The notes under the pieces are model-generated. The model was given only the letters and a program-made list of their open reading frames with translations. It was not told the origin of the DNA and searched no databases. Of a stretch of 64,000 bases of DNA, positions 1 to 64,000 are shown piece after piece. Origin of the DNA: Lachnospiraceae bacterium. GTDB taxonomy: Bacteria > Bacillota > Clostridia > Lachnospirales > Lachnospiraceae. The position numbers and the translations under genes were made by a program. Each line of letters starts with the position of its first letter. Positions within the stretch are counted from its first letter, which is position 1. Where the stretch lies: positions 1 through 64,000 of the forward strand of contig JAILLW010000117.1 of the NCBI GenBank assembly GCA_024692955.1. Reading direction: 5' to 3'.

Positions 1-887
1 TGTTTCTGATTCAGCCGGTCAAGAGCCATTTCAACCATTCCGACCGCACCGTCTACGATCATCTTTCTCGCATCGATGATCGCGGATGCTTGCTGGCGCT
101 GAAGCATTACGGACGCGATCTCCGGAGCATAGGCAAGATAGGTGATCCTTGCCTCAACGATCTCAAGTCCGGCTTCCGTTACCTTGGACTGGATCTCTTT
201 CTTAATCCGGTCGGCAACTACTTCCGCGGAACCGCGAAGGCTTCCTTCATCCGCTATGCCGTCACCGGTGGTATCCACATCATTCGCCACATCATAGGGA
301 TAGAGGCGGACAATGTTCCGAAGAGCGGAATCACACTGAAGGGAAAGATACTCTTTATAGTTGTCTACATTGAATACGGCTTTTGCGGTATCCGTTACTT
401 TCCAGATCACGGCGATCCCGATCTCAACCGGATTTCCGAGACAGTCATTGATCTTCTGCCTTCCGTTGTTCAGGGTCATGGCCTTCAGAGAGATCTTTTT
501 GCTGACAATCTCGGTCTGTGCACCGGTGGAAGTCGAGAGAGTAAGAGCCGGTGACTTATCGGTGGTGTCTCCGCTCTGAGCCAGTTTCGTTGTGGCAGCG
601 GGGTTCACTGCGGTGCAGAAGGGATTTACGAAATAGAAACCGTCGCCGCGGAGCGTTCCCTTATACTTACCGAAGAGAGTAAGTACCAGTGCCTCCTGCG
701 GTTTCAGGACCTTCAGCCCGAGGAAGAGGATCCAGCCGAAGCAGATGATCAGGATCCCGAGGATCACGGAAAGCGGTCCGAGGACTACTCCGGCAAGCAT
801 AAGCACAAAGGCCAATACATATAGCAGGATCGTCCCGATCAGCATCAGCATTCCGTTCTTTTTTGTTGTATAGATTTTTTCTGTCAT
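1..887 (-). CDS. SPFH/Band 7 domain membrane protein, C-terminus truncated by window edge
   Basis: Reverse-strand reading from ATG at 887: MTEKIYTTKKNGMLMLIGTILLYVLAFVLML...LKPQEALVLTLFGKYKGTLRGDGFYFVNPF...; two N-terminal TM segments then a band-7 core (EIVEARITYLAYAPEIASVMLQRQQA). Preceded by AGGAGGTGTC RBS. Absent from the ORF track because it has no stop inside the window. Confidence 0.9.
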   Translation of the reverse strand, partial: MTEKIYTTKKNGMLMLIGTILLYVLAFVLMLAGVVLGPLSVILGILIICFGWILFLGLKVLKPQEALVLTLFGKYKGTLRGDGFYFVNPFCTAVNPAATTKLAQSGDTTDKSPALTLSTSTGAQTEIVSKKISLKAMTLNNGRQKINDCLGNPVEIGIAVIWKVTDTAKAVFNVDNYKEYLSLQCDSALRNIVRLYPYDVANDVDTTGDGIADEGSLRGSAEVVADRIKKEIQSKVTEAGLEIVEARITYLAYAPEIASVMLQRQQASAIIDARKMIVDGAVGMVEMALDRLNQK

Positions 888-906
888 AACTGACACCTCC
901 TTTATG

Positions 907-945
907 ATGATATCAATATGATATCATATCGAATCAATTTGTCAA
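907..945 (-). promoter_or_regulatory. Promoter (TTGACA, + strand 940-945) with two TGATATCA palindromes (908-915, 919-926) over the -10 region
   Basis: Direct reading of the SPFH gene upstream region. Confidence 0.5.
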
Positions 946-1143
946 TAGATGTCCGGAAATTTTTCTGATTCATAAAGGACGGAGTGATTATATATAAAAG
1001 AAAACGGGCTGCAAACGGCCGGGTATTGAGATTCTATCTGCCGCTGATTATAATGAAAAGAGGTTATAAACCTTTTTTCTGTCACAGAAGATTTTTCGTG
1101 GATGATACTGTTCTGAAAGCATCTTTGAAAAGAAAGGCAGCTT

Positions 1144-1583
1144 ATGAAAAAACAAGCCCTTAAGAAAATGAAGAAAAGAACTCTCGCGATCCTGCTGTCC
1201 ATGCTATTGTCTTTGGAAACCGGCTTTGTTCCGGCATTCACAGCGGAACTGCCAACGGAAGATACGATGCTTGATCAGAGCATCGGAACAGGCGATGAAA
1301 ACGCAGAATCCGATGAGTTTCCCTTCCGTATGAAGGAAGACAGATCCGCTTTGACCGCGGGATCAGTCCGGGAGACGGAGTGGTCAGCGTGACGTTAAGC
1401 AACGGGACCGTCCTTACACCGGAGGATTTCCGGGTGGATTACGGGAATAATATTGCCGCGAAAAAAGACGGCGGATCCTTTAAGATCGTACTTAAGAGGA
1501 ATTCCGGTACGGGCAGTTTCGCATTCGGAGGGAGCGCAACCTTTAAGTTTACGATCACGAAAGCGGGAAAGATCACGATGTAA
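1144..1583 (+). pseudogene. Frameshifted remnant of a secreted surface protein: signal peptide and acidic stretch joined out of frame to a C-terminal Ig/MBG-like repeat module
   Basis: ORF 1144-1392 gives MKKQALKKMKKRTLAILLSMLLSLETGFVPAFTAE (signal peptide-like). Another frame to 1583 gives VSVTLSNGTVLTPEDFRVDYGNN...GSATFKFTITKAGKITM, resembling the C-terminal modules of the 23872-28602 and 48369-59348 proteins. Confidence 0.6.
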
Positions 1584-1598
1584 TGATCCGAATAATGA

Positions 1599-1627
1599 TT
1601 GAAACCCGAGCCGAAAACTCATATAAT
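1599..1627 (+). promoter_or_regulatory. Sigma-A-type promoter of trpB: TTGAAA-N17-TATAAT
   Basis: TTGAAA 1599-1604, TATAAT 1622-1627, 17-bp spacer. Confidence 0.65.
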
Positions 1628-1690
1628 CAGAAGCGGAACGCTTCTTCGGAAGCGGTCCTGAAGGTGTAAAAGGAAAAAGGAGGAAACAAA

Positions 1691-3058
1691 ATGTCTGACA
1701 AAGTACCTTACAAGATCTATCTCGAGGAGTCGGAGATGCCGAAAGCCTGGTACAATATGCGGGCGGATATGAAAAACAAGCCGGCACCGCTGCTGAATCC
1801 GGGCACCGGAGCGCCGATGAAGGCCGAGGAACTGGAAGGCGTATTCTGTAAAGAACTGGTGGCGCAGGAGCTGAACAATGATGATCCGTGGATCGAGATC
1901 CCGGATGAGATCCGCTCTTTCTACCGTATGTATCGTCCGTCACCTCTTGTGCGCGCTTATTGCCTGGAGGAAAAGCTGGGTACGCCCGCGAAGATCTACT
2001 ATAAATTCGAAGGAAACAATACCAGCGGATCCCATAAACTGAATTCCGCCATCGCCCAGGCCTACTATGCGAAGAAGCAGGGTCTTAAAGGTGTGACGAC
2101 GGAGACCGGTGCCGGACAGTGGGGCACGGCGCTTTCCATGGCCTGCGCCTACTTCGGGCTTGACTGTAAGGTATATATGGTAAAGGTCTCCTATGAGCAG
2201 AAGCCTTTCCGCCGTGAAGTAATGAGAACCTACGGCGCTTCTGTTACTCCTTCACCCTCCGAGACCACCGAGATCGGAAAGAAGATCCTTTCGGAGCATC
2301 CCGGAACGACGGGAAGCCTTGGCTGCGCCATTTCCGAGGCGGTAGAGGTAGCTGTCGGAACGGAAGGGTACCGTTACGTACTCGGCAGCGTGCTGAATCA
2401 GGTACTCCTTCATCAGTCCGTGATCGGACTTGAAACGAAGGCGGCACTTGACAAATACGGGATCAAAGCGGATATGATCATCGGCTGTGCGGGCGGCGGC
2501 TCGAATCTCGGAGGACTGATCGCTCCGTTTATGGGCGAAAAGCTCCGCGGAGAGGCCGATTATGAGATCATCGCCGTGGAACCTGCATCCTGCCCGAGCT
2601 TTACCCGCGGAACCTATGCATACGATTTCTGCGATACCGGAAAGGTCTGCCCGCTTGCCAAGATGTATACCCTCGGCTGCGACTTTATCCCCGCACCGAA
2701 CCATGCGGGAGGACTTCGCTATCACGGCATGAGTTCAACCCTTTCCCAGCTTTATGCGGACGGCTATATGAAGGCGGTATCCGTACCTCAGACTTCCGTA
2801 TTCGAAGCAGCGGAATTCTTCGCGAGGACGGAAGGCATCCTTCCCGCGCCCGAAAGCTCTCATGCGATCCGTGTCGCTATCGACGAGGCGAAGAAGTGCA
2901 AAGAGACCGGTGAGGAAAAGAACATCGTCTTCGGCCTTACGGGAACCGGCTATTTCGATATGGTCGCCTATGAAAAGTATCATGACGGAAAGATGGACGA
3001 CTATATCCCGACGGATGAGGAACTGAAAGAGAGCCTTGCGAAGCTCCCCAGAATCTGA
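1691..3058 (+). CDS. trpB: Tryptophan synthase beta subunit, TrpB2-type
   Basis: 455 aa; PLP-lysine context NNTSGSHKLNSA, GCAGGGSNLGG, GILPAPESSHAI; long N-terminal extension typical of TrpB2. AAAGGAGG RBS. No trpA adjacent. Confidence 0.9.
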   Translation: MSDKVPYKIYLEESEMPKAWYNMRADMKNKPAPLLNPGTGAPMKAEELEGVFCKELVAQELNNDDPWIEIPDEIRSFYRMYRPSPLVRAYCLEEKLGTPAKIYYKFEGNNTSGSHKLNSAIAQAYYAKKQGLKGVTTETGAGQWGTALSMACAYFGLDCKVYMVKVSYEQKPFRREVMRTYGASVTPSPSETTEIGKKILSEHPGTTGSLGCAISEAVEVAVGTEGYRYVLGSVLNQVLLHQSVIGLETKAALDKYGIKADMIIGCAGGGSNLGGLIAPFMGEKLRGEADYEIIAVEPASCPSFTRGTYAYDFCDTGKVCPLAKMYTLGCDFIPAPNHAGGLRYHGMSSTLSQLYADGYMKAVSVPQTSVFEAAEFFARTEGILPAPESSHAIRVAIDEAKKCKETGEEKNIVFGLTGTGYFDMVAYEKYHDGKMDDYIPTDEELKESLAKLPRI

Positions 3059-3130
3059 TGCATAATACAGGCGGATAAGGCGGCTGCCGGGAACGGGCAG
3101 TTGCCGGAGGTAAAGAAGGAAGGTGGTCAG

Positions 3131-4057
3131 ATGAGTAAATTTATCGTAGCGGGTATCATTCAGATCGAAACCATTGTAAAGGTTGGCAGTATTCCCATCG
3201 AGTTTTCGCCGGTCACCAGCGTGCCGGATACGATCTTTACCTCGGCGGGAGGAGACGCTTTTAATGAGTCCCTGGCCCTCCGGTGGCTTGGAGACAAGGT
3301 AGACCTCCTTTCGGTAGTCGGCCGCAATCAGGATATGAGCATCCTTAATCCTTTGGACCGGGAGATCACACTGAATACGGATTACATCCTTCCGATCATC
3401 AAAAGTACACCCACTCAGGTGGTCCTTTATGACAGGAACCGTAAGGAACAGATCTTCGAGGACATCAAGGACTTAAGGGATGCGGAATACCGGATGGCAA
3501 TGGTACCGCCCATGGTGGCAGCTTCCGATATGGTGGTCCTTTCCAACGCGAATTTCTGCCGGCCTTTCATCGAAACGGCGAAGCAGTTTGAAAGAAAGAT
3601 CGCGGTGAACATTCATACCTATCTGGAGGAAAAGGAGGTCTACAACAAAGATTTCCTTGAAAACGCGTCGATCCTTTATTTCAGCGATGATACGATAAAA
3701 ACGGATCCCTTCGATTTCGTAAAAGGGATCGCGGACCGGTACGGAACGGATATCATCATTCTGGGACAGGGCGCAAAGGGCCTGATCCTTTACGACCGCC
3801 GGCGGGGCATCAACGTTCACTACGATACCGTACGCACGAACGAAGTCGTGAATACAACGGGTGCCGGAAACGCAATGTTCGCCTGCTTCCTTCATTATTA
3901 TCAGGAGACCGGCGATTCGGTGCTTTCCATCAAGAACGCGATGCTGTTTGCCTCCTATAAGATCGGATATATGGGAACGTCCAACGGCTTTATGACCGTG
4001 GAACAGCTCGAACAGTGGAGAAGCCTGATCTGGGGCGACAACGCAAAGAACTCCTGA
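3131..4057 (+). CDS. PfkB-family carbohydrate kinase
   Basis: GGDAFNESLALRWLG N-terminal and NTTGAGNAMFACFLHYY C-terminal PfkB signatures; start chosen at ATG 3131 after AAGGAAGGTGG. Confidence 0.88.
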   Translation: MSKFIVAGIIQIETIVKVGSIPIEFSPVTSVPDTIFTSAGGDAFNESLALRWLGDKVDLLSVVGRNQDMSILNPLDREITLNTDYILPIIKSTPTQVVLYDRNRKEQIFEDIKDLRDAEYRMAMVPPMVAASDMVVLSNANFCRPFIETAKQFERKIAVNIHTYLEEKEVYNKDFLENASILYFSDDTIKTDPFDFVKGIADRYGTDIIILGQGAKGLILYDRRRGINVHYDTVRTNEVVNTTGAGNAMFACFLHYYQETGDSVLSIKNAMLFASYKIGYMGTSNGFMTVEQLEQWRSLIWGDNAKNS

Positions 4058-4099
4058 TCCCGGTTGCTGTTAAAACCGATCATCCAGAGATTTTTACCC

Positions 4100-4129
4100 G
4101 GCGGACTTTTTTAAGAAAAAGTCCGTCGT
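4100..4129. terminator. Possible hairpin terminator GGCGGACTTTTTT-aag-AAAAAGTCCGTC
   Basis: Inverted repeat in the intergenic region after the PfkB gene. Confidence 0.45.
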
Positions 4130-4226
4130 TTCCTCTTGAAGGATCCCGGGATAGACAATGTCCAGGATTCATTTTACAATAATCTGCAGAAATAAGCCGG
4201 AACGGATATCCTTGTATTTGACGAAA

Positions 4227-5348
4227 ATGAACGACAAAAAGACAAACAGGATCTGTATGATCGTCCAGCAGAAAGACGTACACGGAGGGATCGCCGCGGT
4301 CGTAAACGGCTATTACGGCAGCAGGCTTGAAAAGGATTTTGACATCACCTACATCGAGTCTTACCGGAACGGAAGCAGATGGCAGAAGCTTCAAAAAGCA
4401 CTTTCAGCCTACCGGGCCTTTTCCCGCCTCTTAAAGGAACGCCCGCCGGAACTCGTTCATATCCACTCTTCTTTCGGACCCAGTTTTTACCGGAAGATCC
4501 CTTTCATCCTGATGTGTGAAAAAAAGGGGATCCCGGTGGTAAACCATATCCACGGGGCGGATTTTGACGCGTTTTATTCAAACGCATCGGATGTCGCAAA
4601 AAAGCGGATCCGAAAGATCTACGGAAAATGCGCCCGGTTTATCGTGCTTTCGGAAGAATGGAAAGCACACATCGGAGTGATCGTTCCCGAAGAAAAGATC
4701 CGGATCATCGAAAATTACGGGATCCCGGAGAAAGGTTCCGATATCGAAGAATGGAACCGCGAACGCCCGGAAAGGAAGCAGGTCCTTTTTCTCGGTGAGA
4801 TCGGGAAAAGGAAGGGTGCCTTTGATCTTCCGGAGATCATCACCGAAGTACTTAAAAAGGTGCCGGATGTGAGATTCGTCATCGGAGGAGAGGGAGAAAC
4901 CGAAGTGGTAAGGGAAAAACTCGAAAGACTCGGGATTCCGGAGGAAACGGTCCGGTTTCCGGGCTGGGTCACCGGAGAGGAGAAGAAAAAACTCTTAAGA
5001 GAGAGTTCCCTGTTCCTTCTTCCTTCCTATCAGGAGGGAATGCCGATGTCCATACTTGACGCGATGAGCTGCGGCCTTCCCGTGGTATCCACGAATGTGG
5101 GAGGGATCCCGAAGCTTGTCCGGCAGGGGGAAAACGGCTTTCTTTGCGAAGCCGGTGACGTAAGAGCAATGGCTGACGGGATCCTTATGCTGCTACTTGA
5201 TGAGAAAAAGCGCAAAGAAGCGGGCGATCGAAGCCTTCGGATCATCGAAGAGGAGTACAGTCTGTTAAAACACATCGAAAAACTGGAAGAACTGTATCGC
5301 GAAGTGCTGAATAACAGACAGGGATCGGTCGGTTCAAAAAAGGGTTAA
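4227..5348 (+). CDS. Glycosyltransferase family 4 (GT-B)
   Basis: HGGIAAVVNGYYG, FLGEIGKRKGAFDLPE, PSYQEGMPMSILDAMSCGLPVVSTNVGGIPKLV. The ORF extends to 4158; ATG 4227 is preferred by N-terminal homology logic. Confidence 0.88.
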   Translation: MNDKKTNRICMIVQQKDVHGGIAAVVNGYYGSRLEKDFDITYIESYRNGSRWQKLQKALSAYRAFSRLLKERPPELVHIHSSFGPSFYRKIPFILMCEKKGIPVVNHIHGADFDAFYSNASDVAKKRIRKIYGKCARFIVLSEEWKAHIGVIVPEEKIRIIENYGIPEKGSDIEEWNRERPERKQVLFLGEIGKRKGAFDLPEIITEVLKKVPDVRFVIGGEGETEVVREKLERLGIPEETVRFPGWVTGEEKKKLLRESSLFLLPSYQEGMPMSILDAMSCGLPVVSTNVGGIPKLVRQGENGFLCEAGDVRAMADGILMLLLDEKKRKEAGDRSLRIIEEEYSLLKHIEKLEELYREVLNNRQGSVGSKKG

Positions 5349-5362
5349 GGAAGAGGATTACT

Positions 5363-5875
5363 ATGAGATCTCCGCTGGTATATCTTAAGAATCTGATCGG
5401 AAACGGTTTGCGAAAATGCCGTTACGGAAGCAGGATCCGGATCGCTCCGGTCCAGTCGTTTTCGCATCTTCATACCGAGCTTCGAAACGGCGGGAGCCTG
5501 AAGATTGACCGGTACTGTCAGAACCGGGGGCATCTTTACCTTATAGCGGACGGCGGCAGGCTGACCATCGGAAGCCACTGCTTCTTTAATACGGGCTGCT
5601 GCGTGACCTGTATGGAAAAGATCACCATCGGGGATCATTGCAAATTCGGAAACAATCTGGTCATTGTGGACCATGATCATAATTTTCGTGAAATAGATCC
5701 GGAATTCGTTTCCGCGCCGGTATCGGTGGGGGATCATACCTGGGTAGGTGCGAATGTCACGATTCTCCGCGGCACTTCCATCGGGAAAAACTGTGTGATC
5801 GGAGCAGGGAGCGTGGTAAAGGGAAAGATCCCGGACGGGACCGTGCTTATCCAGAAAAGAGAAAACAGGAATTAA
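5363..5875 (+). CDS. Hexapeptide-repeat (LbH) acyltransferase
   Basis: VGDHTWVGANVTILRGTSIGKNCVIGAGSVVKGKIP hexapeptide repeats; DHDHNFRE. Confidence 0.85.
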   Translation: MRSPLVYLKNLIGNGLRKCRYGSRIRIAPVQSFSHLHTELRNGGSLKIDRYCQNRGHLYLIADGGRLTIGSHCFFNTGCCVTCMEKITIGDHCKFGNNLVIVDHDHNFREIDPEFVSAPVSVGDHTWVGANVTILRGTSIGKNCVIGAGSVVKGKIPDGTVLIQKRENRN

Positions 5876-5983
5876 TACAGGATATAGTGGCTGTACCCCG
5901 GGTACGACCACCATATTATGTTGTTACCTATTTCCGGGATAAGTGCTATAATCATTAGGCATAATTTTCGGAAGGAATGTAAT

Positions 5984-6742
5984 ATGGGAAAAATCATCGC
6001 TATCGCTATGCAAAAGGGCGGAGTCGGAAAAACAACGACTTCGATCAATCTGTCCGCCGCGCTCGCGGCTAAAGGAAAAAAGGTTCTCGTGGTCGATACG
6101 GATCCGCAGGGAAATACCACCAGCGGCTTCGGGATCGAGAAAAATGAACTGGACCGTACGATCTATGATCTGATGCTGAACGAATGCTCCGTGAAAGAGA
6201 GCATTCTGAAAGAGGTCCGGCCGAACCTCAGCCTGATCCCTTCCAATATCAATCTGGCCGCGATCGAGATCGAACTGATTGACCGTGGCAGCAAGGAGTT
6301 TGTTTTGAAAAAGGAACTCGACTGGGTGAGAGCCGATTATGACTATGTGATCATCGACTGCCCTCCGTCGCTCGGACTGCTGACGGTGAACGCTCTTACG
6401 GCTGCGGATTCCGTTCTGGTTCCGCTTCAGTGTGAGTATTATGCGCTGGAAGGCTTAAGCCAGCTTATCACCACGGTGAATCTGGTCAAGGAACGGCTTT
6501 CCCCGGATCTTAATATGGAAGGTATCTTCTTTACGATGTACGACTCCAGGACAAATCTGTCCCAGCAGGTCGTTGAAAACGTAAAGGCGAATGTATCACA
6601 AAGGGTATTCCGTACCGTGATCCCGCAGAATATCCGGTTGGCGGAAGCCCCAAGCTTCGGAATGCCGGTGATCGAATATGATTCAAGATCGGCCGGAGCG
6701 GAAGCCTATATGGCTCTTGCGGAAGAACTCATAAACGGATAA
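5984..6742 (+). CDS. parA: Chromosome partitioning ATPase ParA/Soj
   Basis: MGKIIAIAMQKGGVGKTTTSINLSAALA deviant Walker A; DTDPQGNTTSGFG; start at ATG 5984 after GGAAGGA. Confidence 0.93.
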   Translation: MGKIIAIAMQKGGVGKTTTSINLSAALAAKGKKVLVVDTDPQGNTTSGFGIEKNELDRTIYDLMLNECSVKESILKEVRPNLSLIPSNINLAAIEIELIDRGSKEFVLKKELDWVRADYDYVIIDCPPSLGLLTVNALTAADSVLVPLQCEYYALEGLSQLITTVNLVKERLSPDLNMEGIFFTMYDSRTNLSQQVVENVKANVSQRVFRTVIPQNIRLAEAPSFGMPVIEYDSRSAGAEAYMALAEELING

Positions 6743-6754
6743 AGGAGAGGAAGA

Positions 6755-7657
6755 ATGGCACAAAAGCGCGGATTGGGCAGGGGACTTGATTCCATTATCC
6801 CTCAGGGAGGGGCTGTAAAGCCGGAGGTATCTTCCGACGGAAAGAATGCCGGAGACGGCGTCTTAATGACGGTAGGGATCGAAAAGCTTCAGAATAATAA
6901 GAATCAGCCCAGGCGGGTTTTTGATGAAGATGCGCTGGAAGAGCTTTCGGACAGCATCAAAAAGAACGGGATCCTGGAGCCGCTTCTCGTTGTGGACCGG
7001 GGAAACCATTATATGATCGTCGCGGGAGAACGCAGATGGCGTGCCGCGATGAAAGCGGGTCTTAAGAAGGTTCCGGTGATCGTCCGGGATCTTTCGGAGC
7101 AGGAGATCGTCGTGATCGCCCTCCTGGAAAACCTGCAGCGGAGAGACCTGAACGAAATCGAGCAGGCGATGGCTTATAAACGGCTTATAGATGAATTCGG
7201 CTGGAAGCAGGATGAGGTGGCGGAACAGGTTTCGAAATCGCGTACGGCCGTTTCGAATACGCTCCGGCTTCTGAAACTCTGTGAGTCGGTTCAGCAGATG
7301 ATCATCGATGACAAGCTGAGCGCAGGACATGCGCGCGCGATCATCTCCGTGGAGGATCCCGACGAACAGTTCCGGCTCGCGGAAGAGATCTTTGACAAGC
7401 GCCTCAGCGTGCGGGAAGCGGAGAAACTGGCAAGAGATCTCGGAAAGACGAAGCCGAATATCCGCACGCAAAACGTGGACAAGAGTCTTCTTGCGATTTA
7501 CCGGGAGGTTGAAGAAAACCTGAAACAGCGGCTGAAGACCAAGGTCGCGATCATCCCTTCCTCAAAGAATGACGGATCCGGAAAACTCCAGATCGAATTC
7601 TATGCACATGAGGATCTCGAAAAACTGATGGATCTTCTGAATAAGGCGGAAGCATAA
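6755..7657 (+). CDS. parB: ParB/Spo0J chromosome partitioning protein
   Basis: N-terminal KRGLGRGLDSIIP; NQPRRVFDEDALEELSDSIKKNGILEPLLV; GERRWRAA; ENLQRRDLNEIEQA. Confidence 0.95.
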   Translation: MAQKRGLGRGLDSIIPQGGAVKPEVSSDGKNAGDGVLMTVGIEKLQNNKNQPRRVFDEDALEELSDSIKKNGILEPLLVVDRGNHYMIVAGERRWRAAMKAGLKKVPVIVRDLSEQEIVVIALLENLQRRDLNEIEQAMAYKRLIDEFGWKQDEVAEQVSKSRTAVSNTLRLLKLCESVQQMIIDDKLSAGHARAIISVEDPDEQFRLAEEIFDKRLSVREAEKLARDLGKTKPNIRTQNVDKSLLAIYREVEENLKQRLKTKVAIIPSSKNDGSGKLQIEFYAHEDLEKLMDLLNKAEA

Positions 7658-8172
7658 TGGGAAGCAGGATCCTGACACAGATCGGCCTCGGGAATCTCGA
7701 TCCCGGGATCATACTCATTGCCATGGCAGCACTGATCCTGGTCCTGCTGGTGCTCCTTATCGTCGCATTCCGAAAGATCGGCCGAATTACAAAGAAATAT
7801 GAATTCTTTATGAAAGGGCGGGTTGCCAAGAGTCTTGAGTCCGAGATCGCGGAAATGTTTACGGAAAACCGCGAAATGAAGGAGGATATCAAAAAAGCCC
7901 TTTCGGATATCGAGTATATCTACGGAGTACTGACCACAACCTATCGCAAGATGGGACTTGTGAAATATGACGCCTACCAGCAGATGGGAGGAAAACTCAG
8001 CTTCTGTCTTGCCATGCTGAATGAGGAAAACAACGGTTTCCTGATGAATTCCGTTCACGGGAACGACAGCAGCTATACCTACATCAAACAGATCATAAAC
8101 GGCGAGAGCCAGCTGGAACTCAGCGAAGAAGAAGCGGTCGCGCTTTTGATGGCGATCGGGAAAAAGGAGTAA
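7657..8172 (+). CDS. DUF4446 family membrane protein
   Basis: Single TM then RIGRITKKYEFFMKGRVAKSLE...GLVKYDAYQQMGGKLSFCLAMLNEENNGFLMNSVHGNDSSYTYIK; position after parB is typical. Confidence 0.85.
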   Translation: MGSRILTQIGLGNLDPGIILIAMAALILVLLVLLIVAFRKIGRITKKYEFFMKGRVAKSLESEIAEMFTENREMKEDIKKALSDIEYIYGVLTTTYRKMGLVKYDAYQQMGGKLSFCLAMLNEENNGFLMNSVHGNDSSYTYIKQIINGESQLELSEEEAVALLMAIGKKE

Positions 8173-8175
8173 ACC

Positions 8176-9465
8176 ATGATCGACATTAAATTTCTGAGAG
8201 AAAACCCCGAGATCGTGAAGGAGAACATCCGGAAGAAGTTTCAGGACGAGAAACTACACCTTGTAGACGAAGTGATCGAGCTGGACGCGAAGTCACGTGC
8301 CGCAAAGACCGAGGCGGATGATCTGCGCGGAAAAAGGAATACGATCTCGAAGGAGATCGGCGCACTGATGGCGCAGGGAAAGAAAGAGGAAGCCGAGCAG
8401 AAAAAGGCGGAAGTCGCCGCCAACGCGAAGCGCCTTGCGGAACTTGAGGAACAGGAAAAAGAGTATTCCGCAAAGGTGACCGAGATCATGATGGTGATCC
8501 CGAATATCATCGATCCTTCGGTGCCCGTCGGAAAAGACGACAGCGAAAATGTTGAAGTTACAAAATACGGAGAGCCGTTCGTCCCCGATTTTGAAATCCC
8601 CTATCATACCGATATCATGGAACGTTTCAACGGGATCGACATCGATGCCGCGGGAAGAGTTGCCGGAAACGGATTCTATTATCTTATGGGAGATATTGCG
8701 CGGCTTCACTCGGCCGTGATCGCCTATGCGAGAGATTTTATGATCGACCGCGGATTTACCTACTGCGTTCCGCCCTTTATGATCCGTTCGAACGTGGTGA
8801 CCGGGGTAATGAGCTTTGCGGAAATGGATGCCATGATGTACAAGATCGAAGGTGAGGACCTGTATCTTATCGGAACGAGTGAGCATTCCATGATCGGTAA
8901 ATTCATCGACCAGATCATTCCGGAGAGCGAGCTTCCGAAGACCCTCACCAGTTATTCGCCCTGCTTCCGGAAGGAAAAGGGAGCGCACGGCATCGAGGAG
9001 CGCGGAGTATACAGGATCCATCAGTTTGAGAAGCAGGAAATGATCGTGGTCTGCCGCCCCGAAGAATCTCCGGTGTGGTTTGACCGGCTCTGGCAGAATA
9101 CGGTGGATCTTTTCCGGTCCATGGATATCCCGGTAAGAACCCTGGAGTGCTGCTCCGGAGACCTTGCGGACCTTAAGGTAAAGTCCTTTGATGTGGAAGC
9201 CTGGAGTCCCCGTCAGAAGAAGTACTTCGAGGTCGGAAGCTGCTCGAATCTGGGCGATGCCCAGGCGAGAAGACTGAAGATCCGGATCCAGAAGGAAGAC
9301 GGAAGCAAGTATTTCGCGCATACGCTGAATAATACGGTAGTTGCTCCGCCCCGTATGCTGATCGCGTTCCTTGAGAACAATCTGAACGCGGACGGAAGCG
9401 TGAACATTCCGGAGATCCTCCGTCCCTATATGGGAGGCAAGGAGAAGCTCATCCCGGAAAAATAA
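8176..9465 (+). CDS. serS: Seryl-tRNA synthetase
   Basis: MIDIKFLRENPEIVKENIRKK; coiled-coil arm; class II motifs GTSEHSMIGKFID, CFRKEKGAHGIEERGVYRIHQFEKQEM. Confidence 0.97.
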   Translation: MIDIKFLRENPEIVKENIRKKFQDEKLHLVDEVIELDAKSRAAKTEADDLRGKRNTISKEIGALMAQGKKEEAEQKKAEVAANAKRLAELEEQEKEYSAKVTEIMMVIPNIIDPSVPVGKDDSENVEVTKYGEPFVPDFEIPYHTDIMERFNGIDIDAAGRVAGNGFYYLMGDIARLHSAVIAYARDFMIDRGFTYCVPPFMIRSNVVTGVMSFAEMDAMMYKIEGEDLYLIGTSEHSMIGKFIDQIIPESELPKTLTSYSPCFRKEKGAHGIEERGVYRIHQFEKQEMIVVCRPEESPVWFDRLWQNTVDLFRSMDIPVRTLECCSGDLADLKVKSFDVEAWSPRQKKYFEVGSCSNLGDAQARRLKIRIQKEDGSKYFAHTLNNTVVAPPRMLIAFLENNLNADGSVNIPEILRPYMGGKEKLIPEK

Positions 9466-9477
9466 GCAGGATTTGCC

Positions 9478-10362
9478 ATGCATCAGTACATGAAAGCCAT
9501 TGGCTTTACGAAATTCAACAGTGTAAAAGAGCTGCAGAAGCTTATCACCGACGTGATCGTAAACGGACCGAAACGGTCCTATACCTCCATCGATGATGAG
9601 ACGATCATTGCGTGCTTTTCGAGGGAGGTGGCTCCCGGAGTCGGAATCACGGTGGTGGGCCGGTTCAATGACGAGGACCAGTTCACTTATGATTATTATT
9701 ATCCCTATATTGAGGGGAATAATATCAGCTCGGAGGAGAATATCTCTGTGGAGCGCCATGCGGCCACGGAGAGCTATGCCGGCGTGATCGACGATATTCA
9801 TATGGGGGTATCCATCATCTTCTATGTACAGAATATGATCCCCTATATCAACGCCATGCGCTCGAATCTGCTGCCGATCCAGGGAACCACGCTTTCGCTT
9901 GCGGCACTTTCCCTGAGCGGAAACATCATTATGCCCCTGAAGAAGACGGCGAACGATCTGATCCTTGACCGGAATTTCGAAAAAAGCAGGATGCAGCTGA
10001 TCTCCGCCGCGCGCTCGGGAGACGAGGAGGCCATGGAGAGCCTTACCCTGAACGATATGGACACCTATACCACGATCGCCCAGAGGATTCAGACCGAGGA
10101 TGTCTTTACGCTGGTAGATACCTATTTTATGCCTTACGGAGTAGAGTGTGACCAGTACGCGATCCTTGGAGAGATCATGGAGGTAAATGAGGTTACCAAT
10201 TCGATTTCCGGGGAAGCCCTTTACAAATTGAACCTGATGTGCAATGATGTTGAGTTGGATGTGTGCATTAACAAAGAGGACCTTTACGGGGTTCCGGCAC
10301 CCGGCCGCCGCTTTAAGGGAACGGTTTGGCTTCAGGGGAAGATCAATTATCCGAACACCTGA
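9478..10362 (+). CDS. DUF3881 family protein
   Basis: MHQYMKAIGFTKFNSVKELQKLI...FTYDYYYPYIEGNNISSEENISVERHAATESYAGVIDD. Confidence 0.8.
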   Translation: MHQYMKAIGFTKFNSVKELQKLITDVIVNGPKRSYTSIDDETIIACFSREVAPGVGITVVGRFNDEDQFTYDYYYPYIEGNNISSEENISVERHAATESYAGVIDDIHMGVSIIFYVQNMIPYINAMRSNLLPIQGTTLSLAALSLSGNIIMPLKKTANDLILDRNFEKSRMQLISAARSGDEEAMESLTLNDMDTYTTIAQRIQTEDVFTLVDTYFMPYGVECDQYAILGEIMEVNEVTNSISGEALYKLNLMCNDVELDVCINKEDLYGVPAPGRRFKGTVWLQGKINYPNT

Positions 10363-10384
10363 AATTCATATTCATCCGTAAGTT

Positions 10385-10458
10385 GTCCGCGTAGCTCAGC
10401 AGGATAGAGCGACCGCCTCCTAAGCGGTAGGTCGGAGGTTCGAATCCTCTCGTGGACG
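10385..10458 (+). tRNA. tRNA-Arg (anticodon CCT)
   Basis: Cloverleaf: GTCCGCG/CGTGGAC acceptor, GCTCAGCAGGATAGAGC D arm, ACCGC-CTCCTAA-GCGGT anticodon arm, GAGG-TTCGAAT-CCTC T arm. Confidence 0.95.
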
Positions 10459-10459
10459 T

Positions 10460-10488
10460 AAAAAGGAGCCTTAACAGGCTCCTTTTTG
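10460..10488 (+). terminator. Rho-independent terminator after tRNA-Arg
   Basis: AAAAAGGAGCC-TTAACA-GGCTCCTTTTT. Confidence 0.85.
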
Positions 10489-10561
10489 TTTACAAGACGA
10501 TCTTTTATCACATCAAGTCGCTTTTATCCGTAAATACGTCGAGTCATTTCTTATTGACATT

Positions 10562-10629
10562 ACCGAATAGACATCAAAAACGACCGAATAAACACGCCCT
10601 CGGCGGAGATATGACGGATAATATATAAT
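10562..10629 (+). promoter_or_regulatory. Direct repeats ACCGAATARAC (10562-10572 and 10583-10593) upstream of TATAAT (10624-10629)
   Basis: Two 11-bp repeats with 21-bp start-to-start spacing next to a weak -35 in front of a LytTR gene. Confidence 0.55.
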
Positions 10630-10663
10630 TTAATTATGTTTTCAGCGTACGGAAGGTAAACAG

Positions 10664-11143
10664 ATGAAAGATATGGTAGAGATCGAGGTGGTCCTTGATG
10701 AACATTATCCGGACCCGTTTGTTACGATCAGGACTAAATCTAACACACAACAGGTTGAAAATATCATATGTGCCATTGAAGACGCTTCGCACAGTGATTT
10801 TCCGCAGATAGCGGCCGTAAAGGATGACGCGGTCACGTTTGTTTCCCAGAGGGATATCGTAAGGGTGCATACAGAGGGCCGTAAGACCGTAATACAGACG
10901 GAGAAAGACGTATTTACGGTTAAAAGGACTCTTGCCGGTCTTGAGGATGTGCTTAATCCCACCCGGTTTTTAAGAATATCCCAGTCGGAGATCATTAATC
11001 TTTATAAGGTTAAGAGCTTCGATTTTAATCTGGCCGGAACGATCGGGGTTGAGTTTGACTGCGGCATCAAATCATGGGCATCCAGAAGCCGTGTCAAACA
11101 GATCAAGGCGTTGCTTAAAAAGAACAGCATAGTGGAGGCTTAG
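10664..11143 (+). CDS. LytTR-family DNA-binding transcriptional regulator
   Basis: C-terminal FLRISQSEIINLYKVKSF...SRSRVKQIKALL LytTR signature; no receiver domain. Confidence 0.88.
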   Translation: MKDMVEIEVVLDEHYPDPFVTIRTKSNTQQVENIICAIEDASHSDFPQIAAVKDDAVTFVSQRDIVRVHTEGRKTVIQTEKDVFTVKRTLAGLEDVLNPTRFLRISQSEIINLYKVKSFDFNLAGTIGVEFDCGIKSWASRSRVKQIKALLKKNSIVEA

Positions 11144-11146
11144 ATT

Positions 11147-11563
11147 ATGGAATTAAAGAACAGATTGCTGATAAATTCACTCATAGGCATCATTGCCGGA
11201 ATGACGGTCGGGATCATCATCTGGATGATCGGTTCAGGGAATCCGGAAGGAAGAAGCTTTGTACTTCATATTATTATGTCCGGCCTGCATGGGCTTATCC
11301 CATACGGGGCAGCCACGGTATATTCCATAGAAAGCTGGGGCCTGACCAAGTCAACAGTAGTCCATGCAACGATAACACTTGCCACGATACTTGCGATCGA
11401 GCTTCCGATGAAATGGTTTGAGTGGAACAGGGAATTTGCCATTATGATGGTCATCTATGTCATCATCTATACGCTCATCTGGATCGGGAATTACTTATAC
11501 TGGAAACACACCATCAGAAAGATCAACGATGAGCTGAAGGATTATCGGAAAGACGAAGCATAA
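11147..11563 (+). CDS. DUF3021 family membrane protein
   Basis: Four predicted TM helices; 3 bp after the LytTR gene, the usual LytTR-DUF3021 pairing. Confidence 0.82.
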   Translation: MELKNRLLINSLIGIIAGMTVGIIIWMIGSGNPEGRSFVLHIIMSGLHGLIPYGAATVYSIESWGLTKSTVVHATITLATILAIELPMKWFEWNREFAIMMVIYVIIYTLIWIGNYLYWKHTIRKINDELKDYRKDEA

Positions 11564-11583
11564 GAGCAGGGGATGTATATGAT

Positions 11584-12390
11584 ATGCTGCTGAAAATACT
11601 GGTTACGGGAAAAAACCGTAAGGTTGCAAGTGATATAAGTGAACATCTTGAGACGGACAGAGGATATGTAACGATCAAATGCGATCCGAACAAGACCGCA
11701 TTATTCGACACCCTGATATCGGAACTGCCCAAGGTGGTTATCATCTGCCTCGGCGATGAAACATCGGCTACGGTCCAGGCATACAATGTGATGAGATCGG
11801 CTCTGAGGCAGGGAAACATCACCACTATCGTTGTTACCAACAATGAAGATGAGAAGATGTTCATAAATCATACCGAACTTGAAAGAGTATTTTTCCTGTC
11901 AAGGCCGGTTTCGCTGTTCGCCCTCTATGAAAAGCTCACCGAAATAGAGAAAACGATCGAGAATGCCAGGGATAATAATCTGGCAGCATTCCGGGAGTAT
12001 GTTAATGAAGATGCCGGAAAGTCCGGAAGAAAGCAGATACTGGTCGTTGATGATGATACGGAGCAGCTTGTCCATATCAAAGAGCAGCTCGAGGAATTCT
12101 ACGATGTCACATGCGTCAAGTCCGGAGAAGCCGCATTCAAATATCTCGTAAGGAAAATACCGGACATTATATTGCTCGACTATCTGATGCCGACGATGGA
12201 TGGCCCCGAGGTCCTTCGAAATATTCATGATACGGCGGGCTGGGAGGATATACCGGTTGTATTTCTGACCGGCATGGCCGAGAAGAATAAGGTTCTGAAG
12301 ACACTTGCCGAGCTGAAACCTCAGGGCTATATTGTAAAACCCGCGAAAAAATCCGAGCTTGTGGCAAAGATCATAGACATATTGGGGTGA
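11584..12390 (+). CDS. Two-domain response regulator: N-terminal degenerate receiver plus canonical receiver, no output domain
   Basis: ILVVDDDTEQLVHIKEQLEEFYDV...PDIILLDYLMPTMDGPEVLRNIH...VFLTGMAEKN...GYIVKPAKKSEL; N-terminal half looks receiver-like but lacks the phospho-acceptor Asp. Confidence 0.85.
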   Translation: MLLKILVTGKNRKVASDISEHLETDRGYVTIKCDPNKTALFDTLISELPKVVIICLGDETSATVQAYNVMRSALRQGNITTIVVTNNEDEKMFINHTELERVFFLSRPVSLFALYEKLTEIEKTIENARDNNLAAFREYVNEDAGKSGRKQILVVDDDTEQLVHIKEQLEEFYDVTCVKSGEAAFKYLVRKIPDIILLDYLMPTMDGPEVLRNIHDTAGWEDIPVVFLTGMAEKNKVLKTLAELKPQGYIVKPAKKSELVAKIIDILG

Positions 12391-12397
12391 AAGAAAA

Positions 12398-12994
12398 ATG
12401 GATATTACATGGCTTAAGGAAGCCGGACTTGATACGGAAACCGGGATCTCATATACGGGCGGACAGGACAGGTACATTTCTGCCCTTCACCGGTTCTGCA
12501 GGAACTATGAGAAGAACAGGACAAAGGTGTGCGGGTATCTTGAGGCCGGGGATTATGAGAATTATATGATCACGGTCCATGCCCTTAAGAGTAATGCCAG
12601 GATGATAGGAGCACTTGACCTGTCGACCCTGTTTGAAACTCTTGAGACGGCTGCACGAAATAACGAGACCGGACTGATTGAACAGCGGAATGCGGATGCA
12701 TTAAAAGAGTATGACGAGCTTATTCAAAAGCTTGCCCCGATAGGAACGATGGAAGATGTCCGTGCTGCCGGCGAGATATCTGCCGAAGCAGCGAGGGAAA
12801 CGGTTGATAAGCTTCTGGAAGCGCTTGATGATTTTGACGATGAAGAAGCAAAGAAACTGGCAAAGGTACTGTCCTGCTATCCTTTCAGACCGACTCAGGC
12901 GGAAAAACTTAAGGAGGCAGCAGCATTTATTGAAGATTTTATGTACGAAGAAGCGGCCGGGATCATCAGACAGATCGCTCCAGCGATAGAATAG
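12398..12994 (+). CDS. Hpt (histidine phosphotransfer) domain protein
   Basis: YENYMITVHALKSNARMIGALDLSTLFETLETAAR Hpt motif (HALKSNA). Confidence 0.85.
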   Translation: MDITWLKEAGLDTETGISYTGGQDRYISALHRFCRNYEKNRTKVCGYLEAGDYENYMITVHALKSNARMIGALDLSTLFETLETAARNNETGLIEQRNADALKEYDELIQKLAPIGTMEDVRAAGEISAEAARETVDKLLEALDDFDDEEAKKLAKVLSCYPFRPTQAEKLKEAAAFIEDFMYEEAAGIIRQIAPAIE

Positions 12995-13004
12995 GCTACA
13001 GATA

Positions 13005-15497
13005 TTGAAGAAGATACAAACGATCCTTGCGATCATTCTTATAACAGTATTCGGATATATATTCGCCGGTGAGATATTCATGCCGGCAAACACTCCGGTA
13101 AACGGAGATATCTGTGACACTCTTCCCGGGGACAAATGGGAGAAGGTCTGCCCTGACGGGACGAAAGAGCCTTTTACCGTTCCCGGAAGCACTGATTCCG
13201 ATATTGTTCTTGAAACAACTCTCCCGGAACATTTTAACAAAGACTACAACGTATTGTGCTTTCGCGGAATGGGCATGGAGGTCTGCGTTGACGGCGAAGA
13301 AAGAGCGGTATACAAAACCGAGAACTACCGCTTTCTCGGAGACCGTTCCGCCGAATGCTACGTTATGGCGTCCATATATCCCGAGGATGCCGGAAAAGTG
13401 CTTCGCGTACACTATGAGTATAATTCCGGCATGGTATATGAAACATATATCGGTACAAGACTGGGAATACTTGCTCACCTGTTCAGAATATACGGTCTGG
13501 AACTGTTTGTCGGAATGGCCCTTATGCTTCTGGGTATCATCTGCCTGATCGCAGCCGTGACATACAAATTCATTCACAAAAAATATCTGGAGATGGAGCA
13601 CCTGTCCATCGGCGTCATAATAGGCGCCTGCTGGGTACTGTCCAACTCGATATTCCGACAGCTTTATACGAGGAATATTTCGGTCATGTCGGATATACCC
13701 TTCCTGATGGTAATGGTCATGCCGCTTCCTTTTTTTGTATTCCTTGACTCCCTGCAAAAAGGACGATACGCAAAACCGCTTGGCTGTGCGGGCATCATTA
13801 CGATCGCGGATTTTGTCGTATGTGCTGCCCTTTTCGTTTCGGGAAAAGTACCTCTCGTTAAGAGCTTTACCGGCTCCGCCATATGTGCCCTTATCGGAAT
13901 CGTCATTATGTTTGCGACACTTGTACTGGATTTCAGAAAACATCTCCTGTACTCGTACAGGTTTGTGGCGATTGGATTTGTTCTCCTTGCCGTTTCGGCG
14001 ATCATCCAGATTTTTGTATATGCGTTTGCCCACAACGGAGTATTCTCCGGACTGTTTATGGCTCTTGGCCTGTTCGGATTTATGATCTGCTCCATAATAC
14101 ATACGATCAAACAGCTCATCGGGATAAGGCTGGAAGCAAATGAACTGATGCATATCAACAGGGCCAAGGATGATTTTCTTGCCAACATGTCCCATGAGAT
14201 CAGGACTCCGCTTAACGGGATACTCGGAATGGATGAAATGATCATCAGGGACACCAGGGAGAGCCGGATAAGGGATTATGCATTCGAGATCAAGAGCGCG
14301 GGAAACACTCTGCTTTCGATAATCAACGATATTCTTGATCTTTCCAAAATAGAATCCGGAAACTTCGAGATAGTTACCGGTGAGTATGATATCGCTTCCG
14401 TACTCAACGATGTACTCAATATGACAAGATACAGGGCGAATAAAAAAGGCCTTGCCTTTGAATACAATGTATCCGGAACGATCCCTTCCGTACTTGAAGG
14501 TGATGAGATCAGGATCCGGCAGATCATGCTCAATATCATAAACAATGCCATTAAATATACGCAGGAAGGCAGTGTTTCGGTCGATGTATCTTCGGAACCC
14601 GTAATGATGGGCAATTATATCAATCTGATCATCAGTGTAACCGATACCGGAATGGGAATAAAGGAGGAGGACAAGGGAAAGCTTTTCAAGAGCTTCCAGC
14701 GACTTGATGAAAGGAAAAATCACAGCATAGAGGGAACAGGACTGGGGCTTCATATCACGAACAGCCTTCTTCAGATGATGAACGGCAATATTTCCTTTGA
14801 GAGCGAGTATGGTAAAGGAAGCGTATTTATCATTACGGTTCCGCAGAAGGTAGTCAAGGCTGCGCCGATCGGTATTTTTTCAAAAGCAGTCAGGGAATAT
14901 CTCGGAAACATGGAGACGGATGCAGTCGGCCTGTATGCTCCGGGGGCAAGACTTCTCGTAGTCGATGACAACGAGATGAACCTTGATGTCATGGAAGGAC
15001 TTCTTCGCGACACAAAGATACCTACGGACTATGTGGAATCCGGTGCCGCATGTATCGAAAAGGTTACGAAAGGAAAGTATGACTGTATATTCCTGGATCA
15101 GATGATGCCGGGTATGAGCGGGGAAGAGGCACTGGCCGAGATGAAAAGGCTTGATATCCTGAAGGGAACCCCTGTTATCGCACTTACGGCGGACGCGATC
15201 ATAGGTGCCAAGGAAAGCTATCTGGCCAAAGGATTTACCGATTATATATCCAAACCGGTAAAATATGAAGTTCTCGAAGCAGTATTAAAAGAATATATAC
15301 CAAAGGAAAAACAGCATTCACCAAGCGGTGCGGATGAACTTCCGGTAATGCTCATATGGGGCGATGATCCCGAGAAACTGAAGCAGGAGAGAATAAGACT
15401 CGACGGCATATACAAATGCATATGTGTAGTAGGGGAAGCTTCAAAGGACAGGTACCTTAAGACGCATGATACTGCCGCTGTCATGAATGTTGTATAG
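13005..15497 (+). CDS. Hybrid sensor histidine kinase (extracytoplasmic domain, multi-TM, HisKA, HATPase, REC)
   Basis: DDFLANMSHEIRTPLNGILGM; GTGLGLHITNSLLQMM; RLLVVDDNEMNLDVMEG...CIFLDQMMPGMSG; TTG start. Confidence 0.9.
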   Translation: MKKIQTILAIILITVFGYIFAGEIFMPANTPVNGDICDTLPGDKWEKVCPDGTKEPFTVPGSTDSDIVLETTLPEHFNKDYNVLCFRGMGMEVCVDGEERAVYKTENYRFLGDRSAECYVMASIYPEDAGKVLRVHYEYNSGMVYETYIGTRLGILAHLFRIYGLELFVGMALMLLGIICLIAAVTYKFIHKKYLEMEHLSIGVIIGACWVLSNSIFRQLYTRNISVMSDIPFLMVMVMPLPFFVFLDSLQKGRYAKPLGCAGIITIADFVVCAALFVSGKVPLVKSFTGSAICALIGIVIMFATLVLDFRKHLLYSYRFVAIGFVLLAVSAIIQIFVYAFAHNGVFSGLFMALGLFGFMICSIIHTIKQLIGIRLEANELMHINRAKDDFLANMSHEIRTPLNGILGMDEMIIRDTRESRIRDYAFEIKSAGNTLLSIINDILDLSKIESGNFEIVTGEYDIASVLNDVLNMTRYRANKKGLAFEYNVSGTIPSVLEGDEIRIRQIMLNIINNAIKYTQEGSVSVDVSSEPVMMGNYINLIISVTDTGMGIKEEDKGKLFKSFQRLDERKNHSIEGTGLGLHITNSLLQMMNGNISFESEYGKGSVFIITVPQKVVKAAPIGIFSKAVREYLGNMETDAVGLYAPGARLLVVDDNEMNLDVMEGLLRDTKIPTDYVESGAACIEKVTKGKYDCIFLDQMMPGMSGEEALAEMKRLDILKGTPVIALTADAIIGAKESYLAKGFTDYISKPVKYEVLEAVLKEYIPKEKQHSPSGADELPVMLIWGDDPEKLKQERIRLDGIYKCICVVGEASKDRYLKTHDTAAVMNVV

Positions 15498-17898
15498 AAA
15501 GTATCCGGGAGCATTACAGATGGAAACTACTGTCAATAACGGGATAAAGAAACGGATAAGGATAAAAGAGCACAGAAAGACGGGTATGATCATTCCCATG
15601 ATATTCCTGTTCATAGTCATGACGGTCATGGTGATCTACACGACAAGACTTATGTATAACGCTGCGGTTTCCAACTCAAATGCCGTAATGGAGGACCGGA
15701 TCCTGACGGTCTCCGCAATGATCAATAATCATCTGAATACCGCCGAAAACGTACTGCATGTAGCCGCAGACTCTGTTCACCACATGCTGATCAGCGGAAC
15801 TACTTCGGCAAGGATATATGAATTCCTCGTGGACGAAACGAATAATGTTGCCGAGCAGTTCGATCAGAATTATACGGGAATATACGGCTTTATCATGGGT
15901 AAATATATGGATGGCCTCAACTGGGTGCCTCCGGAGGGTTACGACCCGAAGAGCCGCGACTGGTTCATTGAAGCAATGGCGGCCGACGGAAGCGTTGTAT
16001 TCACCATGCCTTATATCGATGCCCAGACAGGCAATCTTATAATTTCAGCCTGCAGAATGCTGCCGGACAGACAGAGTGTTATCGCGCTTGATGTCCAGCT
16101 GAAGGGGATACAGGCAATGATGAGTGAACTTACCCTTAACGGAAAAGGATATGGCTTTGTGGTCAGTGATGACGGCATGATCATAGCTCATCGCGATGAA
16201 TCCAGGAAGGGAAAAAATATATGTGAAACACAGGGCGGCAGTGAATTTCTGGATGCCATTAAGGAGGCTGATTTCGGAAGTTTTTCGTATTTGTGGGACG
16301 GAGAACTGAACACGGTCTATGTCAACAGGGTGGCAAATGGATGGAATGCGGTAATGGTCGTCAGCGATCATGATCTGTACTCGGAGGTCAGAAGCCAGCG
16401 GGTGATAATCATCATAATCTGTGCTCTCATATTCCTGATGATATCCGCGATATATTATGTCGGACACAGAAATGAAATCAAATACAACAAAGAGATGGAG
16501 GGTATGAAGCTCGAGGAGCAGAAGACCGCATATGAACGCAAGATGCTCGAAATCGAAAAGGATGCCGCGAATGCATCGAACAAGGCGAAGAGCGATTTCC
16601 TGGCAAATATGTCCCACGAGATCAGAACACCCATGAATGCCATCATCGGAATGGATGAGATGATACTTCGCGAAAAGGTGTCCGATAAGGTACGCAAATA
16701 TGCACTTGATATTCAAAGCGCTGGCAGGACACTTCTGTCGATAATAAACGACATACTTGATTTTTCCAAGATCGAATCGGGAAAGATGGAACTCGTTCCG
16801 GTTGAATACGGATTTGCATCGGTAATGAATGATGTCGTGAATATGACCATGAAGAAAGCGCAGGATAAGGGCCTTACATATGATCTTAAAGTCTCAAAGG
16901 ATATCCCTTCCGTACTTCGGGGCGACGAGATAAGAGTGCGGCAGGTCATGCTGAACCTTATCAATAACGCGATCAAATATACTCACGAGGGAACCGTATC
17001 GGTTGATGTGTCCTATGATGATGCCGCGAATATGCTGCAGGTGATCGTATCGGATACGGGAATTGGCATAAAGAATGAAGATCTCGGAAAACTGTTCGGA
17101 TCCTTCCAGAGACTGGAGGAGGATAAGAACAGGAATATCGAAGGCACAGGCCTTGGGCTCAACATCACGATGCGTCTTGTCAAGATGATGGACGGAACGA
17201 TCGGTGTCAGCAGCAAATACGGCGAAGGAACAAAGTTTACAGCTGTGATGAGGCAGGAAGCGGTAGACAGGACTCCGGTCGGGGACTTTGCGGACAATCT
17301 CTCAAAAATGCAGGAGGCCGGCAAAGAGTATAAACCCGCGCTTATCGCTCCTGAGGCGAAGATACTTGTGGTAGATGACAATGATATGAACCTGGAGGTT
17401 TTTGAGGCGCTTCTCGAAGATACCGGGATAAGAGTCACCACCGCCGAATCGGGCAGGGAAAGTATAGAGATACTCAGAAGGCAGTCATTTAATATGATAT
17501 TCCTGGATCAGATGATGCCCGGTATGTCGGGAGTACAGACGCTTGAAATAATAAAGAAAGAGCATCTTGCCGATGATACGGCTGTCATTGCGCTGACTGC
17601 GGATGCGATCGTAGGGGCGAGGGAGAACTATATCAGAGAGGGATTTTCGGATTATCTGAGCAAGCCTGTTATGTATGACGCACTTGAAGAAATGCTCATG
17701 AAATATCTTTCTCCGGATCTGATACGGAAAGAGGGATCAGATAAGGAAGAGGAGGATGATAAGCCGGTGGTTATAGGAATCTCGACTTCATCGGATAAAC
17801 TCCGCGCTCTTAAGGAACGGCTCGGAAACTCCTGTAAGGGAGTTTTTGTCAGGGATATGGACAGCGCGGCCAGATTTATTGATAAAAACAGGAACTGA
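15487..17898 (+). CDS. Hybrid sensor histidine kinase with Cache-like extracellular sensor, HisKA, HATPase, REC
   Basis: GYDPKSRDWFIEAMAADGSVVFTMPYIDAQTGNLIISACR Cache-like; KSDFLANMSHEIRTPMNAIIGM; KILVVDDNDMNLEVFEALL. Confidence 0.92.
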   Translation: MLYRKYPGALQMETTVNNGIKKRIRIKEHRKTGMIIPMIFLFIVMTVMVIYTTRLMYNAAVSNSNAVMEDRILTVSAMINNHLNTAENVLHVAADSVHHMLISGTTSARIYEFLVDETNNVAEQFDQNYTGIYGFIMGKYMDGLNWVPPEGYDPKSRDWFIEAMAADGSVVFTMPYIDAQTGNLIISACRMLPDRQSVIALDVQLKGIQAMMSELTLNGKGYGFVVSDDGMIIAHRDESRKGKNICETQGGSEFLDAIKEADFGSFSYLWDGELNTVYVNRVANGWNAVMVVSDHDLYSEVRSQRVIIIIICALIFLMISAIYYVGHRNEIKYNKEMEGMKLEEQKTAYERKMLEIEKDAANASNKAKSDFLANMSHEIRTPMNAIIGMDEMILREKVSDKVRKYALDIQSAGRTLLSIINDILDFSKIESGKMELVPVEYGFASVMNDVVNMTMKKAQDKGLTYDLKVSKDIPSVLRGDEIRVRQVMLNLINNAIKYTHEGTVSVDVSYDDAANMLQVIVSDTGIGIKNEDLGKLFGSFQRLEEDKNRNIEGTGLGLNITMRLVKMMDGTIGVSSKYGEGTKFTAVMRQEAVDRTPVGDFADNLSKMQEAGKEYKPALIAPEAKILVVDDNDMNLEVFEALLEDTGIRVTTAESGRESIEILRRQSFNMIFLDQMMPGMSGVQTLEIIKKEHLADDTAVIALTADAIVGARENYIREGFSDYLSKPVMYDALEEMLMKYLSPDLIRKEGSDKEEEDDKPVVIGISTSSDKLRALKERLGNSCKGVFVRDMDSAARFIDKNRN

Positions 17899-17923
17899 AT
17901 ACATATACAGCAGGGAGAACATT

Positions 17924-19216
17924 ATGAAAAAAACACTGGGTGCAATCATGGCAATATCGCTGGTGATTTCCATGACCGCCTGCGGCGGCTTAAAGGATAC
18001 GGAAATTACCCCGCCCGGGGACCGGGAGGAGTCGCGGATACCGGATACGGAAGCTGCCGCAGTAAAGGCGGAAGAAGCGCCGGCGCAGGCTGAGGATGAT
18101 GCTGAAGATTTTCGCATAGGTATAGTTACGGGTTCCTTTTCCCAGTCAGAGGATGACAGGCGGGGTGCGGAGGCTTTTCAGAAGAAATATGGGGAAGACA
18201 GGGTGACGCTTGCCATATATCCCGATAATTTTACCGATGAGTTTGAGACTACCGTAGGCGTAATGACCGGGCTTGCGGATGATCCCAAAATGAAGGCCAT
18301 CGTTGTTAATCAGGCAGTCGAGGGAACGGAAGAAGCCTTTAAAAGGATCAAGGAAAGGCGGCCTGATATCCTTTGCATCGCGGGCGAAACATTCGATGTC
18401 TTCGAAGATATAAAAGATACGGCCGATCTCGTGGTCAATAACGATTTTGTCTCTCGCGGATATCTGATCATACGCACTGCGCATGAACTCGGCTGCGATA
18501 CATTTGTACATATCTCCTTTCCACGGCATCTTTCATATGAAACATACGCAAGACGTGTGAACATCATGAAGGCGGCCTGTGAGGAATTCGGCATGGAGTT
18601 CGCAATGGAGGAGGCTCCGGACCCGACTACCGAAGTGGGGGTCCCGGGTGCTCAGGAGTATATAACGCGGCATGTACCTGAATGGGTTGAAAAATACGGA
18701 AAGAATTCAGCATATTTCTGTACGAATGATGCACATACGGAGCCTCTTATCAAAGGTCTTCTGGAAAACGGAGGGTATTTTATCGAAGCGGATCTTCCGT
18801 CACCGATCATGGGTTATCCCGGAGCACTGGACCTGAATCTTACGGGTGCGGACGGGGACTTTGACAAGATAACCGCCGAAGTGGAAAAAGCTGTTGTTGC
18901 AGCAGGCGGAGCAGGCAGATTCGGTACGTGGACATCTTCATACGGTTTTACGAATTCGGCGGGTCTTGCGGAACATGCGCGAAATGTTATCATGGGGAAA
19001 TCGGAACTGACCGATCTTAATGCGATAAGAGAGGCATACAAGATCTATACGCCCCGGACCGAATGGAACGGATCAAAATATACAAACGCCGAAACAGGTG
19101 AAGTAATGGATAATGTATTTCTGGTTTATCAGGATACTTATATCTTCGGAGACCCCGGCCGTTACATGGGGGTAACAAAAGTAAACGTTCCCGAAGAGTA
19201 CTTCACCATAAAATAG
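17924..19216 (+). CDS. DUF3798 family lipoprotein, periplasmic-binding-protein-like
   Basis: MKKTLGAIMAISLVISMTACGG lipobox; FRIGIVTGSFSQSEDDRRGAEAFQKKYG... Confidence 0.82.
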   Translation: MKKTLGAIMAISLVISMTACGGLKDTEITPPGDREESRIPDTEAAAVKAEEAPAQAEDDAEDFRIGIVTGSFSQSEDDRRGAEAFQKKYGEDRVTLAIYPDNFTDEFETTVGVMTGLADDPKMKAIVVNQAVEGTEEAFKRIKERRPDILCIAGETFDVFEDIKDTADLVVNNDFVSRGYLIIRTAHELGCDTFVHISFPRHLSYETYARRVNIMKAACEEFGMEFAMEEAPDPTTEVGVPGAQEYITRHVPEWVEKYGKNSAYFCTNDAHTEPLIKGLLENGGYFIEADLPSPIMGYPGALDLNLTGADGDFDKITAEVEKAVVAAGGAGRFGTWTSSYGFTNSAGLAEHARNVIMGKSELTDLNAIREAYKIYTPRTEWNGSKYTNAETGEVMDNVFLVYQDTYIFGDPGRYMGVTKVNVPEEYFTIK

Positions 19217-19235
19217 GAGGATCGGTGTCTTTTCT

Positions 19236-19264
19236 TTGACGCGATCCCGGGGAAAAGCTATAAT
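19236..19264 (+). promoter_or_regulatory. Promoter TTGACG-N17-TATAAT upstream of exodeoxyribonuclease III
   Basis: TTGACG 19236-19241, TATAAT 19259-19264. Confidence 0.7.
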
Positions 19265-19305
19265 AGCAGGGATGGCGAAAAACACAAAAAGGAGGCCGAT
19301 AAAGA

Positions 19306-20061
19306 ATGAAGAAATTCATCTCCTGGAATGTGAACGGGCTCAGGGCCTGCAGGGAAAAGGGATTTGAGGAGACTTTCCGGGATCTGGACGCGGATATCTT
19401 CTGCCTGCAGGAGACGAAACTGCAGGCCGGACAGATCGATCTTGAAACTCCCGGCTATCATCAGTTCTGGAATTATGCCGAAAAGAAGGGATATTCCGGA
19501 ACGGCGGTCTTTACGAAGGAGGAACCTCTTTCGGTGACATACGGGATTGGTGTTGAGGAGCATGACCGTGAGGGCCGCGTGATCACGCTGGAGTATCCCG
19601 ATTATTATTTCATCACGGTCTATGTGCCGAATTCCCAGGATGAACTGAAACGTCTTGATTACCGTATGAAATGGGAGGATGCGTTTTTAGCCTATATCAA
19701 GTCCCTGGAGGCGGACAGGCCGGTGATCTACTGCGGGGATCTTAATGTCGCGCATAAAGAGATCGACCTTAAGAATCCGAAGACAAATCGCCGGAATGCC
19801 GGCTTTACGGATGAAGAGCGCGGGAAGTTTGATGCGGTTTTAAAGAGCGGGATGATCGATACCTTCCGGTATTTCTATCCCGATAAGGAGCAGATCTATT
19901 CCTGGTGGAGCTACCGGTTCCACGCAAGGGAAAAGAATTCGGGCTGGCGGATCGACTACTTTGTGGTATCGGAAGCGCTGAAGGACCGGCTTCTTGACGC
20001 GAAGATCCATACGGAGATCATGGGTTCCGACCACTGTCCGGTGGAATTGTCGATCAGCTGA
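19306..20061 (+). CDS. Exodeoxyribonuclease III / AP endonuclease
   Basis: [61 protein letters not shown]. Confidence 0.95.
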
Positions 20062-20085
20062 TAAATTTTTAATGTTTAGACTTTT

Positions 20086-20111
20086 GGGGGTAGAGATACC
20101 CCCGTTTTTTT
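20086..20111 (+). terminator. Rho-independent terminator
   Basis: GGGGGTA-GAGA-TACCCCC-G-TTTTTTT. Confidence 0.9.
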
Positions 20112-20218
20112 AATATTATGACGGCAGGGGCAACAGACTTTTGACCCCGGCATCATATCATGAAAAGCCGATATGGCCGCGGTGAAACGGATGGGAGTCT
20201 GAGTGGTACAAACGGTTC

Positions 20219-21874
20219 ATGGAACGTTTAAGCTTCGCGAACAAAAGAATAATGCTCATATTTGCAGGGCTTTTCGTTACAGGCATGGTTACCTGCATGA
20301 TACCGGTATCGGTGATCAAGATCCATCACGTTCCGGCTTTTGCCTATGTTACGATGATCCTGATATGGGCTGTAAGCGTAAGGCGGAGGATCGTTGACGA
20401 AAAGATACGGAAACGTATTCTGGCTGCCTGTTTCTTTATGGTATTTCTCTTTTTCCTCAGGATGTGCAAATTCTCCTATTTCCCCGAGGATGTCTATGTC
20501 AATGAATATCTGTGGTACGGATATACCCTTCCGCTGACCGCGATACCCGTATGTATGTTTATGGCCGCCATGAACGTGGAACCGGTTAAAAACAGAAGAC
20601 TTGTCGCTTTGATGGAGAAACTGCTGATCTGCCTGAATGTCATCATCGTTGCGGTCGTAATGACCAACAATTATCATTCTTTCGTCTACAGGATCACCGT
20701 TCATCCGGATAAGGAATACACGCACGAATGGTTCTACTGGGTGACACTCTTCTTCCGGATAGGGCTGAGCATAGCCGGACTGTATGTTCTCTTAAGAAAA
20801 TGCTCCCTGTCGGCGGCAAAGAAGAAATGGTACATTCCCGTGATATGCATAGCCGTAAGCTGTATATTGCTCACATGGTATCTGATAAACGGCGGCGCCC
20901 CGCGCATTATGGGGCATAAACTCTTTCAGCTTCAGGAAGCGGTCTGCATTCCTTATATCATAGCCTTTGAGAGCATTATCCAGATCGGGATGATCCCCGC
21001 CAACTCGGGCTACCGGCATCTGTTCGATCACTCAGCCATAAGTGCCTGTATCTATGATAACAGCGATCAGCCGGTGCTCTTATCCGGTGACCGGCCCAAT
21101 GAGCCGGAAGACGAGGATCATCGTATAGCCAGGGAACCCATATCGGGAGGCTATATCACCTGGGTTGAAGACCTATCACCGATAAACCGGCTGAACCGGG
21201 AGATCGAAGAGGTGACGGAAGAACTTGCGGATGAAAATGATTTTATCCGCAAGGAAAATGAATTCCGCTCGGAAAGAATCTCTTTCGAGGAGAGAAACCG
21301 GCTGTATAACCGGATCGCAACGGCGGTCAGGACGAGGGCGGTCAGGTCCGATGCGCTGCTGACGGAGGCGCTCAATGCCGGCCCCGAAGAGGATGAATTA
21401 AGGAAAAAGATCATATATGCTTCGGTTCTCGGCGCATATATAAAAAGAATGGGGAACCTTATGCTCTTGACGGACGGAGCAGCTTTCCTCTCATCGGGAG
21501 AACTGTGCGCGTCGATCAGGGAGTCTTTCGAGTATCTTACTCTTAACGGGTGTCAGTGTTTCCTGAACGAAGCGGACAGGCGCGACATCAACTCATCGGC
21601 CGCACTGCTCGCGTACGAACTTTTTGAGGATACGATTGAGGACGTATGGCTGAGGCTTCATGCCATATCCGTAAGCCTGGAATATCAAGATGCCTTTCAG
21701 ATGAAGATCACACTGGACGCTGCGGCCGAAGCCGTTTCTCCCGCATGGAAGGATAAGGAGGTTCCGGCATCCGGATGCAGCCTGTCGGTAAAGTATGAGG
21801 ATGAAACGTACTTTATCTGTCTCAGGTTTCCCGACACAGGAAAGGAACAGGCCGTAAAGGAGGAAGAGGTATGA
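20219..21874 (+). CDS. 7TM histidine-kinase-like membrane protein with degenerate kinase region
   Basis: About seven TM helices, coiled coil, then a region collinear with a kinase core (RNRLYNRIATAVRTRAVRSDALL...LLAYELFEDTIEDVWLRLH...) lacking clear H- and G-boxes. Confidence 0.65.
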   Translation: MERLSFANKRIMLIFAGLFVTGMVTCMIPVSVIKIHHVPAFAYVTMILIWAVSVRRRIVDEKIRKRILAACFFMVFLFFLRMCKFSYFPEDVYVNEYLWYGYTLPLTAIPVCMFMAAMNVEPVKNRRLVALMEKLLICLNVIIVAVVMTNNYHSFVYRITVHPDKEYTHEWFYWVTLFFRIGLSIAGLYVLLRKCSLSAAKKKWYIPVICIAVSCILLTWYLINGGAPRIMGHKLFQLQEAVCIPYIIAFESIIQIGMIPANSGYRHLFDHSAISACIYDNSDQPVLLSGDRPNEPEDEDHRIAREPISGGYITWVEDLSPINRLNREIEEVTEELADENDFIRKENEFRSERISFEERNRLYNRIATAVRTRAVRSDALLTEALNAGPEEDELRKKIIYASVLGAYIKRMGNLMLLTDGAAFLSSGELCASIRESFEYLTLNGCQCFLNEADRRDINSSAALLAYELFEDTIEDVWLRLHAISVSLEYQDAFQMKITLDAAAEAVSPAWKDKEVPASGCSLSVKYEDETYFICLRFPDTGKEQAVKEEEV

Positions 21875-23124
21875 CATATACACTGCTTCCCGAACTTACG
21901 AGAGGATGCCTTCTTGCATTCGCTACCCTGATCCTTATCATATTCATCTATGACATTATCAGGATGCTGGATGCGGGAAGGAGGAACCGCTATCTGATAT
22001 TGACCTGCCTGCTGGCAGCGGGGGCATTTGCGCTTTATCAGGGAATGGTCATGTACCAGCAGGAGGACCTTGCTTCCTTTGATATACCGGTATGGATCCT
22101 TGTTCCCGCTCTTCTGATCCTGCTTGTCTATTGCGCATATATGCAGTACAACATAGCCGTATGGCAAAGATCGAACATAACCGCAATGTCCGTTAAGGAA
22201 GCCTTTGACAGGCTTCCGACCGGCCTTGCCTATTATACGGGCGGCGGAGTTCCCGTTATGATAAATGAAGCCATGCAGGAACTTTCGCGAAGGGTATTCG
22301 GTGAGACTGTCATAGATGCGGGAGCATTCTGGGAAAAGATAAAATCATATGACACCGAAGCGGCGGTAAAGGATCCTGACAGCGCCATAGTAAGAGCGGG
22401 AGAAAAAATATACAGCATCAGGCAAAGAGTTCTGCAGCTTAGCGGAATCAGGGTGTTCGAACTGACGGCGTCCGATATAAGCAAGGAATATGAGCTTACG
22501 CGGGAGCTTGAGGAGAAACAGAATAAGGCAAGGGTGCTTAACAACCGGCTCAAGGCACTTATGAGAACTCTCGAATATGTATCCATGAACCGGGAACTGC
22601 TCAAGCTTAAAACCGCGCTCCATGACAATATCGGTCAGAGCATACTCATCGCAAAACGGTATCTGCACGCACCGGAAAGTGTGGACAGGAAACGGATGCT
22701 TGAATTCTGGCAGGATAACGTGAGCCATCTCATAAATGACGAGCCTGAGGAATGGGAGCTTCCCTATTATGTGATCTCGAAAGAGGCTGACCTTCTGGGT
22801 ATCAGGCTTAATCTGATCGGAGAGCTCCCAAAAGAAAGAGAGCTGATACCGGTTGTGGATGCAGCAGTCTCGACTCAGATCAGCAATACGCTCAAGCACA
22901 CGAACGGTACCGAGATAACGATCGCCGTGGCCGAGACAGAAGATCATTATGTTCTGAGCTTTACAAATGACGGAGATGCTCCGAAAGGCGAAATAGAGCC
23001 GCGGGGCGGTCTTGAAAACCTCCGCCGCAAAACAGAGGACGCGGGAGGCAGGATGGAGATCATATCTTCACCCGGGTTCATCCTTAAGATCACACTTCCG
23101 AAAGGAGGATACTATGCCGTATAA
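21871..23124 (+). CDS. Sensor histidine kinase (HisKA_3-like)
   Basis: TM helices; LLKLKTALHDNIGQSILIAKRYL (H-box); TQISNTLKHTNGTEITIAV; GGLENLRRKTEDAGGRMEI. Confidence 0.85.
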   Translation: MTYTLLPELTRGCLLAFATLILIIFIYDIIRMLDAGRRNRYLILTCLLAAGAFALYQGMVMYQQEDLASFDIPVWILVPALLILLVYCAYMQYNIAVWQRSNITAMSVKEAFDRLPTGLAYYTGGGVPVMINEAMQELSRRVFGETVIDAGAFWEKIKSYDTEAAVKDPDSAIVRAGEKIYSIRQRVLQLSGIRVFELTASDISKEYELTRELEEKQNKARVLNNRLKALMRTLEYVSMNRELLKLKTALHDNIGQSILIAKRYLHAPESVDRKRMLEFWQDNVSHLINDEPEEWELPYYVISKEADLLGIRLNLIGELPKERELIPVVDAAVSTQISNTLKHTNGTEITIAVAETEDHYVLSFTNDGDAPKGEIEPRGGLENLRRKTEDAGGRMEIISSPGFILKITLPKGGYYAV

Positions 23125-23755
23125 GGTTGTTATAGCGGAGGATTTCCGCATGATACGGGAGATATTCGAGAGCACGGTGGAAAGGGCGGAAGGATATACG
23201 CTTGCCGCGTCGTTCCCCACAGCGGTACAGGCGGTCAAATATCTGGAAAAGAATGACGCGGACCTTGTACTTATGGATGTGCTCATTCCCGGCAGTATGA
23301 GCGGTCTTGATGCCGCCGAAAAGATAAAGAGCCTGAAGCCTGATGTGAAGATCATCGTCGTGACATCCATGCCGGAGCTGTCCTATGAAAAAAAGGCAAG
23401 AGAGACAGGGATCGAAGGCTTCTGGCAGAAGGAGATCCAGGAGCAGCCGATCCTTGAGATCATGGACCGTGTCATGGCGGGAGAGACCGTATATCCGAGT
23501 GAACAGATCGAGGTTCCGATCGGAAATGCCGTCAGTACGGAATTTACGGACAGAGAAGCGGATGTCCTGAAAGAGCTGGTATCGGGCGCTTCAAACAAAG
23601 AGATCGCGCAAAAGCTTAATATGGGAGAATCGACTGTCAAAATGCACATCACCAATATGCTTCAGAAATCCGGCTATCACAGCCGTCTTGAGCTTGCGCT
23701 TATGGCAAGGCATTACGGGATCGCTATCAATGAAAAGGATCCGACAGTGACATAA
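23114..23755 (+). CDS. NarL/LuxR-family response regulator
   Basis: MPYKVVIAEDFRMIREIFEST; LVLMDVLIPGSMSGLDAAEKIK; FTDREADVLKELVSGASNKEIAQKLNMGESTVKMHITNML. Confidence 0.93.
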   Translation: MPYKVVIAEDFRMIREIFESTVERAEGYTLAASFPTAVQAVKYLEKNDADLVLMDVLIPGSMSGLDAAEKIKSLKPDVKIIVVTSMPELSYEKKARETGIEGFWQKEIQEQPILEIMDRVMAGETVYPSEQIEVPIGNAVSTEFTDREADVLKELVSGASNKEIAQKLNMGESTVKMHITNMLQKSGYHSRLELALMARHYGIAINEKDPTVT

Positions 23756-23871
23756 GCCTGACAGACTTTAGACGTTTGGCGGTAGTGAGACGGAAGATCA
23801 TAAGATATATTAAAAACGCAATCTATAGCCCGGAGCAGGGAAGAACGGGTATAACAACGAGGGAGGTAATC

Positions 23872-26800
23872 ATGAACGTTTTAAAGAAGAAACTGATTAC
23901 ATTTGCGGTAACGATCGGAATGTTGGCCGGATCCTTTATGCCGGCAATACCTGCTGCAGCCCTGGAAACGGACCTTTCCGGGGAAGACAGTTTTACGTTT
24001 TCCGACGAGGCGGATTTCGAGGACGAAACCGTTTATGGTGAAGAGGGATCGGAACCTTTGATCGAAACCGCGGAAGAGATCGCGGAAGAGATCTCCGGGG
24101 AGTTCGACGGAGAGATCACGGAGGAGGATGATCTTTTCACAGAGGATGGAGAGCTTTTCGCGGAGGATAAGTCTGCTGACGCGGAAGGAGGGGCGGTTGA
24201 AAGCAGGGTACCCGATCCGGACGGGGCGCCCGTTTCGATTGTCATCGATGACGATCATTTTCCCGATTACCAGTTTAGAAGATACCTGAACGATAAATGG
24301 GACAAAGATGGTGACGGAATATTGAGTTCCACCGAAATAAGCGCCGTAAAAAAGATCGAGATCAAAGGAACAGGAGCTTCCGCATATAATGTCCACACCC
24401 TTAAGGGGATTGAATATTTCACGAGTCTTGAAGAACTGTCGGCAACCAACTGCAGCATTTACGGAACCGTTGATCTTCAGAAGAATACGAAGCTTTCAAT
24501 ACTGGATCTCTCCCAGAGCTCGGTGAAGAATATCCTCTATAAAGTGATACTTACAGGTACCTCCATCACAAGCATCAATGTGACCAATAACGGTTATCTT
24601 ACGGACCTTGTCATGTCAGGAAAAGACAAATTACGGCTGGAGCATCTGTGGGCCAATAATACGGGACTGGACGGATTTCCGTATGATGAATGCAATAAGC
24701 TGGTGACATTGTGCTGCAAAGGACAGAATCTTAAGAGCCTGAAGATCACTTCCCCTAACCTTAGGCAACTTGACTGCTCAGGGAATAATCTGAAAACGCT
24801 GGACACCCGGAAAACAAAGGTTCTGGACGTGCTTTCCTGTAACGACAACAAACTGGAAAGTCTTCTTATAAACGGGGAGAACGTTAAGCTCAGTATTCTG
24901 GACTGTCACAACAACAGGATAACGGAGCTTACGATTCCTCATCCCGAAAAGATCACAAAACTGGATATCCGCAATAACAACATGTGCTTTATAAAGGGTG
25001 ATTTTTATCCCGGCTGTGAATTTATTGCCGACACGATCCTTTTCGGCGGTAAAAACGTTCCCGATACAAGCAACGAATATGTCATCAAGGTGAGACCGAA
25101 TGATGAAAAGGTAAAGCTTCCCGGGGATTTCAAGGAGAGCAGGGTTCTTGATCAGTTCCGCTCCGGGTCATCGTATAAAAAGACCGATTTCTATCTGGAT
25201 CCGAAAACAGCTGAACCGTACCTTGCTATCAGAAGAAATATTAGCGGCCTGCCCATGTCGGTCGATTTCCGATACGCAATTGTTAACCCTAATGATAATG
25301 ATGATGCGTTCGCCCCCTGTTTCCACATCCGCTTTGAACAGGATGATTATACGATCGCTCCCGATACAAATGCTTTCTGCTTTGCCAATGTCAGCTATCC
25401 TGTCCCCGGCACAAGAGTTGGCGATACGGGCAGACTGAAGAACATAAATCCGGAAACAGGTGAGGAAATCACAGATCCGAATTTCAGTTTATCGGTTCCC
25501 GTATGGGTAGAGGCAGATAATTACGAAGTCCTGAAGCCGGATGATACGTTTCGGTTCGGGCACCATTATGTACTGAAATTCATGCTGACACCCAAGGAGG
25601 GCTACCGGTTCGATGCCGCGAATCTTCCGCTCAATGCGAGGATCCGGTTCTATCTTGACAAGAACGATACTGCTCCCTTCTTTCATGCGGACTACAGATG
25701 CCTGGATTCCCAGGGACGGCTCTGGATCTATGCGTCGCCTCATAAAAGCGGTTTCATTCATGAGGACAACTTCTCTCCTACGGGAGAATACATCACGGAA
25801 TATTTCAGCTATTATGCGGTGGACGAAACCCTTATGAAGATCCCGACTCTTGCCTCGGCAGCGGTTGTCCTGAAAGCCAAGGGAACGATCATCGTAAAGA
25901 ATTACGCGATCAAGATGAGGAAGGATCCGGAGGCGGACCCGAAGCTCCCGGACTACTGGTGCAGGATCCCGACATCGAATAACGGTACAAACGCGGACTA
26001 TCATTCGTTTGAAGAAGGGGAAGACGGAGAGCTTACCTTTACCAACCTGAAGACCGGTGAGTGGCATGATATCTATATCTCCACGGGAACGACCAAGAAT
26101 CTGGCAAAGGAGGAAGAAGCAGCGGGCCGGCATTATCAAATGAGCATCTTTCTGCCGGATGATTATCATGTGTATTATAAGTATGACACGGTATTTAGGG
26201 AGCTTTCTTCCAGGAACGAGGATGCTGCCTTTGTGGCGGGCGGTATCCCGGAGCGCCCGGATTATCCGGAATGGGCGGACGCACTGGGATATGTTTTTGA
26301 GGGATATTATCTTGATGCAGCATTCAAAAAGCCTTATGAGTTTGATAAATCGCTAAGCGACCGCACGACCCTCTATGCCAAAATGAGTAAACCCGGTTCT
26401 GTCACCGTGACGTTTGACCTGAACGGAAAAACCGGCGAACCTCCCGCTCCGCAGACGGTGGTGAAGGGACAGACGATCAAAAAACCGGTGGAAGACCCCG
26501 TAGTATACCAGTATTACTTTGGAGGCTGGTATGTCAGCAGTACGGACTTCAGCGAGAAGAACCGGTTTAACTTCAACAGCCCCGTAAATGAGGACCTGAC
26601 CCTCTATGCCCGCTGGCTCAATGGTCATGACGATATAAATAAAGTGACCTACCACTGGGGGGTGTGTGTGGACGGAGAATTCGAAAAGAAAGATATCCTA
26701 TATATCGTGCATGGTGAATGCGCCCCCAGACCTGAGTTTAGTCCGGATTATACGAGTACTGACGGTGTAAAGCATATTTTCAGAGGCTGGAAAAAGAAAG

Positions 26801-28602
26801 CCGATGCCTCGAACATACTGTATGATTTCTCCGATCCGGTAACGTATAATCTTGACCTCGAAGCAATGTATTTTGCCCCGATAAGTGAAAAAGCGTTTGA
26901 GATCAACTTTGTTCCGAATGAAGAAGAAGGTTTCGTTTTCAATGATATCTCGAACCGCTACGAACAGAGATACCGGCATACGGCTGTAAAACCCGAGATC
27001 ATAGTAACAGAGTCTTCTATCCCCCTGACCGCGGGAGTCGATTATACGATCAAATATACCAACAATAAAAATGTGAGCAAACCCGGAAAGCCTGCAACGG
27101 TCACCGTGACCGGAAAAGGCCGGTTCAAGGGTAAGGCTTCCATGCCCTTCTATATCATGCCTGTGGATATCGGAGCGGAAGAGAATTATGATCCGGACTA
27201 TTTTGAAGATGAAGATCCGGATCTCGGTGAGGGTAAATGGAAAATCAAGATTCCCGAGATCACGGTGCAAAAGAATTCAAAGATCGAACCCGTGATCTAT
27301 TATGGAAATGATTACAAGCTCGGAAAGAATGACTTTACCATCAGCAATACCGACAAAGTGAAATCCGACACCACCATTACCATTTTCGGAAAGGGCAATT
27401 TCACGGGAATGATCTCCGGGATCCCGGTAAAAGTCCTGTCCAAAAACGAGATGAAGGCAAAGACCCTGAAGGTCAGCCTGAATGCGAAAAAGCATGAATA
27501 CGGCGGGCCGGGTGCGGAACAGACTTTGACCGTGACCACGGCAGGAGCTCCCGGTGAGCTCACCGTTAAGAATGCTGACGGGGAGATCCTGACGCAGGAG
27601 TATTTTTCGATCCATTATTTCAATAATCTTAAAGCGGGGAGCGCCACGGTCGTTATACAGGGGAAGGCCCCCTATACCGGCACCGTGAGGAAAACCTTTA
27701 AGATCGCTCCGGCAAAAAATGCTGAAATTGAAATGGAGTGGAAAAATTCCGTCGAACTGTCACCCGGGCAGGCAAAGGCCATACCGGTGACTTACAATGA
27801 TATATGGGGCGAAGGGGTATTTTATAATGTCAAGGTAATTGCCTCCGGCGCGGACTTTAATGAGGAAGTTCTGTGTGAAGGAAGGGATTTCAGGATCAGT
27901 TATTCCAAAAACAGTACGGCAGGAACCGGAGAGTATAAGATGACCTTCCTCGGAAATTACAAAGGACATAAGGAAGTGAAGGGAAAATTTGACATTAAGC
28001 CCTTTAAGTATAATGCCGAGACTTTGGGCGATTTGGTTTATGTCCCGGATGTGATCTATAACGCGAAAAAAAGCAACAAGTCCGCACCCGTTGTTACTGT
28101 GGACGGCATCGGCCTCAGCAGCAAGGACTACACGGTGAAATACTACGACGGCGACACGGAGATCAGGAAGAAAAAGATCACCCTTACGGCGGAGGAGCAG
28201 TATAAGAAGATCACCGTGAAGATCACGGGCAGACGTAACCTTGAGACGGAGACACCTGTGGAAGGGTACTATTATATCAGAAAGATCCCTTCAGGTTCTG
28301 GACTTATCAATCTCAGCAAGGCAAAGATCGTCGGTAAGGGAACGAAAAAGGCGATCAAGTCGCAGACCTATACGGGCTATATGATCAGGCCCGAGATCGA
28401 TGTCCTTATCAAAATCGGAAAGAAATGGGAGAAGGTGGATCCGTCCTGCTATACCGTAACCTACGCCAACTGTGTGGGCAAAGGGAATGCGAGCCTCTTC
28501 GTAACGGGCGTGGAAGGAAAAGCCGCCGGAAGTAAAACGGGCAAATTCAAGATCGTTTCCGCTTCCATGGCGAAGCTTTTCAATACACTGTTCGGAGGAT
28601 GA
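23872..28602 (+). CDS. Large secreted leucine-rich-repeat surface protein with EF-hand-like loop, InlB B-repeat-like domains and MBG/Ig-like C-terminal modules
   Basis: MNVLKKKLITFAVTIGMLAGSFMPAIPAAALE signal peptide; DKDGDGILSSTEI; LDCSGNNLKTLD LRRs; VTFDLNGKTGEPPAPQTVVKGQ...YFGGWY...LTLYARW; repeated VDYTIKYTNNKN...VTGKGRFKG modules. RBS GGGAGG. Confidence 0.88.
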   Translation: MNVLKKKLITFAVTIGMLAGSFMPAIPAAALETDLSGEDSFTFSDEADFEDETVYGEEGSEPLIETAEEIAEEISGEFDGEITEEDDLFTEDGELFAEDKSADAEGGAVESRVPDPDGAPVSIVIDDDHFPDYQFRRYLNDKWDKDGDGILSSTEISAVKKIEIKGTGASAYNVHTLKGIEYFTSLEELSATNCSIYGTVDLQKNTKLSILDLSQSSVKNILYKVILTGTSITSINVTNNGYLTDLVMSGKDKLRLEHLWANNTGLDGFPYDECNKLVTLCCKGQNLKSLKITSPNLRQLDCSGNNLKTLDTRKTKVLDVLSCNDNKLESLLINGENVKLSILDCHNNRITELTIPHPEKITKLDIRNNNMCFIKGDFYPGCEFIADTILFGGKNVPDTSNEYVIKVRPNDEKVKLPGDFKESRVLDQFRSGSSYKKTDFYLDPKTAEPYLAIRRNISGLPMSVDFRYAIVNPNDNDDAFAPCFHIRFEQDDYTIAPDTNAFCFANVSYPVPGTRVGDTGRLKNINPETGEEITDPNFSLSVPVWVEADNYEVLKPDDTFRFGHHYVLKFMLTPKEGYRFDAANLPLNARIRFYLDKNDTAPFFHADYRCLDSQGRLWIYASPHKSGFIHEDNFSPTGEYITEYFSYYAVDETLMKIPTLASAAVVLKAKGTIIVKNYAIKMRKDPEADPKLPDYWCRIPTSNNGTNADYHSFEEGEDGELTFTNLKTGEWHDIYISTGTTKNLAKEEEAAGRHYQMSIFLPDDYHVYYKYDTVFRELSSRNEDAAFVAGGIPERPDYPEWADALGYVFEGYYLDAAFKKPYEFDKSLSDRTTLYAKMSKPGSVTVTFDLNGKTGEPPAPQTVVKGQTIKKPVEDPVVYQYYFGGWYVSSTDFSEKNRFNFNSPVNEDLTLYARWLNGHDDINKVTYHWGVCVDGEFEKKDILYIVHGECAPRPEFSPDYTSTDGVKHIFRGWKKKADASNILYDFSDPVTYNLDLEAMYFAPISEKAFEINFVPNEEEGFVFNDISNRYEQRYRHTAVKPEIIVTESSIPLTAGVDYTIKYTNNKNVSKPGKPATVTVTGKGRFKGKASMPFYIMPVDIGAEENYDPDYFEDEDPDLGEGKWKIKIPEITVQKNSKIEPVIYYGNDYKLGKNDFTISNTDKVKSDTTITIFGKGNFTGMISGIPVKVLSKNEMKAKTLKVSLNAKKHEYGGPGAEQTLTVTTAGAPGELTVKNADGEILTQEYFSIHYFNNLKAGSATVVIQGKAPYTGTVRKTFKIAPAKNAEIEMEWKNSVELSPGQAKAIPVTYNDIWGEGVFYNVKVIASGADFNEEVLCEGRDFRISYSKNSTAGTGEYKMTFLGNYKGHKEVKGKFDIKPFKYNAETLGDLVYVPDVIYNAKKSNKSAPVVTVDGIGLSSKDYTVKYYDGDTEIRKKKITLTAEEQYKKITVKITGRRNLETETPVEGYYYIRKIPSGSGLINLSKAKIVGKGTKKAIKSQTYTGYMIRPEIDVLIKIGKKWEKVDPSCYTVTYANCVGKGNASLFVTGVEGKAAGSKTGKFKIVSASMAKLFNTLFGG

Positions 28603-28612
28603 AAGGCAAAGA

Positions 28613-29692
28613 TCATTTAACTGCCGGGAAAAACCGGCTGACGGCAAAAGAAACCAGCCTGTGGTAGAAGTACCCTGCCGCAAGGGCAAGGAGAAAGAGG
28701 GCCGCAAAGAAAAGAGGGCCGTCAAAAGGCAGAGAGTTGCGGTACGCCGCCGCGGTTTCAAACAGAAAAAGATGAATGAGGAAGATCTCGAAACTGGATC
28801 TTCCCAATGCGGCAAAAAGCCTTGCAAACAGGGAGAAAAACCTGCTTTGCAGGGCTTTTTCCGAAAGATACGCAAGATCTGCCGAAAGCCCCGGCGCGAT
28901 GAGGAAGAAGGGATACCACCAGAGCCCGTAATGCCATTTGTCAAACCGGTCCTGAAGGCGAAGGAAATAATAAAGCAGGGCAAATCCCGAAAGAGCCGCC
29001 AGATTGAGCACCGCCGGGAAGAGCGGACCGGAGAGAAAACGCCGGAGAGATTTTCCGTTTTCGGAGTCTGGGAGTTGGCCGCTCGGAGAATTAAGCTCTT
29101 CGGTAAGCCTGCCGAGGAACGCGCCGAGTACAAAAAGCGAAAGCCTGCTCATCGCGATGAGCAGCAGTCCGTGCATAAAAGCGATACTGACGGCAAAGGA
29201 GAATATGATCAGAAGGAAAGCACACAGGAGGGGCTTTTTACTCCTCTTAAGAAGCAGACAGATATAGGGAGCAAGCAGGTAGAAGAATACGATCGCGTCC
29301 ACATACCAGTTAAACTGATTACCTGCGCCGTTCCACCAGCCGGTCATGGTCAGATTTCCGAAGATCTCGGTCATATAAAGCTGGTAGGTCACAAAGCGGA
29401 TGAGCATCCAGATCAGGATAAAGGGGAGATAGGCAGGCAGCAGGCGTTTCAGCCTTTTTCCGAAAAACCGCAGGATATCGCCGTCCCGGTTCAGGGAAAA
29501 CCAGCAGCCGAAACCGGAGAGCAGTATGAAAAGATCTACTCCGCCGTAGCCGGTATCCTGTAAAAACCCGAGCACCGGAAGTGAATTGTGGTCCGGCAGG
29601 TGATAGAACATGATCCACAGGATCGCGATCCCCATCACAAAGTCCCTGTTGTCCGACAGCCTCTTTCCCGTCTGAAATTCATTCATCTTCAC
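28613..29692 (-). CDS. Acyltransferase 3 (OafA-like) integral membrane acyltransferase
   Basis: RDFVMGIAILWIMFYHLPDHN (catalytic His context), GGVDLFILLSGFGCWFSLNR, multi-TM. Confidence 0.9.
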   Translation of the reverse strand: MKMNEFQTGKRLSDNRDFVMGIAILWIMFYHLPDHNSLPVLGFLQDTGYGGVDLFILLSGFGCWFSLNRDGDILRFFGKRLKRLLPAYLPFILIWMLIRFVTYQLYMTEIFGNLTMTGWWNGAGNQFNWYVDAIVFFYLLAPYICLLLKRSKKPLLCAFLLIIFSFAVSIAFMHGLLLIAMSRLSLFVLGAFLGRLTEELNSPSGQLPDSENGKSLRRFLSGPLFPAVLNLAALSGFALLYYFLRLQDRFDKWHYGLWWYPFFLIAPGLSADLAYLSEKALQSRFFSLFARLFAALGRSSFEIFLIHLFLFETAAAYRNSLPFDGPLFFAALFLLALAAGYFYHRLVSFAVSRFFPAVK

Positions 29693-30782
29693 TCACCACC
29701 GCCACCTTGATCCTGTCTTTGTAAGTACGCTCCACATAGCCCGAAGCCGTACGCCCGAGCTCCTCAAGCTCCCGCAGAGAAGCTTCGATATCGGATACGC
29801 TTTTCAGCTCGTATTTTCCGTCTTTCATATAGCCGCAGAGCAACCGGTTGATCTCCGGTGAAAAATGGAGACTGTCCGTATAATTCTTAAGGTCAGTCGA
29901 GATATCATTTGCATTCTGAAAATTGTAAAGATGCACATTGTCATATCGGATGAGTTCCGAAAAAGCCTGATATTCCATTTCAAGATAAGCATCCGTGTCT
30001 CCGTCCCGGTAAAGACTGTCCCACCAGAGTACGGAATAAGGGGGTACAAAGATATAGAATTCCGTTTCGGGATGAGAAGCGATCCTGTCCGTAAGGAGCG
30101 CGGTATTTGCCCGGCACAGCTCCAGATAGGTATCGGACGGTTTCATTTCGGCGGTCACGGGGCTCTGGATATAATGATAGAGCGCGGTATCCTCGTCGAA
30201 GGACTTCCATTGTGCCCAGTTGTAGGAGGCGCCTTCATCATAGTCCCCGATATACGAATTCGCCAGAAGATAGGGGATCTTCTCGAAAAGAACGGCCTTA
30301 TTCCAGAGATATTTCACATCATTCGCGGGATTTTTGTCATAAAGGAACATGGGGGCACCCACGGATTCAAAGGTGGTTCCCTCCGGATCCGCTACCAGTG
30401 AGGAGGGGTCAAGATTGAAGAAGACATAGCGGAGTGTATGCTTTTCAAATGCCCGGTCAAGGTAATAGCAAAGGTCCGCCGTGGCGCCGTAGGAGCGGAT
30501 TGCCTTTACGCTCCTGCAGCCAAAGGCTTCATCATACCAGCGGTTGTTATTATTCTCCGCGACGGAAGATCCCGCGATCACCGCGTCATAATCAAAATGA
30601 TCGAGGGTTCCCGGCACCTGGTATTCCTTGTCGGAAAGCACGGCCTTAAGGCCGGGAAGCGGCTTGTGATAATGGTAGAACGGATCAAAAAGGATGACGG
30701 TGGCAGCACAGAGTATGAGCAGCAAAGCCGCCGTAAGGAAGAACCGTTTTATGAAATTGGAAGCATTCTCATTTTTTTCCAT
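29679..30782 (-). CDS. SGNH/DltD-like membrane-anchored protein, putative O-acetylation partner
   Basis: N-terminal TM; VIAGSSVAENNNNRWYDEAFG (GxS block) and YTDSLHFSPEINRLL (DxxH block). Confidence 0.72.
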   Translation of the reverse strand: MEKNENASNFIKRFFLTAALLLILCAATVILFDPFYHYHKPLPGLKAVLSDKEYQVPGTLDHFDYDAVIAGSSVAENNNNRWYDEAFGCRSVKAIRSYGATADLCYYLDRAFEKHTLRYVFFNLDPSSLVADPEGTTFESVGAPMFLYDKNPANDVKYLWNKAVLFEKIPYLLANSYIGDYDEGASYNWAQWKSFDEDTALYHYIQSPVTAEMKPSDTYLELCRANTALLTDRIASHPETEFYIFVPPYSVLWWDSLYRDGDTDAYLEMEYQAFSELIRYDNVHLYNFQNANDISTDLKNYTDSLHFSPEINRLLCGYMKDGKYELKSVSDIEASLRELEELGRTASGYVERTYKDRIKVAVVSEDE

Positions 30783-30796
30783 ATACCGGAAACCCG

Positions 30797-32323
30797 CTAA
30801 AAGTTGAAGTAGATAAAGGTGCTTACCTGTTCAAAGGAAATTACGCACCAGACAAAGAGCACTGCTGCCCAAAGCACCGTTTTTCCGGAAAGCTTCGCGT
30901 TAAGGGCGATGGTCCTCGCATTTTTCCCGCGGATCAGGAGGGCACTTATGAGAAGGACCAGAAGAAAGATCCCCAGATTCAGATAATTGCCGTACTGAGG
31001 AAGTTTCAGGTCAAACAGTTTGGTCAGAGGATAAAACTCCGGCACGGACAGCTTATCCACCATTTTATAAAGGTGGCCGGTGACCGTGAAGGAGAAGAGA
31101 TTCTTAAACAGCGTAAATGCGGTTTTTAAGGAATCGCTCCCGAAAAAAAGAAGGGAGAGATTAAAGAAGGAAAAGGTAAGGAACCTGCCGAGAGGGCGGG
31201 GAATACACAGTTTCGGCCGGATCTTCCCATCCTCGCTTTCCGCTCCGACAAGTCCCAGATTGTCCCATACCACAAGAAGTCCCTGCATGGTCCCCCAGGC
31301 GATGTAGGTCCAGTTCGCGCCGTGCCAGATCCCGCTGAGGAAAAAAACGAGGAAAATGTTAAAAAGCGTTCTCGCCCGGCCTTTTTTTGAACCTCCGAGC
31401 GGAATGTAGACATACCGGACGAAAAATCGGGAGAGGGTGATATGCCACCTCTGCCAGAGATCCCTTACGGTACAGGCCTTATAGGGAGAGTCGAAGTTTA
31501 CCGGAAGATCGATATGGAAAAGGAGGCCGAGGCCGATGGCCATATCCGAATATCCGCTGAAATCAAAATAGATCTGGAACGTATAGGCCAGCATCATAAG
31601 CAGCGTTGAGACGGAATCAAGGAGAAGAGCGTTGGAAAAACCGTAATTCACGACCTGGGCAAGCACATCCGCAAGCAGGACTTTTTTGCCGAGTCCCAGC
31701 GTAAAGAGAATGATACCCCGGGAAAAGGATTCGGGATCGATCTTCTTCCTTTCGATGTCCCGGAACTGGGGAAGGAGCTCGCTGTGGAGCACGATGGGTC
31801 CCGCGACCAGCTGGGGGAAAAAGGTCACAAAGGTCAGATAGTCGATGAAAGGGCAGTGCTCCGCCTGTCCCCTTGCCCGGTCTATGACGAAGGACAGCTG
31901 CTGGAAGGTAAAGAAACTGATCCCGAGAGGCAGCAGGATATGCCGCAGCGCAAAATCCTGCCGGAAAAGGGCGTTCACGTTCTCGATAAAGAAGTCAAAG
32001 TACTTGAAATAAAAGAAAAGCCCGAGATTGAAGATGAGACCGGCGGCAAGAGCGAGACGGGAAACCGGCTTTTTTTGCCCGCTTTCCGCTGAGGAAGACC
32101 GTTCGGATGCGCGTTCTGTAAGGAAACTGATCCCGTAGTTCAGAAGGATCGAACAGAGGATGATCCAGAGGTAGACGGGATTGAAATAAGCGTAAAACCA
32201 GAGGGACATCAGCGAAAGGAAAAGCTTCGCGCCCCGGTATTTCCGGAAGCGGTTCAGGCCGAAGTACCCGAAAAGGGCAAGCGGCAAAAATATAAAGATA
32301 AAGAGATAGGAGTTAAAAAGCAC
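30797..32323 (-). CDS. MBOAT family O-acyltransferase (AlgI/DltB-like)
   Basis: GISFFTFQQLSFVIDRARG; DFSGYSDMAIGLGLLF; LWQRWHITLSRFFVRYVYIPLGGSKKG; LSGIWHGANWTYIAWG. Confidence 0.95.
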   Translation of the reverse strand: MLFNSYLFIFIFLPLALFGYFGLNRFRKYRGAKLFLSLMSLWFYAYFNPVYLWIILCSILLNYGISFLTERASERSSSAESGQKKPVSRLALAAGLIFNLGLFFYFKYFDFFIENVNALFRQDFALRHILLPLGISFFTFQQLSFVIDRARGQAEHCPFIDYLTFVTFFPQLVAGPIVLHSELLPQFRDIERKKIDPESFSRGIILFTLGLGKKVLLADVLAQVVNYGFSNALLLDSVSTLLMMLAYTFQIYFDFSGYSDMAIGLGLLFHIDLPVNFDSPYKACTVRDLWQRWHITLSRFFVRYVYIPLGGSKKGRARTLFNIFLVFFLSGIWHGANWTYIAWGTMQGLLVVWDNLGLVGAESEDGKIRPKLCIPRPLGRFLTFSFFNLSLLFFGSDSLKTAFTLFKNLFSFTVTGHLYKMVDKLSVPEFYPLTKLFDLKLPQYGNYLNLGIFLLVLLISALLIRGKNARTIALNAKLSGKTVLWAAVLFVWCVISFEQVSTFIYFNF

Positions 32324-32327
32324 GCGG

Positions 32328-33395
32328 TCAATCCTTCGCGACCAGGGTCCGGATCAGTTCCGTGATCTTCCGGTTCGCATTGCTCTGTACGGACTTGCTC
32401 ATGTTTTCTATATAGGTCTGACGGGTGAAGTAAAGCTCCGTTACGCGCTCGACCAGGGACTCCGGGGTCATATCCTTTTCACTCAGTACCGCCGAGTAGC
32501 CCTGTGATTCGAAGGAAGCCGCATTCAGGATCTGATCCCCCCGGGATCCTTTGGAGAGCGGGATCAGAAGATTCGGCTTCTTCAGGGCCAGAAGTTCACA
32601 GATGGAATTGGCGCCGGCCCTTGAGATCACGAGATCCGTTATCGCGAAAAGATGCCGGAGATCATCGGTCACATATTCAAACTGGATATATCCGGGCGTA
32701 TTGACGATGCTTTCATCCAGCTTGCCCCTGCCGCAAAGATGAACGATCTGGAAGTCCTTAAGAAGGACGGGAAGCGCTTTTCGTACGACTTCATTGATCG
32801 CGGCAGCACCGAGGCTCCCACCGATCACCAGGATCACGGGCTTGTTCGGCTGGAAATGGCAGAGTTCAAAGCCTCTTTCGGGATCTCCTTTCAGGATCTC
32901 ATCGCGGATCGGAGAACCGGTGAGAACCGCCTTATCCTCAGGGAGCACCTTGACGGTCTCGGGGAAATTGCAGCAGATCTTCTCCGCGTAGGGGAGACAG
33001 AGTTTATTTGCGAGTCCCGGAGTCATATCCGATTCATGAAGGATCACGGGCACATGGCATTTCTTTGCGGCCACCGCCACGGGAAGTCCCACATAGCCGC
33101 CCTTTGAAAATACGATATCGGGTTTGAATTCGCGGATGATCTTTTTTGCCTGACTGATCCCGTTTACGACACGGAAGGGGTCGGTCAGATTTTTGAGGGA
33201 CAGATATCTTCTCAGCTTTCCCGTGGAAATCTCATGAAACGGGATACCCGCTTCGGGGATGAGCCTGCTTTCGATGGAATCCCTGGATCCGATGTAGGCA
33301 ACGTCGAATCCGGCCTCTTTCAGATAAGGGAGCAGAGCCAGGTTCGGGGTGATGTGGCCGGCCGTTCCGCCGCCGGTCAGGATGATCTTTTTCAT
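32328..33395 (-). CDS. murG: UDP-N-acetylglucosamine--N-acetylmuramyl-(pentapeptide) pyrophosphoryl-undecaprenol GlcNAc transferase
   Basis: MKKIILTGGGTAGHITPNLALLPYL; VFSKGGYVGLPVAVAA; ILVIGGSLGAAAINE; DLVISRAGANSICELLALKKPNLLIPL. Confidence 0.96.
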   Translation of the reverse strand: MKKIILTGGGTAGHITPNLALLPYLKEAGFDVAYIGSRDSIESRLIPEAGIPFHEISTGKLRRYLSLKNLTDPFRVVNGISQAKKIIREFKPDIVFSKGGYVGLPVAVAAKKCHVPVILHESDMTPGLANKLCLPYAEKICCNFPETVKVLPEDKAVLTGSPIRDEILKGDPERGFELCHFQPNKPVILVIGGSLGAAAINEVVRKALPVLLKDFQIVHLCGRGKLDESIVNTPGYIQFEYVTDDLRHLFAITDLVISRAGANSICELLALKKPNLLIPLSKGSRGDQILNAASFESQGYSAVLSEKDMTPESLVERVTELYFTRQTYIENMSKSVQSNANRKITELIRTLVAKD

Positions 33396-33552
33396 ACGCT
33401 TGATCTCCTGTTCTTTATCATATTCTTATTCTTTCTTAACTTTGCCATTATAGCACATACTTCAGGGAAATACTATTGTTGAATAAGGTACGGAATGATA
33501 TAATTGCGTTGTTATGAAGAAACGGGGAAGCCCGTGAAGCAAGAATGGAGGA

Positions 33553-34167
33553 ATGAATATGATCTGTCCGAAATGTGGTGCGCAAAGCGCCGATGGAACA
33601 ACCTACTGCCCCAGCTGCGGTGTGAATATGGTCGCGGCTTCGCAGAATCCCGATCCGGATGACTTCCGCGTCGGCTTTGAGGACCCGGCACCGGCTCCCG
33701 AGCCTGCTCCGGCACCTGCGCAGAACACCTACGATCAGAATACTTACAGTCAGAACACCTATAGCCAGAATACTTACAGCCAGCCTTCCTATGATCAGGC
33801 ACCGCCTGTTACGCCTCCGGGAAGCGGCGCGGGGATCATGCCCAGGAATATCGCGGTGGCGATCATCCTTTCGATCGTTACCTGCGGGATCTACGGGATC
33901 TACTGGTTCATCGTTCTTACGAACGAGGCCAATCAGCTTTCCGGCCATCCGGATGATACCTCCGGCGGCATCGCGTTTCTGCTGACTCTGGTTACCTGCG
34001 GGATCTACGGCTGGTTCTGGGCCGCGAAGATGGGAGAAAAGACGGATATCATCAAGGGAAATCCTGCCGGAAGCTCCAATGTGCTCTTCATCCTCCTGCA
34101 GATCTTCGGTCTCGGGATCGTGAACTACGCTCTGGCTCAGGATGCGATTAATAAAGCGGTATCCTGA
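33553..34167 (+). CDS. Zinc-ribbon DUF4234 membrane protein with Asn/Tyr/Gln-rich repeat linker
   Basis: MICPKCGAQSADGTTYCPSCG zinc ribbon; repeated (Q)NTYSQ; SIVTCGIYGIYWFIVLTNE DUF4234-like. Confidence 0.85.
   Translation: MNMICPKCGAQSADGTTYCPSCGVNMVAASQNPDPDDFRVGFEDPAPAPEPAPAPAQNTYDQNTYSQNTYSQNTYSQPSYDQAPPVTPPGSGAGIMPRNIAVAIILSIVTCGIYGIYWFIVLTNEANQLSGHPDDTSGGIAFLLTLVTCGIYGWFWAAKMGEKTDIIKGNPAGSSNVLFILLQIFGLGIVNYALAQDAINKAVS
33721..33795 (+). repeat. 15-bp tandem repeat (5 units), in frame
   Basis: cagaacacctacgat cagaatacttacagt cagaacacctatagc cagaatacttacagc cagccttcctatgat. Confidence 0.85.
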
Positions 34168-34182
34168 TCATCTGAAGGAATG

Positions 34183-34222
34183 AAAACCGGCAGCCCCTTC
34201 CCGGGGGGAGCCGGTTTTCTTG
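34183..34222 (+). terminator. Rho-independent terminator
   Basis: AAAACCGGC...GCCGGTTTTCTTGTTT hairpin. Confidence 0.7.
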
Positions 34223-34256
34223 TTTGTTAAGAAAGCGCCGGGGCGGCGGAGGAAAG

Positions 34257-34898
34257 TTGGAATACGGAAGGAGTCTTCAAAAGATCGGGGTGTTCGGCGG
34301 AACCTTTGACCCCTTTCATAACGGACATCTGGCTATGGCAAAAGAAGCCGTCCGGGAGCTTTCGCTTGACAGGCTTCTGGTGATCCCTGCCGGAAACCCT
34401 TATCTGAAGGGAAGGATCTCGCCCTACGGGATCCGGTTTGAGATGGCGGATGCGGCATTAAGGACGCTTTCGGATCCGCGCTATGAGATCAGCGATCTTG
34501 AGGCGGATGAGGAAAAGCCAACCTATACGTATCTTACGCTTCAAAAGCTCCATAAAGAATATCCGGAAAGCAGGCTTTTCTTTATCTGCGGAAGGGATGT
34601 TTTCAACGGGATTCGGAACTGGAGATCCCCGGACAGGATCCTTAAGGAGGCGGCTTTAGCCGTTTTCCGGAGGGAAGGCTCCGGGAAGGAAGGTCTGCCT
34701 CCGGAGGAAGATCTCAAAAAAGAAGCGGAGGGGCTGAAAGAGATCTTTGAGGGGGCAAGCTGCGTGTTCCTTGACTCCGTGATCCCACCGGTCTCATCCA
34801 CCATGATCCGGGATATGATATCGGGGGGAAAGGACATTTCCGGTCTTGTTCCGGAAGGCGTGGAAAGGATCATCCGAAAGAAGGGACTTTACCGGTAA
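34257..34898 (+). CDS. nadD: Nicotinate-nucleotide adenylyltransferase (probable TTG start)
   Basis: KIGVFGGTFDPFHNGHLAMAKEA; FICGRDVFNGIRNW; VSSTMIRDMI. The ORF extends to 34224, but TTG 34257 has an upstream GGAGGAAAG. Confidence 0.92.
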   Translation: MEYGRSLQKIGVFGGTFDPFHNGHLAMAKEAVRELSLDRLLVIPAGNPYLKGRISPYGIRFEMADAALRTLSDPRYEISDLEADEEKPTYTYLTLQKLHKEYPESRLFFICGRDVFNGIRNWRSPDRILKEAALAVFRREGSGKEGLPPEEDLKKEAEGLKEIFEGASCVFLDSVIPPVSSTMIRDMISGGKDISGLVPEGVERIIRKKGLYR

Positions 34899-34937
34899 AA
34901 GATTACGGAACCATCACAGAGAAAGGCGGGTCATCAT

Positions 34938-36146
34938 ATGGATCAGATCATTACGAGTCTTCTGGAAACGGATACCTACAAATTTTCCATGGGACAGGCT
35001 ATCTACCATCAGTTTCCGAGCTATACCACCACCTGGTCGTTCAGATGCCGGAATGAGGATGTGCGCTTTACGAAAGCCATGGTGGATGAGATCGCAAACC
35101 AGCTCCGGCTGTACTGCAGGCTGCGTTTCACGGAGGATGAACTTCATTATCTGAAGAGGATCAAGTGGTTCAAACATTCCTATATCGATTTCTTAAGGCT
35201 CTGGCACCCGAGGTTTGAGGACTTCAAGATCACGACGGACGGGCCTTCGGGACTTTCGATCGAAACGAAGGGAACCTGGCTGAACACTTCCATGTATGAG
35301 ATCCCGACCCTTGCCATCGTGAACGAGGTCTATTTCCGGATGCAGTACGATTATGACGAACTGATGGAAAGCTTCCGGGAAAAGCTCAATGAGAAGGTAA
35401 AGCGCCTCAAAACGGGAGAACTGAATATCGGCGCCTTCAGCGAATTCGGCCTTCGCCGCCGGCTCTCCGCACAGGCGCAGGATCTTGCCGTTTCCGCGCT
35501 TTCGGAAGCTCAGTTTCCCGATTCGGTCTTTGTCGGGACATCGAATGTCTACCTTGCGAGAAAATACGGAGTAACGCCCGTCGGCACGATGGCCCATGAA
35601 TGGATCATGTGCATCGGGCAGGGCAATCATAAGCACAATCCTGCCTATTCGAACTGGTTCGCGCTCGATCACTGGGTAAAGGAGTACGGGATCCTGAACG
35701 GGACGGCCCTTACCGACGCGATCACGACGGACTGCTTCTTAAGGGACTTTCAGCTGACCTTCGCGACACTCTTTTCCGGAGTGCGGCATGACAGCGGGGA
35801 TCCCTACGAATGGGGCGACAAGATGATCATGCACTATAAGAGCCTCGGGATCGATCCCCGGACCAAGACCCTGCTTTTTTCCGACAGCCTTGACTTTGAC
35901 AGGGCGGACAGGATCCGCGCCTACTTCAAAGACCGTGCGAAGGTGGCTTTCGGGATCGGGACCTACATCGCGAACGATACCTCTGTCGAGCCTCTTAACA
36001 TCGTGATGAAGACGACGGCCTGCAACGGACAGGATGTGGCGAAGATCTCCGATACGGAAGGCAAGGGAATGTGCAAGAATCCGGATTATATCAAATATCT
36101 CCGGCGCTGCATCGACTGGAGAATGAAGAACGAGAACGGAGAGTGA
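34938..36146 (+). CDS. pncB: Nicotinate phosphoribosyltransferase
   Basis: LLETDTYKFSMGQAIYHQFPSYTTTWSFRCRNEDV; GAFSEFGLRRRLS; GTMAHEWIMCIGQG; RHDSGDPYEWGDKMI. Confidence 0.94.
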   Translation: MDQIITSLLETDTYKFSMGQAIYHQFPSYTTTWSFRCRNEDVRFTKAMVDEIANQLRLYCRLRFTEDELHYLKRIKWFKHSYIDFLRLWHPRFEDFKITTDGPSGLSIETKGTWLNTSMYEIPTLAIVNEVYFRMQYDYDELMESFREKLNEKVKRLKTGELNIGAFSEFGLRRRLSAQAQDLAVSALSEAQFPDSVFVGTSNVYLARKYGVTPVGTMAHEWIMCIGQGNHKHNPAYSNWFALDHWVKEYGILNGTALTDAITTDCFLRDFQLTFATLFSGVRHDSGDPYEWGDKMIMHYKSLGIDPRTKTLLFSDSLDFDRADRIRAYFKDRAKVAFGIGTYIANDTSVEPLNIVMKTTACNGQDVAKISDTEGKGMCKNPDYIKYLRRCIDWRMKNENGE

Positions 36147-36169
36147 ACATCGGAGGGCGGTGACTAAAG

Positions 36170-36931
36170 ATGGACGGGAAAAAGAGGACTGAGAGCGGAT
36201 TTGACGCGAAAAGGGAGATCGACCGCATAACGGAGTGGATCCGGGAATGGTTTTCGGAAAACGGACCGGAGGCGAATGCCGTGATCGGGATCTCCGGAGG
36301 GAAGGATTCCTCCGTCTGCGCCGCTCTGCTTATAAGGGCACTCGGATCCGGGCGGGTACTGGGAGTTCTTATGCCGGATAAGGAGCAGGCGGATATCGCG
36401 GATTCCCATATGATCGCGGAGTACCTCGGATTAAGGCATGTGACCGTGAATATCGGAGCGGCGACCGCCGCTTTGACGGCGACCCTTTCGGAGCAGTTTA
36501 CGCTTTCAAAGGACAGCCGGATCAATCTTCCCCCCAGGATCCGGATGACGACGCTCTACGCGATCGCTCAGAGTATTCCCGGCGGCGGAAGGGTGGCAAA
36601 TACCTGTAATCTTTCCGAAGATTATATCGGATATTCGACAAAATACGGGGATGCGGCCGGAGATTTCGGAATTCTGGCGGATTATACGGTAAAAGAGGTC
36701 CTGATGATCGGGGAGGAACTCGGCCTTCCGGGATCCCTTGTACACAAGACTCCTTCCGACGGGCTCTCCGGTCTGTCCGATGAGGATAAGATCGGATTTA
36801 CCTACGCGGCCCTTGACCGCTACATCCGGGAGGGAATCTGTGAGGATGAGAGCATCCGCGAAAAGATCGACCGGATGCACAGGCTAAACGAGCATAAACT
36901 GAAGCCGATCCCGCATCCATCCCGTAACTGA
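36170..36931 (+). CDS. nadE: NH3-dependent NAD+ synthetase
   Basis: AVIGISGGKDSSVCAALLIRALG (PP-loop); RVANTCNLSEDYIGYSTKYGDAAGDFGILADYTVKEV; HKTPSDGLSGLSDEDKIGF. Confidence 0.94.
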   Translation: MDGKKRTESGFDAKREIDRITEWIREWFSENGPEANAVIGISGGKDSSVCAALLIRALGSGRVLGVLMPDKEQADIADSHMIAEYLGLRHVTVNIGAATAALTATLSEQFTLSKDSRINLPPRIRMTTLYAIAQSIPGGGRVANTCNLSEDYIGYSTKYGDAAGDFGILADYTVKEVLMIGEELGLPGSLVHKTPSDGLSGLSDEDKIGFTYAALDRYIREGICEDESIREKIDRMHRLNEHKLKPIPHPSRN

Positions 36932-37032
36932 AGAGGGACAGAGATTGAAAAAGAGGCGGTTTCATCATAAAATGAGAAGGAACATTACACGGAGCATCCG
37001 TGTTCATAAAAAGCAAAGAAAAGAGGTTGATC

Positions 37033-38379
37033 ATGAGTAAAGTAACATTTGACTATTCAAAAGCAGCATGTTTTGTCGGCGATCATGAGATCGCGAACAT
37101 GAAGGAACAGGCCCTGAAAGCGAAGGAGACGCTGGTAAACAGGACCGGAGCGGGCAACGATTTCCTCGGCTGGATCGACCTTCCCGTAAATTATGACAGG
37201 GAAGAGTTCGCAAGGATCAAAAAGGCGGCGGAAAAGATCAGGTCCGATTCCGAAGTGCTCCTGGTGATCGGCATCGGAGGCTCTTATCTGGGAGCAAGAG
37301 CTGCGATCGAATTTCTGCGCCACAGCTTTTACAACGTTGTATCAAAGGAGATCCGGAAAACTCCGGAGATCTATTTCGTCGGAAATTCCATTTCTTCCAC
37401 CTATATCCGGCATCTGATGGACGTGATCGGCGACCGTGACTTCTCGATCAATATGATCAGCAAGTCGGGCACCACCACCGAGCCTGCCATTGCCTTCCGT
37501 GTATTCAAGAAGATGCTGGAGGAAAAATACGGAAAAGAAGAGGCGGCTAAGCGAATCTACGCAACCACCGACCGCGTGAAGGGATCCCTGAAGAACCTTG
37601 CCACGGCGGAAGGATATGAGAGCTTCGTTGTTCCCGATGACGTGGGCGGCAGATTCTCCGTTCTTACCGCGGTAGGCCTGCTCCCCATCGCGGTATCCGG
37701 CGCGGATATCGACAAACTGATGGAAGGCGCGGCGGACGGCCGTGAAAAGGCATTGAATTCCGCCTATGAGGAAAACGACGCACTGCTCTATGCGGTTCTT
37801 CGGAACATCCTTCTTCGCAAGGGAAAGCAGATCGAGATCCTCGCGAACTATGAGCCGGCAGTGCATTATGTATCCGAATGGTGGAAGCAGCTTTACGGAG
37901 AGTCCGAAGGCAAGGACCAGAAGGGGATCTTCCCGTCATCCGTGGATCTTACGACGGATCTTCATTCCATGGGCCAGTTCATTCAGGATGGCAGCAGGAA
38001 CCTTTTTGAGACCGTGATCAATATCGAGACTTCCAGAGAGGAGATCCTTCTTTCGGAAGAGCCCACCGACCTTGACGGACTGAATTATCTGGCCGGCAAG
38101 AGCGTGGATTTCGTCAATAAATCCGCGATGAACGGAACGATCCTGGCACATACGGACGGACAGGTACCGAATCTGAAGATCGATGTGCCCGAAGTCAGCG
38201 AGTTCTTCCTCGGACAGCTCTTCTATTTCTTTGAGTTTGCCTGCGGCGTAAGCGGCTATCTCCTCGGAGTGAACCCCTTCAACCAGCCCGGCGTGGAAAG
38301 CTACAAGAAGAATATGTTCGCCCTGCTCGGAAAGCCCGGCTACGAGGCTCAGCGCGAAGAACTGCTTAAGAGACTGTAA
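37033..38379 (+). CDS. pgi: Glucose-6-phosphate isomerase
   Basis: [77 protein letters not shown]. Confidence 0.96.
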
Positions 38380-38396
38380 GGAGAGGGGATATCGTT

Positions 38397-38918
38397 ATGG
38401 CTGATACGGAAAACAGACCCATCACGGCGGACGGGATCGATCCGCAGATGATAGATCAGATGAAAGACGAGGATCTGAAGATCCTCGCGCATATGCTCCT
38501 TGACATCCGTGACAATGAGCGAAAGGAGATGAGATATGCAAGAAGGCAGAGCAGGGTAGCACTTGTGATCTCCCTCGCCTGCCTGGCCATCGTGATCCTG
38601 ATCGGATTTGCGGTATTCCGGGTGATCCCGAAGGCCGTGGAGCTCATCGACAACGCGAACGGGATCGTAAAGGATGCCGAAACAACGCTGGCAGATGCCT
38701 CCGGCATTCTGGAAAATCTGGACAAGGTAACGGATGAACTTGCAAAGCAGGATATCGGAGGACTCTTTAAGAATGTGGACGCTCTGGTGATCCAGAGCCA
38801 GACCAGCATCAATGATGCGATGTCAAAAGTGACCGCGATCGATATTGACGGCCTGAATAAGGCGATCCGGGATCTGCAGGCAATTGTTGAGCCCCTGGCC
38901 CGGCTCTTCGGGCATTAG
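38397..38918 (+). CDS. Hypothetical single-TM protein with coiled-coil/MCP-like helical tail
   Basis: TM ALVISLACLAIVILIGFAVF followed by amphipathic helices (IVKDAETTLADASGILENLDKVTDELAK). Confidence 0.6.
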   Translation: MADTENRPITADGIDPQMIDQMKDEDLKILAHMLLDIRDNERKEMRYARRQSRVALVISLACLAIVILIGFAVFRVIPKAVELIDNANGIVKDAETTLADASGILENLDKVTDELAKQDIGGLFKNVDALVIQSQTSINDAMSKVTAIDIDGLNKAIRDLQAIVEPLARLFGH

Positions 38919-38932
38919 AAGGGACGGTGCGC

Positions 38933-40114
38933 ATGACAGATACCTATTACCTGATCGACTATGAAAACGTGGGAACCAACGGACTTTCCGGCTGTGACCG
39001 CCTGAAGGACCGGGACCACATCTATCTTTTCTATACGGACAACGCGAAGAATACGAGCCTCGATATCTTCCATGACCATGGCGGCGCGGAACTGATCGTG
39101 AACAAGGTATCCGCCGGCAAACAGTCCGCGGATATGCATATCATCTCCTTTCTGGGATTTCTGATCGGCCTTCACGGACAGGACGGAAGTTATGTGATCA
39201 TCAGCAACGACACGGATTTCGACAAGGTACTCCGTTACTGGAAAGACTCGAGGAACGTATCCGTAAAAAGGGCAAGATCCATCAAATATATCCTGAACGG
39301 AAAGCAGGCGGATCTTCGTGCGGGCGATGTAAAGAAAACAAGCGCGAAGGCTTCGGAAAAGACAAAGAGCGAGGATACGGCAGCGGCGAAAGAATCTGCC
39401 GGGAAAAAGACGGCCGCGGCGAAGGAACCTGCCGGGAAAAAAGCTGCAACGGGAAGCAAACGGACGAAAGCGACTCAGGATTCCGCAAAGGACCTTCCGA
39501 AGCCCGCGGGAAACGTGGATGAAGAGCTTAAGAGCGCGCTTTCCGAGGCTGACTTTGAGGAAGTCGTGATCGATGAAGTGACGGCTTTTGTGAAATCCCA
39601 TTACGGGGAGGACGAATTCCTGACGAAGATTCATAACGACCTTCGGAAGAAATATGACAATTATCTCGATGTCTATGAGATCATCAAGCCGATCCTGAAC
39701 CGGCAGCAGGAAAAGACGGCCGTTACGCCCGCGGAAGAAGCTCCGGCTGCGAAGTCCGAAGAGACCGCGAAGAAGGCCGCCGGAAGAAGAAAAACCGTGA
39801 AGAAGCCCGCGGATGCGAAGGATACGGCTAAGGAAAAAGAAGAGAAGCCGTCCGCACCCGAAGAAAAGAAAACAAGAACGGGAAAGTCCTCCGCGGATAA
39901 GGGCGCTGCGAAGACCGCTCTTAACAATGAGATCCAGAAGACCTTAAGCAAGGCCGGGATCGAGGCGGAGATCAGTAATGAAGTAGCCGCGATGGTGGTA
40001 AAGAACATCAACGAAAAGGCCGGGAAGCAGACGATCTACCGGACGATCATTTCAAAATACGGACGGACAAAGGGGCTTGCCGTATATAAGGAGATCAAGG
40101 ACCGCCTGAGCTGA
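38933..40114 (+). CDS. PIN/NYN-like nuclease-fold protein with Lys/Ala-rich linkers and two repeated C-terminal helical modules
   Basis: YYLIDYENVGTNGLSG; DMHIISFLGFLIG; VIISNDTDFDKVLRYW acidic positions; K/A-rich linkers; duplicated modules near residues 200-260 and 330-395. Confidence 0.75.
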   Translation: MTDTYYLIDYENVGTNGLSGCDRLKDRDHIYLFYTDNAKNTSLDIFHDHGGAELIVNKVSAGKQSADMHIISFLGFLIGLHGQDGSYVIISNDTDFDKVLRYWKDSRNVSVKRARSIKYILNGKQADLRAGDVKKTSAKASEKTKSEDTAAAKESAGKKTAAAKEPAGKKAATGSKRTKATQDSAKDLPKPAGNVDEELKSALSEADFEEVVIDEVTAFVKSHYGEDEFLTKIHNDLRKKYDNYLDVYEIIKPILNRQQEKTAVTPAEEAPAAKSEETAKKAAGRRKTVKKPADAKDTAKEKEEKPSAPEEKKTRTGKSSADKGAAKTALNNEIQKTLSKAGIEAEISNEVAAMVVKNINEKAGKQTIYRTIISKYGRTKGLAVYKEIKDRLS

Positions 40115-40165
40115 AAGGGCGCGTAACGGAAACAGATTTGGAACAATAAGAAGGAGACATTGAAA

Positions 40166-41416
40166 ATGGCGAGTGAAATCCGTGACATCAATCTGGCGGA
40201 GTCGGGAGAAAGAAAGATCGAATGGGTCGAGAGAAACTGCGATCTTTTAAGAACGCTGAGGGATGAATTTGCGAAAACGAAGCCCTTTGCCGGGAAAAAG
40301 ATCGCGCTTTCCGTTCATCTGGAAGCAAAAACGGCGTTTCTCTGCCTGGTGCTCAATGCCGGCGGGGCCGAAATGTATGTGACGGGCTCCAACCCGCTTT
40401 CCACACAGGATGATGTGGCGGCGGCTCTCGTAAAGGCGGGACTCGAGGTTCATGCCTGGTACGGAGCGACGGCCGGGGAATATGAGACGCATATCCGGCA
40501 TACACTGGAGGCGGGACCGAACATCATCATCGATGACGGCGGAGATCTCGTGAACATGGTTCATAACGAAATGCCGGAACTCATACCCGGGATCATCGGA
40601 GGCTGTGAGGAAACAACGACCGGCATCATCCGGCTGGAGGCGATGAACGCCGCCGGAAAACTGGCTTTCCCAATGGTACGTGTGAACAATGCGGACTGCA
40701 AACACCTTTTCGACAACCGCTACGGAACGGGCCAGTCGGTCTGGGACGGGATAAACCGGACTACGAATCTGATCGTTGCGGGAAAGATCGTGGTCGTAGC
40801 AGGCTACGGCTGGTGCGGAAAAGGAACCGCGATGCGGGCCAAGGGCCTCGGAGCGCGCGTGATCGTGACGGAGATCGACCCGGTGAAAGCCATCGAGGCG
40901 GTGATGGACGGCTTTGACGTAATGCCGATGAACGAAGCGGCGAAGGTCGGAGACTTCTTCGTGACGGTAACGGGCTGTGACGGTGTCATCGACAAGGAAG
41001 ATTTCGCGGTGATGAAAGAGGGCGCTGTCCTCTGCAACGCCGGACACTTCGACTGTGAAGTCGATATGGCCTGGCTGAAGGCGAACGCGGTTGAAATGAG
41101 GGAGCAGAGAAAGAATATCATGGGCTACAAACTTCCCACCGGGCAGTGGATCTTCGTGCTCGCGGAAGGAAGACTTGTGAACCTTGCGGCGGGTGACGGC
41201 CACCCGGCCGAGATCATGGACATGAGCTTCGCGATCCAGGCACTGTCCGCGAAATATCTCGTGGAGCACGGAAGCGAGCTGAAGGAAAAACTGATCGATG
41301 TTCCGAGAGAGGTTGACCGGGATGTGGCATACCGGAAACTGAAATTCCTCGGCAAGGAGATCGATGTCCTGACTCCGGAGCAGGAAAAGTATCTGCACTC
41401 ATATAATCTGGACTGA
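40166..41416 (+). CDS. ahcY: Adenosylhomocysteinase
   Basis: GAEMYVTGSNPLSTQDDVAAAL; NNADCKHLFDNRYGTGQSVWDGI; VVVAGYGWCGKGTAMRAKGLGARVIVTEIDPVKAIEA. Confidence 0.94.
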   Translation: MASEIRDINLAESGERKIEWVERNCDLLRTLRDEFAKTKPFAGKKIALSVHLEAKTAFLCLVLNAGGAEMYVTGSNPLSTQDDVAAALVKAGLEVHAWYGATAGEYETHIRHTLEAGPNIIIDDGGDLVNMVHNEMPELIPGIIGGCEETTTGIIRLEAMNAAGKLAFPMVRVNNADCKHLFDNRYGTGQSVWDGINRTTNLIVAGKIVVVAGYGWCGKGTAMRAKGLGARVIVTEIDPVKAIEAVMDGFDVMPMNEAAKVGDFFVTVTGCDGVIDKEDFAVMKEGAVLCNAGHFDCEVDMAWLKANAVEMREQRKNIMGYKLPTGQWIFVLAEGRLVNLAAGDGHPAEIMDMSFAIQALSAKYLVEHGSELKEKLIDVPREVDRDVAYRKLKFLGKEIDVLTPEQEKYLHSYNLD

Positions 41417-41444
41417 TAAAGACGTAAGGGAAGGAGTTGCCCGG

Positions 41445-42380
41445 ATGATCCTTGGCGCGCTGGAAGCCGGCGGAACGAAAATGGTCTGCGCGGTTGGAAA
41501 TGAAAAAGGTGAGATCTTTGATCAGGTTTCGATCCCCACGACCGATCCCGGGGAGACGATCCCGAAGATCCTTGCATATTTTGCCGATAAAGATCCGGAA
41601 GCCCTGGGAGTGGCATCCTTCGGCCCGATCGATCCGGATCCGGAGTCGGAAACCTATGGCTACATCCTGTCGACACCTAAGATTTCCTGGCAGAATTACG
41701 ATCTTCTCGGGAATCTTAAAAAGAGCCTCGGTATTCCGATGGGCTTTGATACGGATGTGAACGGCTCGCTCCTCGGAGAGGTGACTTACGGAAGCGCGAA
41801 GGGTCTTTCGGATGCCGTATATATCACCATCGGAACCGGAATAGGCGGCGGCGTGATGTCCGGCGGAAAACTGCTCCACGGAATGCTTCACTCCGAACTG
41901 GGCCATATCCGGCTGACACCCCGTCCCGATGATACCTACCGGGGGAAGTGCCCCTTCCACGGAACCTGCTTTGAAGGACTGGCAGCAGGCCCTGCCATTG
42001 AAGAGCGCTGGGGAAGGAAAGCCTTTGAACTTGCGGACCGGGATGAGGTCTGGGAACTGGAAGCATATTATATAGCACAGGCCCTTTCGGATCTGATCCT
42101 TATCCTTTCTCCGAAAAAGATCATCCTCGGAGGAGGCGTGATGCATCAGGAACAGCTTTTTCCGCTCATCCGGAAAAAGGTAAAAGAAGAACTTAACGGA
42201 TATCTGGATACGGCGCTTTTAAGGGATATGGATCATTATATCGTACCCTCGGCGCTTAATGACAATCAGGGGATCTTAGGCTGCTTAAAACTTGCGTTTG
42301 ATGCCCGAACCACGCTTCCTTTGCCGAACCGGTCATTGATCTCATCCAGCGCGGAATCAAGTTTTTCGAGTTTCTCATAA
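41445..42380 (+). CDS. ROK-family fructokinase-like sugar kinase
   Basis: GALEAGGTKMVCAVGN; FDTDVNGSLLGEVTYGSAKG; YITIGTGIGGGVMSGGKLLHGMLHSELGHI; CPFHGTCFEGLAAGPAI. Confidence 0.92.
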   Translation: MILGALEAGGTKMVCAVGNEKGEIFDQVSIPTTDPGETIPKILAYFADKDPEALGVASFGPIDPDPESETYGYILSTPKISWQNYDLLGNLKKSLGIPMGFDTDVNGSLLGEVTYGSAKGLSDAVYITIGTGIGGGVMSGGKLLHGMLHSELGHIRLTPRPDDTYRGKCPFHGTCFEGLAAGPAIEERWGRKAFELADRDEVWELEAYYIAQALSDLILILSPKKIILGGGVMHQEQLFPLIRKKVKEELNGYLDTALLRDMDHYIVPSALNDNQGILGCLKLAFDARTTLPLPNRSLISSSAESSFSSFS

Positions 42381-43471
42381 TCCGTGGTATCAAAAAGCGA
42401 CAATTGGCGTCCCGCATCCGGGGACGCTATTTTTGTGGTCTGAACACCGACGAGGCGGATGGGCCGGCCGTCCCATATTTCCTGAAAGAGGCGGCAGACC
42501 TTTTCATAAAGTTCGCTCGTGATGTTCGTCGGGGCGGTCATGGTCACCTGATGGGAAGCCCTTGAGAAATCGGCATATTTCAGGATCACTCCGACCGTTT
42601 CGATCCGGACGCCGTCATGACGAAGACGGGAGGCGACCTTTTCGGTGAGTTCCCGGAGGATCTCACGGGCTTCTCCGGGATCCGTGATGTTGTATGGCGT
42701 GGTCGTCTCGTTGGAATAGCCTTTCGCGTCCGGACGGATGCTTTCCACCTCGCTTTCGTCGATCCCGTTCGCGCTCTGCCACAACCCTTCTCCTGCTTTT
42801 CCGAGGATCCTCTTCAGGGTATTCCGGTCATAATGCGCGAGATCGCCGATGGTCCGGATCCCGAGAGAGTGAAGCTTCGATGCGGTATTTTTCCCAACGA
42901 AAAAGAGATCCCCGACGGGAAGCGGCCACATCTTCGACGGGATCTCGCTCTGAAAGAGCGTATGGGTACGGTCCGGCTTTTGGAAATCCGAGGCCATTTT
43001 GGCACAGAGCTTGCAGTTCGCGACACCGACATTTACCGTGAAGCCGAGTTCCCGACGGATCTGTTCGCGGATACGGTCTGCCGCTTCGGCAGGCTTTCCG
43101 AACAGAAGCTCCGTGCCGGTCATGTCGACGAAGGCTTCGTCAATGCTGAACTGTTCTACTTTTTCGGAGTATTGTTTCAGGATCGCGATGAATTTCGCGG
43201 AATATCCGTGATAGAGACTGTGATGGGGAGGAATGATCTTAAGTCCCGGGCATTTCCGCAGGGCATTCACGATCGGCTCGCCGGTCGTTACCCCGTAGGG
43301 CTTCGTCAGGATCGACTTCGCAAGTATGATCCCGTGCCGCCGCTCGATATCCCCGCCGACTGCCGCAAGTTCTTCGCGGTAATCTTCGGTTCCGCCGTTC
43401 TTCAGGTTTTCACACGCCTCCCAGGATAAAAACGCGCTGTTGACATCGATGTGAAAGATGATCCGCTCCAT
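42266..43471 (-). CDS. dinB: Y-family DNA polymerase IV (DinB-like)
   Basis: IIFHIDVNSAFLSWEA; YSEKVEQFSIDEAFVDMTG; VNVGVANCKLCAKMASDFQKP; beta-clamp-type motif RQLSLFD near the C-terminus. Confidence 0.93.
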   Translation of the reverse strand: MERIIFHIDVNSAFLSWEACENLKNGGTEDYREELAAVGGDIERRHGIILAKSILTKPYGVTTGEPIVNALRKCPGLKIIPPHHSLYHGYSAKFIAILKQYSEKVEQFSIDEAFVDMTGTELLFGKPAEAADRIREQIRRELGFTVNVGVANCKLCAKMASDFQKPDRTHTLFQSEIPSKMWPLPVGDLFFVGKNTASKLHSLGIRTIGDLAHYDRNTLKRILGKAGEGLWQSANGIDESEVESIRPDAKGYSNETTTPYNITDPGEAREILRELTEKVASRLRHDGVRIETVGVILKYADFSRASHQVTMTAPTNITSELYEKVCRLFQEIWDGRPIRLVGVQTTKIASPDAGRQLSLFDTTDYEKLEKLDSALDEINDRFGKGSVVRASNASFKQPKIP

Positions 43472-43477
43472 GAATCA

Positions 43478-43506
43478 AGTATCGAACATGTGTTCATGAA
43501 TGTCAA
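43478..43506 (-). promoter_or_regulatory. SOS promoter of dinB: TTGACA-N17-GATACT with LexA box TGAACACATGTTCG (43483-43496)
   Basis: + strand CGAACATGTGTTCA at 43483-43496; agtatc 43478-43483; tgtcaa 43501-43506. Confidence 0.78.
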
Positions 43507-44357
43507 GAGGGATCTTCCGGATCCACCGTATCTTTCCGGTAAAGAAGGAAATACGCTCCGAAGAATGTCAGGGCTCCGAATACGGCAACAAAGATGTTAA
43601 GCCCCCATTGGGAAAGAGGAAGGGCTTCCTTCATATAAAGCGCGGCTGTCATGTCCGTAAGGGTATGAAGCAGGATCGCCAAAGGATAGAGCCAGAATTT
43701 CTTCCGCTCTTTGCAGGCATAGAAAACGAGGATTGAAGCTCCGACATGAAACAGAAACGCGAAGATCCGTTCAAACACACCGATACCGAGATCGGATAAG
43801 GAAAATGTAGCAAGCTGCGCTGCGACCGCATAGGCTTGGTCTGCCTGCTCCGGTGCCAGCGCCTTCGCCTGTTCGACGACAGCCTCAAATGCACCGCTGT
43901 TGATCATAAAGGCATAGGAAATGTTGCTGATGTAGGTGAGTCCCAGGATCAGCATCACCTCGAAGCCTCCGTGCCCGATCCCGTAGGAGACGGAAGTCTC
44001 TCGGTTTTTCCGTTTTCCGAGCACGGTCTTAAACGCGATGAGCCTTCCAGTTTCTTCAAACACCCCCGGGAAAAGCCCCACGAGAAAAGCCCAGAGGATG
44101 GGCCGCGCGTTAATGAAACGGGCGGCGGCATGATCCGGAAGGCCCATCTGTGTCGGGAAGACCAGAACGTTCTGGATCGGTTTTTCGAGGATGAGCGCAA
44201 AGAGGAGAAAGGTCACCGCTCCGACCAGGATCGTCGAAAAGCGCTCCTTTTTCACGAGCTTCCAGATGATCGCGATGATCAACGGAACGATCAGAAACAG
44301 GCACAGGCCGATGATCATCAAAGTCAGCTGCTGAGTTCCTACTTTTTCGAATTCCAT
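43503..44357 (-). CDS. YhfC-family putative intramembrane metalloprotease
   Basis: Multi-TM; GVFEETGRLIAFK, SYGIGHGGFEVMLI, FHVGASILVFYA, ILLHTLTDMTAA conserved motifs. Confidence 0.82.
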   Translation of the reverse strand: MEFEKVGTQQLTLMIIGLCLFLIVPLIIAIIWKLVKKERFSTILVGAVTFLLFALILEKPIQNVLVFPTQMGLPDHAAARFINARPILWAFLVGLFPGVFEETGRLIAFKTVLGKRKNRETSVSYGIGHGGFEVMLILGLTYISNISYAFMINSGAFEAVVEQAKALAPEQADQAYAVAAQLATFSLSDLGIGVFERIFAFLFHVGASILVFYACKERKKFWLYPLAILLHTLTDMTAALYMKEALPLSQWGLNIFVAVFGALTFFGAYFLLYRKDTVDPEDPS

Positions 44358-44406
44358 ATGCGTTCACCTCCGTTTTTCCAATTATATCGCATATTTATCA
44401 TTACTG

Positions 44407-45552
44407 TCACAACGACTTTTTCAGTCCGTAGTTTTTCAGAAATTCCGGGACAGCTAATTCTTTCGCCTGTACGGAAGCTCTGGCAGGTGCAGTCTGAATT
44501 ATATTGATACGTTTCGGAGGATCCGGCTTTATGGAAACGGAAGGCCGGGTTATGGCGGACTGCTTGCTGCCAACGCATATCGGTTTTGAAGGATGCTCTT
44601 TAAGCCCCGTAGCGATAAGAGTCACGATGGAAGTATTATCGGTGCTTTTTTCTTCATCGGTCACCGTACCCCATATGATCTGTACTTCGGGACCCGCCAG
44701 ATCTTTTACATACTGTATCGCCTCATTGACCTCTTTCATTTTCACACGTCCGGCGGTATTGATCAGGATGTTTTTTGCATTTGTGATATCGGTAGTAAGA
44801 AGAGGGGCTGCGATCGCATCTTTAACGGCCTCAATGAGAGGCTTGGATTCATTGGCAATGCCGATTCCGAGATGACCGATCCCTTTATCTTTGAGTGTTG
44901 TTCGGATGTCATTGAAATCAATATTAACAATCCCTTTGTTGAAAATGATATTCGTAACGCCCTCTATGGTATGTTTCAGTACATTATCCGCCATCAGAAA
45001 CGCATCCTCGAGGTCAAGATCCTTATCTGAGATTTCCAGAAGTCTGTCATTCGGAACAACGAGAAGAGTGTCTACGGCATGTAGAAGATTGTTGAGTCCA
45101 TCAGAAGCCGAAAGTACTCTGGACGGACCTTCAAAAGAAAACGGCAGTGTCACGACTGCGATCGTGAGGATCCCGGCTTCTTTGCAAAGTTTAGCTATGA
45201 TGGGGATTGCTCCGGTACCCGTTCCTCCGCCGAGACCGCAGGTCAATATAACCATATCTGCATCCGACAGCAATTCCTTGATGTCATTTTTGCTTTCTTC
45301 AGCGGCAGCTTCCCCGATCATCGGATCGGCACCCGCTCCGTTTCCTCCGGTCAGTTTGGCGCCGATCTGAAGCGTAGTTTCGGCTTTACATTCCGTTAAA
45401 ACCTGATTATCCGTATTGATCGCGATGTATTTTACATTTCGATTATCGTTTTTGATCATACGATCGACGGCATTATTTCCGGCTCCACCTATTCCGACAA
45501 TGCAGATACTCGGTTTGTTATTTTGTGAATTTACGATTTTTGCTTCTAACAT
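44407..45552 (-). CDS. FtsZ-family GTPase, divergent, outside a dcw cluster
   Basis: ICIVGIGGAGNNAVDRMI; TCGLGGGTGTGAIPIIAKLCKEAG tubulin signature; LPFSFEGPSRVLSASDGLNNLLHAVDTLLVVPNDRLLEI; C-terminal peptide-like AVPEFLKNYGLKKSL. Confidence 0.9.
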   Translation of the reverse strand: MLEAKIVNSQNNKPSICIVGIGGAGNNAVDRMIKNDNRNVKYIAINTDNQVLTECKAETTLQIGAKLTGGNGAGADPMIGEAAAEESKNDIKELLSDADMVILTCGLGGGTGTGAIPIIAKLCKEAGILTIAVVTLPFSFEGPSRVLSASDGLNNLLHAVDTLLVVPNDRLLEISDKDLDLEDAFLMADNVLKHTIEGVTNIIFNKGIVNIDFNDIRTTLKDKGIGHLGIGIANESKPLIEAVKDAIAAPLLTTDITNAKNILINTAGRVKMKEVNEAIQYVKDLAGPEVQIIWGTVTDEEKSTDNTSIVTLIATGLKEHPSKPICVGSKQSAITRPSVSIKPDPPKRINIIQTAPARASVQAKELAVPEFLKNYGLKKSL

Positions 45553-45564
45553 CTCAGAACCTCC

Positions 45565-45685
45565 TTAGCATAAATGCATTTCGATGTTCGCATAAATGCG
45601 AATCCAGTTTGAAGATAACATTTTCCGGTTGTTCTCGTCAACAGTATATTTGCAAAAATGCAAAAATCATTTGCAAATATGCGAC
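45565..45685. promoter_or_regulatory. Four-site operator array, consensus TTYGCAW-AW-ATGCRAA, flanking the ftsZ-like promoter
   Basis: Sites at 45565-45580, 45587-45602, 45649-45664, 45670-45685; reverse-strand promoter TTGACG (45636-45641)-N17-TTATCT (45613-45618) lies between the two pairs. Confidence 0.72.
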
Positions 45686-45694
45686 CAGTGTGAT

Positions 45695-45710
45695 AATCTG
45701 ATATCAGATT
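45695..45710. promoter_or_regulatory. 16-bp perfect palindrome AATCTGATATCAGATT near the XRE gene promoter
   Basis: Direct reading; lies about 18 bp before the XRE start codon. Confidence 0.55.
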
Positions 45711-45727
45711 CTGACGGGAGGCGCTAT

Positions 45728-46132
45728 ATGAAAATCGGTGAACGGATAAAGGAAATCAGAAGAGTCCGAGGCATGTCAGTGGAAGAAGTTGCAGGGAAAC
45801 TTGGTGTTTCCGTATCTACATTATACCGGTATGAGAATTCTTCGATCAGCAAGATCCCGATCGATGTGATCGACAGGCTGTGCGCTGTGTTCGGCATTAC
45901 GGCAGGTGAGCTGATGGGAAATAATGAACAGGGAAACAGCGAAGAATTGCCATCTTCCTTTGTTAATGCTGAACAGGCCATGGCATTTATGCTGAAAATG
46001 CCGGTTCTTGCAGCTTACGGCGGCTATGATATTGAATCCATGGATGACAGGACGATCGTTGAATTTGCAAATGAGATTCTTTCCCAGCTCAGGCTGGTAA
46101 GCTATAAATATAGGAATCAAGAGCGGCCATGA
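45728..46132 (+). CDS. XRE/Cro-C1 HTH transcriptional regulator
   Basis: MKIGERIKEIRRVRGMSVEEVAGKLGVSVSTLYRYENSSISKIPIDVIDRLCAVFGITAGELMG. Confidence 0.92.
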   Translation: MKIGERIKEIRRVRGMSVEEVAGKLGVSVSTLYRYENSSISKIPIDVIDRLCAVFGITAGELMGNNEQGNSEELPSSFVNAEQAMAFMLKMPVLAAYGGYDIESMDDRTIVEFANEILSQLRLVSYKYRNQERP

Positions 46133-46563
46133 GTAATCTTCGGACAAAAGAAATTATCTCCTTTGCCAAAGGACTTCGAAAGAACTGGGGAAGCGATCCT
46201 ATAAAGATCGCGGAACGTTTTGGCCTAAAGATCGTGTTCCGGCCGGGAAACAGGCTTTCTGCTTATACGATCAAACTGGATAATTATCCGACGATCATCT
46301 CTGTTTCAGGGTGTGATGATCATGTCGGAAGACAAGTTCTTTGTGCGCATGAACTGGGACATGCCCTTCTTCATGACTCCGGAGTCAATCGGTTTGAAGG
46401 GACTTACAGGACGATCGCAGATGATACGGAGTACGAAGCGAATCTCTTTGCGGTCGCGCTTCTTTTTGATGAGAATGATTTCAATATATCTCTGTCGAGC
46501 ATGAGTAATTATGTCTTGAAAGGAATTCTGGATTACAATCTTGGATTTTCATCGTTTACTTGA
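46129..46563 (+). CDS. ImmA/IrrE-family metallo-endopeptidase
   Basis: IISVSGCDDHVGRQVLCAHELGHALLHDSG (HExxH); DDTEYEANLFAVALLF; 4-bp overlap with the XRE gene. Confidence 0.92.
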   Translation: MSNLRTKEIISFAKGLRKNWGSDPIKIAERFGLKIVFRPGNRLSAYTIKLDNYPTIISVSGCDDHVGRQVLCAHELGHALLHDSGVNRFEGTYRTIADDTEYEANLFAVALLFDENDFNISLSSMSNYVLKGILDYNLGFSSFT

Positions 46564-46566
46564 ATA

Positions 46567-46634
46567 AAAGTATAAAAAGGTATAAAATTTTCAAAAAAGT
46601 ATAAAAAGGTATAAAGCAAACAAGAAAGTATAAA
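46567..46634 (+). repeat. Phased direct-repeat array: AAAGTATAAAAAGGTATAAA twice plus a half unit
   Basis: GTATAAA at 46570, 46580, 46599, 46609, 46628 (spacings 10, 19, 10, 19; 29-bp unit). Confidence 0.85.
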
Positions 46635-46649
46635 CCGAGGAAATGATAC

Positions 46650-47720
46650 ATGCAAAATCCGTTTACAACGACTTTCAGTAAAATACCGGACAGTACTTAT
46701 ATCGCAACGGATCAGGCATCTGCCATAGTCGAAAACTTCAGCTTTGATCAGCCTTCGGAATCCGTTTACAAGATAACCGGTGTGCGTGGTTCCGGGAAAA
46801 CGGTTCTGCTTGCAAAGATAGAAGAAGAATTCAGCAGAGAGGAAAGGAAAAAGGAAGGATGGCTGGTGTACAGACTGACTCCTGCCAGAGATATGATCCG
46901 GCAGCTTGCTTCCTATCTTTATAAAGAAAGCTTTATAAAAGAAAAGTTTACGAGCAGAAGTCTTAATTTTTCGGCGAGTGTACTCGGAACAGGAGGTGGA
47001 ATAGGCCTTTCAGCGCAAAAGAATGAGGATCTGACGGATCCGGGAGTAGAGTTGAATGAAATGCTTCGGATATCAACAGAAAAAGGGAAAAAGATCCTGC
47101 TTGGTATTGACGAGGTAGCTAAAACTCCGGATATGATCGTATTCGCTTCAGAATTCGGAATGTGGCTCAGGGCCGGATATTCAATCTACCTGGTATGTAC
47201 AGGGCTTTATGAAAACATTGAGCAGATATACAATGTAAAAAATCTGACCTTTTTCAGACGTGCGACTACCGTAAAGACCGAGCCTTTGAATCAGATCCGA
47301 ATGTCAGAAATGTACCGAAAAAAACTGGGTATAGATGCTGTCATTGCAAGAAAACTTGCCAGTATCACAAAAGGATATCCGTATGCCTTTCAGGAACTTG
47401 GGATACTCTGCTTTTCCAAAGACAATAAAGAATCCTTCGATAGTATTATCGAGGATCTGAAAAGTGAATTGTTTTCATATTCCTATGAAAAGATCTGGGA
47501 AGAACTGTCGGCTGAGGACAGGGCCATGATAAAGATCATCATTGACAAGGAAGAATACAAACGCGAAGAAATCCTTGAACGTATGAATAGGCCGGCAAAT
47601 TATTCCGCATACAGAGACCGTCTTGCAAAGCGCGGCATCATAAAGACAAGACAGGGATATATTTCACTTGCGCTCCCTTTCTTTGGAGACTATGTGAAGG
47701 ATTACTGTTCCGACTGTTGA
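46650..47720 (+). CDS. AAA-type ATPase (STAND/archaeal-ATPase-like) with C-terminal winged-helix-like region
   Basis: VYKITGVRGSGKTVLLAKIEEEF Walker A; KKILLGIDEVAKTP Walker B; C-terminal EELSAEDRAMIKIIIDKEEYKREEILERMNRPANYSAYRDRLAKRGIIKTRQGYISLALPFFGDYV. Confidence 0.85.
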   Translation: MQNPFTTTFSKIPDSTYIATDQASAIVENFSFDQPSESVYKITGVRGSGKTVLLAKIEEEFSREERKKEGWLVYRLTPARDMIRQLASYLYKESFIKEKFTSRSLNFSASVLGTGGGIGLSAQKNEDLTDPGVELNEMLRISTEKGKKILLGIDEVAKTPDMIVFASEFGMWLRAGYSIYLVCTGLYENIEQIYNVKNLTFFRRATTVKTEPLNQIRMSEMYRKKLGIDAVIARKLASITKGYPYAFQELGILCFSKDNKESFDSIIEDLKSELFSYSYEKIWEELSAEDRAMIKIIIDKEEYKREEILERMNRPANYSAYRDRLAKRGIIKTRQGYISLALPFFGDYVKDYCSDC

Positions 47721-47796
47721 CAGTTTGTAGAATGGGCGGTAAGTTAGAAAAAGAGGCGGGATTGGGCCCGCGTTTTCTAAAGAAGGGGGAGATACC

Positions 47797-48162
47797 ATGG
47801 CAGAATACCGGATCGGCGAAATGGAGGCAAAGTTCGCGAATCTCATCTGGGAGCAGGAGCCCATCGGGACTGCGGCACTCATTACTCTTTGTGAAAAGAA
47901 TTTCAACTGGAAACGCACCACGACCTATACCGTTTTGAAGCGGCTCTGCGACCGGGGGCTTTTTAAACTGGAAAATGGCACGGTCACGGCGAACATCGGG
48001 AAAAAGGAGTTTCAGGCCCGCCGCTGCGAGGAATTCGTAAAGACAGCCTTTGACGGATCCCTGCCGGCTCTGGTCCTCGCTTATACTGCGAAGAATAAAT
48101 TAACAAAGAAAGAGATCAAGAAGATCAAGAAGATCCTGAACGCGATCGGGGATTCCGACTGA
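47797..48162 (+). CDS. BlaI/MecI/CopY-family transcriptional regulator
   Basis: RIGEMEAKFANLIWEQEPIGTAALITLCEKNFNWKRTTTYTVLKRLCDRGLFKLENGTVTANI. Confidence 0.88.
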   Translation: MAEYRIGEMEAKFANLIWEQEPIGTAALITLCEKNFNWKRTTTYTVLKRLCDRGLFKLENGTVTANIGKKEFQARRCEEFVKTAFDGSLPALVLAYTAKNKLTKKEIKKIKKILNAIGDSD

Positions 48163-48224
48163 AAAGAAGCGGATCGTACGGATTCAGCTGAATATTTGTA
48201 AACGGAGATTTTAATCTCTTATTT

Positions 48225-48273
48225 GGGCATTATGTCGAAAATGATATTTTTTGACATAATGCTCTTTTTTTTG
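48225..48273 (+). terminator. Rho-independent terminator
   Basis: GGGCATTATGTC...GACATAATGCTC followed by T8. Confidence 0.85.
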
Positions 48274-48368
48274 GTTCTTTCAGCCGATATAATTATTATG
48301 TGATATTATTCACAAAATCGGGTATTTGATATAGAAAACACATCAGTCAGAACAGTCAGGAGGACACT

Positions 48369-51300
48369 ATGAGCACGAAATGGAATCGTATGACAGCCCG
48401 TATCATGGCCGCATTGCTGGCATTACTTCTGGTTGCGGAGGGCGCCCTGCCGTCCTTTGCGGGAGAATTTTCCCCGGAAGGTGCCGGATCGGACACCTAT
48501 GAATCGGAAGGATCCGTACTTTCGGAAGAAACGGAATCTTTTGAGGAAGGAACGGACACGGATCCGGAACGGACGGATGAGGAAGAAGACCTGCCCGGGA
48601 GCCCGGAGAATGAGGATCCGGACGAAGATATCAACGATCCGGATATAAATATAACCGGAGATGACCCGACAGAAGATGCCGGTCTGATCAGGGAAGAAGA
48701 GGCCGATCCCGGGAAAGAGTTCGGGATTTATGAAGATGACGGCGACGATTTCATTCATGCGGAGAACGAAATCATAGAAGAGACCATGACCGAGATCACG
48801 GAGGATCATGCGGAAAGCCTCAAAGACGGAGAGGTCGCATCCGGCAACTGCGGCCTGAAAGATGAGGCAAACAGTTTTCATGAAGAAGATGTCGTATGGT
48901 CCGTAACGGATCTCGGGGAGGCGGGATATCAGCTGACCATCGAACTTGCGGAAGGCGTAGATACGTCCGTTAAGTACACGACCTGTGAGAATTCTTCTTA
49001 TGGGAGTCCCTGGTCTTTCTACAACCAAAAGATCAAAAAGCTGGTGATCGGAGACGGGATCAAAAAGATCGGGAAATATTCCTTTTACAGTATGCAGAAT
49101 CTGACCGAGGTGACCTTCGGAACGGATGTCACCGAATTCGGGAACAATCTGTTTCAGGACTGTAAGAGCCTTCAGACCATTACGCTTCCTGCGGGCCTGA
49201 CTACCGTTGGAAGCTGCATCTTCGAGGGCTGTACCGGGCTTACTTCGATCACGATCCCGGAATCCCTGACCGGAATCTCAAACGGCATGTTCAGCGGCTG
49301 CAGCAAGCTTGCGACCGTAAATATGCATGACGGGATCACTTCCATAGGGGAAACCGCGTTCATCTCCTGCTCCGCACTTACTTCCGTTACGCTCCCTTCC
49401 GGCCTGGAAACGATCGGAAAGCAGGCTTTCCAAAGCAGCGGTCTGACTTCCGTAACGATCCCGGCCGGCGTAACAACGCTTCCGGAGAAGGCGTTCTATT
49501 ATTGCGGAAGCCTTGCTTCTGTGGCATTCGGCGTGGACGAAGAAGAAAACTACGGGATCGAAACCATCGGAGATTATACTTTCTCGAACTGTTCGTTACT
49601 GTCCTCGATCACGCTTCCTTCTTCGGTCACCACGTTAAGAAGCTATGCGTTTGCCTATAACGGAAAACTGACGGAGGTAAACCTCAACGAGGGGCTTCTG
49701 ACCATAGGGGAAGGCGCGTTCAAATCCTTTAAAGCGGCCTCTCTCACGATCCCCTCTACGGTTACGACGCTCAATAATTATGCGTTTTCTTCCAATTCCC
49801 TTCTGACAGAGATCACATTTGCGAAAAACGCGGAAGAAAAATGCGCGCTTACAAAGATCGGCCAGTATGCTTTCGCCGATGCGACAAAGCTTACCGAGAT
49901 CACGCTCCCGGCTTCCGTAACGAATATCGAATATCCAAACATCTTAAATGGCTGCAGTCTGCTTGCGCATATCTATGTGGAAGACGGAAACACGGTCTAC
50001 AGAAACCGGAAGGATGCGCAGAATGTTAAGGACGGAGTGGTTTATAAGATTGACGGTGATACCGAATCTCTTTATATCCGTCCGCCTGCTTTTACCGGCT
50101 GTATTATGCCTTCCGAGGGAACCGTGACGCTGACGAAGGATTACTTCAACGGCACGGATGTTACGGAAGTCGTATTGCCCGCTTCCATAAAAACGATCGA
50201 TTCGAACGCCTTTGACGGCTGTACGAAGCTTGCTTCGATCACGTTCGCGGAAGGCACCGTACTTGAGACCATCGGCAGTTATGCATTCAGGGGATGTACC
50301 GCGCTCGAAGCGATCGATCTTCCGCCCTCACTTAAAACGATCAATTCGTCGGCCTTTGAGGGCTGCAGCCGTCTGGCCGCAGTGACCTTTGAAACGGACG
50401 AAGAAGAGCACTTAAGCCTCACGACCCTCGGTTCCTATGCCTTCTATAAGTGCTCTTCCCTTGGCTCGATCACGCTCCCGGGAACGATCACCCGGATGGA
50501 CGGAAATGTATTTCAGGCATGTACTTCTCTTGCGTCGGTAAATTTCGGCGAAGGCTGGAGCCTTACGATCATAAACGGAAATACCTTCAAAGGCTGTACC
50601 TCCCTGACCGGGATCACGATCCCTGACTCCGTGACGGAGATCAAGGACAACGCCTTTGACGGCTGTACCGGGATCACCTCTCTCAACATCCCCGGAACCG
50701 TGACGAAGATCAACGGCAGCGCGTTTAAAGGCTGCAGCGGGATCACGACCCTGACGCTGAATGACGGGCTTACCGAGATCGGATATTATGCATTCGAGGA
50801 CTGTACCGGGATCACTTCCCTTACCGTTCCGAAGACCGTAACGAAGATCCTGGGCGCGGCATTTAAGGGAAATACTTCACTTGCGACACTGACCTTCGCA
50901 AAGGGCGATGACGGCACCTGCGCACTGACCGACATCACCGGCGGACAATCTTTCGGCGGCACGGCGCTCACGACGGTTACGATCCCCATATCCATTGTTA
51001 ACCTTACCGATTCGACCTTCCAGAACTGTGCCGAATTACGGGCGGTCAATATCGAAGAAGGCGACCCTGCGAATCCCAAGTATTACAGCATAGCCGGGAT
51101 CGTCTACCTGGTGTCGAACAATACGCCGTTTATCAAGCCGGCGAAGGCGGACTTAAGCCAGATGGTCATCCAGGAAGACCCTGAGGGGATCCTCCGAAAA
51201 GATTACTATAAGGGAAATACTTCGATCACGGAAGTTACGATCCCTGCATGGGTCACAAAGATCGAAGCGGAAGCCTTCAAGGGCTGTACCGCGCTCAAAA

Positions 51301-54300
51301 AGGTGAAATACGCAGACGGATGCAAACTTGCGGCGATCGGCGCCAATGCGTTTGAAAACTGCACCTCTCTTGCCTCCTTCACCTGCCCGTCCACCATAAA
51401 GGAAACCGGGATCGGAAGCTATGCCTTCAAGGGCTGCACTTCGCTTGACAGTGTAACCTTATCGAAGAATATGACCAAGATCGCCAGCTATCTGTTCCAG
51501 AACTGCTCTTCCTTAACGAGCGTGAAGATCCCCGCGGGCGTAACGCAGATCATGTCATATGCGTTCTCCGGCTGTACGTCTCTTGCTTCGGTGACCTTTG
51601 AGGGTACGAGTGCCCTTACGGAGATCCAGTGGGATGCCTTCGAAAATACGGCTCTTAAATCGATCACCCTGCCGAAATCGCTGACAGCGCTTGACCGGTC
51701 GGCATTTTACAATTCCGCTTCCCTCGAGAACATCAACATCGAAAGCGGGAACACGGTATATTACAGCGAATCCGGGATCGTCTACAAAAAAGCTGACGGC
51801 TCCGTTTATATCACACCGCCGAAAAACCAGCATAAGGACGATACCAAAACCGAGTTCACCTCCGCGGACGTTCCCGCGAACGCGACCACGGTCACGATCC
51901 CGAAGAATATCCGTGTGATCAAATCCGGCGCGTTTAAGAACAACAGTAAAGTAAAAACCGTAAAATTCGCCAAGGGAAGCAAGCTCACGACGATCGAGGA
52001 ACAGGCTTTCTGCAGGGCGAGCAGTCTCACTACGATCAAACTGCCTTCCGGACTTAAAACGATCGGATACCGGGCATTTTATGACTGCGACGCCATAAAG
52101 AGCATCAAGATCCCCGCCACCGTGACCTCGATCGGGACGGAGGCTTTCTCGAGCTGCGCCAAGCTGTCTTCCGCGACGATCAACTGTCCGAATACGGGGA
52201 ACAAGACCTTCTACAGCTGCGGAAAACTTGCGACCGTAAAACTCGGCTCCGGCGTAAAAACGATCGGCGACAGCTGCTTCTATAATGACAGTTCCCTGAA
52301 GAAACTGACGCTTAACAAGGGTCTTACCTCGATCGGCGAAACAGCTTTCTACTGCTGTACGAGCCTTAAGTCCGTAAGCATTCCCGCTACCGTAACGAGC
52401 GCAGGGATCGGCACATTCAATAGCTGTACGAATCTGGCTTCCGCGACGATCCCCGGATCGCTTACGAGCATTCCGAACAGCATGTTTTACGGCTGCCGTT
52501 CCCTGAAAAAAGCAACGATCCAGAAAGGCGTGACCACGATCGGCCCGTCGGCGTTTTCCACGACCCTGCTTCCTTCCGTCAGCCTGCCGGATACAGTGAA
52601 CTTTATCGGAAATAACGCATTTAAGGATTGTATGGTATTAAAGAGTATCCGGATCCCCGATAAGGTGACCTTTATCGGAACGAGTGTCTTTGAAGGCTGC
52701 GCTTCACTCGAAAAGTTCTCGTGGCCGGCCTCGATCACATCGATCCCTTCCGGAACGTTCCGGTACTGCAGCCGGCTTTCCGAGATCGTTCTGCCGGAGG
52801 GCACGGCTTCGATCAGCGATTATGCCTTCGAAGGCTGCACATCGCTGAAGATCCTGAACGTTCCTTCCACCGTCAGCTCGATCGATGTGCTGGCTTTCAA
52901 ACTGGACAGCGCTCTCGAGGAGATCAATGTGGCAGACGGAAATGCGACCTATCTCTCCGTAGACGGGATCCTTTACCGCCGTACGGCAGCAGGAAAAGAA
53001 TTTGTCTACTGTCCGCTCGCCTGGAACAGCTCCGATACGCTGACCCCTCCGGACGGCCTTAGTTCGATCCCGGCGAAAGCGTATTACGGGAATAAGACGA
53101 TCGTGCACCTCGTGATCCCGGCTACGGTGACTTCGATCGGAGAATCCGCTTTCGAAAACTGCACCTCGCTTCGGACCGTGACCTTTGAGGCAGGCTGCCG
53201 GCTGACTTCGCTTCCGGCATCCGCTTTTTCGGGCTGTATCGACCTTAACACCGTATCGTTCCTCGGAGATACTTCCGTCACCTCCTTCGGTAATTACGCT
53301 TTCTATCAGTGCGCGGACCTTACGGAGATCCGCTTTGAGAATAATTCGACGGATATTGCCGTCGGAAAGGAATGTTTCTATCAGGACTATGCCTTTACGG
53401 GTATTTTTGAAGGGAAAGAGCTCGCTTCACTCGGAGATATCGGTTACGGTACGTTTTATCAGTGCAGATCGATCCGCGACCTCAGGATCGGTGCCTCCTG
53501 CGAAACGATCGGAACAACGAGGAGTGAAGATGCGGATGCCGATGTCTTTGCAGGCTGTGAAAACTTAAGGAGCTTTACGGCGGATGACGGAGGCATATTC
53601 TCCGCAGCCGACGGCGTTCTTTTCCGGGAAGACTGGGATGACGGAGAATTCTCCGTAACAGGGCCCACCCTCTTTAAATATCCTTTCCAAAAAGCGGATG
53701 AGGAATATACGATCCCGGAAGGGACGGTGGCTGTTGCGAATTACGCGTTTGCAAACTGCAAAGAGATCGTATCCGTTACGCCGTCCGAAGAACTTGAGAT
53801 CATCTATAAGCGGGGATTTTATCAATCATCCGTTGAGGAATTTGACTTTGAAACCGCGGGATCAAGTCTCCGCGTGATCGATGTCGCGGCCTTCCGCGGA
53901 TGCAGTTCGCTGAAGAAAGCAGAGTTGGGAGAAAGCTCGATCAGGGTCCTTCAGGGAAGCGCTTTTCGAAACTGCTCCCGGATGCAGGAAGTGATCCTTC
54001 CCGAAGATCAGATGACGGCGATCGGATCCTATGCATTCTACGGCTGCAGCGCGATGAAACATATGAATCTCGATGATACGGTCACCACGATCGGGGACTA
54101 TGCCTTCAACAGTTGCGGAAGCTGGCTGGATGTCAGGATCCCGCAGGGACTTACGGGATCGATCCCGAAATATGCCTATGCCTACTGTTACAAGCTGAAG
54201 ACGTTGGAATTCCCGGCAGGCGTCACCTCGCTCGGCGATTACGCGTTCTATTACTGTAGCGGTCTGGAAACCGTAACCATTCCGGCCACGCTCAAATCGA

Positions 54301-57300
54301 TCGGGGAAAGATGCTTCTATGACTGCTATGGGATGACGGAACTTACTTTTGCGGACCGGAGCGAGGGAGAAAACCTTTATATCGATGACTGGGCTTTCCG
54401 CTACTGCTCCAAACTCACGCAGGTGAAACTCCCTGAGAAACTGACCTCGATCGGAAGCGAGGTTTTCGGGGACTGTTCGGAACTAAAGCGGGTGGAGCTT
54501 CCCTCGACCCTTGCTTCGGTCGCGAATAATACCTATATAACGATAAACGACAGCAAGATTTACGGGAGTTATATGTTCCTGAATGATTCGAAACTGCGCC
54601 AGTTGATCGTCCGGAATCCGGCGCTGAACCTGAAGGATAACGCCTTCTACAGCACGAATTCCTCATCGGGTACGCAGACGGTCTATGTTTACAGCAGTAA
54701 GTATGAGGATCCCGAAGCTGCGGATCCCATCGAAACCGTGATATACCGTTATTGCGGGAACAAGTCCTCAGGTAAATATGCGCTCACCTTTGTGGAGCTG
54801 GAGGATCTTGATGATGAAACTGCGGATCCCGGATATGAAAATCCGGATCCGGTCAACCCGGACGATCCTTCGAGCTATCCGAAGAGCGGTGTGGTCAAAG
54901 CTGCCGACAATGCTGAGATCTGTTGGGCTTATGATGAGATTACGAAGACCGTCACGATCTCGGGAACGGGCGCCATGCCGGACCGGTCGACCGGCTGGGT
55001 AAATGTAGACGGAGTGCTGACAAATATGGAAGCGCAGACGATCCCGTGGAAATACTATTACGGAAAGGTCGCGGAGCATCTTACGATCGGAGAAGGAATC
55101 ACCGGGATCGGCAGTTATTGCTTTAACAATATGACGGCTCTAAAAGATGTTTCCCTTCCGTCTACGCTCGCATCGATCGGGAATTATGCTTTTTACTGTT
55201 GTTCATCCCTGACATCCCTTGTGATGCCGGCCGGCTTAAGATCGATCGGGAGTGACGCATTCTGCGGCTGCACCTTACTTACATCCTTCACCATGAATGA
55301 AGGACTTGAAACGGTAGCTTATGATGCTTTCTATCAGACGCGGATCACGGAGCTTCATCTTCCTTCGACGCTGACCGCGATCAGCCCCGATGCGCTGAAC
55401 TATTGCTTTTTAACCGAATCGGAGGGAGGGGACTACATCTCCGCGCTGGAGACCGTGACGGTGGCGGAAGGAAACCGGTATTACCGGGTAGAAGACAATG
55501 TCCTTTATCGGATCGAGAACGGAAAAGAGACCCAGATCTGGGGAAGGCTCGTCCGGAAAATGGAGATTGACGGAGAAGAAACCGATGTGCTCTATATCCC
55601 CGCTTCCTATCAGATCGCTTATGAAGACAGTAATCTGGATCGTTCCTACCGGTACGCGAAGGTCACCTGCATCATCGTGGACGAGGATAATCCTGTTTAC
55701 AGTACGGATGAGGATCACACCGCGCTCTACAGCAAAGACGGAAACATCCTTTATATGGTCCCGTATGATTATGAAGGGGAATTTACGGTTCGGGAAGGGA
55801 CCAGGATCATCGGCGAAAATGCCATGAGGAGCCGAAGCGGTATCACGAAAGTGAGCTTCCCGGATTCCGTGACCGAGATCCGGGACAGCGCGATGTATTA
55901 CTGCACTTCGCTCCGGGAAGTCAAATTCAGCGCTTCCCTTTGGAAGATCGGTTATCAGGCATTCTATAACTGCAGCTCCTTAAGGAAAGTGACGCTCCCC
56001 GAAGGGATCGCAGAGATCGGGGATTCCGCGTTTTCAACCTGTTATGCTTTAAGATCGGTGAATCTCCCCGCAACGCTTACCTCCCTCGGAAACTATGCGT
56101 TCGCATACTGCGATGAGCTTCGTTCGATCGAGATCCCGGGGAGCATCGGAACGATCCGGGAAGACTGTTTCTACAGTGATGACAGTCTGGATGACATCAG
56201 GATCGGGGAAGGGATCACCGAGATCGGGGAATGGGCCTTCGGCTATTGTACTTCCCTCGAGCGGATCACGCTTCCGGAGAGCCTGCGTTCCATCCGGAAC
56301 AATGCCTTTTCCTACTGCAGCAGCCTTGCGCGTGTCGAGATCCCTGCGAGCGTGGATGATATCTATTATTCGACTTCGACTTCCGGGAGCACGAACTATT
56401 ATTATTCTCCTTTCGAATGCTGTGCCTATGAACTGACCTTCTACGGCGAGAGAGGCTGCTATGCGCAGAGCTGGGTGGAGAATAATGATATCAAGTATCA
56501 ATCCGGCACATCATTATACATACATAATGCATCCTTCGTGACCGGTGTTCCGGCGAAATACCTGATCACCTATGTCCTTGATCCGGATGAAGGAGAGCAG
56601 AATCATATCGCGAATCCGGCTTCGTTCCGCGCGGAAGGAGAGGTGATCACCATTTATCCCGCAACGAAGGAAGCTTCAACGGAAGCACCGGACGGCTATG
56701 AATTCGGAGGATGGTATACCGATAAGGAGCTGACCGAGCGGGTAGAGAAGATCATTCCTTCCGCAGACCGTCACAGCTTTACGCTCTATCCGGAATGGCT
56801 TCGGAATAACCGGGTTTCGATCGAGACCGAAGAAGGAGGTGTCATCGTGCTCGTGCCGAACGGAAGGAGCCTTTCCGATGTGGGCTATCAGCCGGTTTCG
56901 GAAGACGGGAAAAGATCCGCAGGTCTTGTCTTTGCAGATAATGAAGATCTGGCCTTCTCCCTGAACGCACCCGTTTATGAGGATCTTCAGCTGAAAGCGG
57001 TATTTGTATCCGCGGACGAAGCACTTACAAAGGCGCCGTTCTCCTCAGTCGAAAGCGGCGAGGTACCCGTCGGGATCGTGCTCTCGCTTACAAGCGATAC
57101 GCCGGATGCGCATATCTACTACACGATTAACGGCGATGAGCCGCTTGACGCGGAAGGAGAGGCGGCCGAAGATGCACTCCGTTATAAAGACCGTATCCTC
57201 CTTACGGAAGATGTCTTTGACGGCGGAGATACCGTGACCCTGAAGGCCATGGCGGTAAAGAAGGGTGCCGTAAGCGCGATGTCCGTATACGAATACCGTC

Positions 57301-59348
57301 TGATGGATGAAGACGGGTACTGGGGAAGCGTTCTTCCCATGGACCGGTCGGAATACGCGGAGGCCGAAAAGACAGCAGGCGGCTTATGGATCGCGGGTCT
57401 TCGGGAGTCCTATCCTTATACCGGAGCGGCGGTGAAGCCGGGTATCCGGGTATATGACGGAAAGGCTCTCCTCAAGGAAGGCAAAGATTATACCGTAAGC
57501 TTTAAGAACAATGTGAACGCAACACCGGAAAACGCCCCGGAGTCCAAACTGCCTCAGCTTACGGTAACCGGAAAGAATAATTACAAAGATTCCATGAAAG
57601 CGACATTCCGGATCGGACAAAAGTCCGTTTCCTCGCTTTCCTATACGGCGAAATGCTATCTCACCTGGACAGAGACGATCGACGGGTCCTATTACTATTT
57701 CGAGGAACCGGTATTCGTGAAGCTTAACCCAGGAAAGAAGGCACAGAAGCCCGTTCCGGCACTGAATGATAACGGAAAAGCACTGAAAGCCGGAAAAGAC
57801 TTTACCGTCCGGTATTATACCGCTGTATTTAAGAAAGAGAACGACCGGCTTCCCGAGATGGAGGATGATATTACGACGAACTGGGGAAGATATACGCCGG
57901 TTGCTGCTCCGAAGGATCCGGGCATATACTGCGCGGCCGTGACCGGAAAAGGAAACTATACGGGTACGAGGTATTACCGTTTCCATATCGAAAAGGATCT
58001 GATCCCGATCTCAAAGGCGCAGATCACCGGATTCGTAAAGAGTTATGAATATGACGACGGAGATGCGATCTATCAGAACAAGATGGTGCTGAAACGCGGA
58101 AAAGACACTCTGGTATCCGGAACGGATTATTCCTTAAGCTACAGCAACAACCGTGAAGTCGGAACAGCCACGCTGATCATCTACGGAAGAGGCAAATACA
58201 CCGGGATGGTGAAAAAGACCTATAAGATCACCGGACTGCCCTTTAAGAAAGCGAAACTCTACGAGTTCCAGAAATCGCTCTCCTATACCGGAAAGCCTCT
58301 CTTCCAGACCGCCGCGTTCTTTACCTATCCGGTAAAGACGGACACCGGGATCGCCTACGTGGATCTCGTCGAGGGCGCTGACTACAAGGTGTCGTACAGC
58401 AGGAACATCGAAAAAGGAAAGGCCACCGTTACCTATACGGGACTGGGGCTTCTGTACGGTTCGGTGAAAAAGACCTTCACGATCAAGGGACTTGACATCA
58501 ATAAGGCATCAAAGCAGAAACGCCCGACCGTAAAGGCCGTGATCGAAGGAGGAAATAATGTTCCTTACGCAAAGGGGGGCGTAAAGCCTGCCGTCAGCGT
58601 AACTTTCCGGGAACAGCCCCTTGCGGAAGGCAGGGATTATACAGTAAAATACAGGAACAACCTGAAGCTTGCGGAAGCATCGGGGAAAAACACCGATCCC
58701 GCGGTGATCATCACCGGAAAAGGGAACTTCGCCGGGAGCATTACGATCCCGTTCTCGATCGTAGAAAGCGACATCGGCAGCCTTTCGATCAACGCTTCCG
58801 ACGTGGTATACGGCACGAGGGAAAATGCGGCCGCGGCGAAAGTGAAGATCACCGACACGACCGGAAAGGCTCTGATCGCGGGCACGGATTATGAGAAAGC
58901 CTTTGAATATGCCTTCGAGGAGCCCGGAAGCGTTGTGAACGCGCAGGGGACCCCGGCAGGAAATAAGGCCGCGGGAGATGCTTTTGATCCTTCGACCGAG
59001 TATCCGGCAGCAGGGAGCGTGATCCGCGTGACCGTGACCGGAAAGGGCAACTACCGGGAAACGATCAGTGCAGTCTACCGGGTGACGACGGCGGACATTT
59101 CGAAAGCCGTGATCAAACTGAAGGCCGGAAAGACCTTTACCTATACGGGCAGCGGGATCGTACCTTCGAAAGAGGATCTTTCCGTTAAGGTCGGAGGAAA
59201 AGAACTTACCGATACGGATTATGAGATCATTTCCGTAACGAACAACCTGTCGAAAGGAAAAGCGATCCTGACGATCCGCGGGACCGGCCCGAACTACGGC
59301 GGAATAAAAACGCAGACCTTCGCGATCAACGCGAAATCCATGAAATAG
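48369..59348 (+). CDS. Giant (3659 aa) secreted BspA-like leucine-rich-repeat protein with InlB B-repeat-like, chitobiase C-terminal-like and MBG/Ig-like C-terminal modules
   Basis: Signal peptide MSTKWNRMTARIMAALLALLLVAEGALPSFAGE; acidic linker; dozens of LRR_5 repeats (FxGCTSLxSITIPxxVTxIGxxAF); DTPDAHIYYTINGDEPLDAEG; repeated KDYTVSFKNN...VTGKGNYTG modules. RBS AGGAGG. Confidence 0.95.
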   Translation: MSTKWNRMTARIMAALLALLLVAEGALPSFAGEFSPEGAGSDTYESEGSVLSEETESFEEGTDTDPERTDEEEDLPGSPENEDPDEDINDPDINITGDDPTEDAGLIREEEADPGKEFGIYEDDGDDFIHAENEIIEETMTEITEDHAESLKDGEVASGNCGLKDEANSFHEEDVVWSVTDLGEAGYQLTIELAEGVDTSVKYTTCENSSYGSPWSFYNQKIKKLVIGDGIKKIGKYSFYSMQNLTEVTFGTDVTEFGNNLFQDCKSLQTITLPAGLTTVGSCIFEGCTGLTSITIPESLTGISNGMFSGCSKLATVNMHDGITSIGETAFISCSALTSVTLPSGLETIGKQAFQSSGLTSVTIPAGVTTLPEKAFYYCGSLASVAFGVDEEENYGIETIGDYTFSNCSLLSSITLPSSVTTLRSYAFAYNGKLTEVNLNEGLLTIGEGAFKSFKAASLTIPSTVTTLNNYAFSSNSLLTEITFAKNAEEKCALTKIGQYAFADATKLTEITLPASVTNIEYPNILNGCSLLAHIYVEDGNTVYRNRKDAQNVKDGVVYKIDGDTESLYIRPPAFTGCIMPSEGTVTLTKDYFNGTDVTEVVLPASIKTIDSNAFDGCTKLASITFAEGTVLETIGSYAFRGCTALEAIDLPPSLKTINSSAFEGCSRLAAVTFETDEEEHLSLTTLGSYAFYKCSSLGSITLPGTITRMDGNVFQACTSLASVNFGEGWSLTIINGNTFKGCTSLTGITIPDSVTEIKDNAFDGCTGITSLNIPGTVTKINGSAFKGCSGITTLTLNDGLTEIGYYAFEDCTGITSLTVPKTVTKILGAAFKGNTSLATLTFAKGDDGTCALTDITGGQSFGGTALTTVTIPISIVNLTDSTFQNCAELRAVNIEEGDPANPKYYSIAGIVYLVSNNTPFIKPAKADLSQMVIQEDPEGILRKDYYKGNTSITEVTIPAWVTKIEAEAFKGCTALKKVKYADGCKLAAIGANAFENCTSLASFTCPSTIKETGIGSYAFKGCTSLDSVTLSKNMTKIASYLFQNCSSLTSVKIPAGVTQIMSYAFSGCTSLASVTFEGTSALTEIQWDAFENTALKSITLPKSLTALDRSAFYNSASLENINIESGNTVYYSESGIVYKKADGSVYITPPKNQHKDDTKTEFTSADVPANATTVTIPKNIRVIKSGAFKNNSKVKTVKFAKGSKLTTIEEQAFCRASSLTTIKLPSGLKTIGYRAFYDCDAIKSIKIPATVTSIGTEAFSSCAKLSSATINCPNTGNKTFYSCGKLATVKLGSGVKTIGDSCFYNDSSLKKLTLNKGLTSIGETAFYCCTSLKSVSIPATVTSAGIGTFNSCTNLASATIPGSLTSIPNSMFYGCRSLKKATIQKGVTTIGPSAFSTTLLPSVSLPDTVNFIGNNAFKDCMVLKSIRIPDKVTFIGTSVFEGCASLEKFSWPASITSIPSGTFRYCSRLSEIVLPEGTASISDYAFEGCTSLKILNVPSTVSSIDVLAFKLDSALEEINVADGNATYLSVDGILYRRTAAGKEFVYCPLAWNSSDTLTPPDGLSSIPAKAYYGNKTIVHLVIPATVTSIGESAFENCTSLRTVTFEAGCRLTSLPASAFSGCIDLNTVSFLGDTSVTSFGNYAFYQCADLTEIRFENNSTDIAVGKECFYQDYAFTGIFEGKELASLGDIGYGTFYQCRSIRDLRIGASCETIGTTRSEDADADVFAGCENLRSFTADDGGIFSAADGVLFREDWDDGEFSVTGPTLFKYPFQKADEEYTIPEGTVAVANYAFANCKEIVSVTPSEELEIIYKRGFYQSSVEEFDFETAGSSLRVIDVAAFRGCSSLKKAELGESSIRVLQGSAFRNCSRMQEVILPEDQMTAIGSYAFYGCSAMKHMNLDDTVTTIGDYAFNSCGSWLDVRIPQGLTGSIPKYAYAYCYKLKTLEFPAGVTSLGDYAFYYCSGLETVTIPATLKSIGERCFYDCYGMTELTFADRSEGENLYIDDWAFRYCSKLTQVKLPEKLTSIGSEVFGDCSELKRVELPSTLASVANNTYITINDSKIYGSYMFLNDSKLRQLIVRNPALNLKDNAFYSTNSSSGTQTVYVYSSKYEDPEAADPIETVIYRYCGNKSSGKYALTFVELEDLDDETADPGYENPDPVNPDDPSSYPKSGVVKAADNAEICWAYDEITKTVTISGTGAMPDRSTGWVNVDGVLTNMEAQTIPWKYYYGKVAEHLTIGEGITGIGSYCFNNMTALKDVSLPSTLASIGNYAFYCCSSLTSLVMPAGLRSIGSDAFCGCTLLTSFTMNEGLETVAYDAFYQTRITELHLPSTLTAISPDALNYCFLTESEGGDYISALETVTVAEGNRYYRVEDNVLYRIENGKETQIWGRLVRKMEIDGEETDVLYIPASYQIAYEDSNLDRSYRYAKVTCIIVDEDNPVYSTDEDHTALYSKDGNILYMVPYDYEGEFTVREGTRIIGENAMRSRSGITKVSFPDSVTEIRDSAMYYCTSLREVKFSASLWKIGYQAFYNCSSLRKVTLPEGIAEIGDSAFSTCYALRSVNLPATLTSLGNYAFAYCDELRSIEIPGSIGTIREDCFYSDDSLDDIRIGEGITEIGEWAFGYCTSLERITLPESLRSIRNNAFSYCSSLARVEIPASVDDIYYSTSTSGSTNYYYSPFECCAYELTFYGERGCYAQSWVENNDIKYQSGTSLYIHNASFVTGVPAKYLITYVLDPDEGEQNHIANPASFRAEGEVITIYPATKEASTEAPDGYEFGGWYTDKELTERVEKIIPSADRHSFTLYPEWLRNNRVSIETEEGGVIVLVPNGRSLSDVGYQPVSEDGKRSAGLVFADNEDLAFSLNAPVYEDLQLKAVFVSADEALTKAPFSSVESGEVPVGIVLSLTSDTPDAHIYYTINGDEPLDAEGEAAEDALRYKDRILLTEDVFDGGDTVTLKAMAVKKGAVSAMSVYEYRLMDEDGYWGSVLPMDRSEYAEAEKTAGGLWIAGLRESYPYTGAAVKPGIRVYDGKALLKEGKDYTVSFKNNVNATPENAPESKLPQLTVTGKNNYKDSMKATFRIGQKSVSSLSYTAKCYLTWTETIDGSYYYFEEPVFVKLNPGKKAQKPVPALNDNGKALKAGKDFTVRYYTAVFKKENDRLPEMEDDITTNWGRYTPVAAPKDPGIYCAAVTGKGNYTGTRYYRFHIEKDLIPISKAQITGFVKSYEYDDGDAIYQNKMVLKRGKDTLVSGTDYSLSYSNNREVGTATLIIYGRGKYTGMVKKTYKITGLPFKKAKLYEFQKSLSYTGKPLFQTAAFFTYPVKTDTGIAYVDLVEGADYKVSYSRNIEKGKATVTYTGLGLLYGSVKKTFTIKGLDINKASKQKRPTVKAVIEGGNNVPYAKGGVKPAVSVTFREQPLAEGRDYTVKYRNNLKLAEASGKNTDPAVIITGKGNFAGSITIPFSIVESDIGSLSINASDVVYGTRENAAAAKVKITDTTGKALIAGTDYEKAFEYAFEEPGSVVNAQGTPAGNKAAGDAFDPSTEYPAAGSVIRVTVTGKGNYRETISAVYRVTTADISKAVIKLKAGKTFTYTGSGIVPSKEDLSVKVGGKELTDTDYEIISVTNNLSKGKAILTIRGTGPNYGGIKTQTFAINAKSMK

Positions 59349-59369
59349 GCGGTTTCCGAACAGAAAGAA

Positions 59370-59400
59370 CGGAATGCCGCCGGTATTAGGAGGCATTCCG
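59370..59400 (+). promoter_or_regulatory. Hairpin CGGAATGCC-N13-GGCATTCCG abutting the start codon and overlapping the Shine-Dalgarno sequence of the 59401 gene
   Basis: 9-bp perfect inverted repeat; AGGAGG partly in loop, partly in 3' arm; ATG at 59401 follows immediately. Confidence 0.7.
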
Positions 59401-60435
59401 ATGTCATTCAAAAAAGCGATCACGATCATTCTTATCGTAAGTCTTGGTTTACAGCTTACGGGCTGCGGCGTCTTCACGATGTTTAAAAAGGCGGGAGAGG
59501 GTCTTGTCGATACAGCCGGAACGAAGCCGGAAACGACGGCAGAACCGGATCTTTTCCCCTATGACGGAGACGGGATGGATATGCTTCCGAGCCCGACGCC
59601 CGAGCCGACGCCCGAGCCGGAGCCGACCCCCGAACCCGAGCCGGAGCCGGATCTGCCGGAGGATCCCGGAGAAGAGGATCCCTTCGGGGAGGATTATGCG
59701 GAGAACGACCCGGTTCACCTCGTGGATGTCGCCAATCCCGGCTGGGACGGCTATTATGCCGCGGAAAACGTTACGGACGGAGGGATCACCTCTTCTCCGG
59801 TAAAACTCGAGAAAAAAGATGAACTGAAGTCCGACTGGATCGACGAGACAAGATGGTCCGCCGAAACGGGGATCGATCTTTCGCCCACGCTTCCCTATCA
59901 GGATTCCGGATATTCCTATTATGCCTATAACAGTGAAGATGCGATCGGACTGGAAGTCAATGAGTACGATGCCGACGGGCTGATCAAAGAGACCTCGTTC
60001 TATGATTTTTCCGCATTCTTGGATCCTCCGGGCCGCGGGAACGGCCTGTTTTCGGAATTCGCCGATCTGGAGGTTCAGTATGCCGTGATCTCTGAAGAAA
60101 CCCTTTATGTGGAGATCGGGCATAATACCTACGCGGAGGAACAGCCGCACACCTCGTTCATCGTCGCGCTCGATCCTGCGTCCGGCGAGGTTTACTGGCA
60201 GAGCGAAGACCAGGTGGCCGGCGCCTATAATTTCATCGTTACGAAAGACGCCGTTATCTGCGGCTACGGCTTTACCGCGGAGCCGGATTATCTGTATATT
60301 CTGAACCGTCATAACGGAAAAACCCTGGAAAAAATGAAGCTTCGGAGCGCGCCCTACTACTTTATCCCGGTGGGCGATTCCGTTCATGTGGTGTGCTATA
60401 ATACGGTATATGAGTTCGGAGTTACCGAAGATTAG
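59401..60435 (+). CDS. Lipoprotein with Pro/Glu-rich linker and PQQ/WD-like beta repeat character
   Basis: MSFKKAITIILIVSLGLQLTGCGVF lipobox; PTPEPTPEPEPTPEPEPEPDLPEDP linker; ALDPASGEVYWQSEDQVAGAYNFIVTKDAVICGYG. Confidence 0.82.
   Translation: MSFKKAITIILIVSLGLQLTGCGVFTMFKKAGEGLVDTAGTKPETTAEPDLFPYDGDGMDMLPSPTPEPTPEPEPTPEPEPEPDLPEDPGEEDPFGEDYAENDPVHLVDVANPGWDGYYAAENVTDGGITSSPVKLEKKDELKSDWIDETRWSAETGIDLSPTLPYQDSGYSYYAYNSEDAIGLEVNEYDADGLIKETSFYDFSAFLDPPGRGNGLFSEFADLEVQYAVISEETLYVEIGHNTYAEEQPHTSFIVALDPASGEVYWQSEDQVAGAYNFIVTKDAVICGYGFTAEPDYLYILNRHNGKTLEKMKLRSAPYYFIPVGDSVHVVCYNTVYEFGVTED
59588..59652 (+). repeat. Low-complexity Pro-Glu coding repeat
   Basis: gagcccgacgcccgagccgacgcccgagccggagccg... 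encoding (TPEP)n. Confidence 0.75.
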
Positions 60436-60470
60436 GTTTCGGCATATTCACGGGAAAGGGGAAATCGGTT

Positions 60471-61151
60471 ATGGCGATGATCACGAATGACTGGCTTCCG
60501 GCCATAAAGACGGAGTTTTCGAAACCGTATTATAAGGAACTGTTCTCGTTCGTCAAAAAAGAATATGACACAACCGTCATTTATCCTCCGGCGGAGGACA
60601 TCTTCAACGCGTTTCATTTTACCCCGCTCCATAAGGTAAAAATCCTGCTTCTCGGGCAGGATCCCTATCATAATGTGAATCAGGCCCACGGGCTTTCTTT
60701 CTCGGTTCCACCGGATCAGAAGGAGATTCCGCCTTCGCTCCAGAATATCTATAAGGAACTTCATGACGATCTCGGCTGCTATATCCCGAATAACGGATAT
60801 CTGAAAAAATGGGCGGATCAGGGGGTTCTGCTCCTTAACACGGTACTGACGGTCCGGGCTCATCAGGCCTATTCCCATCAGGGGCACGGCTGGGAGGAAT
60901 TCACGGATGCCGTGATCCGCGCGGTGAACAACGAGGATCGTCCGATCGTATATTTTCTATGGGGAAAGCCTGCCCAGCAGAAGATCCCGATGCTTACGAA
61001 TCCGAAGCACCTGATCCTGACCGCTCCCCATCCGAGTCCGCTCTCGGCCTACCGGGGCTTTTTCGGCTGCCGCCATTTCAGCAGAGCGAACGCTTTCCTA
61101 GAAGAGCACGGCGTGGAACCTGTGGACTGGCAGATTGAAAACGTGATATAA
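60471..61151 (+). CDS. ung: Uracil-DNA glycosylase (family 1)
   Basis: KILLLGQDPYHNVNQAHGLSFSVP; GVLLLNTVLTVRAHQAYSHQGHGWEEFTDAVI; HPSPLSAYRGFFGCRHFSRAN. Confidence 0.96.
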   Translation: MAMITNDWLPAIKTEFSKPYYKELFSFVKKEYDTTVIYPPAEDIFNAFHFTPLHKVKILLLGQDPYHNVNQAHGLSFSVPPDQKEIPPSLQNIYKELHDDLGCYIPNNGYLKKWADQGVLLLNTVLTVRAHQAYSHQGHGWEEFTDAVIRAVNNEDRPIVYFLWGKPAQQKIPMLTNPKHLILTAPHPSPLSAYRGFFGCRHFSRANAFLEEHGVEPVDWQIENVI

Positions 61152-61161
61152 TATATTGATT

Positions 61162-62205
61162 ATGCAAACGAGACTTTTTACAAGATCCATAGCGTATCTT
61201 CGGGGCTTCTGTCTGCTTACGGCAGTTCTCCTTCTGCTTTCCGGCTGCGGTGTCCTTTCCGGCATCGGAAAGAGCGGAGACGGCGCCGGAAGCGATACCT
61301 CGAAAGAAGAGAGCGGCGGTACGAAAAACCCGGCTCCCGGAAACTTCGGATCGGAAAATGCCGGCGGATCTTCCTCCGGCAGCTCCTGGGACTTTTCCGG
61401 AAAGGAAAAAAAGTACCCGAAGGTCACCCATGACAATCTTCCGAAAAAGGACTACATCGGAAGGGATGATGACCTTCTTGCCGTCAATCCCGAGGCCCTC
61501 GAAGCATTAATAAGAAACAATGCGGAGTATCCGCAGATCAACTGGGACCATATGTACTCCCTGAAAGGACATGAGGAAGTCATAGTCTGCTCGGAAGCCT
61601 TCCGGTACGAGGATCAGACCTATGTGCTCTTTGCCATAGAGAATACCGGAAAAAAAGAAATCCTTGCGGATGCGGATATCTATGTGGTCGACGCGAAGGG
61701 GGACGTCGCAGGGGCCTATTCCACCACGGGATACCGGGTCGGCGCGGAGAACGGCACCTATTCCCTGCTCTACCTCTTTGACTATGAAAGCAGGGATTTC
61801 AATATCCGGTATTATCTGAACGGTTATTATTACCCGGCGGATCCGGAATATGACTTTGAATATGAGGTGGAGGATGATTTCGATCTTTCCAATCCGGATT
61901 ATATTACCTACCATTTCCGGATCACGAATACCGGTCCCAAATCCTTCCGGCTGGGCGGCGAAAATGTCTATGTGCTGGACAAAAAGGGAGATGTGATCGG
62001 ATTCCGGGAGAAGATGTACGAAGCCTCCAATTATGAGAACGGACACAATCTGAAACACGGGGAAAGCTTTGAAGACGCAATGATCTTCTACGGACTGAAT
62101 GACAAGCGCAAACAGATCGGCGCAGCACTCTTCTGCAGCTATACGGACTTTGTGGAAGGGGAAGAAGAGCCCGGGCCGGAAACGGTGGAGCACGGCAATA
62201 AATAG
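61162..62205 (+). CDS. Lipoprotein, hypothetical
   Basis: MQTRLFTRSIAYLRGFCLLTAVLLLLSGCGVLSG lipobox; Gly/Ser-rich linker; two related beta-rich halves. Confidence 0.75.
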   Translation: MQTRLFTRSIAYLRGFCLLTAVLLLLSGCGVLSGIGKSGDGAGSDTSKEESGGTKNPAPGNFGSENAGGSSSGSSWDFSGKEKKYPKVTHDNLPKKDYIGRDDDLLAVNPEALEALIRNNAEYPQINWDHMYSLKGHEEVIVCSEAFRYEDQTYVLFAIENTGKKEILADADIYVVDAKGDVAGAYSTTGYRVGAENGTYSLLYLFDYESRDFNIRYYLNGYYYPADPEYDFEYEVEDDFDLSNPDYITYHFRITNTGPKSFRLGGENVYVLDKKGDVIGFREKMYEASNYENGHNLKHGESFEDAMIFYGLNDKRKQIGAALFCSYTDFVEGEEEPGPETVEHGNK

Positions 62206-62226
62206 GGCATATAAGGGGACCGGAAT

Positions 62227-62931
62227 ATGGAATATATGGTTGAACTGCAGCACCTCACAAAGGTTTATGAAAAGACACACGCTCCCGCCGTGCGCGATGT
62301 TTCCCTGATCCTTCCCAGAGGGAGGATCATCGGACTGCTCGGACCCAACGGAAGCGGAAAGACGACGCTCATCAAGATGCTGAACGGCCTTCTTAAGCCG
62401 AATGCCGGACGGATCCTTTTTATGGGAGCGCCCATCGGCGTAGAGACCAAAAAGCACTTCGCCTATCTGCCGGACAGGACCTATCTTCATGATGCCCAGA
62501 AGATATCGGATGTGCTTCTGATGTTCCGGGATTTCTATGAGGATTTCGATCTTAACCGGGCGATGGAGATGCTGAACAATCTGAAAGTGGATCCTTCAAG
62601 ACGCCTTCAGACTCTTTCCAAGGGTACAAAGGAAAAGGTCCAGCTGATCCTTGTCATGAGCAGGCGGGCGGACCTTTATATCCTGGATGAACCCATCGCC
62701 GGAGTGGATCCGGCAGCGAGGGATTATATCCTGCATACCATCGTTTCCCATCATTCCGGCAATTCCTCCGTACTGATCTCCACCCATCTCATCAGCGATG
62801 TTGAGCCCGTGCTCGATGATGTGATCTTTTTAAGAAACGGCGGCGTTCTTCTTTATGATTCCGCGGAGCATATCCGCCAAAGCAACGGAAAATCCGTGGA
62901 CGGCTATTTCAGGGAGGTGTTCGCATGCTAG
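62227..62931 (+). CDS. ABC transporter ATP-binding protein
   Basis: GLLGPNGSGKTTLIKMLNGLLKPNAG Walker A; TLSKGTKEKVQLILVMSRRADLYILDEPIAGVDPAARD. Confidence 0.95.
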   Translation: MEYMVELQHLTKVYEKTHAPAVRDVSLILPRGRIIGLLGPNGSGKTTLIKMLNGLLKPNAGRILFMGAPIGVETKKHFAYLPDRTYLHDAQKISDVLLMFRDFYEDFDLNRAMEMLNNLKVDPSRRLQTLSKGTKEKVQLILVMSRRADLYILDEPIAGVDPAARDYILHTIVSHHSGNSSVLISTHLISDVEPVLDDVIFLRNGGVLLYDSAEHIRQSNGKSVDGYFREVFAC

Positions 62932-63794
62932 GAAAACTTCTTCGCTATGAGTGGAAAAGCGTCTGGAAAGTGGAGACGTTTCTTGCGGCGATCCTGCTTG
63001 TTTTTTCGCTGGCCGAGGCACTGACGCTTCAGACCCCGATGTATGCCAATCTGTTTCTGGATCAGAAAGATTTGCCGGACGGACTGAAGGCCTTTGCCAT
63101 TTTTACGATCATGGGGGGCGCGATGGCCATGATCCTTATGTGCACCGTCGCGGGCTATATCAGCGTGATCTATTTCGGGGTGCGGTATTTCAGGTCGATG
63201 TTCGGGGACGAAGGATACCTTACCCATACCCTTCCGGTGAGCAAAAAGACCCTGATGGCGTCGAAGTATCTGACGGCAGTGATCTGGCAGATCCTGATCT
63301 CCGTTACCATCGGTGTCTGCGTTCTGATCATCGGAGCATCCGTTGTTCTTCTGCAGCTCAGGAACGGGGTGCCGCTTTCGAAGGTCCTTGAGGGGATCAT
63401 GGAGGCTTATGAATCGCTGTTCGAAAATACGGGAGTCCTCGTCCATATGCTCATAGCGATCTTCCTGAGATCGACCATTCAGCCGGTGGTTCTGGTCGCT
63501 ACCCTTTTCGGAGCGCTTTCCATCGGACAGCTTTTCAATAAGCAGAGGGGATTCTGGGGTGTTGTAATGTATTTTGCCATCAACTTTGCCACCGGCCTGA
63601 TCGGCGGGATCTTCCGGGGGATCGGGAATGTCCTTATGATAGATTCCATTTCCGGATGGGATGACCCTTTCGAGCACTTTGGCTCGTGGCTGTTCTTTTC
63701 GGTGGATCTTTCCCTTGTCATATCGCTTTTGGTGGCGGTGGGACTTACCATATTTGCGCATCATATCATTTCAGAGAAGCTGAACCTTCAGTAA
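62925..63794 (+). CDS. ABC-2-type transporter permease
   Basis: Six TM-like segments; overlaps the end of the ATPase gene; FRSMFGDEGYLTHTLPVSKKTLMASKYLTAVIW. Confidence 0.88.
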   Translation: MLGKLLRYEWKSVWKVETFLAAILLVFSLAEALTLQTPMYANLFLDQKDLPDGLKAFAIFTIMGGAMAMILMCTVAGYISVIYFGVRYFRSMFGDEGYLTHTLPVSKKTLMASKYLTAVIWQILISVTIGVCVLIIGASVVLLQLRNGVPLSKVLEGIMEAYESLFENTGVLVHMLIAIFLRSTIQPVVLVATLFGALSIGQLFNKQRGFWGVVMYFAINFATGLIGGIFRGIGNVLMIDSISGWDDPFEHFGSWLFFSVDLSLVISLLVAVGLTIFAHHIISEKLNLQ

Positions 63795-63815
63795 GGAAGC
63801 ATAAGAGAACCGGAT

Positions 63816-64000
63816 ATGAATGAAAACGGTAAAAGAGTCGCGCTGCTGATAGGGCAGGCAGACGAAGAATTTCAGACCAGATTTCTTGACGGGTTTCTTA
63901 AAAAAGCAAAGGCGTCCGGTCTTGGCGTCTTTGTTTTCAATATGTGCAAGGAGTATCAGAATACCGCGCTTCGCGAAAGAGGGGATTCTTCCGTTTTCGA
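63816..64000 (+). CDS. Partial CDS; N-terminus resembles a LacI-type periplasmic-binding-like sensor fold
   Basis: MNENGKRVALLIGQADEEFQTRFLDGFLKKAKASGLGVFVFNMCKEYQNTALRERGDSSVF...; runs off the window. Confidence 0.55.
   Translation, partial: MNENGKRVALLIGQADEEFQTRFLDGFLKKAKASGLGVFVFNMCKEYQNTALRERGDSSVF

Follow-up and report, generated by a model that had tools for sequence, protein, structure and literature searches.

Which protein reads the short direct repeats in the leader of an AAA+ ATPase gene of a Lachnospiraceae bacterium, and to what end? In the window, namely the whole stretch of 64,000 nucleotides analysed here, 86 bp separate the immA stop codon (46561-46563) from the start codon of the ATPase gene (ATG, 46650), and this gap carries five copies of GTATAAA on the + strand (46570, 46580, 46599, 46609 and 46628) at an exact spacing of 10/19/10/19 bp. 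A sequence-only reading of the window had described this layout and proposed either a cooperative operator or a replication-iteron-like element, bound by the XRE protein encoded upstream or by the C-terminal winged-helix-like region of the ATPase itself.

A regular array precedes a predicted Orc1/Cdc6-like ATPase gene

Checking of the sequence confirmed the five copies and their spacing, as well as the arrangement in two 29-bp units plus a third half unit (46567-46634), the two full units being 83% identical to each other. Sequence reading and the chain search resolved the array into 10-bp repeats on the + strand, i.e. repeat 1 (AAAGTATAAA, 46567-46576) followed after 10 bp by repeat 2 (AAGGTATAAA, 46577-46586), after 19 bp by repeat 3 (AAAGTATAAA, 46596-46605) and after another 10 bp by repeat 4 (AAGGTATAAA, 46606-46615), while the half unit, repeat 5 (AAAGTATAAA, 46625-46634), lies 19 bp after repeat 4 and ends before the ribosome-binding site GAGG read at 46637-46640 (+). 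GTATAAA was found eight times in the whole 64-kb window versus a mean of 4.6 by chance, with the five array copies falling within 65 bp. A search of the whole 3.17-Mb genome found the exact pair GTATAAANNNGTATAAA nowhere but in the window array, and the surroundings of the nearest one-mismatch copy (one site, G000:C71) had no array.

The gene behind the array (46650-47720, +) encodes a protein of 356 aa, the likely array-binding protein as judged from the sequence comparisons below. Its open reading frame, AlphaFold model (pLDDT 88.8, pTM 0.85) and Foldseek matches indicated an AAA+ domain followed by a C-terminal winged helix, the same architecture as that of Orc1/Cdc6. The Walker A motif GVRGSGKT occupies residues 44-51 (46779-46802, +), and its lysine K50 as well as the Walker B aspartate D154 were each invariant in 169/169 family members. 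By DSSP on the model, the winged helix spans residues 288-342 (47511-47675, +) and is composed of helices 288-296 and 305-311, the recognition helix 315-328 and the wing 331-340, which includes Q335 (47652-47654, +). The best Foldseek matches among solved structures were the Pyrococcus ATPase 2qen, archaeal Cdc6/Orc1 (1fnn, 2qby and 2v1u, the latter two bound to origin DNA), SSO1545 (2fna), eukaryotic ORC and STAND proteins. Pfam matches were weak and all below the cut-offs (NB-ARC, 22.8 bits versus 23.5; ATPase_2, 23 versus 33.2; AAA_14), so that the protein was not assigned to the STAND/NB-ARC proteins. No significant match to Orc1/Cdc6 families was found in Pfam or NCBIfam, with one paralogue touching TIGR02928 at E = 0.065, and Pfam, PHROGs and NCBIfam gave no match to Rep-type replication initiators. 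The window protein is best described as a predicted Orc1/Cdc6-like AAA+ ATPase with a C-terminal winged helix. A known anti-phage defence system was also considered and rejected, as the PADLOC models gave only short and weak P-loop or HTH matches.

The array geometry is conserved across the ATPase family while its letters change

Homologues were collected from relatives, the genome_contigs collection (80 loci) and 397 same-family genomes, of which 62 had an ATPase homologue at E <= 1e-20; part of the loci are metagenome assemblies, and start codons were assigned by rule. This yielded 169 distinct full-length proteins, or 156 once those at least 85% identical were removed. Hosts were mostly Lachnospiraceae, with Treponema, a Bacilli MAG and Streptococcus sobrinus as well, and a phylum-wide sample gave a match in only 4 of 399 genomes, all of the same family. 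The chain search detected an array before the start codon in 151 of the 156 non-redundant homologues, typically with 6-8 copies, and none in the remaining five, including the S. sobrinus copy. In the 110 bp before the start codon, recurrent 6-mers gave 740, 570, 1122, 630 and 390 pairs at lags of 10, 19, 29, 39 and 58 bp, respectively, versus about 11, 11, 11, 7 and 6 in dinucleotide-preserving shuffles, and 83% of the 156 upstream regions were individually significant (p <= 0.01). No lag peaks appeared upstream of 289 neighbouring genes, which are less AT-rich (62% versus 75%), a difference corrected by the shuffles. The regularity noticed in the window is therefore far beyond chance, because the same spacing recurs, in other letters, in 151/156 homologues.

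The letters themselves amounted to 96 distinct 10-base consensus words, for example AAAGTATAAA, CAGTTATAAC, AACCAGTAAA, GAATTATGAA, ANGTTGTGGA and AAGTCACAAG, and that of one relative (L028) was CCAGTAAAA. Repeats inside one array were on average 82% identical, but those belonging to proteins of 35-45% identity agreed at just 60%. When the same gap was compared in relatives, as the sequence-only reading had suggested, the array was neither absent nor randomly diverged: its geometry was kept and its letters had changed in step with the protein. The same rule was then applied to 40 held-out homologues, which shared less than 85% identity with one another and with the training set, and gave an array in 40/40, one of them (L278) weak with three copies. 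Remote plasmid homologues (21-36% identity; Pseudobutyrivibrio, Lactobacillus and some Actinobacteria) carried short repeats at 9-10 bp, such as TTTCACC in an Arthrobacter homologue, and the upstream regions of several Actinobacterial ones had no clear repeat. No description of such arrays was found in the open-access papers searched.

The window array belongs to the ATPase and not to the neighbouring XRE-ImmA pair. That it could be the operator of this pair is suggested by their position directly upstream of it in the window; however, a window-like XRE or ImmA was found near none (0/113) of the other array-bearing loci with long flanks, the closest XRE-ImmA pair found (55%/44% identical) had neither array nor ATPase, and the array co-varies with the ATPase winged helix (see below). 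Such an operator is extremely improbable, and the absence at the 113 loci together with the array-less nearest relative led us to reject XRE or ImmA as the binder, leaving that half of the earlier proposal unsupported. As for the other neighbours, an FtsZ gene (44407-45552, -; 381 aa, Tubulin/FtsZ and FtsZ_C domains) lies divergent to the XRE-ImmA pair, and a BlaI-type repressor gene (47797-48162) directly precedes a gene (48369-59348, +) for a predicted secreted protein of 3,659 aa, largely of BspA-like leucine-rich repeats by eye.

The first repeat pair lies in the predicted promoter of the ATPase gene

A promoter scan, which is weak evidence alone, gave a promoter-like site on the + strand of the window, with a -35 element TTGAAT (46560-46565) overlapping the immA stop codon and, 17 bp further, a -10 element TAAAAT (46583-46588) made by the end of repeat 2. 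Family-wide, 53/144 arrays had a TTGACA-like hexamer (at least 4/6 matches) at one exact offset before the first pair, versus 0-16 at other offsets. The family profile reads TAAAAT at positions 16-21 of the first pair, and the terminal T of the -10 was present in 71/144 first pairs versus 31/331 later pairs. Thus, the first pair fills the spacer between the two elements and also provides the -10 hexamer, although both elements were recognized in exact register by a simple rule in only 69/144 arrays. As in an autoregulatory operator, the repeats overlap the promoter of the ATPase's own gene, in fixed register with the first pair. The TAAA-rich core common to the repeats is partly a reflection of the -10 box.

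Given that the predicted transcription start precedes the later repeats, which extend to the ribosome-binding site, these might be recognized in the leader RNA instead of in DNA, for example as a translational operator with repeated protein sites. But the spacings of 10, 19 and 29 bp correspond to turns of the DNA helix, the first pair is situated upstream of the transcription start, the RNA is predicted to lack structure (z = 0.45) and has no Rfam match, and it is a DNA-binding domain with which the repeats co-vary, all of which make an RNA operator very unlikely. A structured leader RNA or riboswitch was rejected on the same unstructured prediction and lack of an Rfam match.

Repeat letters co-vary with the winged helix

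Mutual information was determined between each repeat position and each protein column, with the ATPase-domain columns serving as a phylogeny-matched background and the repeat phase fitted without protein data. The top link connected wing residue 335 with base 3 of the 10-bp repeat, which is position 2 when numbering starts at 0 (z = 8.1). Among all protein segments, the mean signal was highest in residues 313-328, the recognition-helix segment. Y or F at residue 335 went with G/C in 55/55 cases and R, Q, H, K or W with A in 71/73, so that the identity of the residue predicted the base in 126/128 cases of the sample; the scope of this wing rule is one repeat base only. On a tree built from the ATPase domain only, the residue class and the base class changed about 19 times each, and 17 of 19 non-overlapping independent contrasts matched with none reversed (sign test on the 17, p = 1.5e-5). 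For the held-out homologues, the rule predicted the base correctly in 30 of the 32 decidable cases (Fisher p = 4e-6), eight being undecidable. The window protein itself has Q335, with A at repeat position 2 in three of its five repeats and G in two.

The repeats thus adjoin the gene and appear protein-specific, as judged by co-variation, in the manner of Orc1/Cdc6-type sites. Of the candidate binders originally named, the C-terminal winged helix of the ATPase is the putative one that these comparisons strongly support, since the array follows the gene through many genomes and its letters co-vary with both wing and recognition helix.

Array and gene travel together as a cassette

The array and the gene form a cassette of ~1.2 kb that was found in unrelated contexts, mostly in Lachnospiraceae but also in Treponema and on some plasmids. 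Cassettes of 86-95% DNA identity lie in different places, where the similarity begins near the -35 or the outer array edge, the left cassette edge in the window being its -35 element, and ends a few bases at most from the stop codon; the flanks are unrelated. Copies are chromosomal and often several per genome, up to eight. Among 72,556 plasmid records 18 had a homologue, and phage copies were rare. There was no conserved partner gene, the commonest neighbours being glycan-operon genes in a few loci. In the genomes checked (that of the window, G007, G002, G372 and G057), exact repeat pairs occurred only at the own cassette. Paralogues of one genome usually have different words, yet no more than shuffled genomes predict; selection for differing words within one genome was considered, but sharing was 12% versus 11.5% when permuted, so we make no claim of selection for word independence.

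In one Butyrivibrio-like genome, the cassette and a neighbouring multi-copy repeat separate two genes (by eye, an aminotransferase-like and a sugar-transferase-like one) that directly adjoin each other in several relatives. This empty site, together with the sharp ends of the same cassette in unrelated places, would suit a transposition or recombination site through which the cassette moves, the ATPase serving for targeting like TnsC, IstB or MuB. No transposase or nuclease domain, however, accompanies it, neither terminal inverted or other terminal repeats nor target duplications were seen at cassettes, and repeats on one side only and the promoter register would be left unexplained, so we hold this reading to be quite unlikely.

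The movement of the cassette between genomes, the Orc1/Cdc6-like fold and the AT-rich direct repeats, which adjoin a gene of initiator-like type as they do in archaeal ori-cdc6 pairs (PMC3936714), may also recall an iteron-type replication or maintenance site, i.e. the origin-like or partition-like array of a small mobile element that is now chromosomal. Against it, the cassette contains a single gene with no further replication gene, its copies are chromosomal and often several per genome, very few are on plasmids or phages, and the register of the repeats is fixed relative to a promoter. No Rep of a known family on a plasmid was found, a phage or plasmid origin was rejected for the rarity of homologues there, and nothing spoke for the replication-iteron-like element of the sequence-only reading beyond the fold of the ATPase. 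We regard such a site as unlikely.

Several loci showed further details at the cassette edges. The C-terminus of the window ImmA (46129-46563, +) departs from its nearest relative (L327) exactly at the cassette start, and the immA stop codon shares bases with the ATPase -35, which looks as though the cassette had inserted at the end of immA. In one Butyrivibrio-like genome (G1078; L226 2640-3050 and other contigs), a repeat of ~100-180 bp present in roughly ten places adjoins the cassette and may be a MITE-like element. At L115, the stretch immediately preceding the array (about GTGATAGTGGGTTGACA) is found again immediately behind the gene, there with a second TTGACA, possibly the remnant of a duplication or insertion. 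Genome G178 has one cassette on two contigs in 99.7% identical copies (L142 and L143), which share at least 700 bp upstream and diverge about 27 bp after the stop codon. At the Butyrivibrio-like loci L076, L078, L079, L081, L085 and L226, the gene immediately following the cassette is often a sugar-transferase-like member of a surface-glycan operon, and the plasmid copies L196 and L198 are near glycosyltransferases.

Discussion

Computation established a conserved geometry, a promoter register, protein-DNA co-variation, and an array and gene travelling as a unit. On these sequence comparisons, we consider the array, with a probability of roughly 0.8, to be the cis-acting site of the ATPase encoded right after it, whose Orc1/Cdc6-like winged helix would bind there and control its own promoter. 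One monomer's winged helix would read one 10-bp repeat, with the recognition helix reading the repeat core and the wing reading the base at the core's upstream side. Monomers would be arranged head to tail with one for each turn of the helix, forming pairs at 29-bp intervals; this recurrence of pairs suggests a cooperative, ATP-dependent assembly. Since the first pair lies between -35 and -10, bound protein should control its own transcription, most simply by repression, as the first pair would mask both elements, although activation is possible. Physical binding, oligomerization, and repression rather than activation are what we infer. The cooperative operator proposed at the outset fits the overlap with the ATPase's own promoter.

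Several known systems resemble this one in part. Plasmid iteron-type Rep proteins bind short direct repeats at about helical spacing upstream of their own gene, which they autoregulate, whereas the window system has no Rep fold and no plasmid, comprises one gene, and has its repeats inside the -35/-10 region. Across bacteria, DnaA boxes hardly vary, unlike the repeats of the window family, in which each member has its own word. DnaA is, as proposed for the ATPase, an AAA+ DNA-binding protein that regulates its own gene (PMC8203912). Archaeal Orc1/Cdc6 with its origin recognition boxes shares with the window family an AAA+ ATPase with a winged helix and repeats beside the gene, and in haloarchaeal ori-cdc6 pairs the origins carry variant ORBs and each specifically requires the cdc6 gene next to it (PMC3936714). 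By contrast, the window family is bacterial, has up to eight members per genome and no sign of a replication function, and keeps its repeats 10 bp apart in a strict 10/19 frame inside its own promoter, the likeness being one of fold only, with sequence similarity below detection. Orc1-2 of Saccharolobus, a non-initiator Orc1 relative, regulates DNA-damage genes with ATP binding and hydrolysis as a switch (PMC9738581), and so provides a case of an AAA+ winged-helix protein of Orc1 type that regulates transcription, the role proposed for the window ATPase; however, it has a regulon, while the window-type exact repeat pair was found only at its own cassette in the genomes checked. The STAND-type ATPases 2qen and SSO1545 (2fna), to which the mycobacterial IniR (PMC5760070) can be added, include two of the closest folds (2qen and 2fna), and no array was described for any of the three in the open-access papers searched.

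As nearly every relative has its own, differently spelled but identically spaced array, which changes with the DNA-reading domain, the gene appears to carry a private address label. We tentatively suggest, at somewhat less than even odds, that these are widespread, undescribed one-gene bacterial cassettes in which an initiator-like ATPase has the array of its own promoter as sole address, with fixed geometry and a word that changes with the winged helix, and which arrive between genes and have no other genomic target, i.e. that they are self-addressed and possibly selfish.

About a hundred operator words in one rigid frame, for one ATPase family, would be unexpected to a specialist, and constitute a natural experiment in which a winged helix and its DNA site change together. 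The one-residue rule, namely that a wing aromatic goes with G/C and a wing Arg, Gln or His with A, is testable by a single swap. The family also supplies many candidate regulator-operator pairs and is relevant to the question of how proteins like Orc1/Cdc6 came to work in replication in one lineage and in regulation in another. With the likely binding site of the ATPase now known, its purpose becomes testable.
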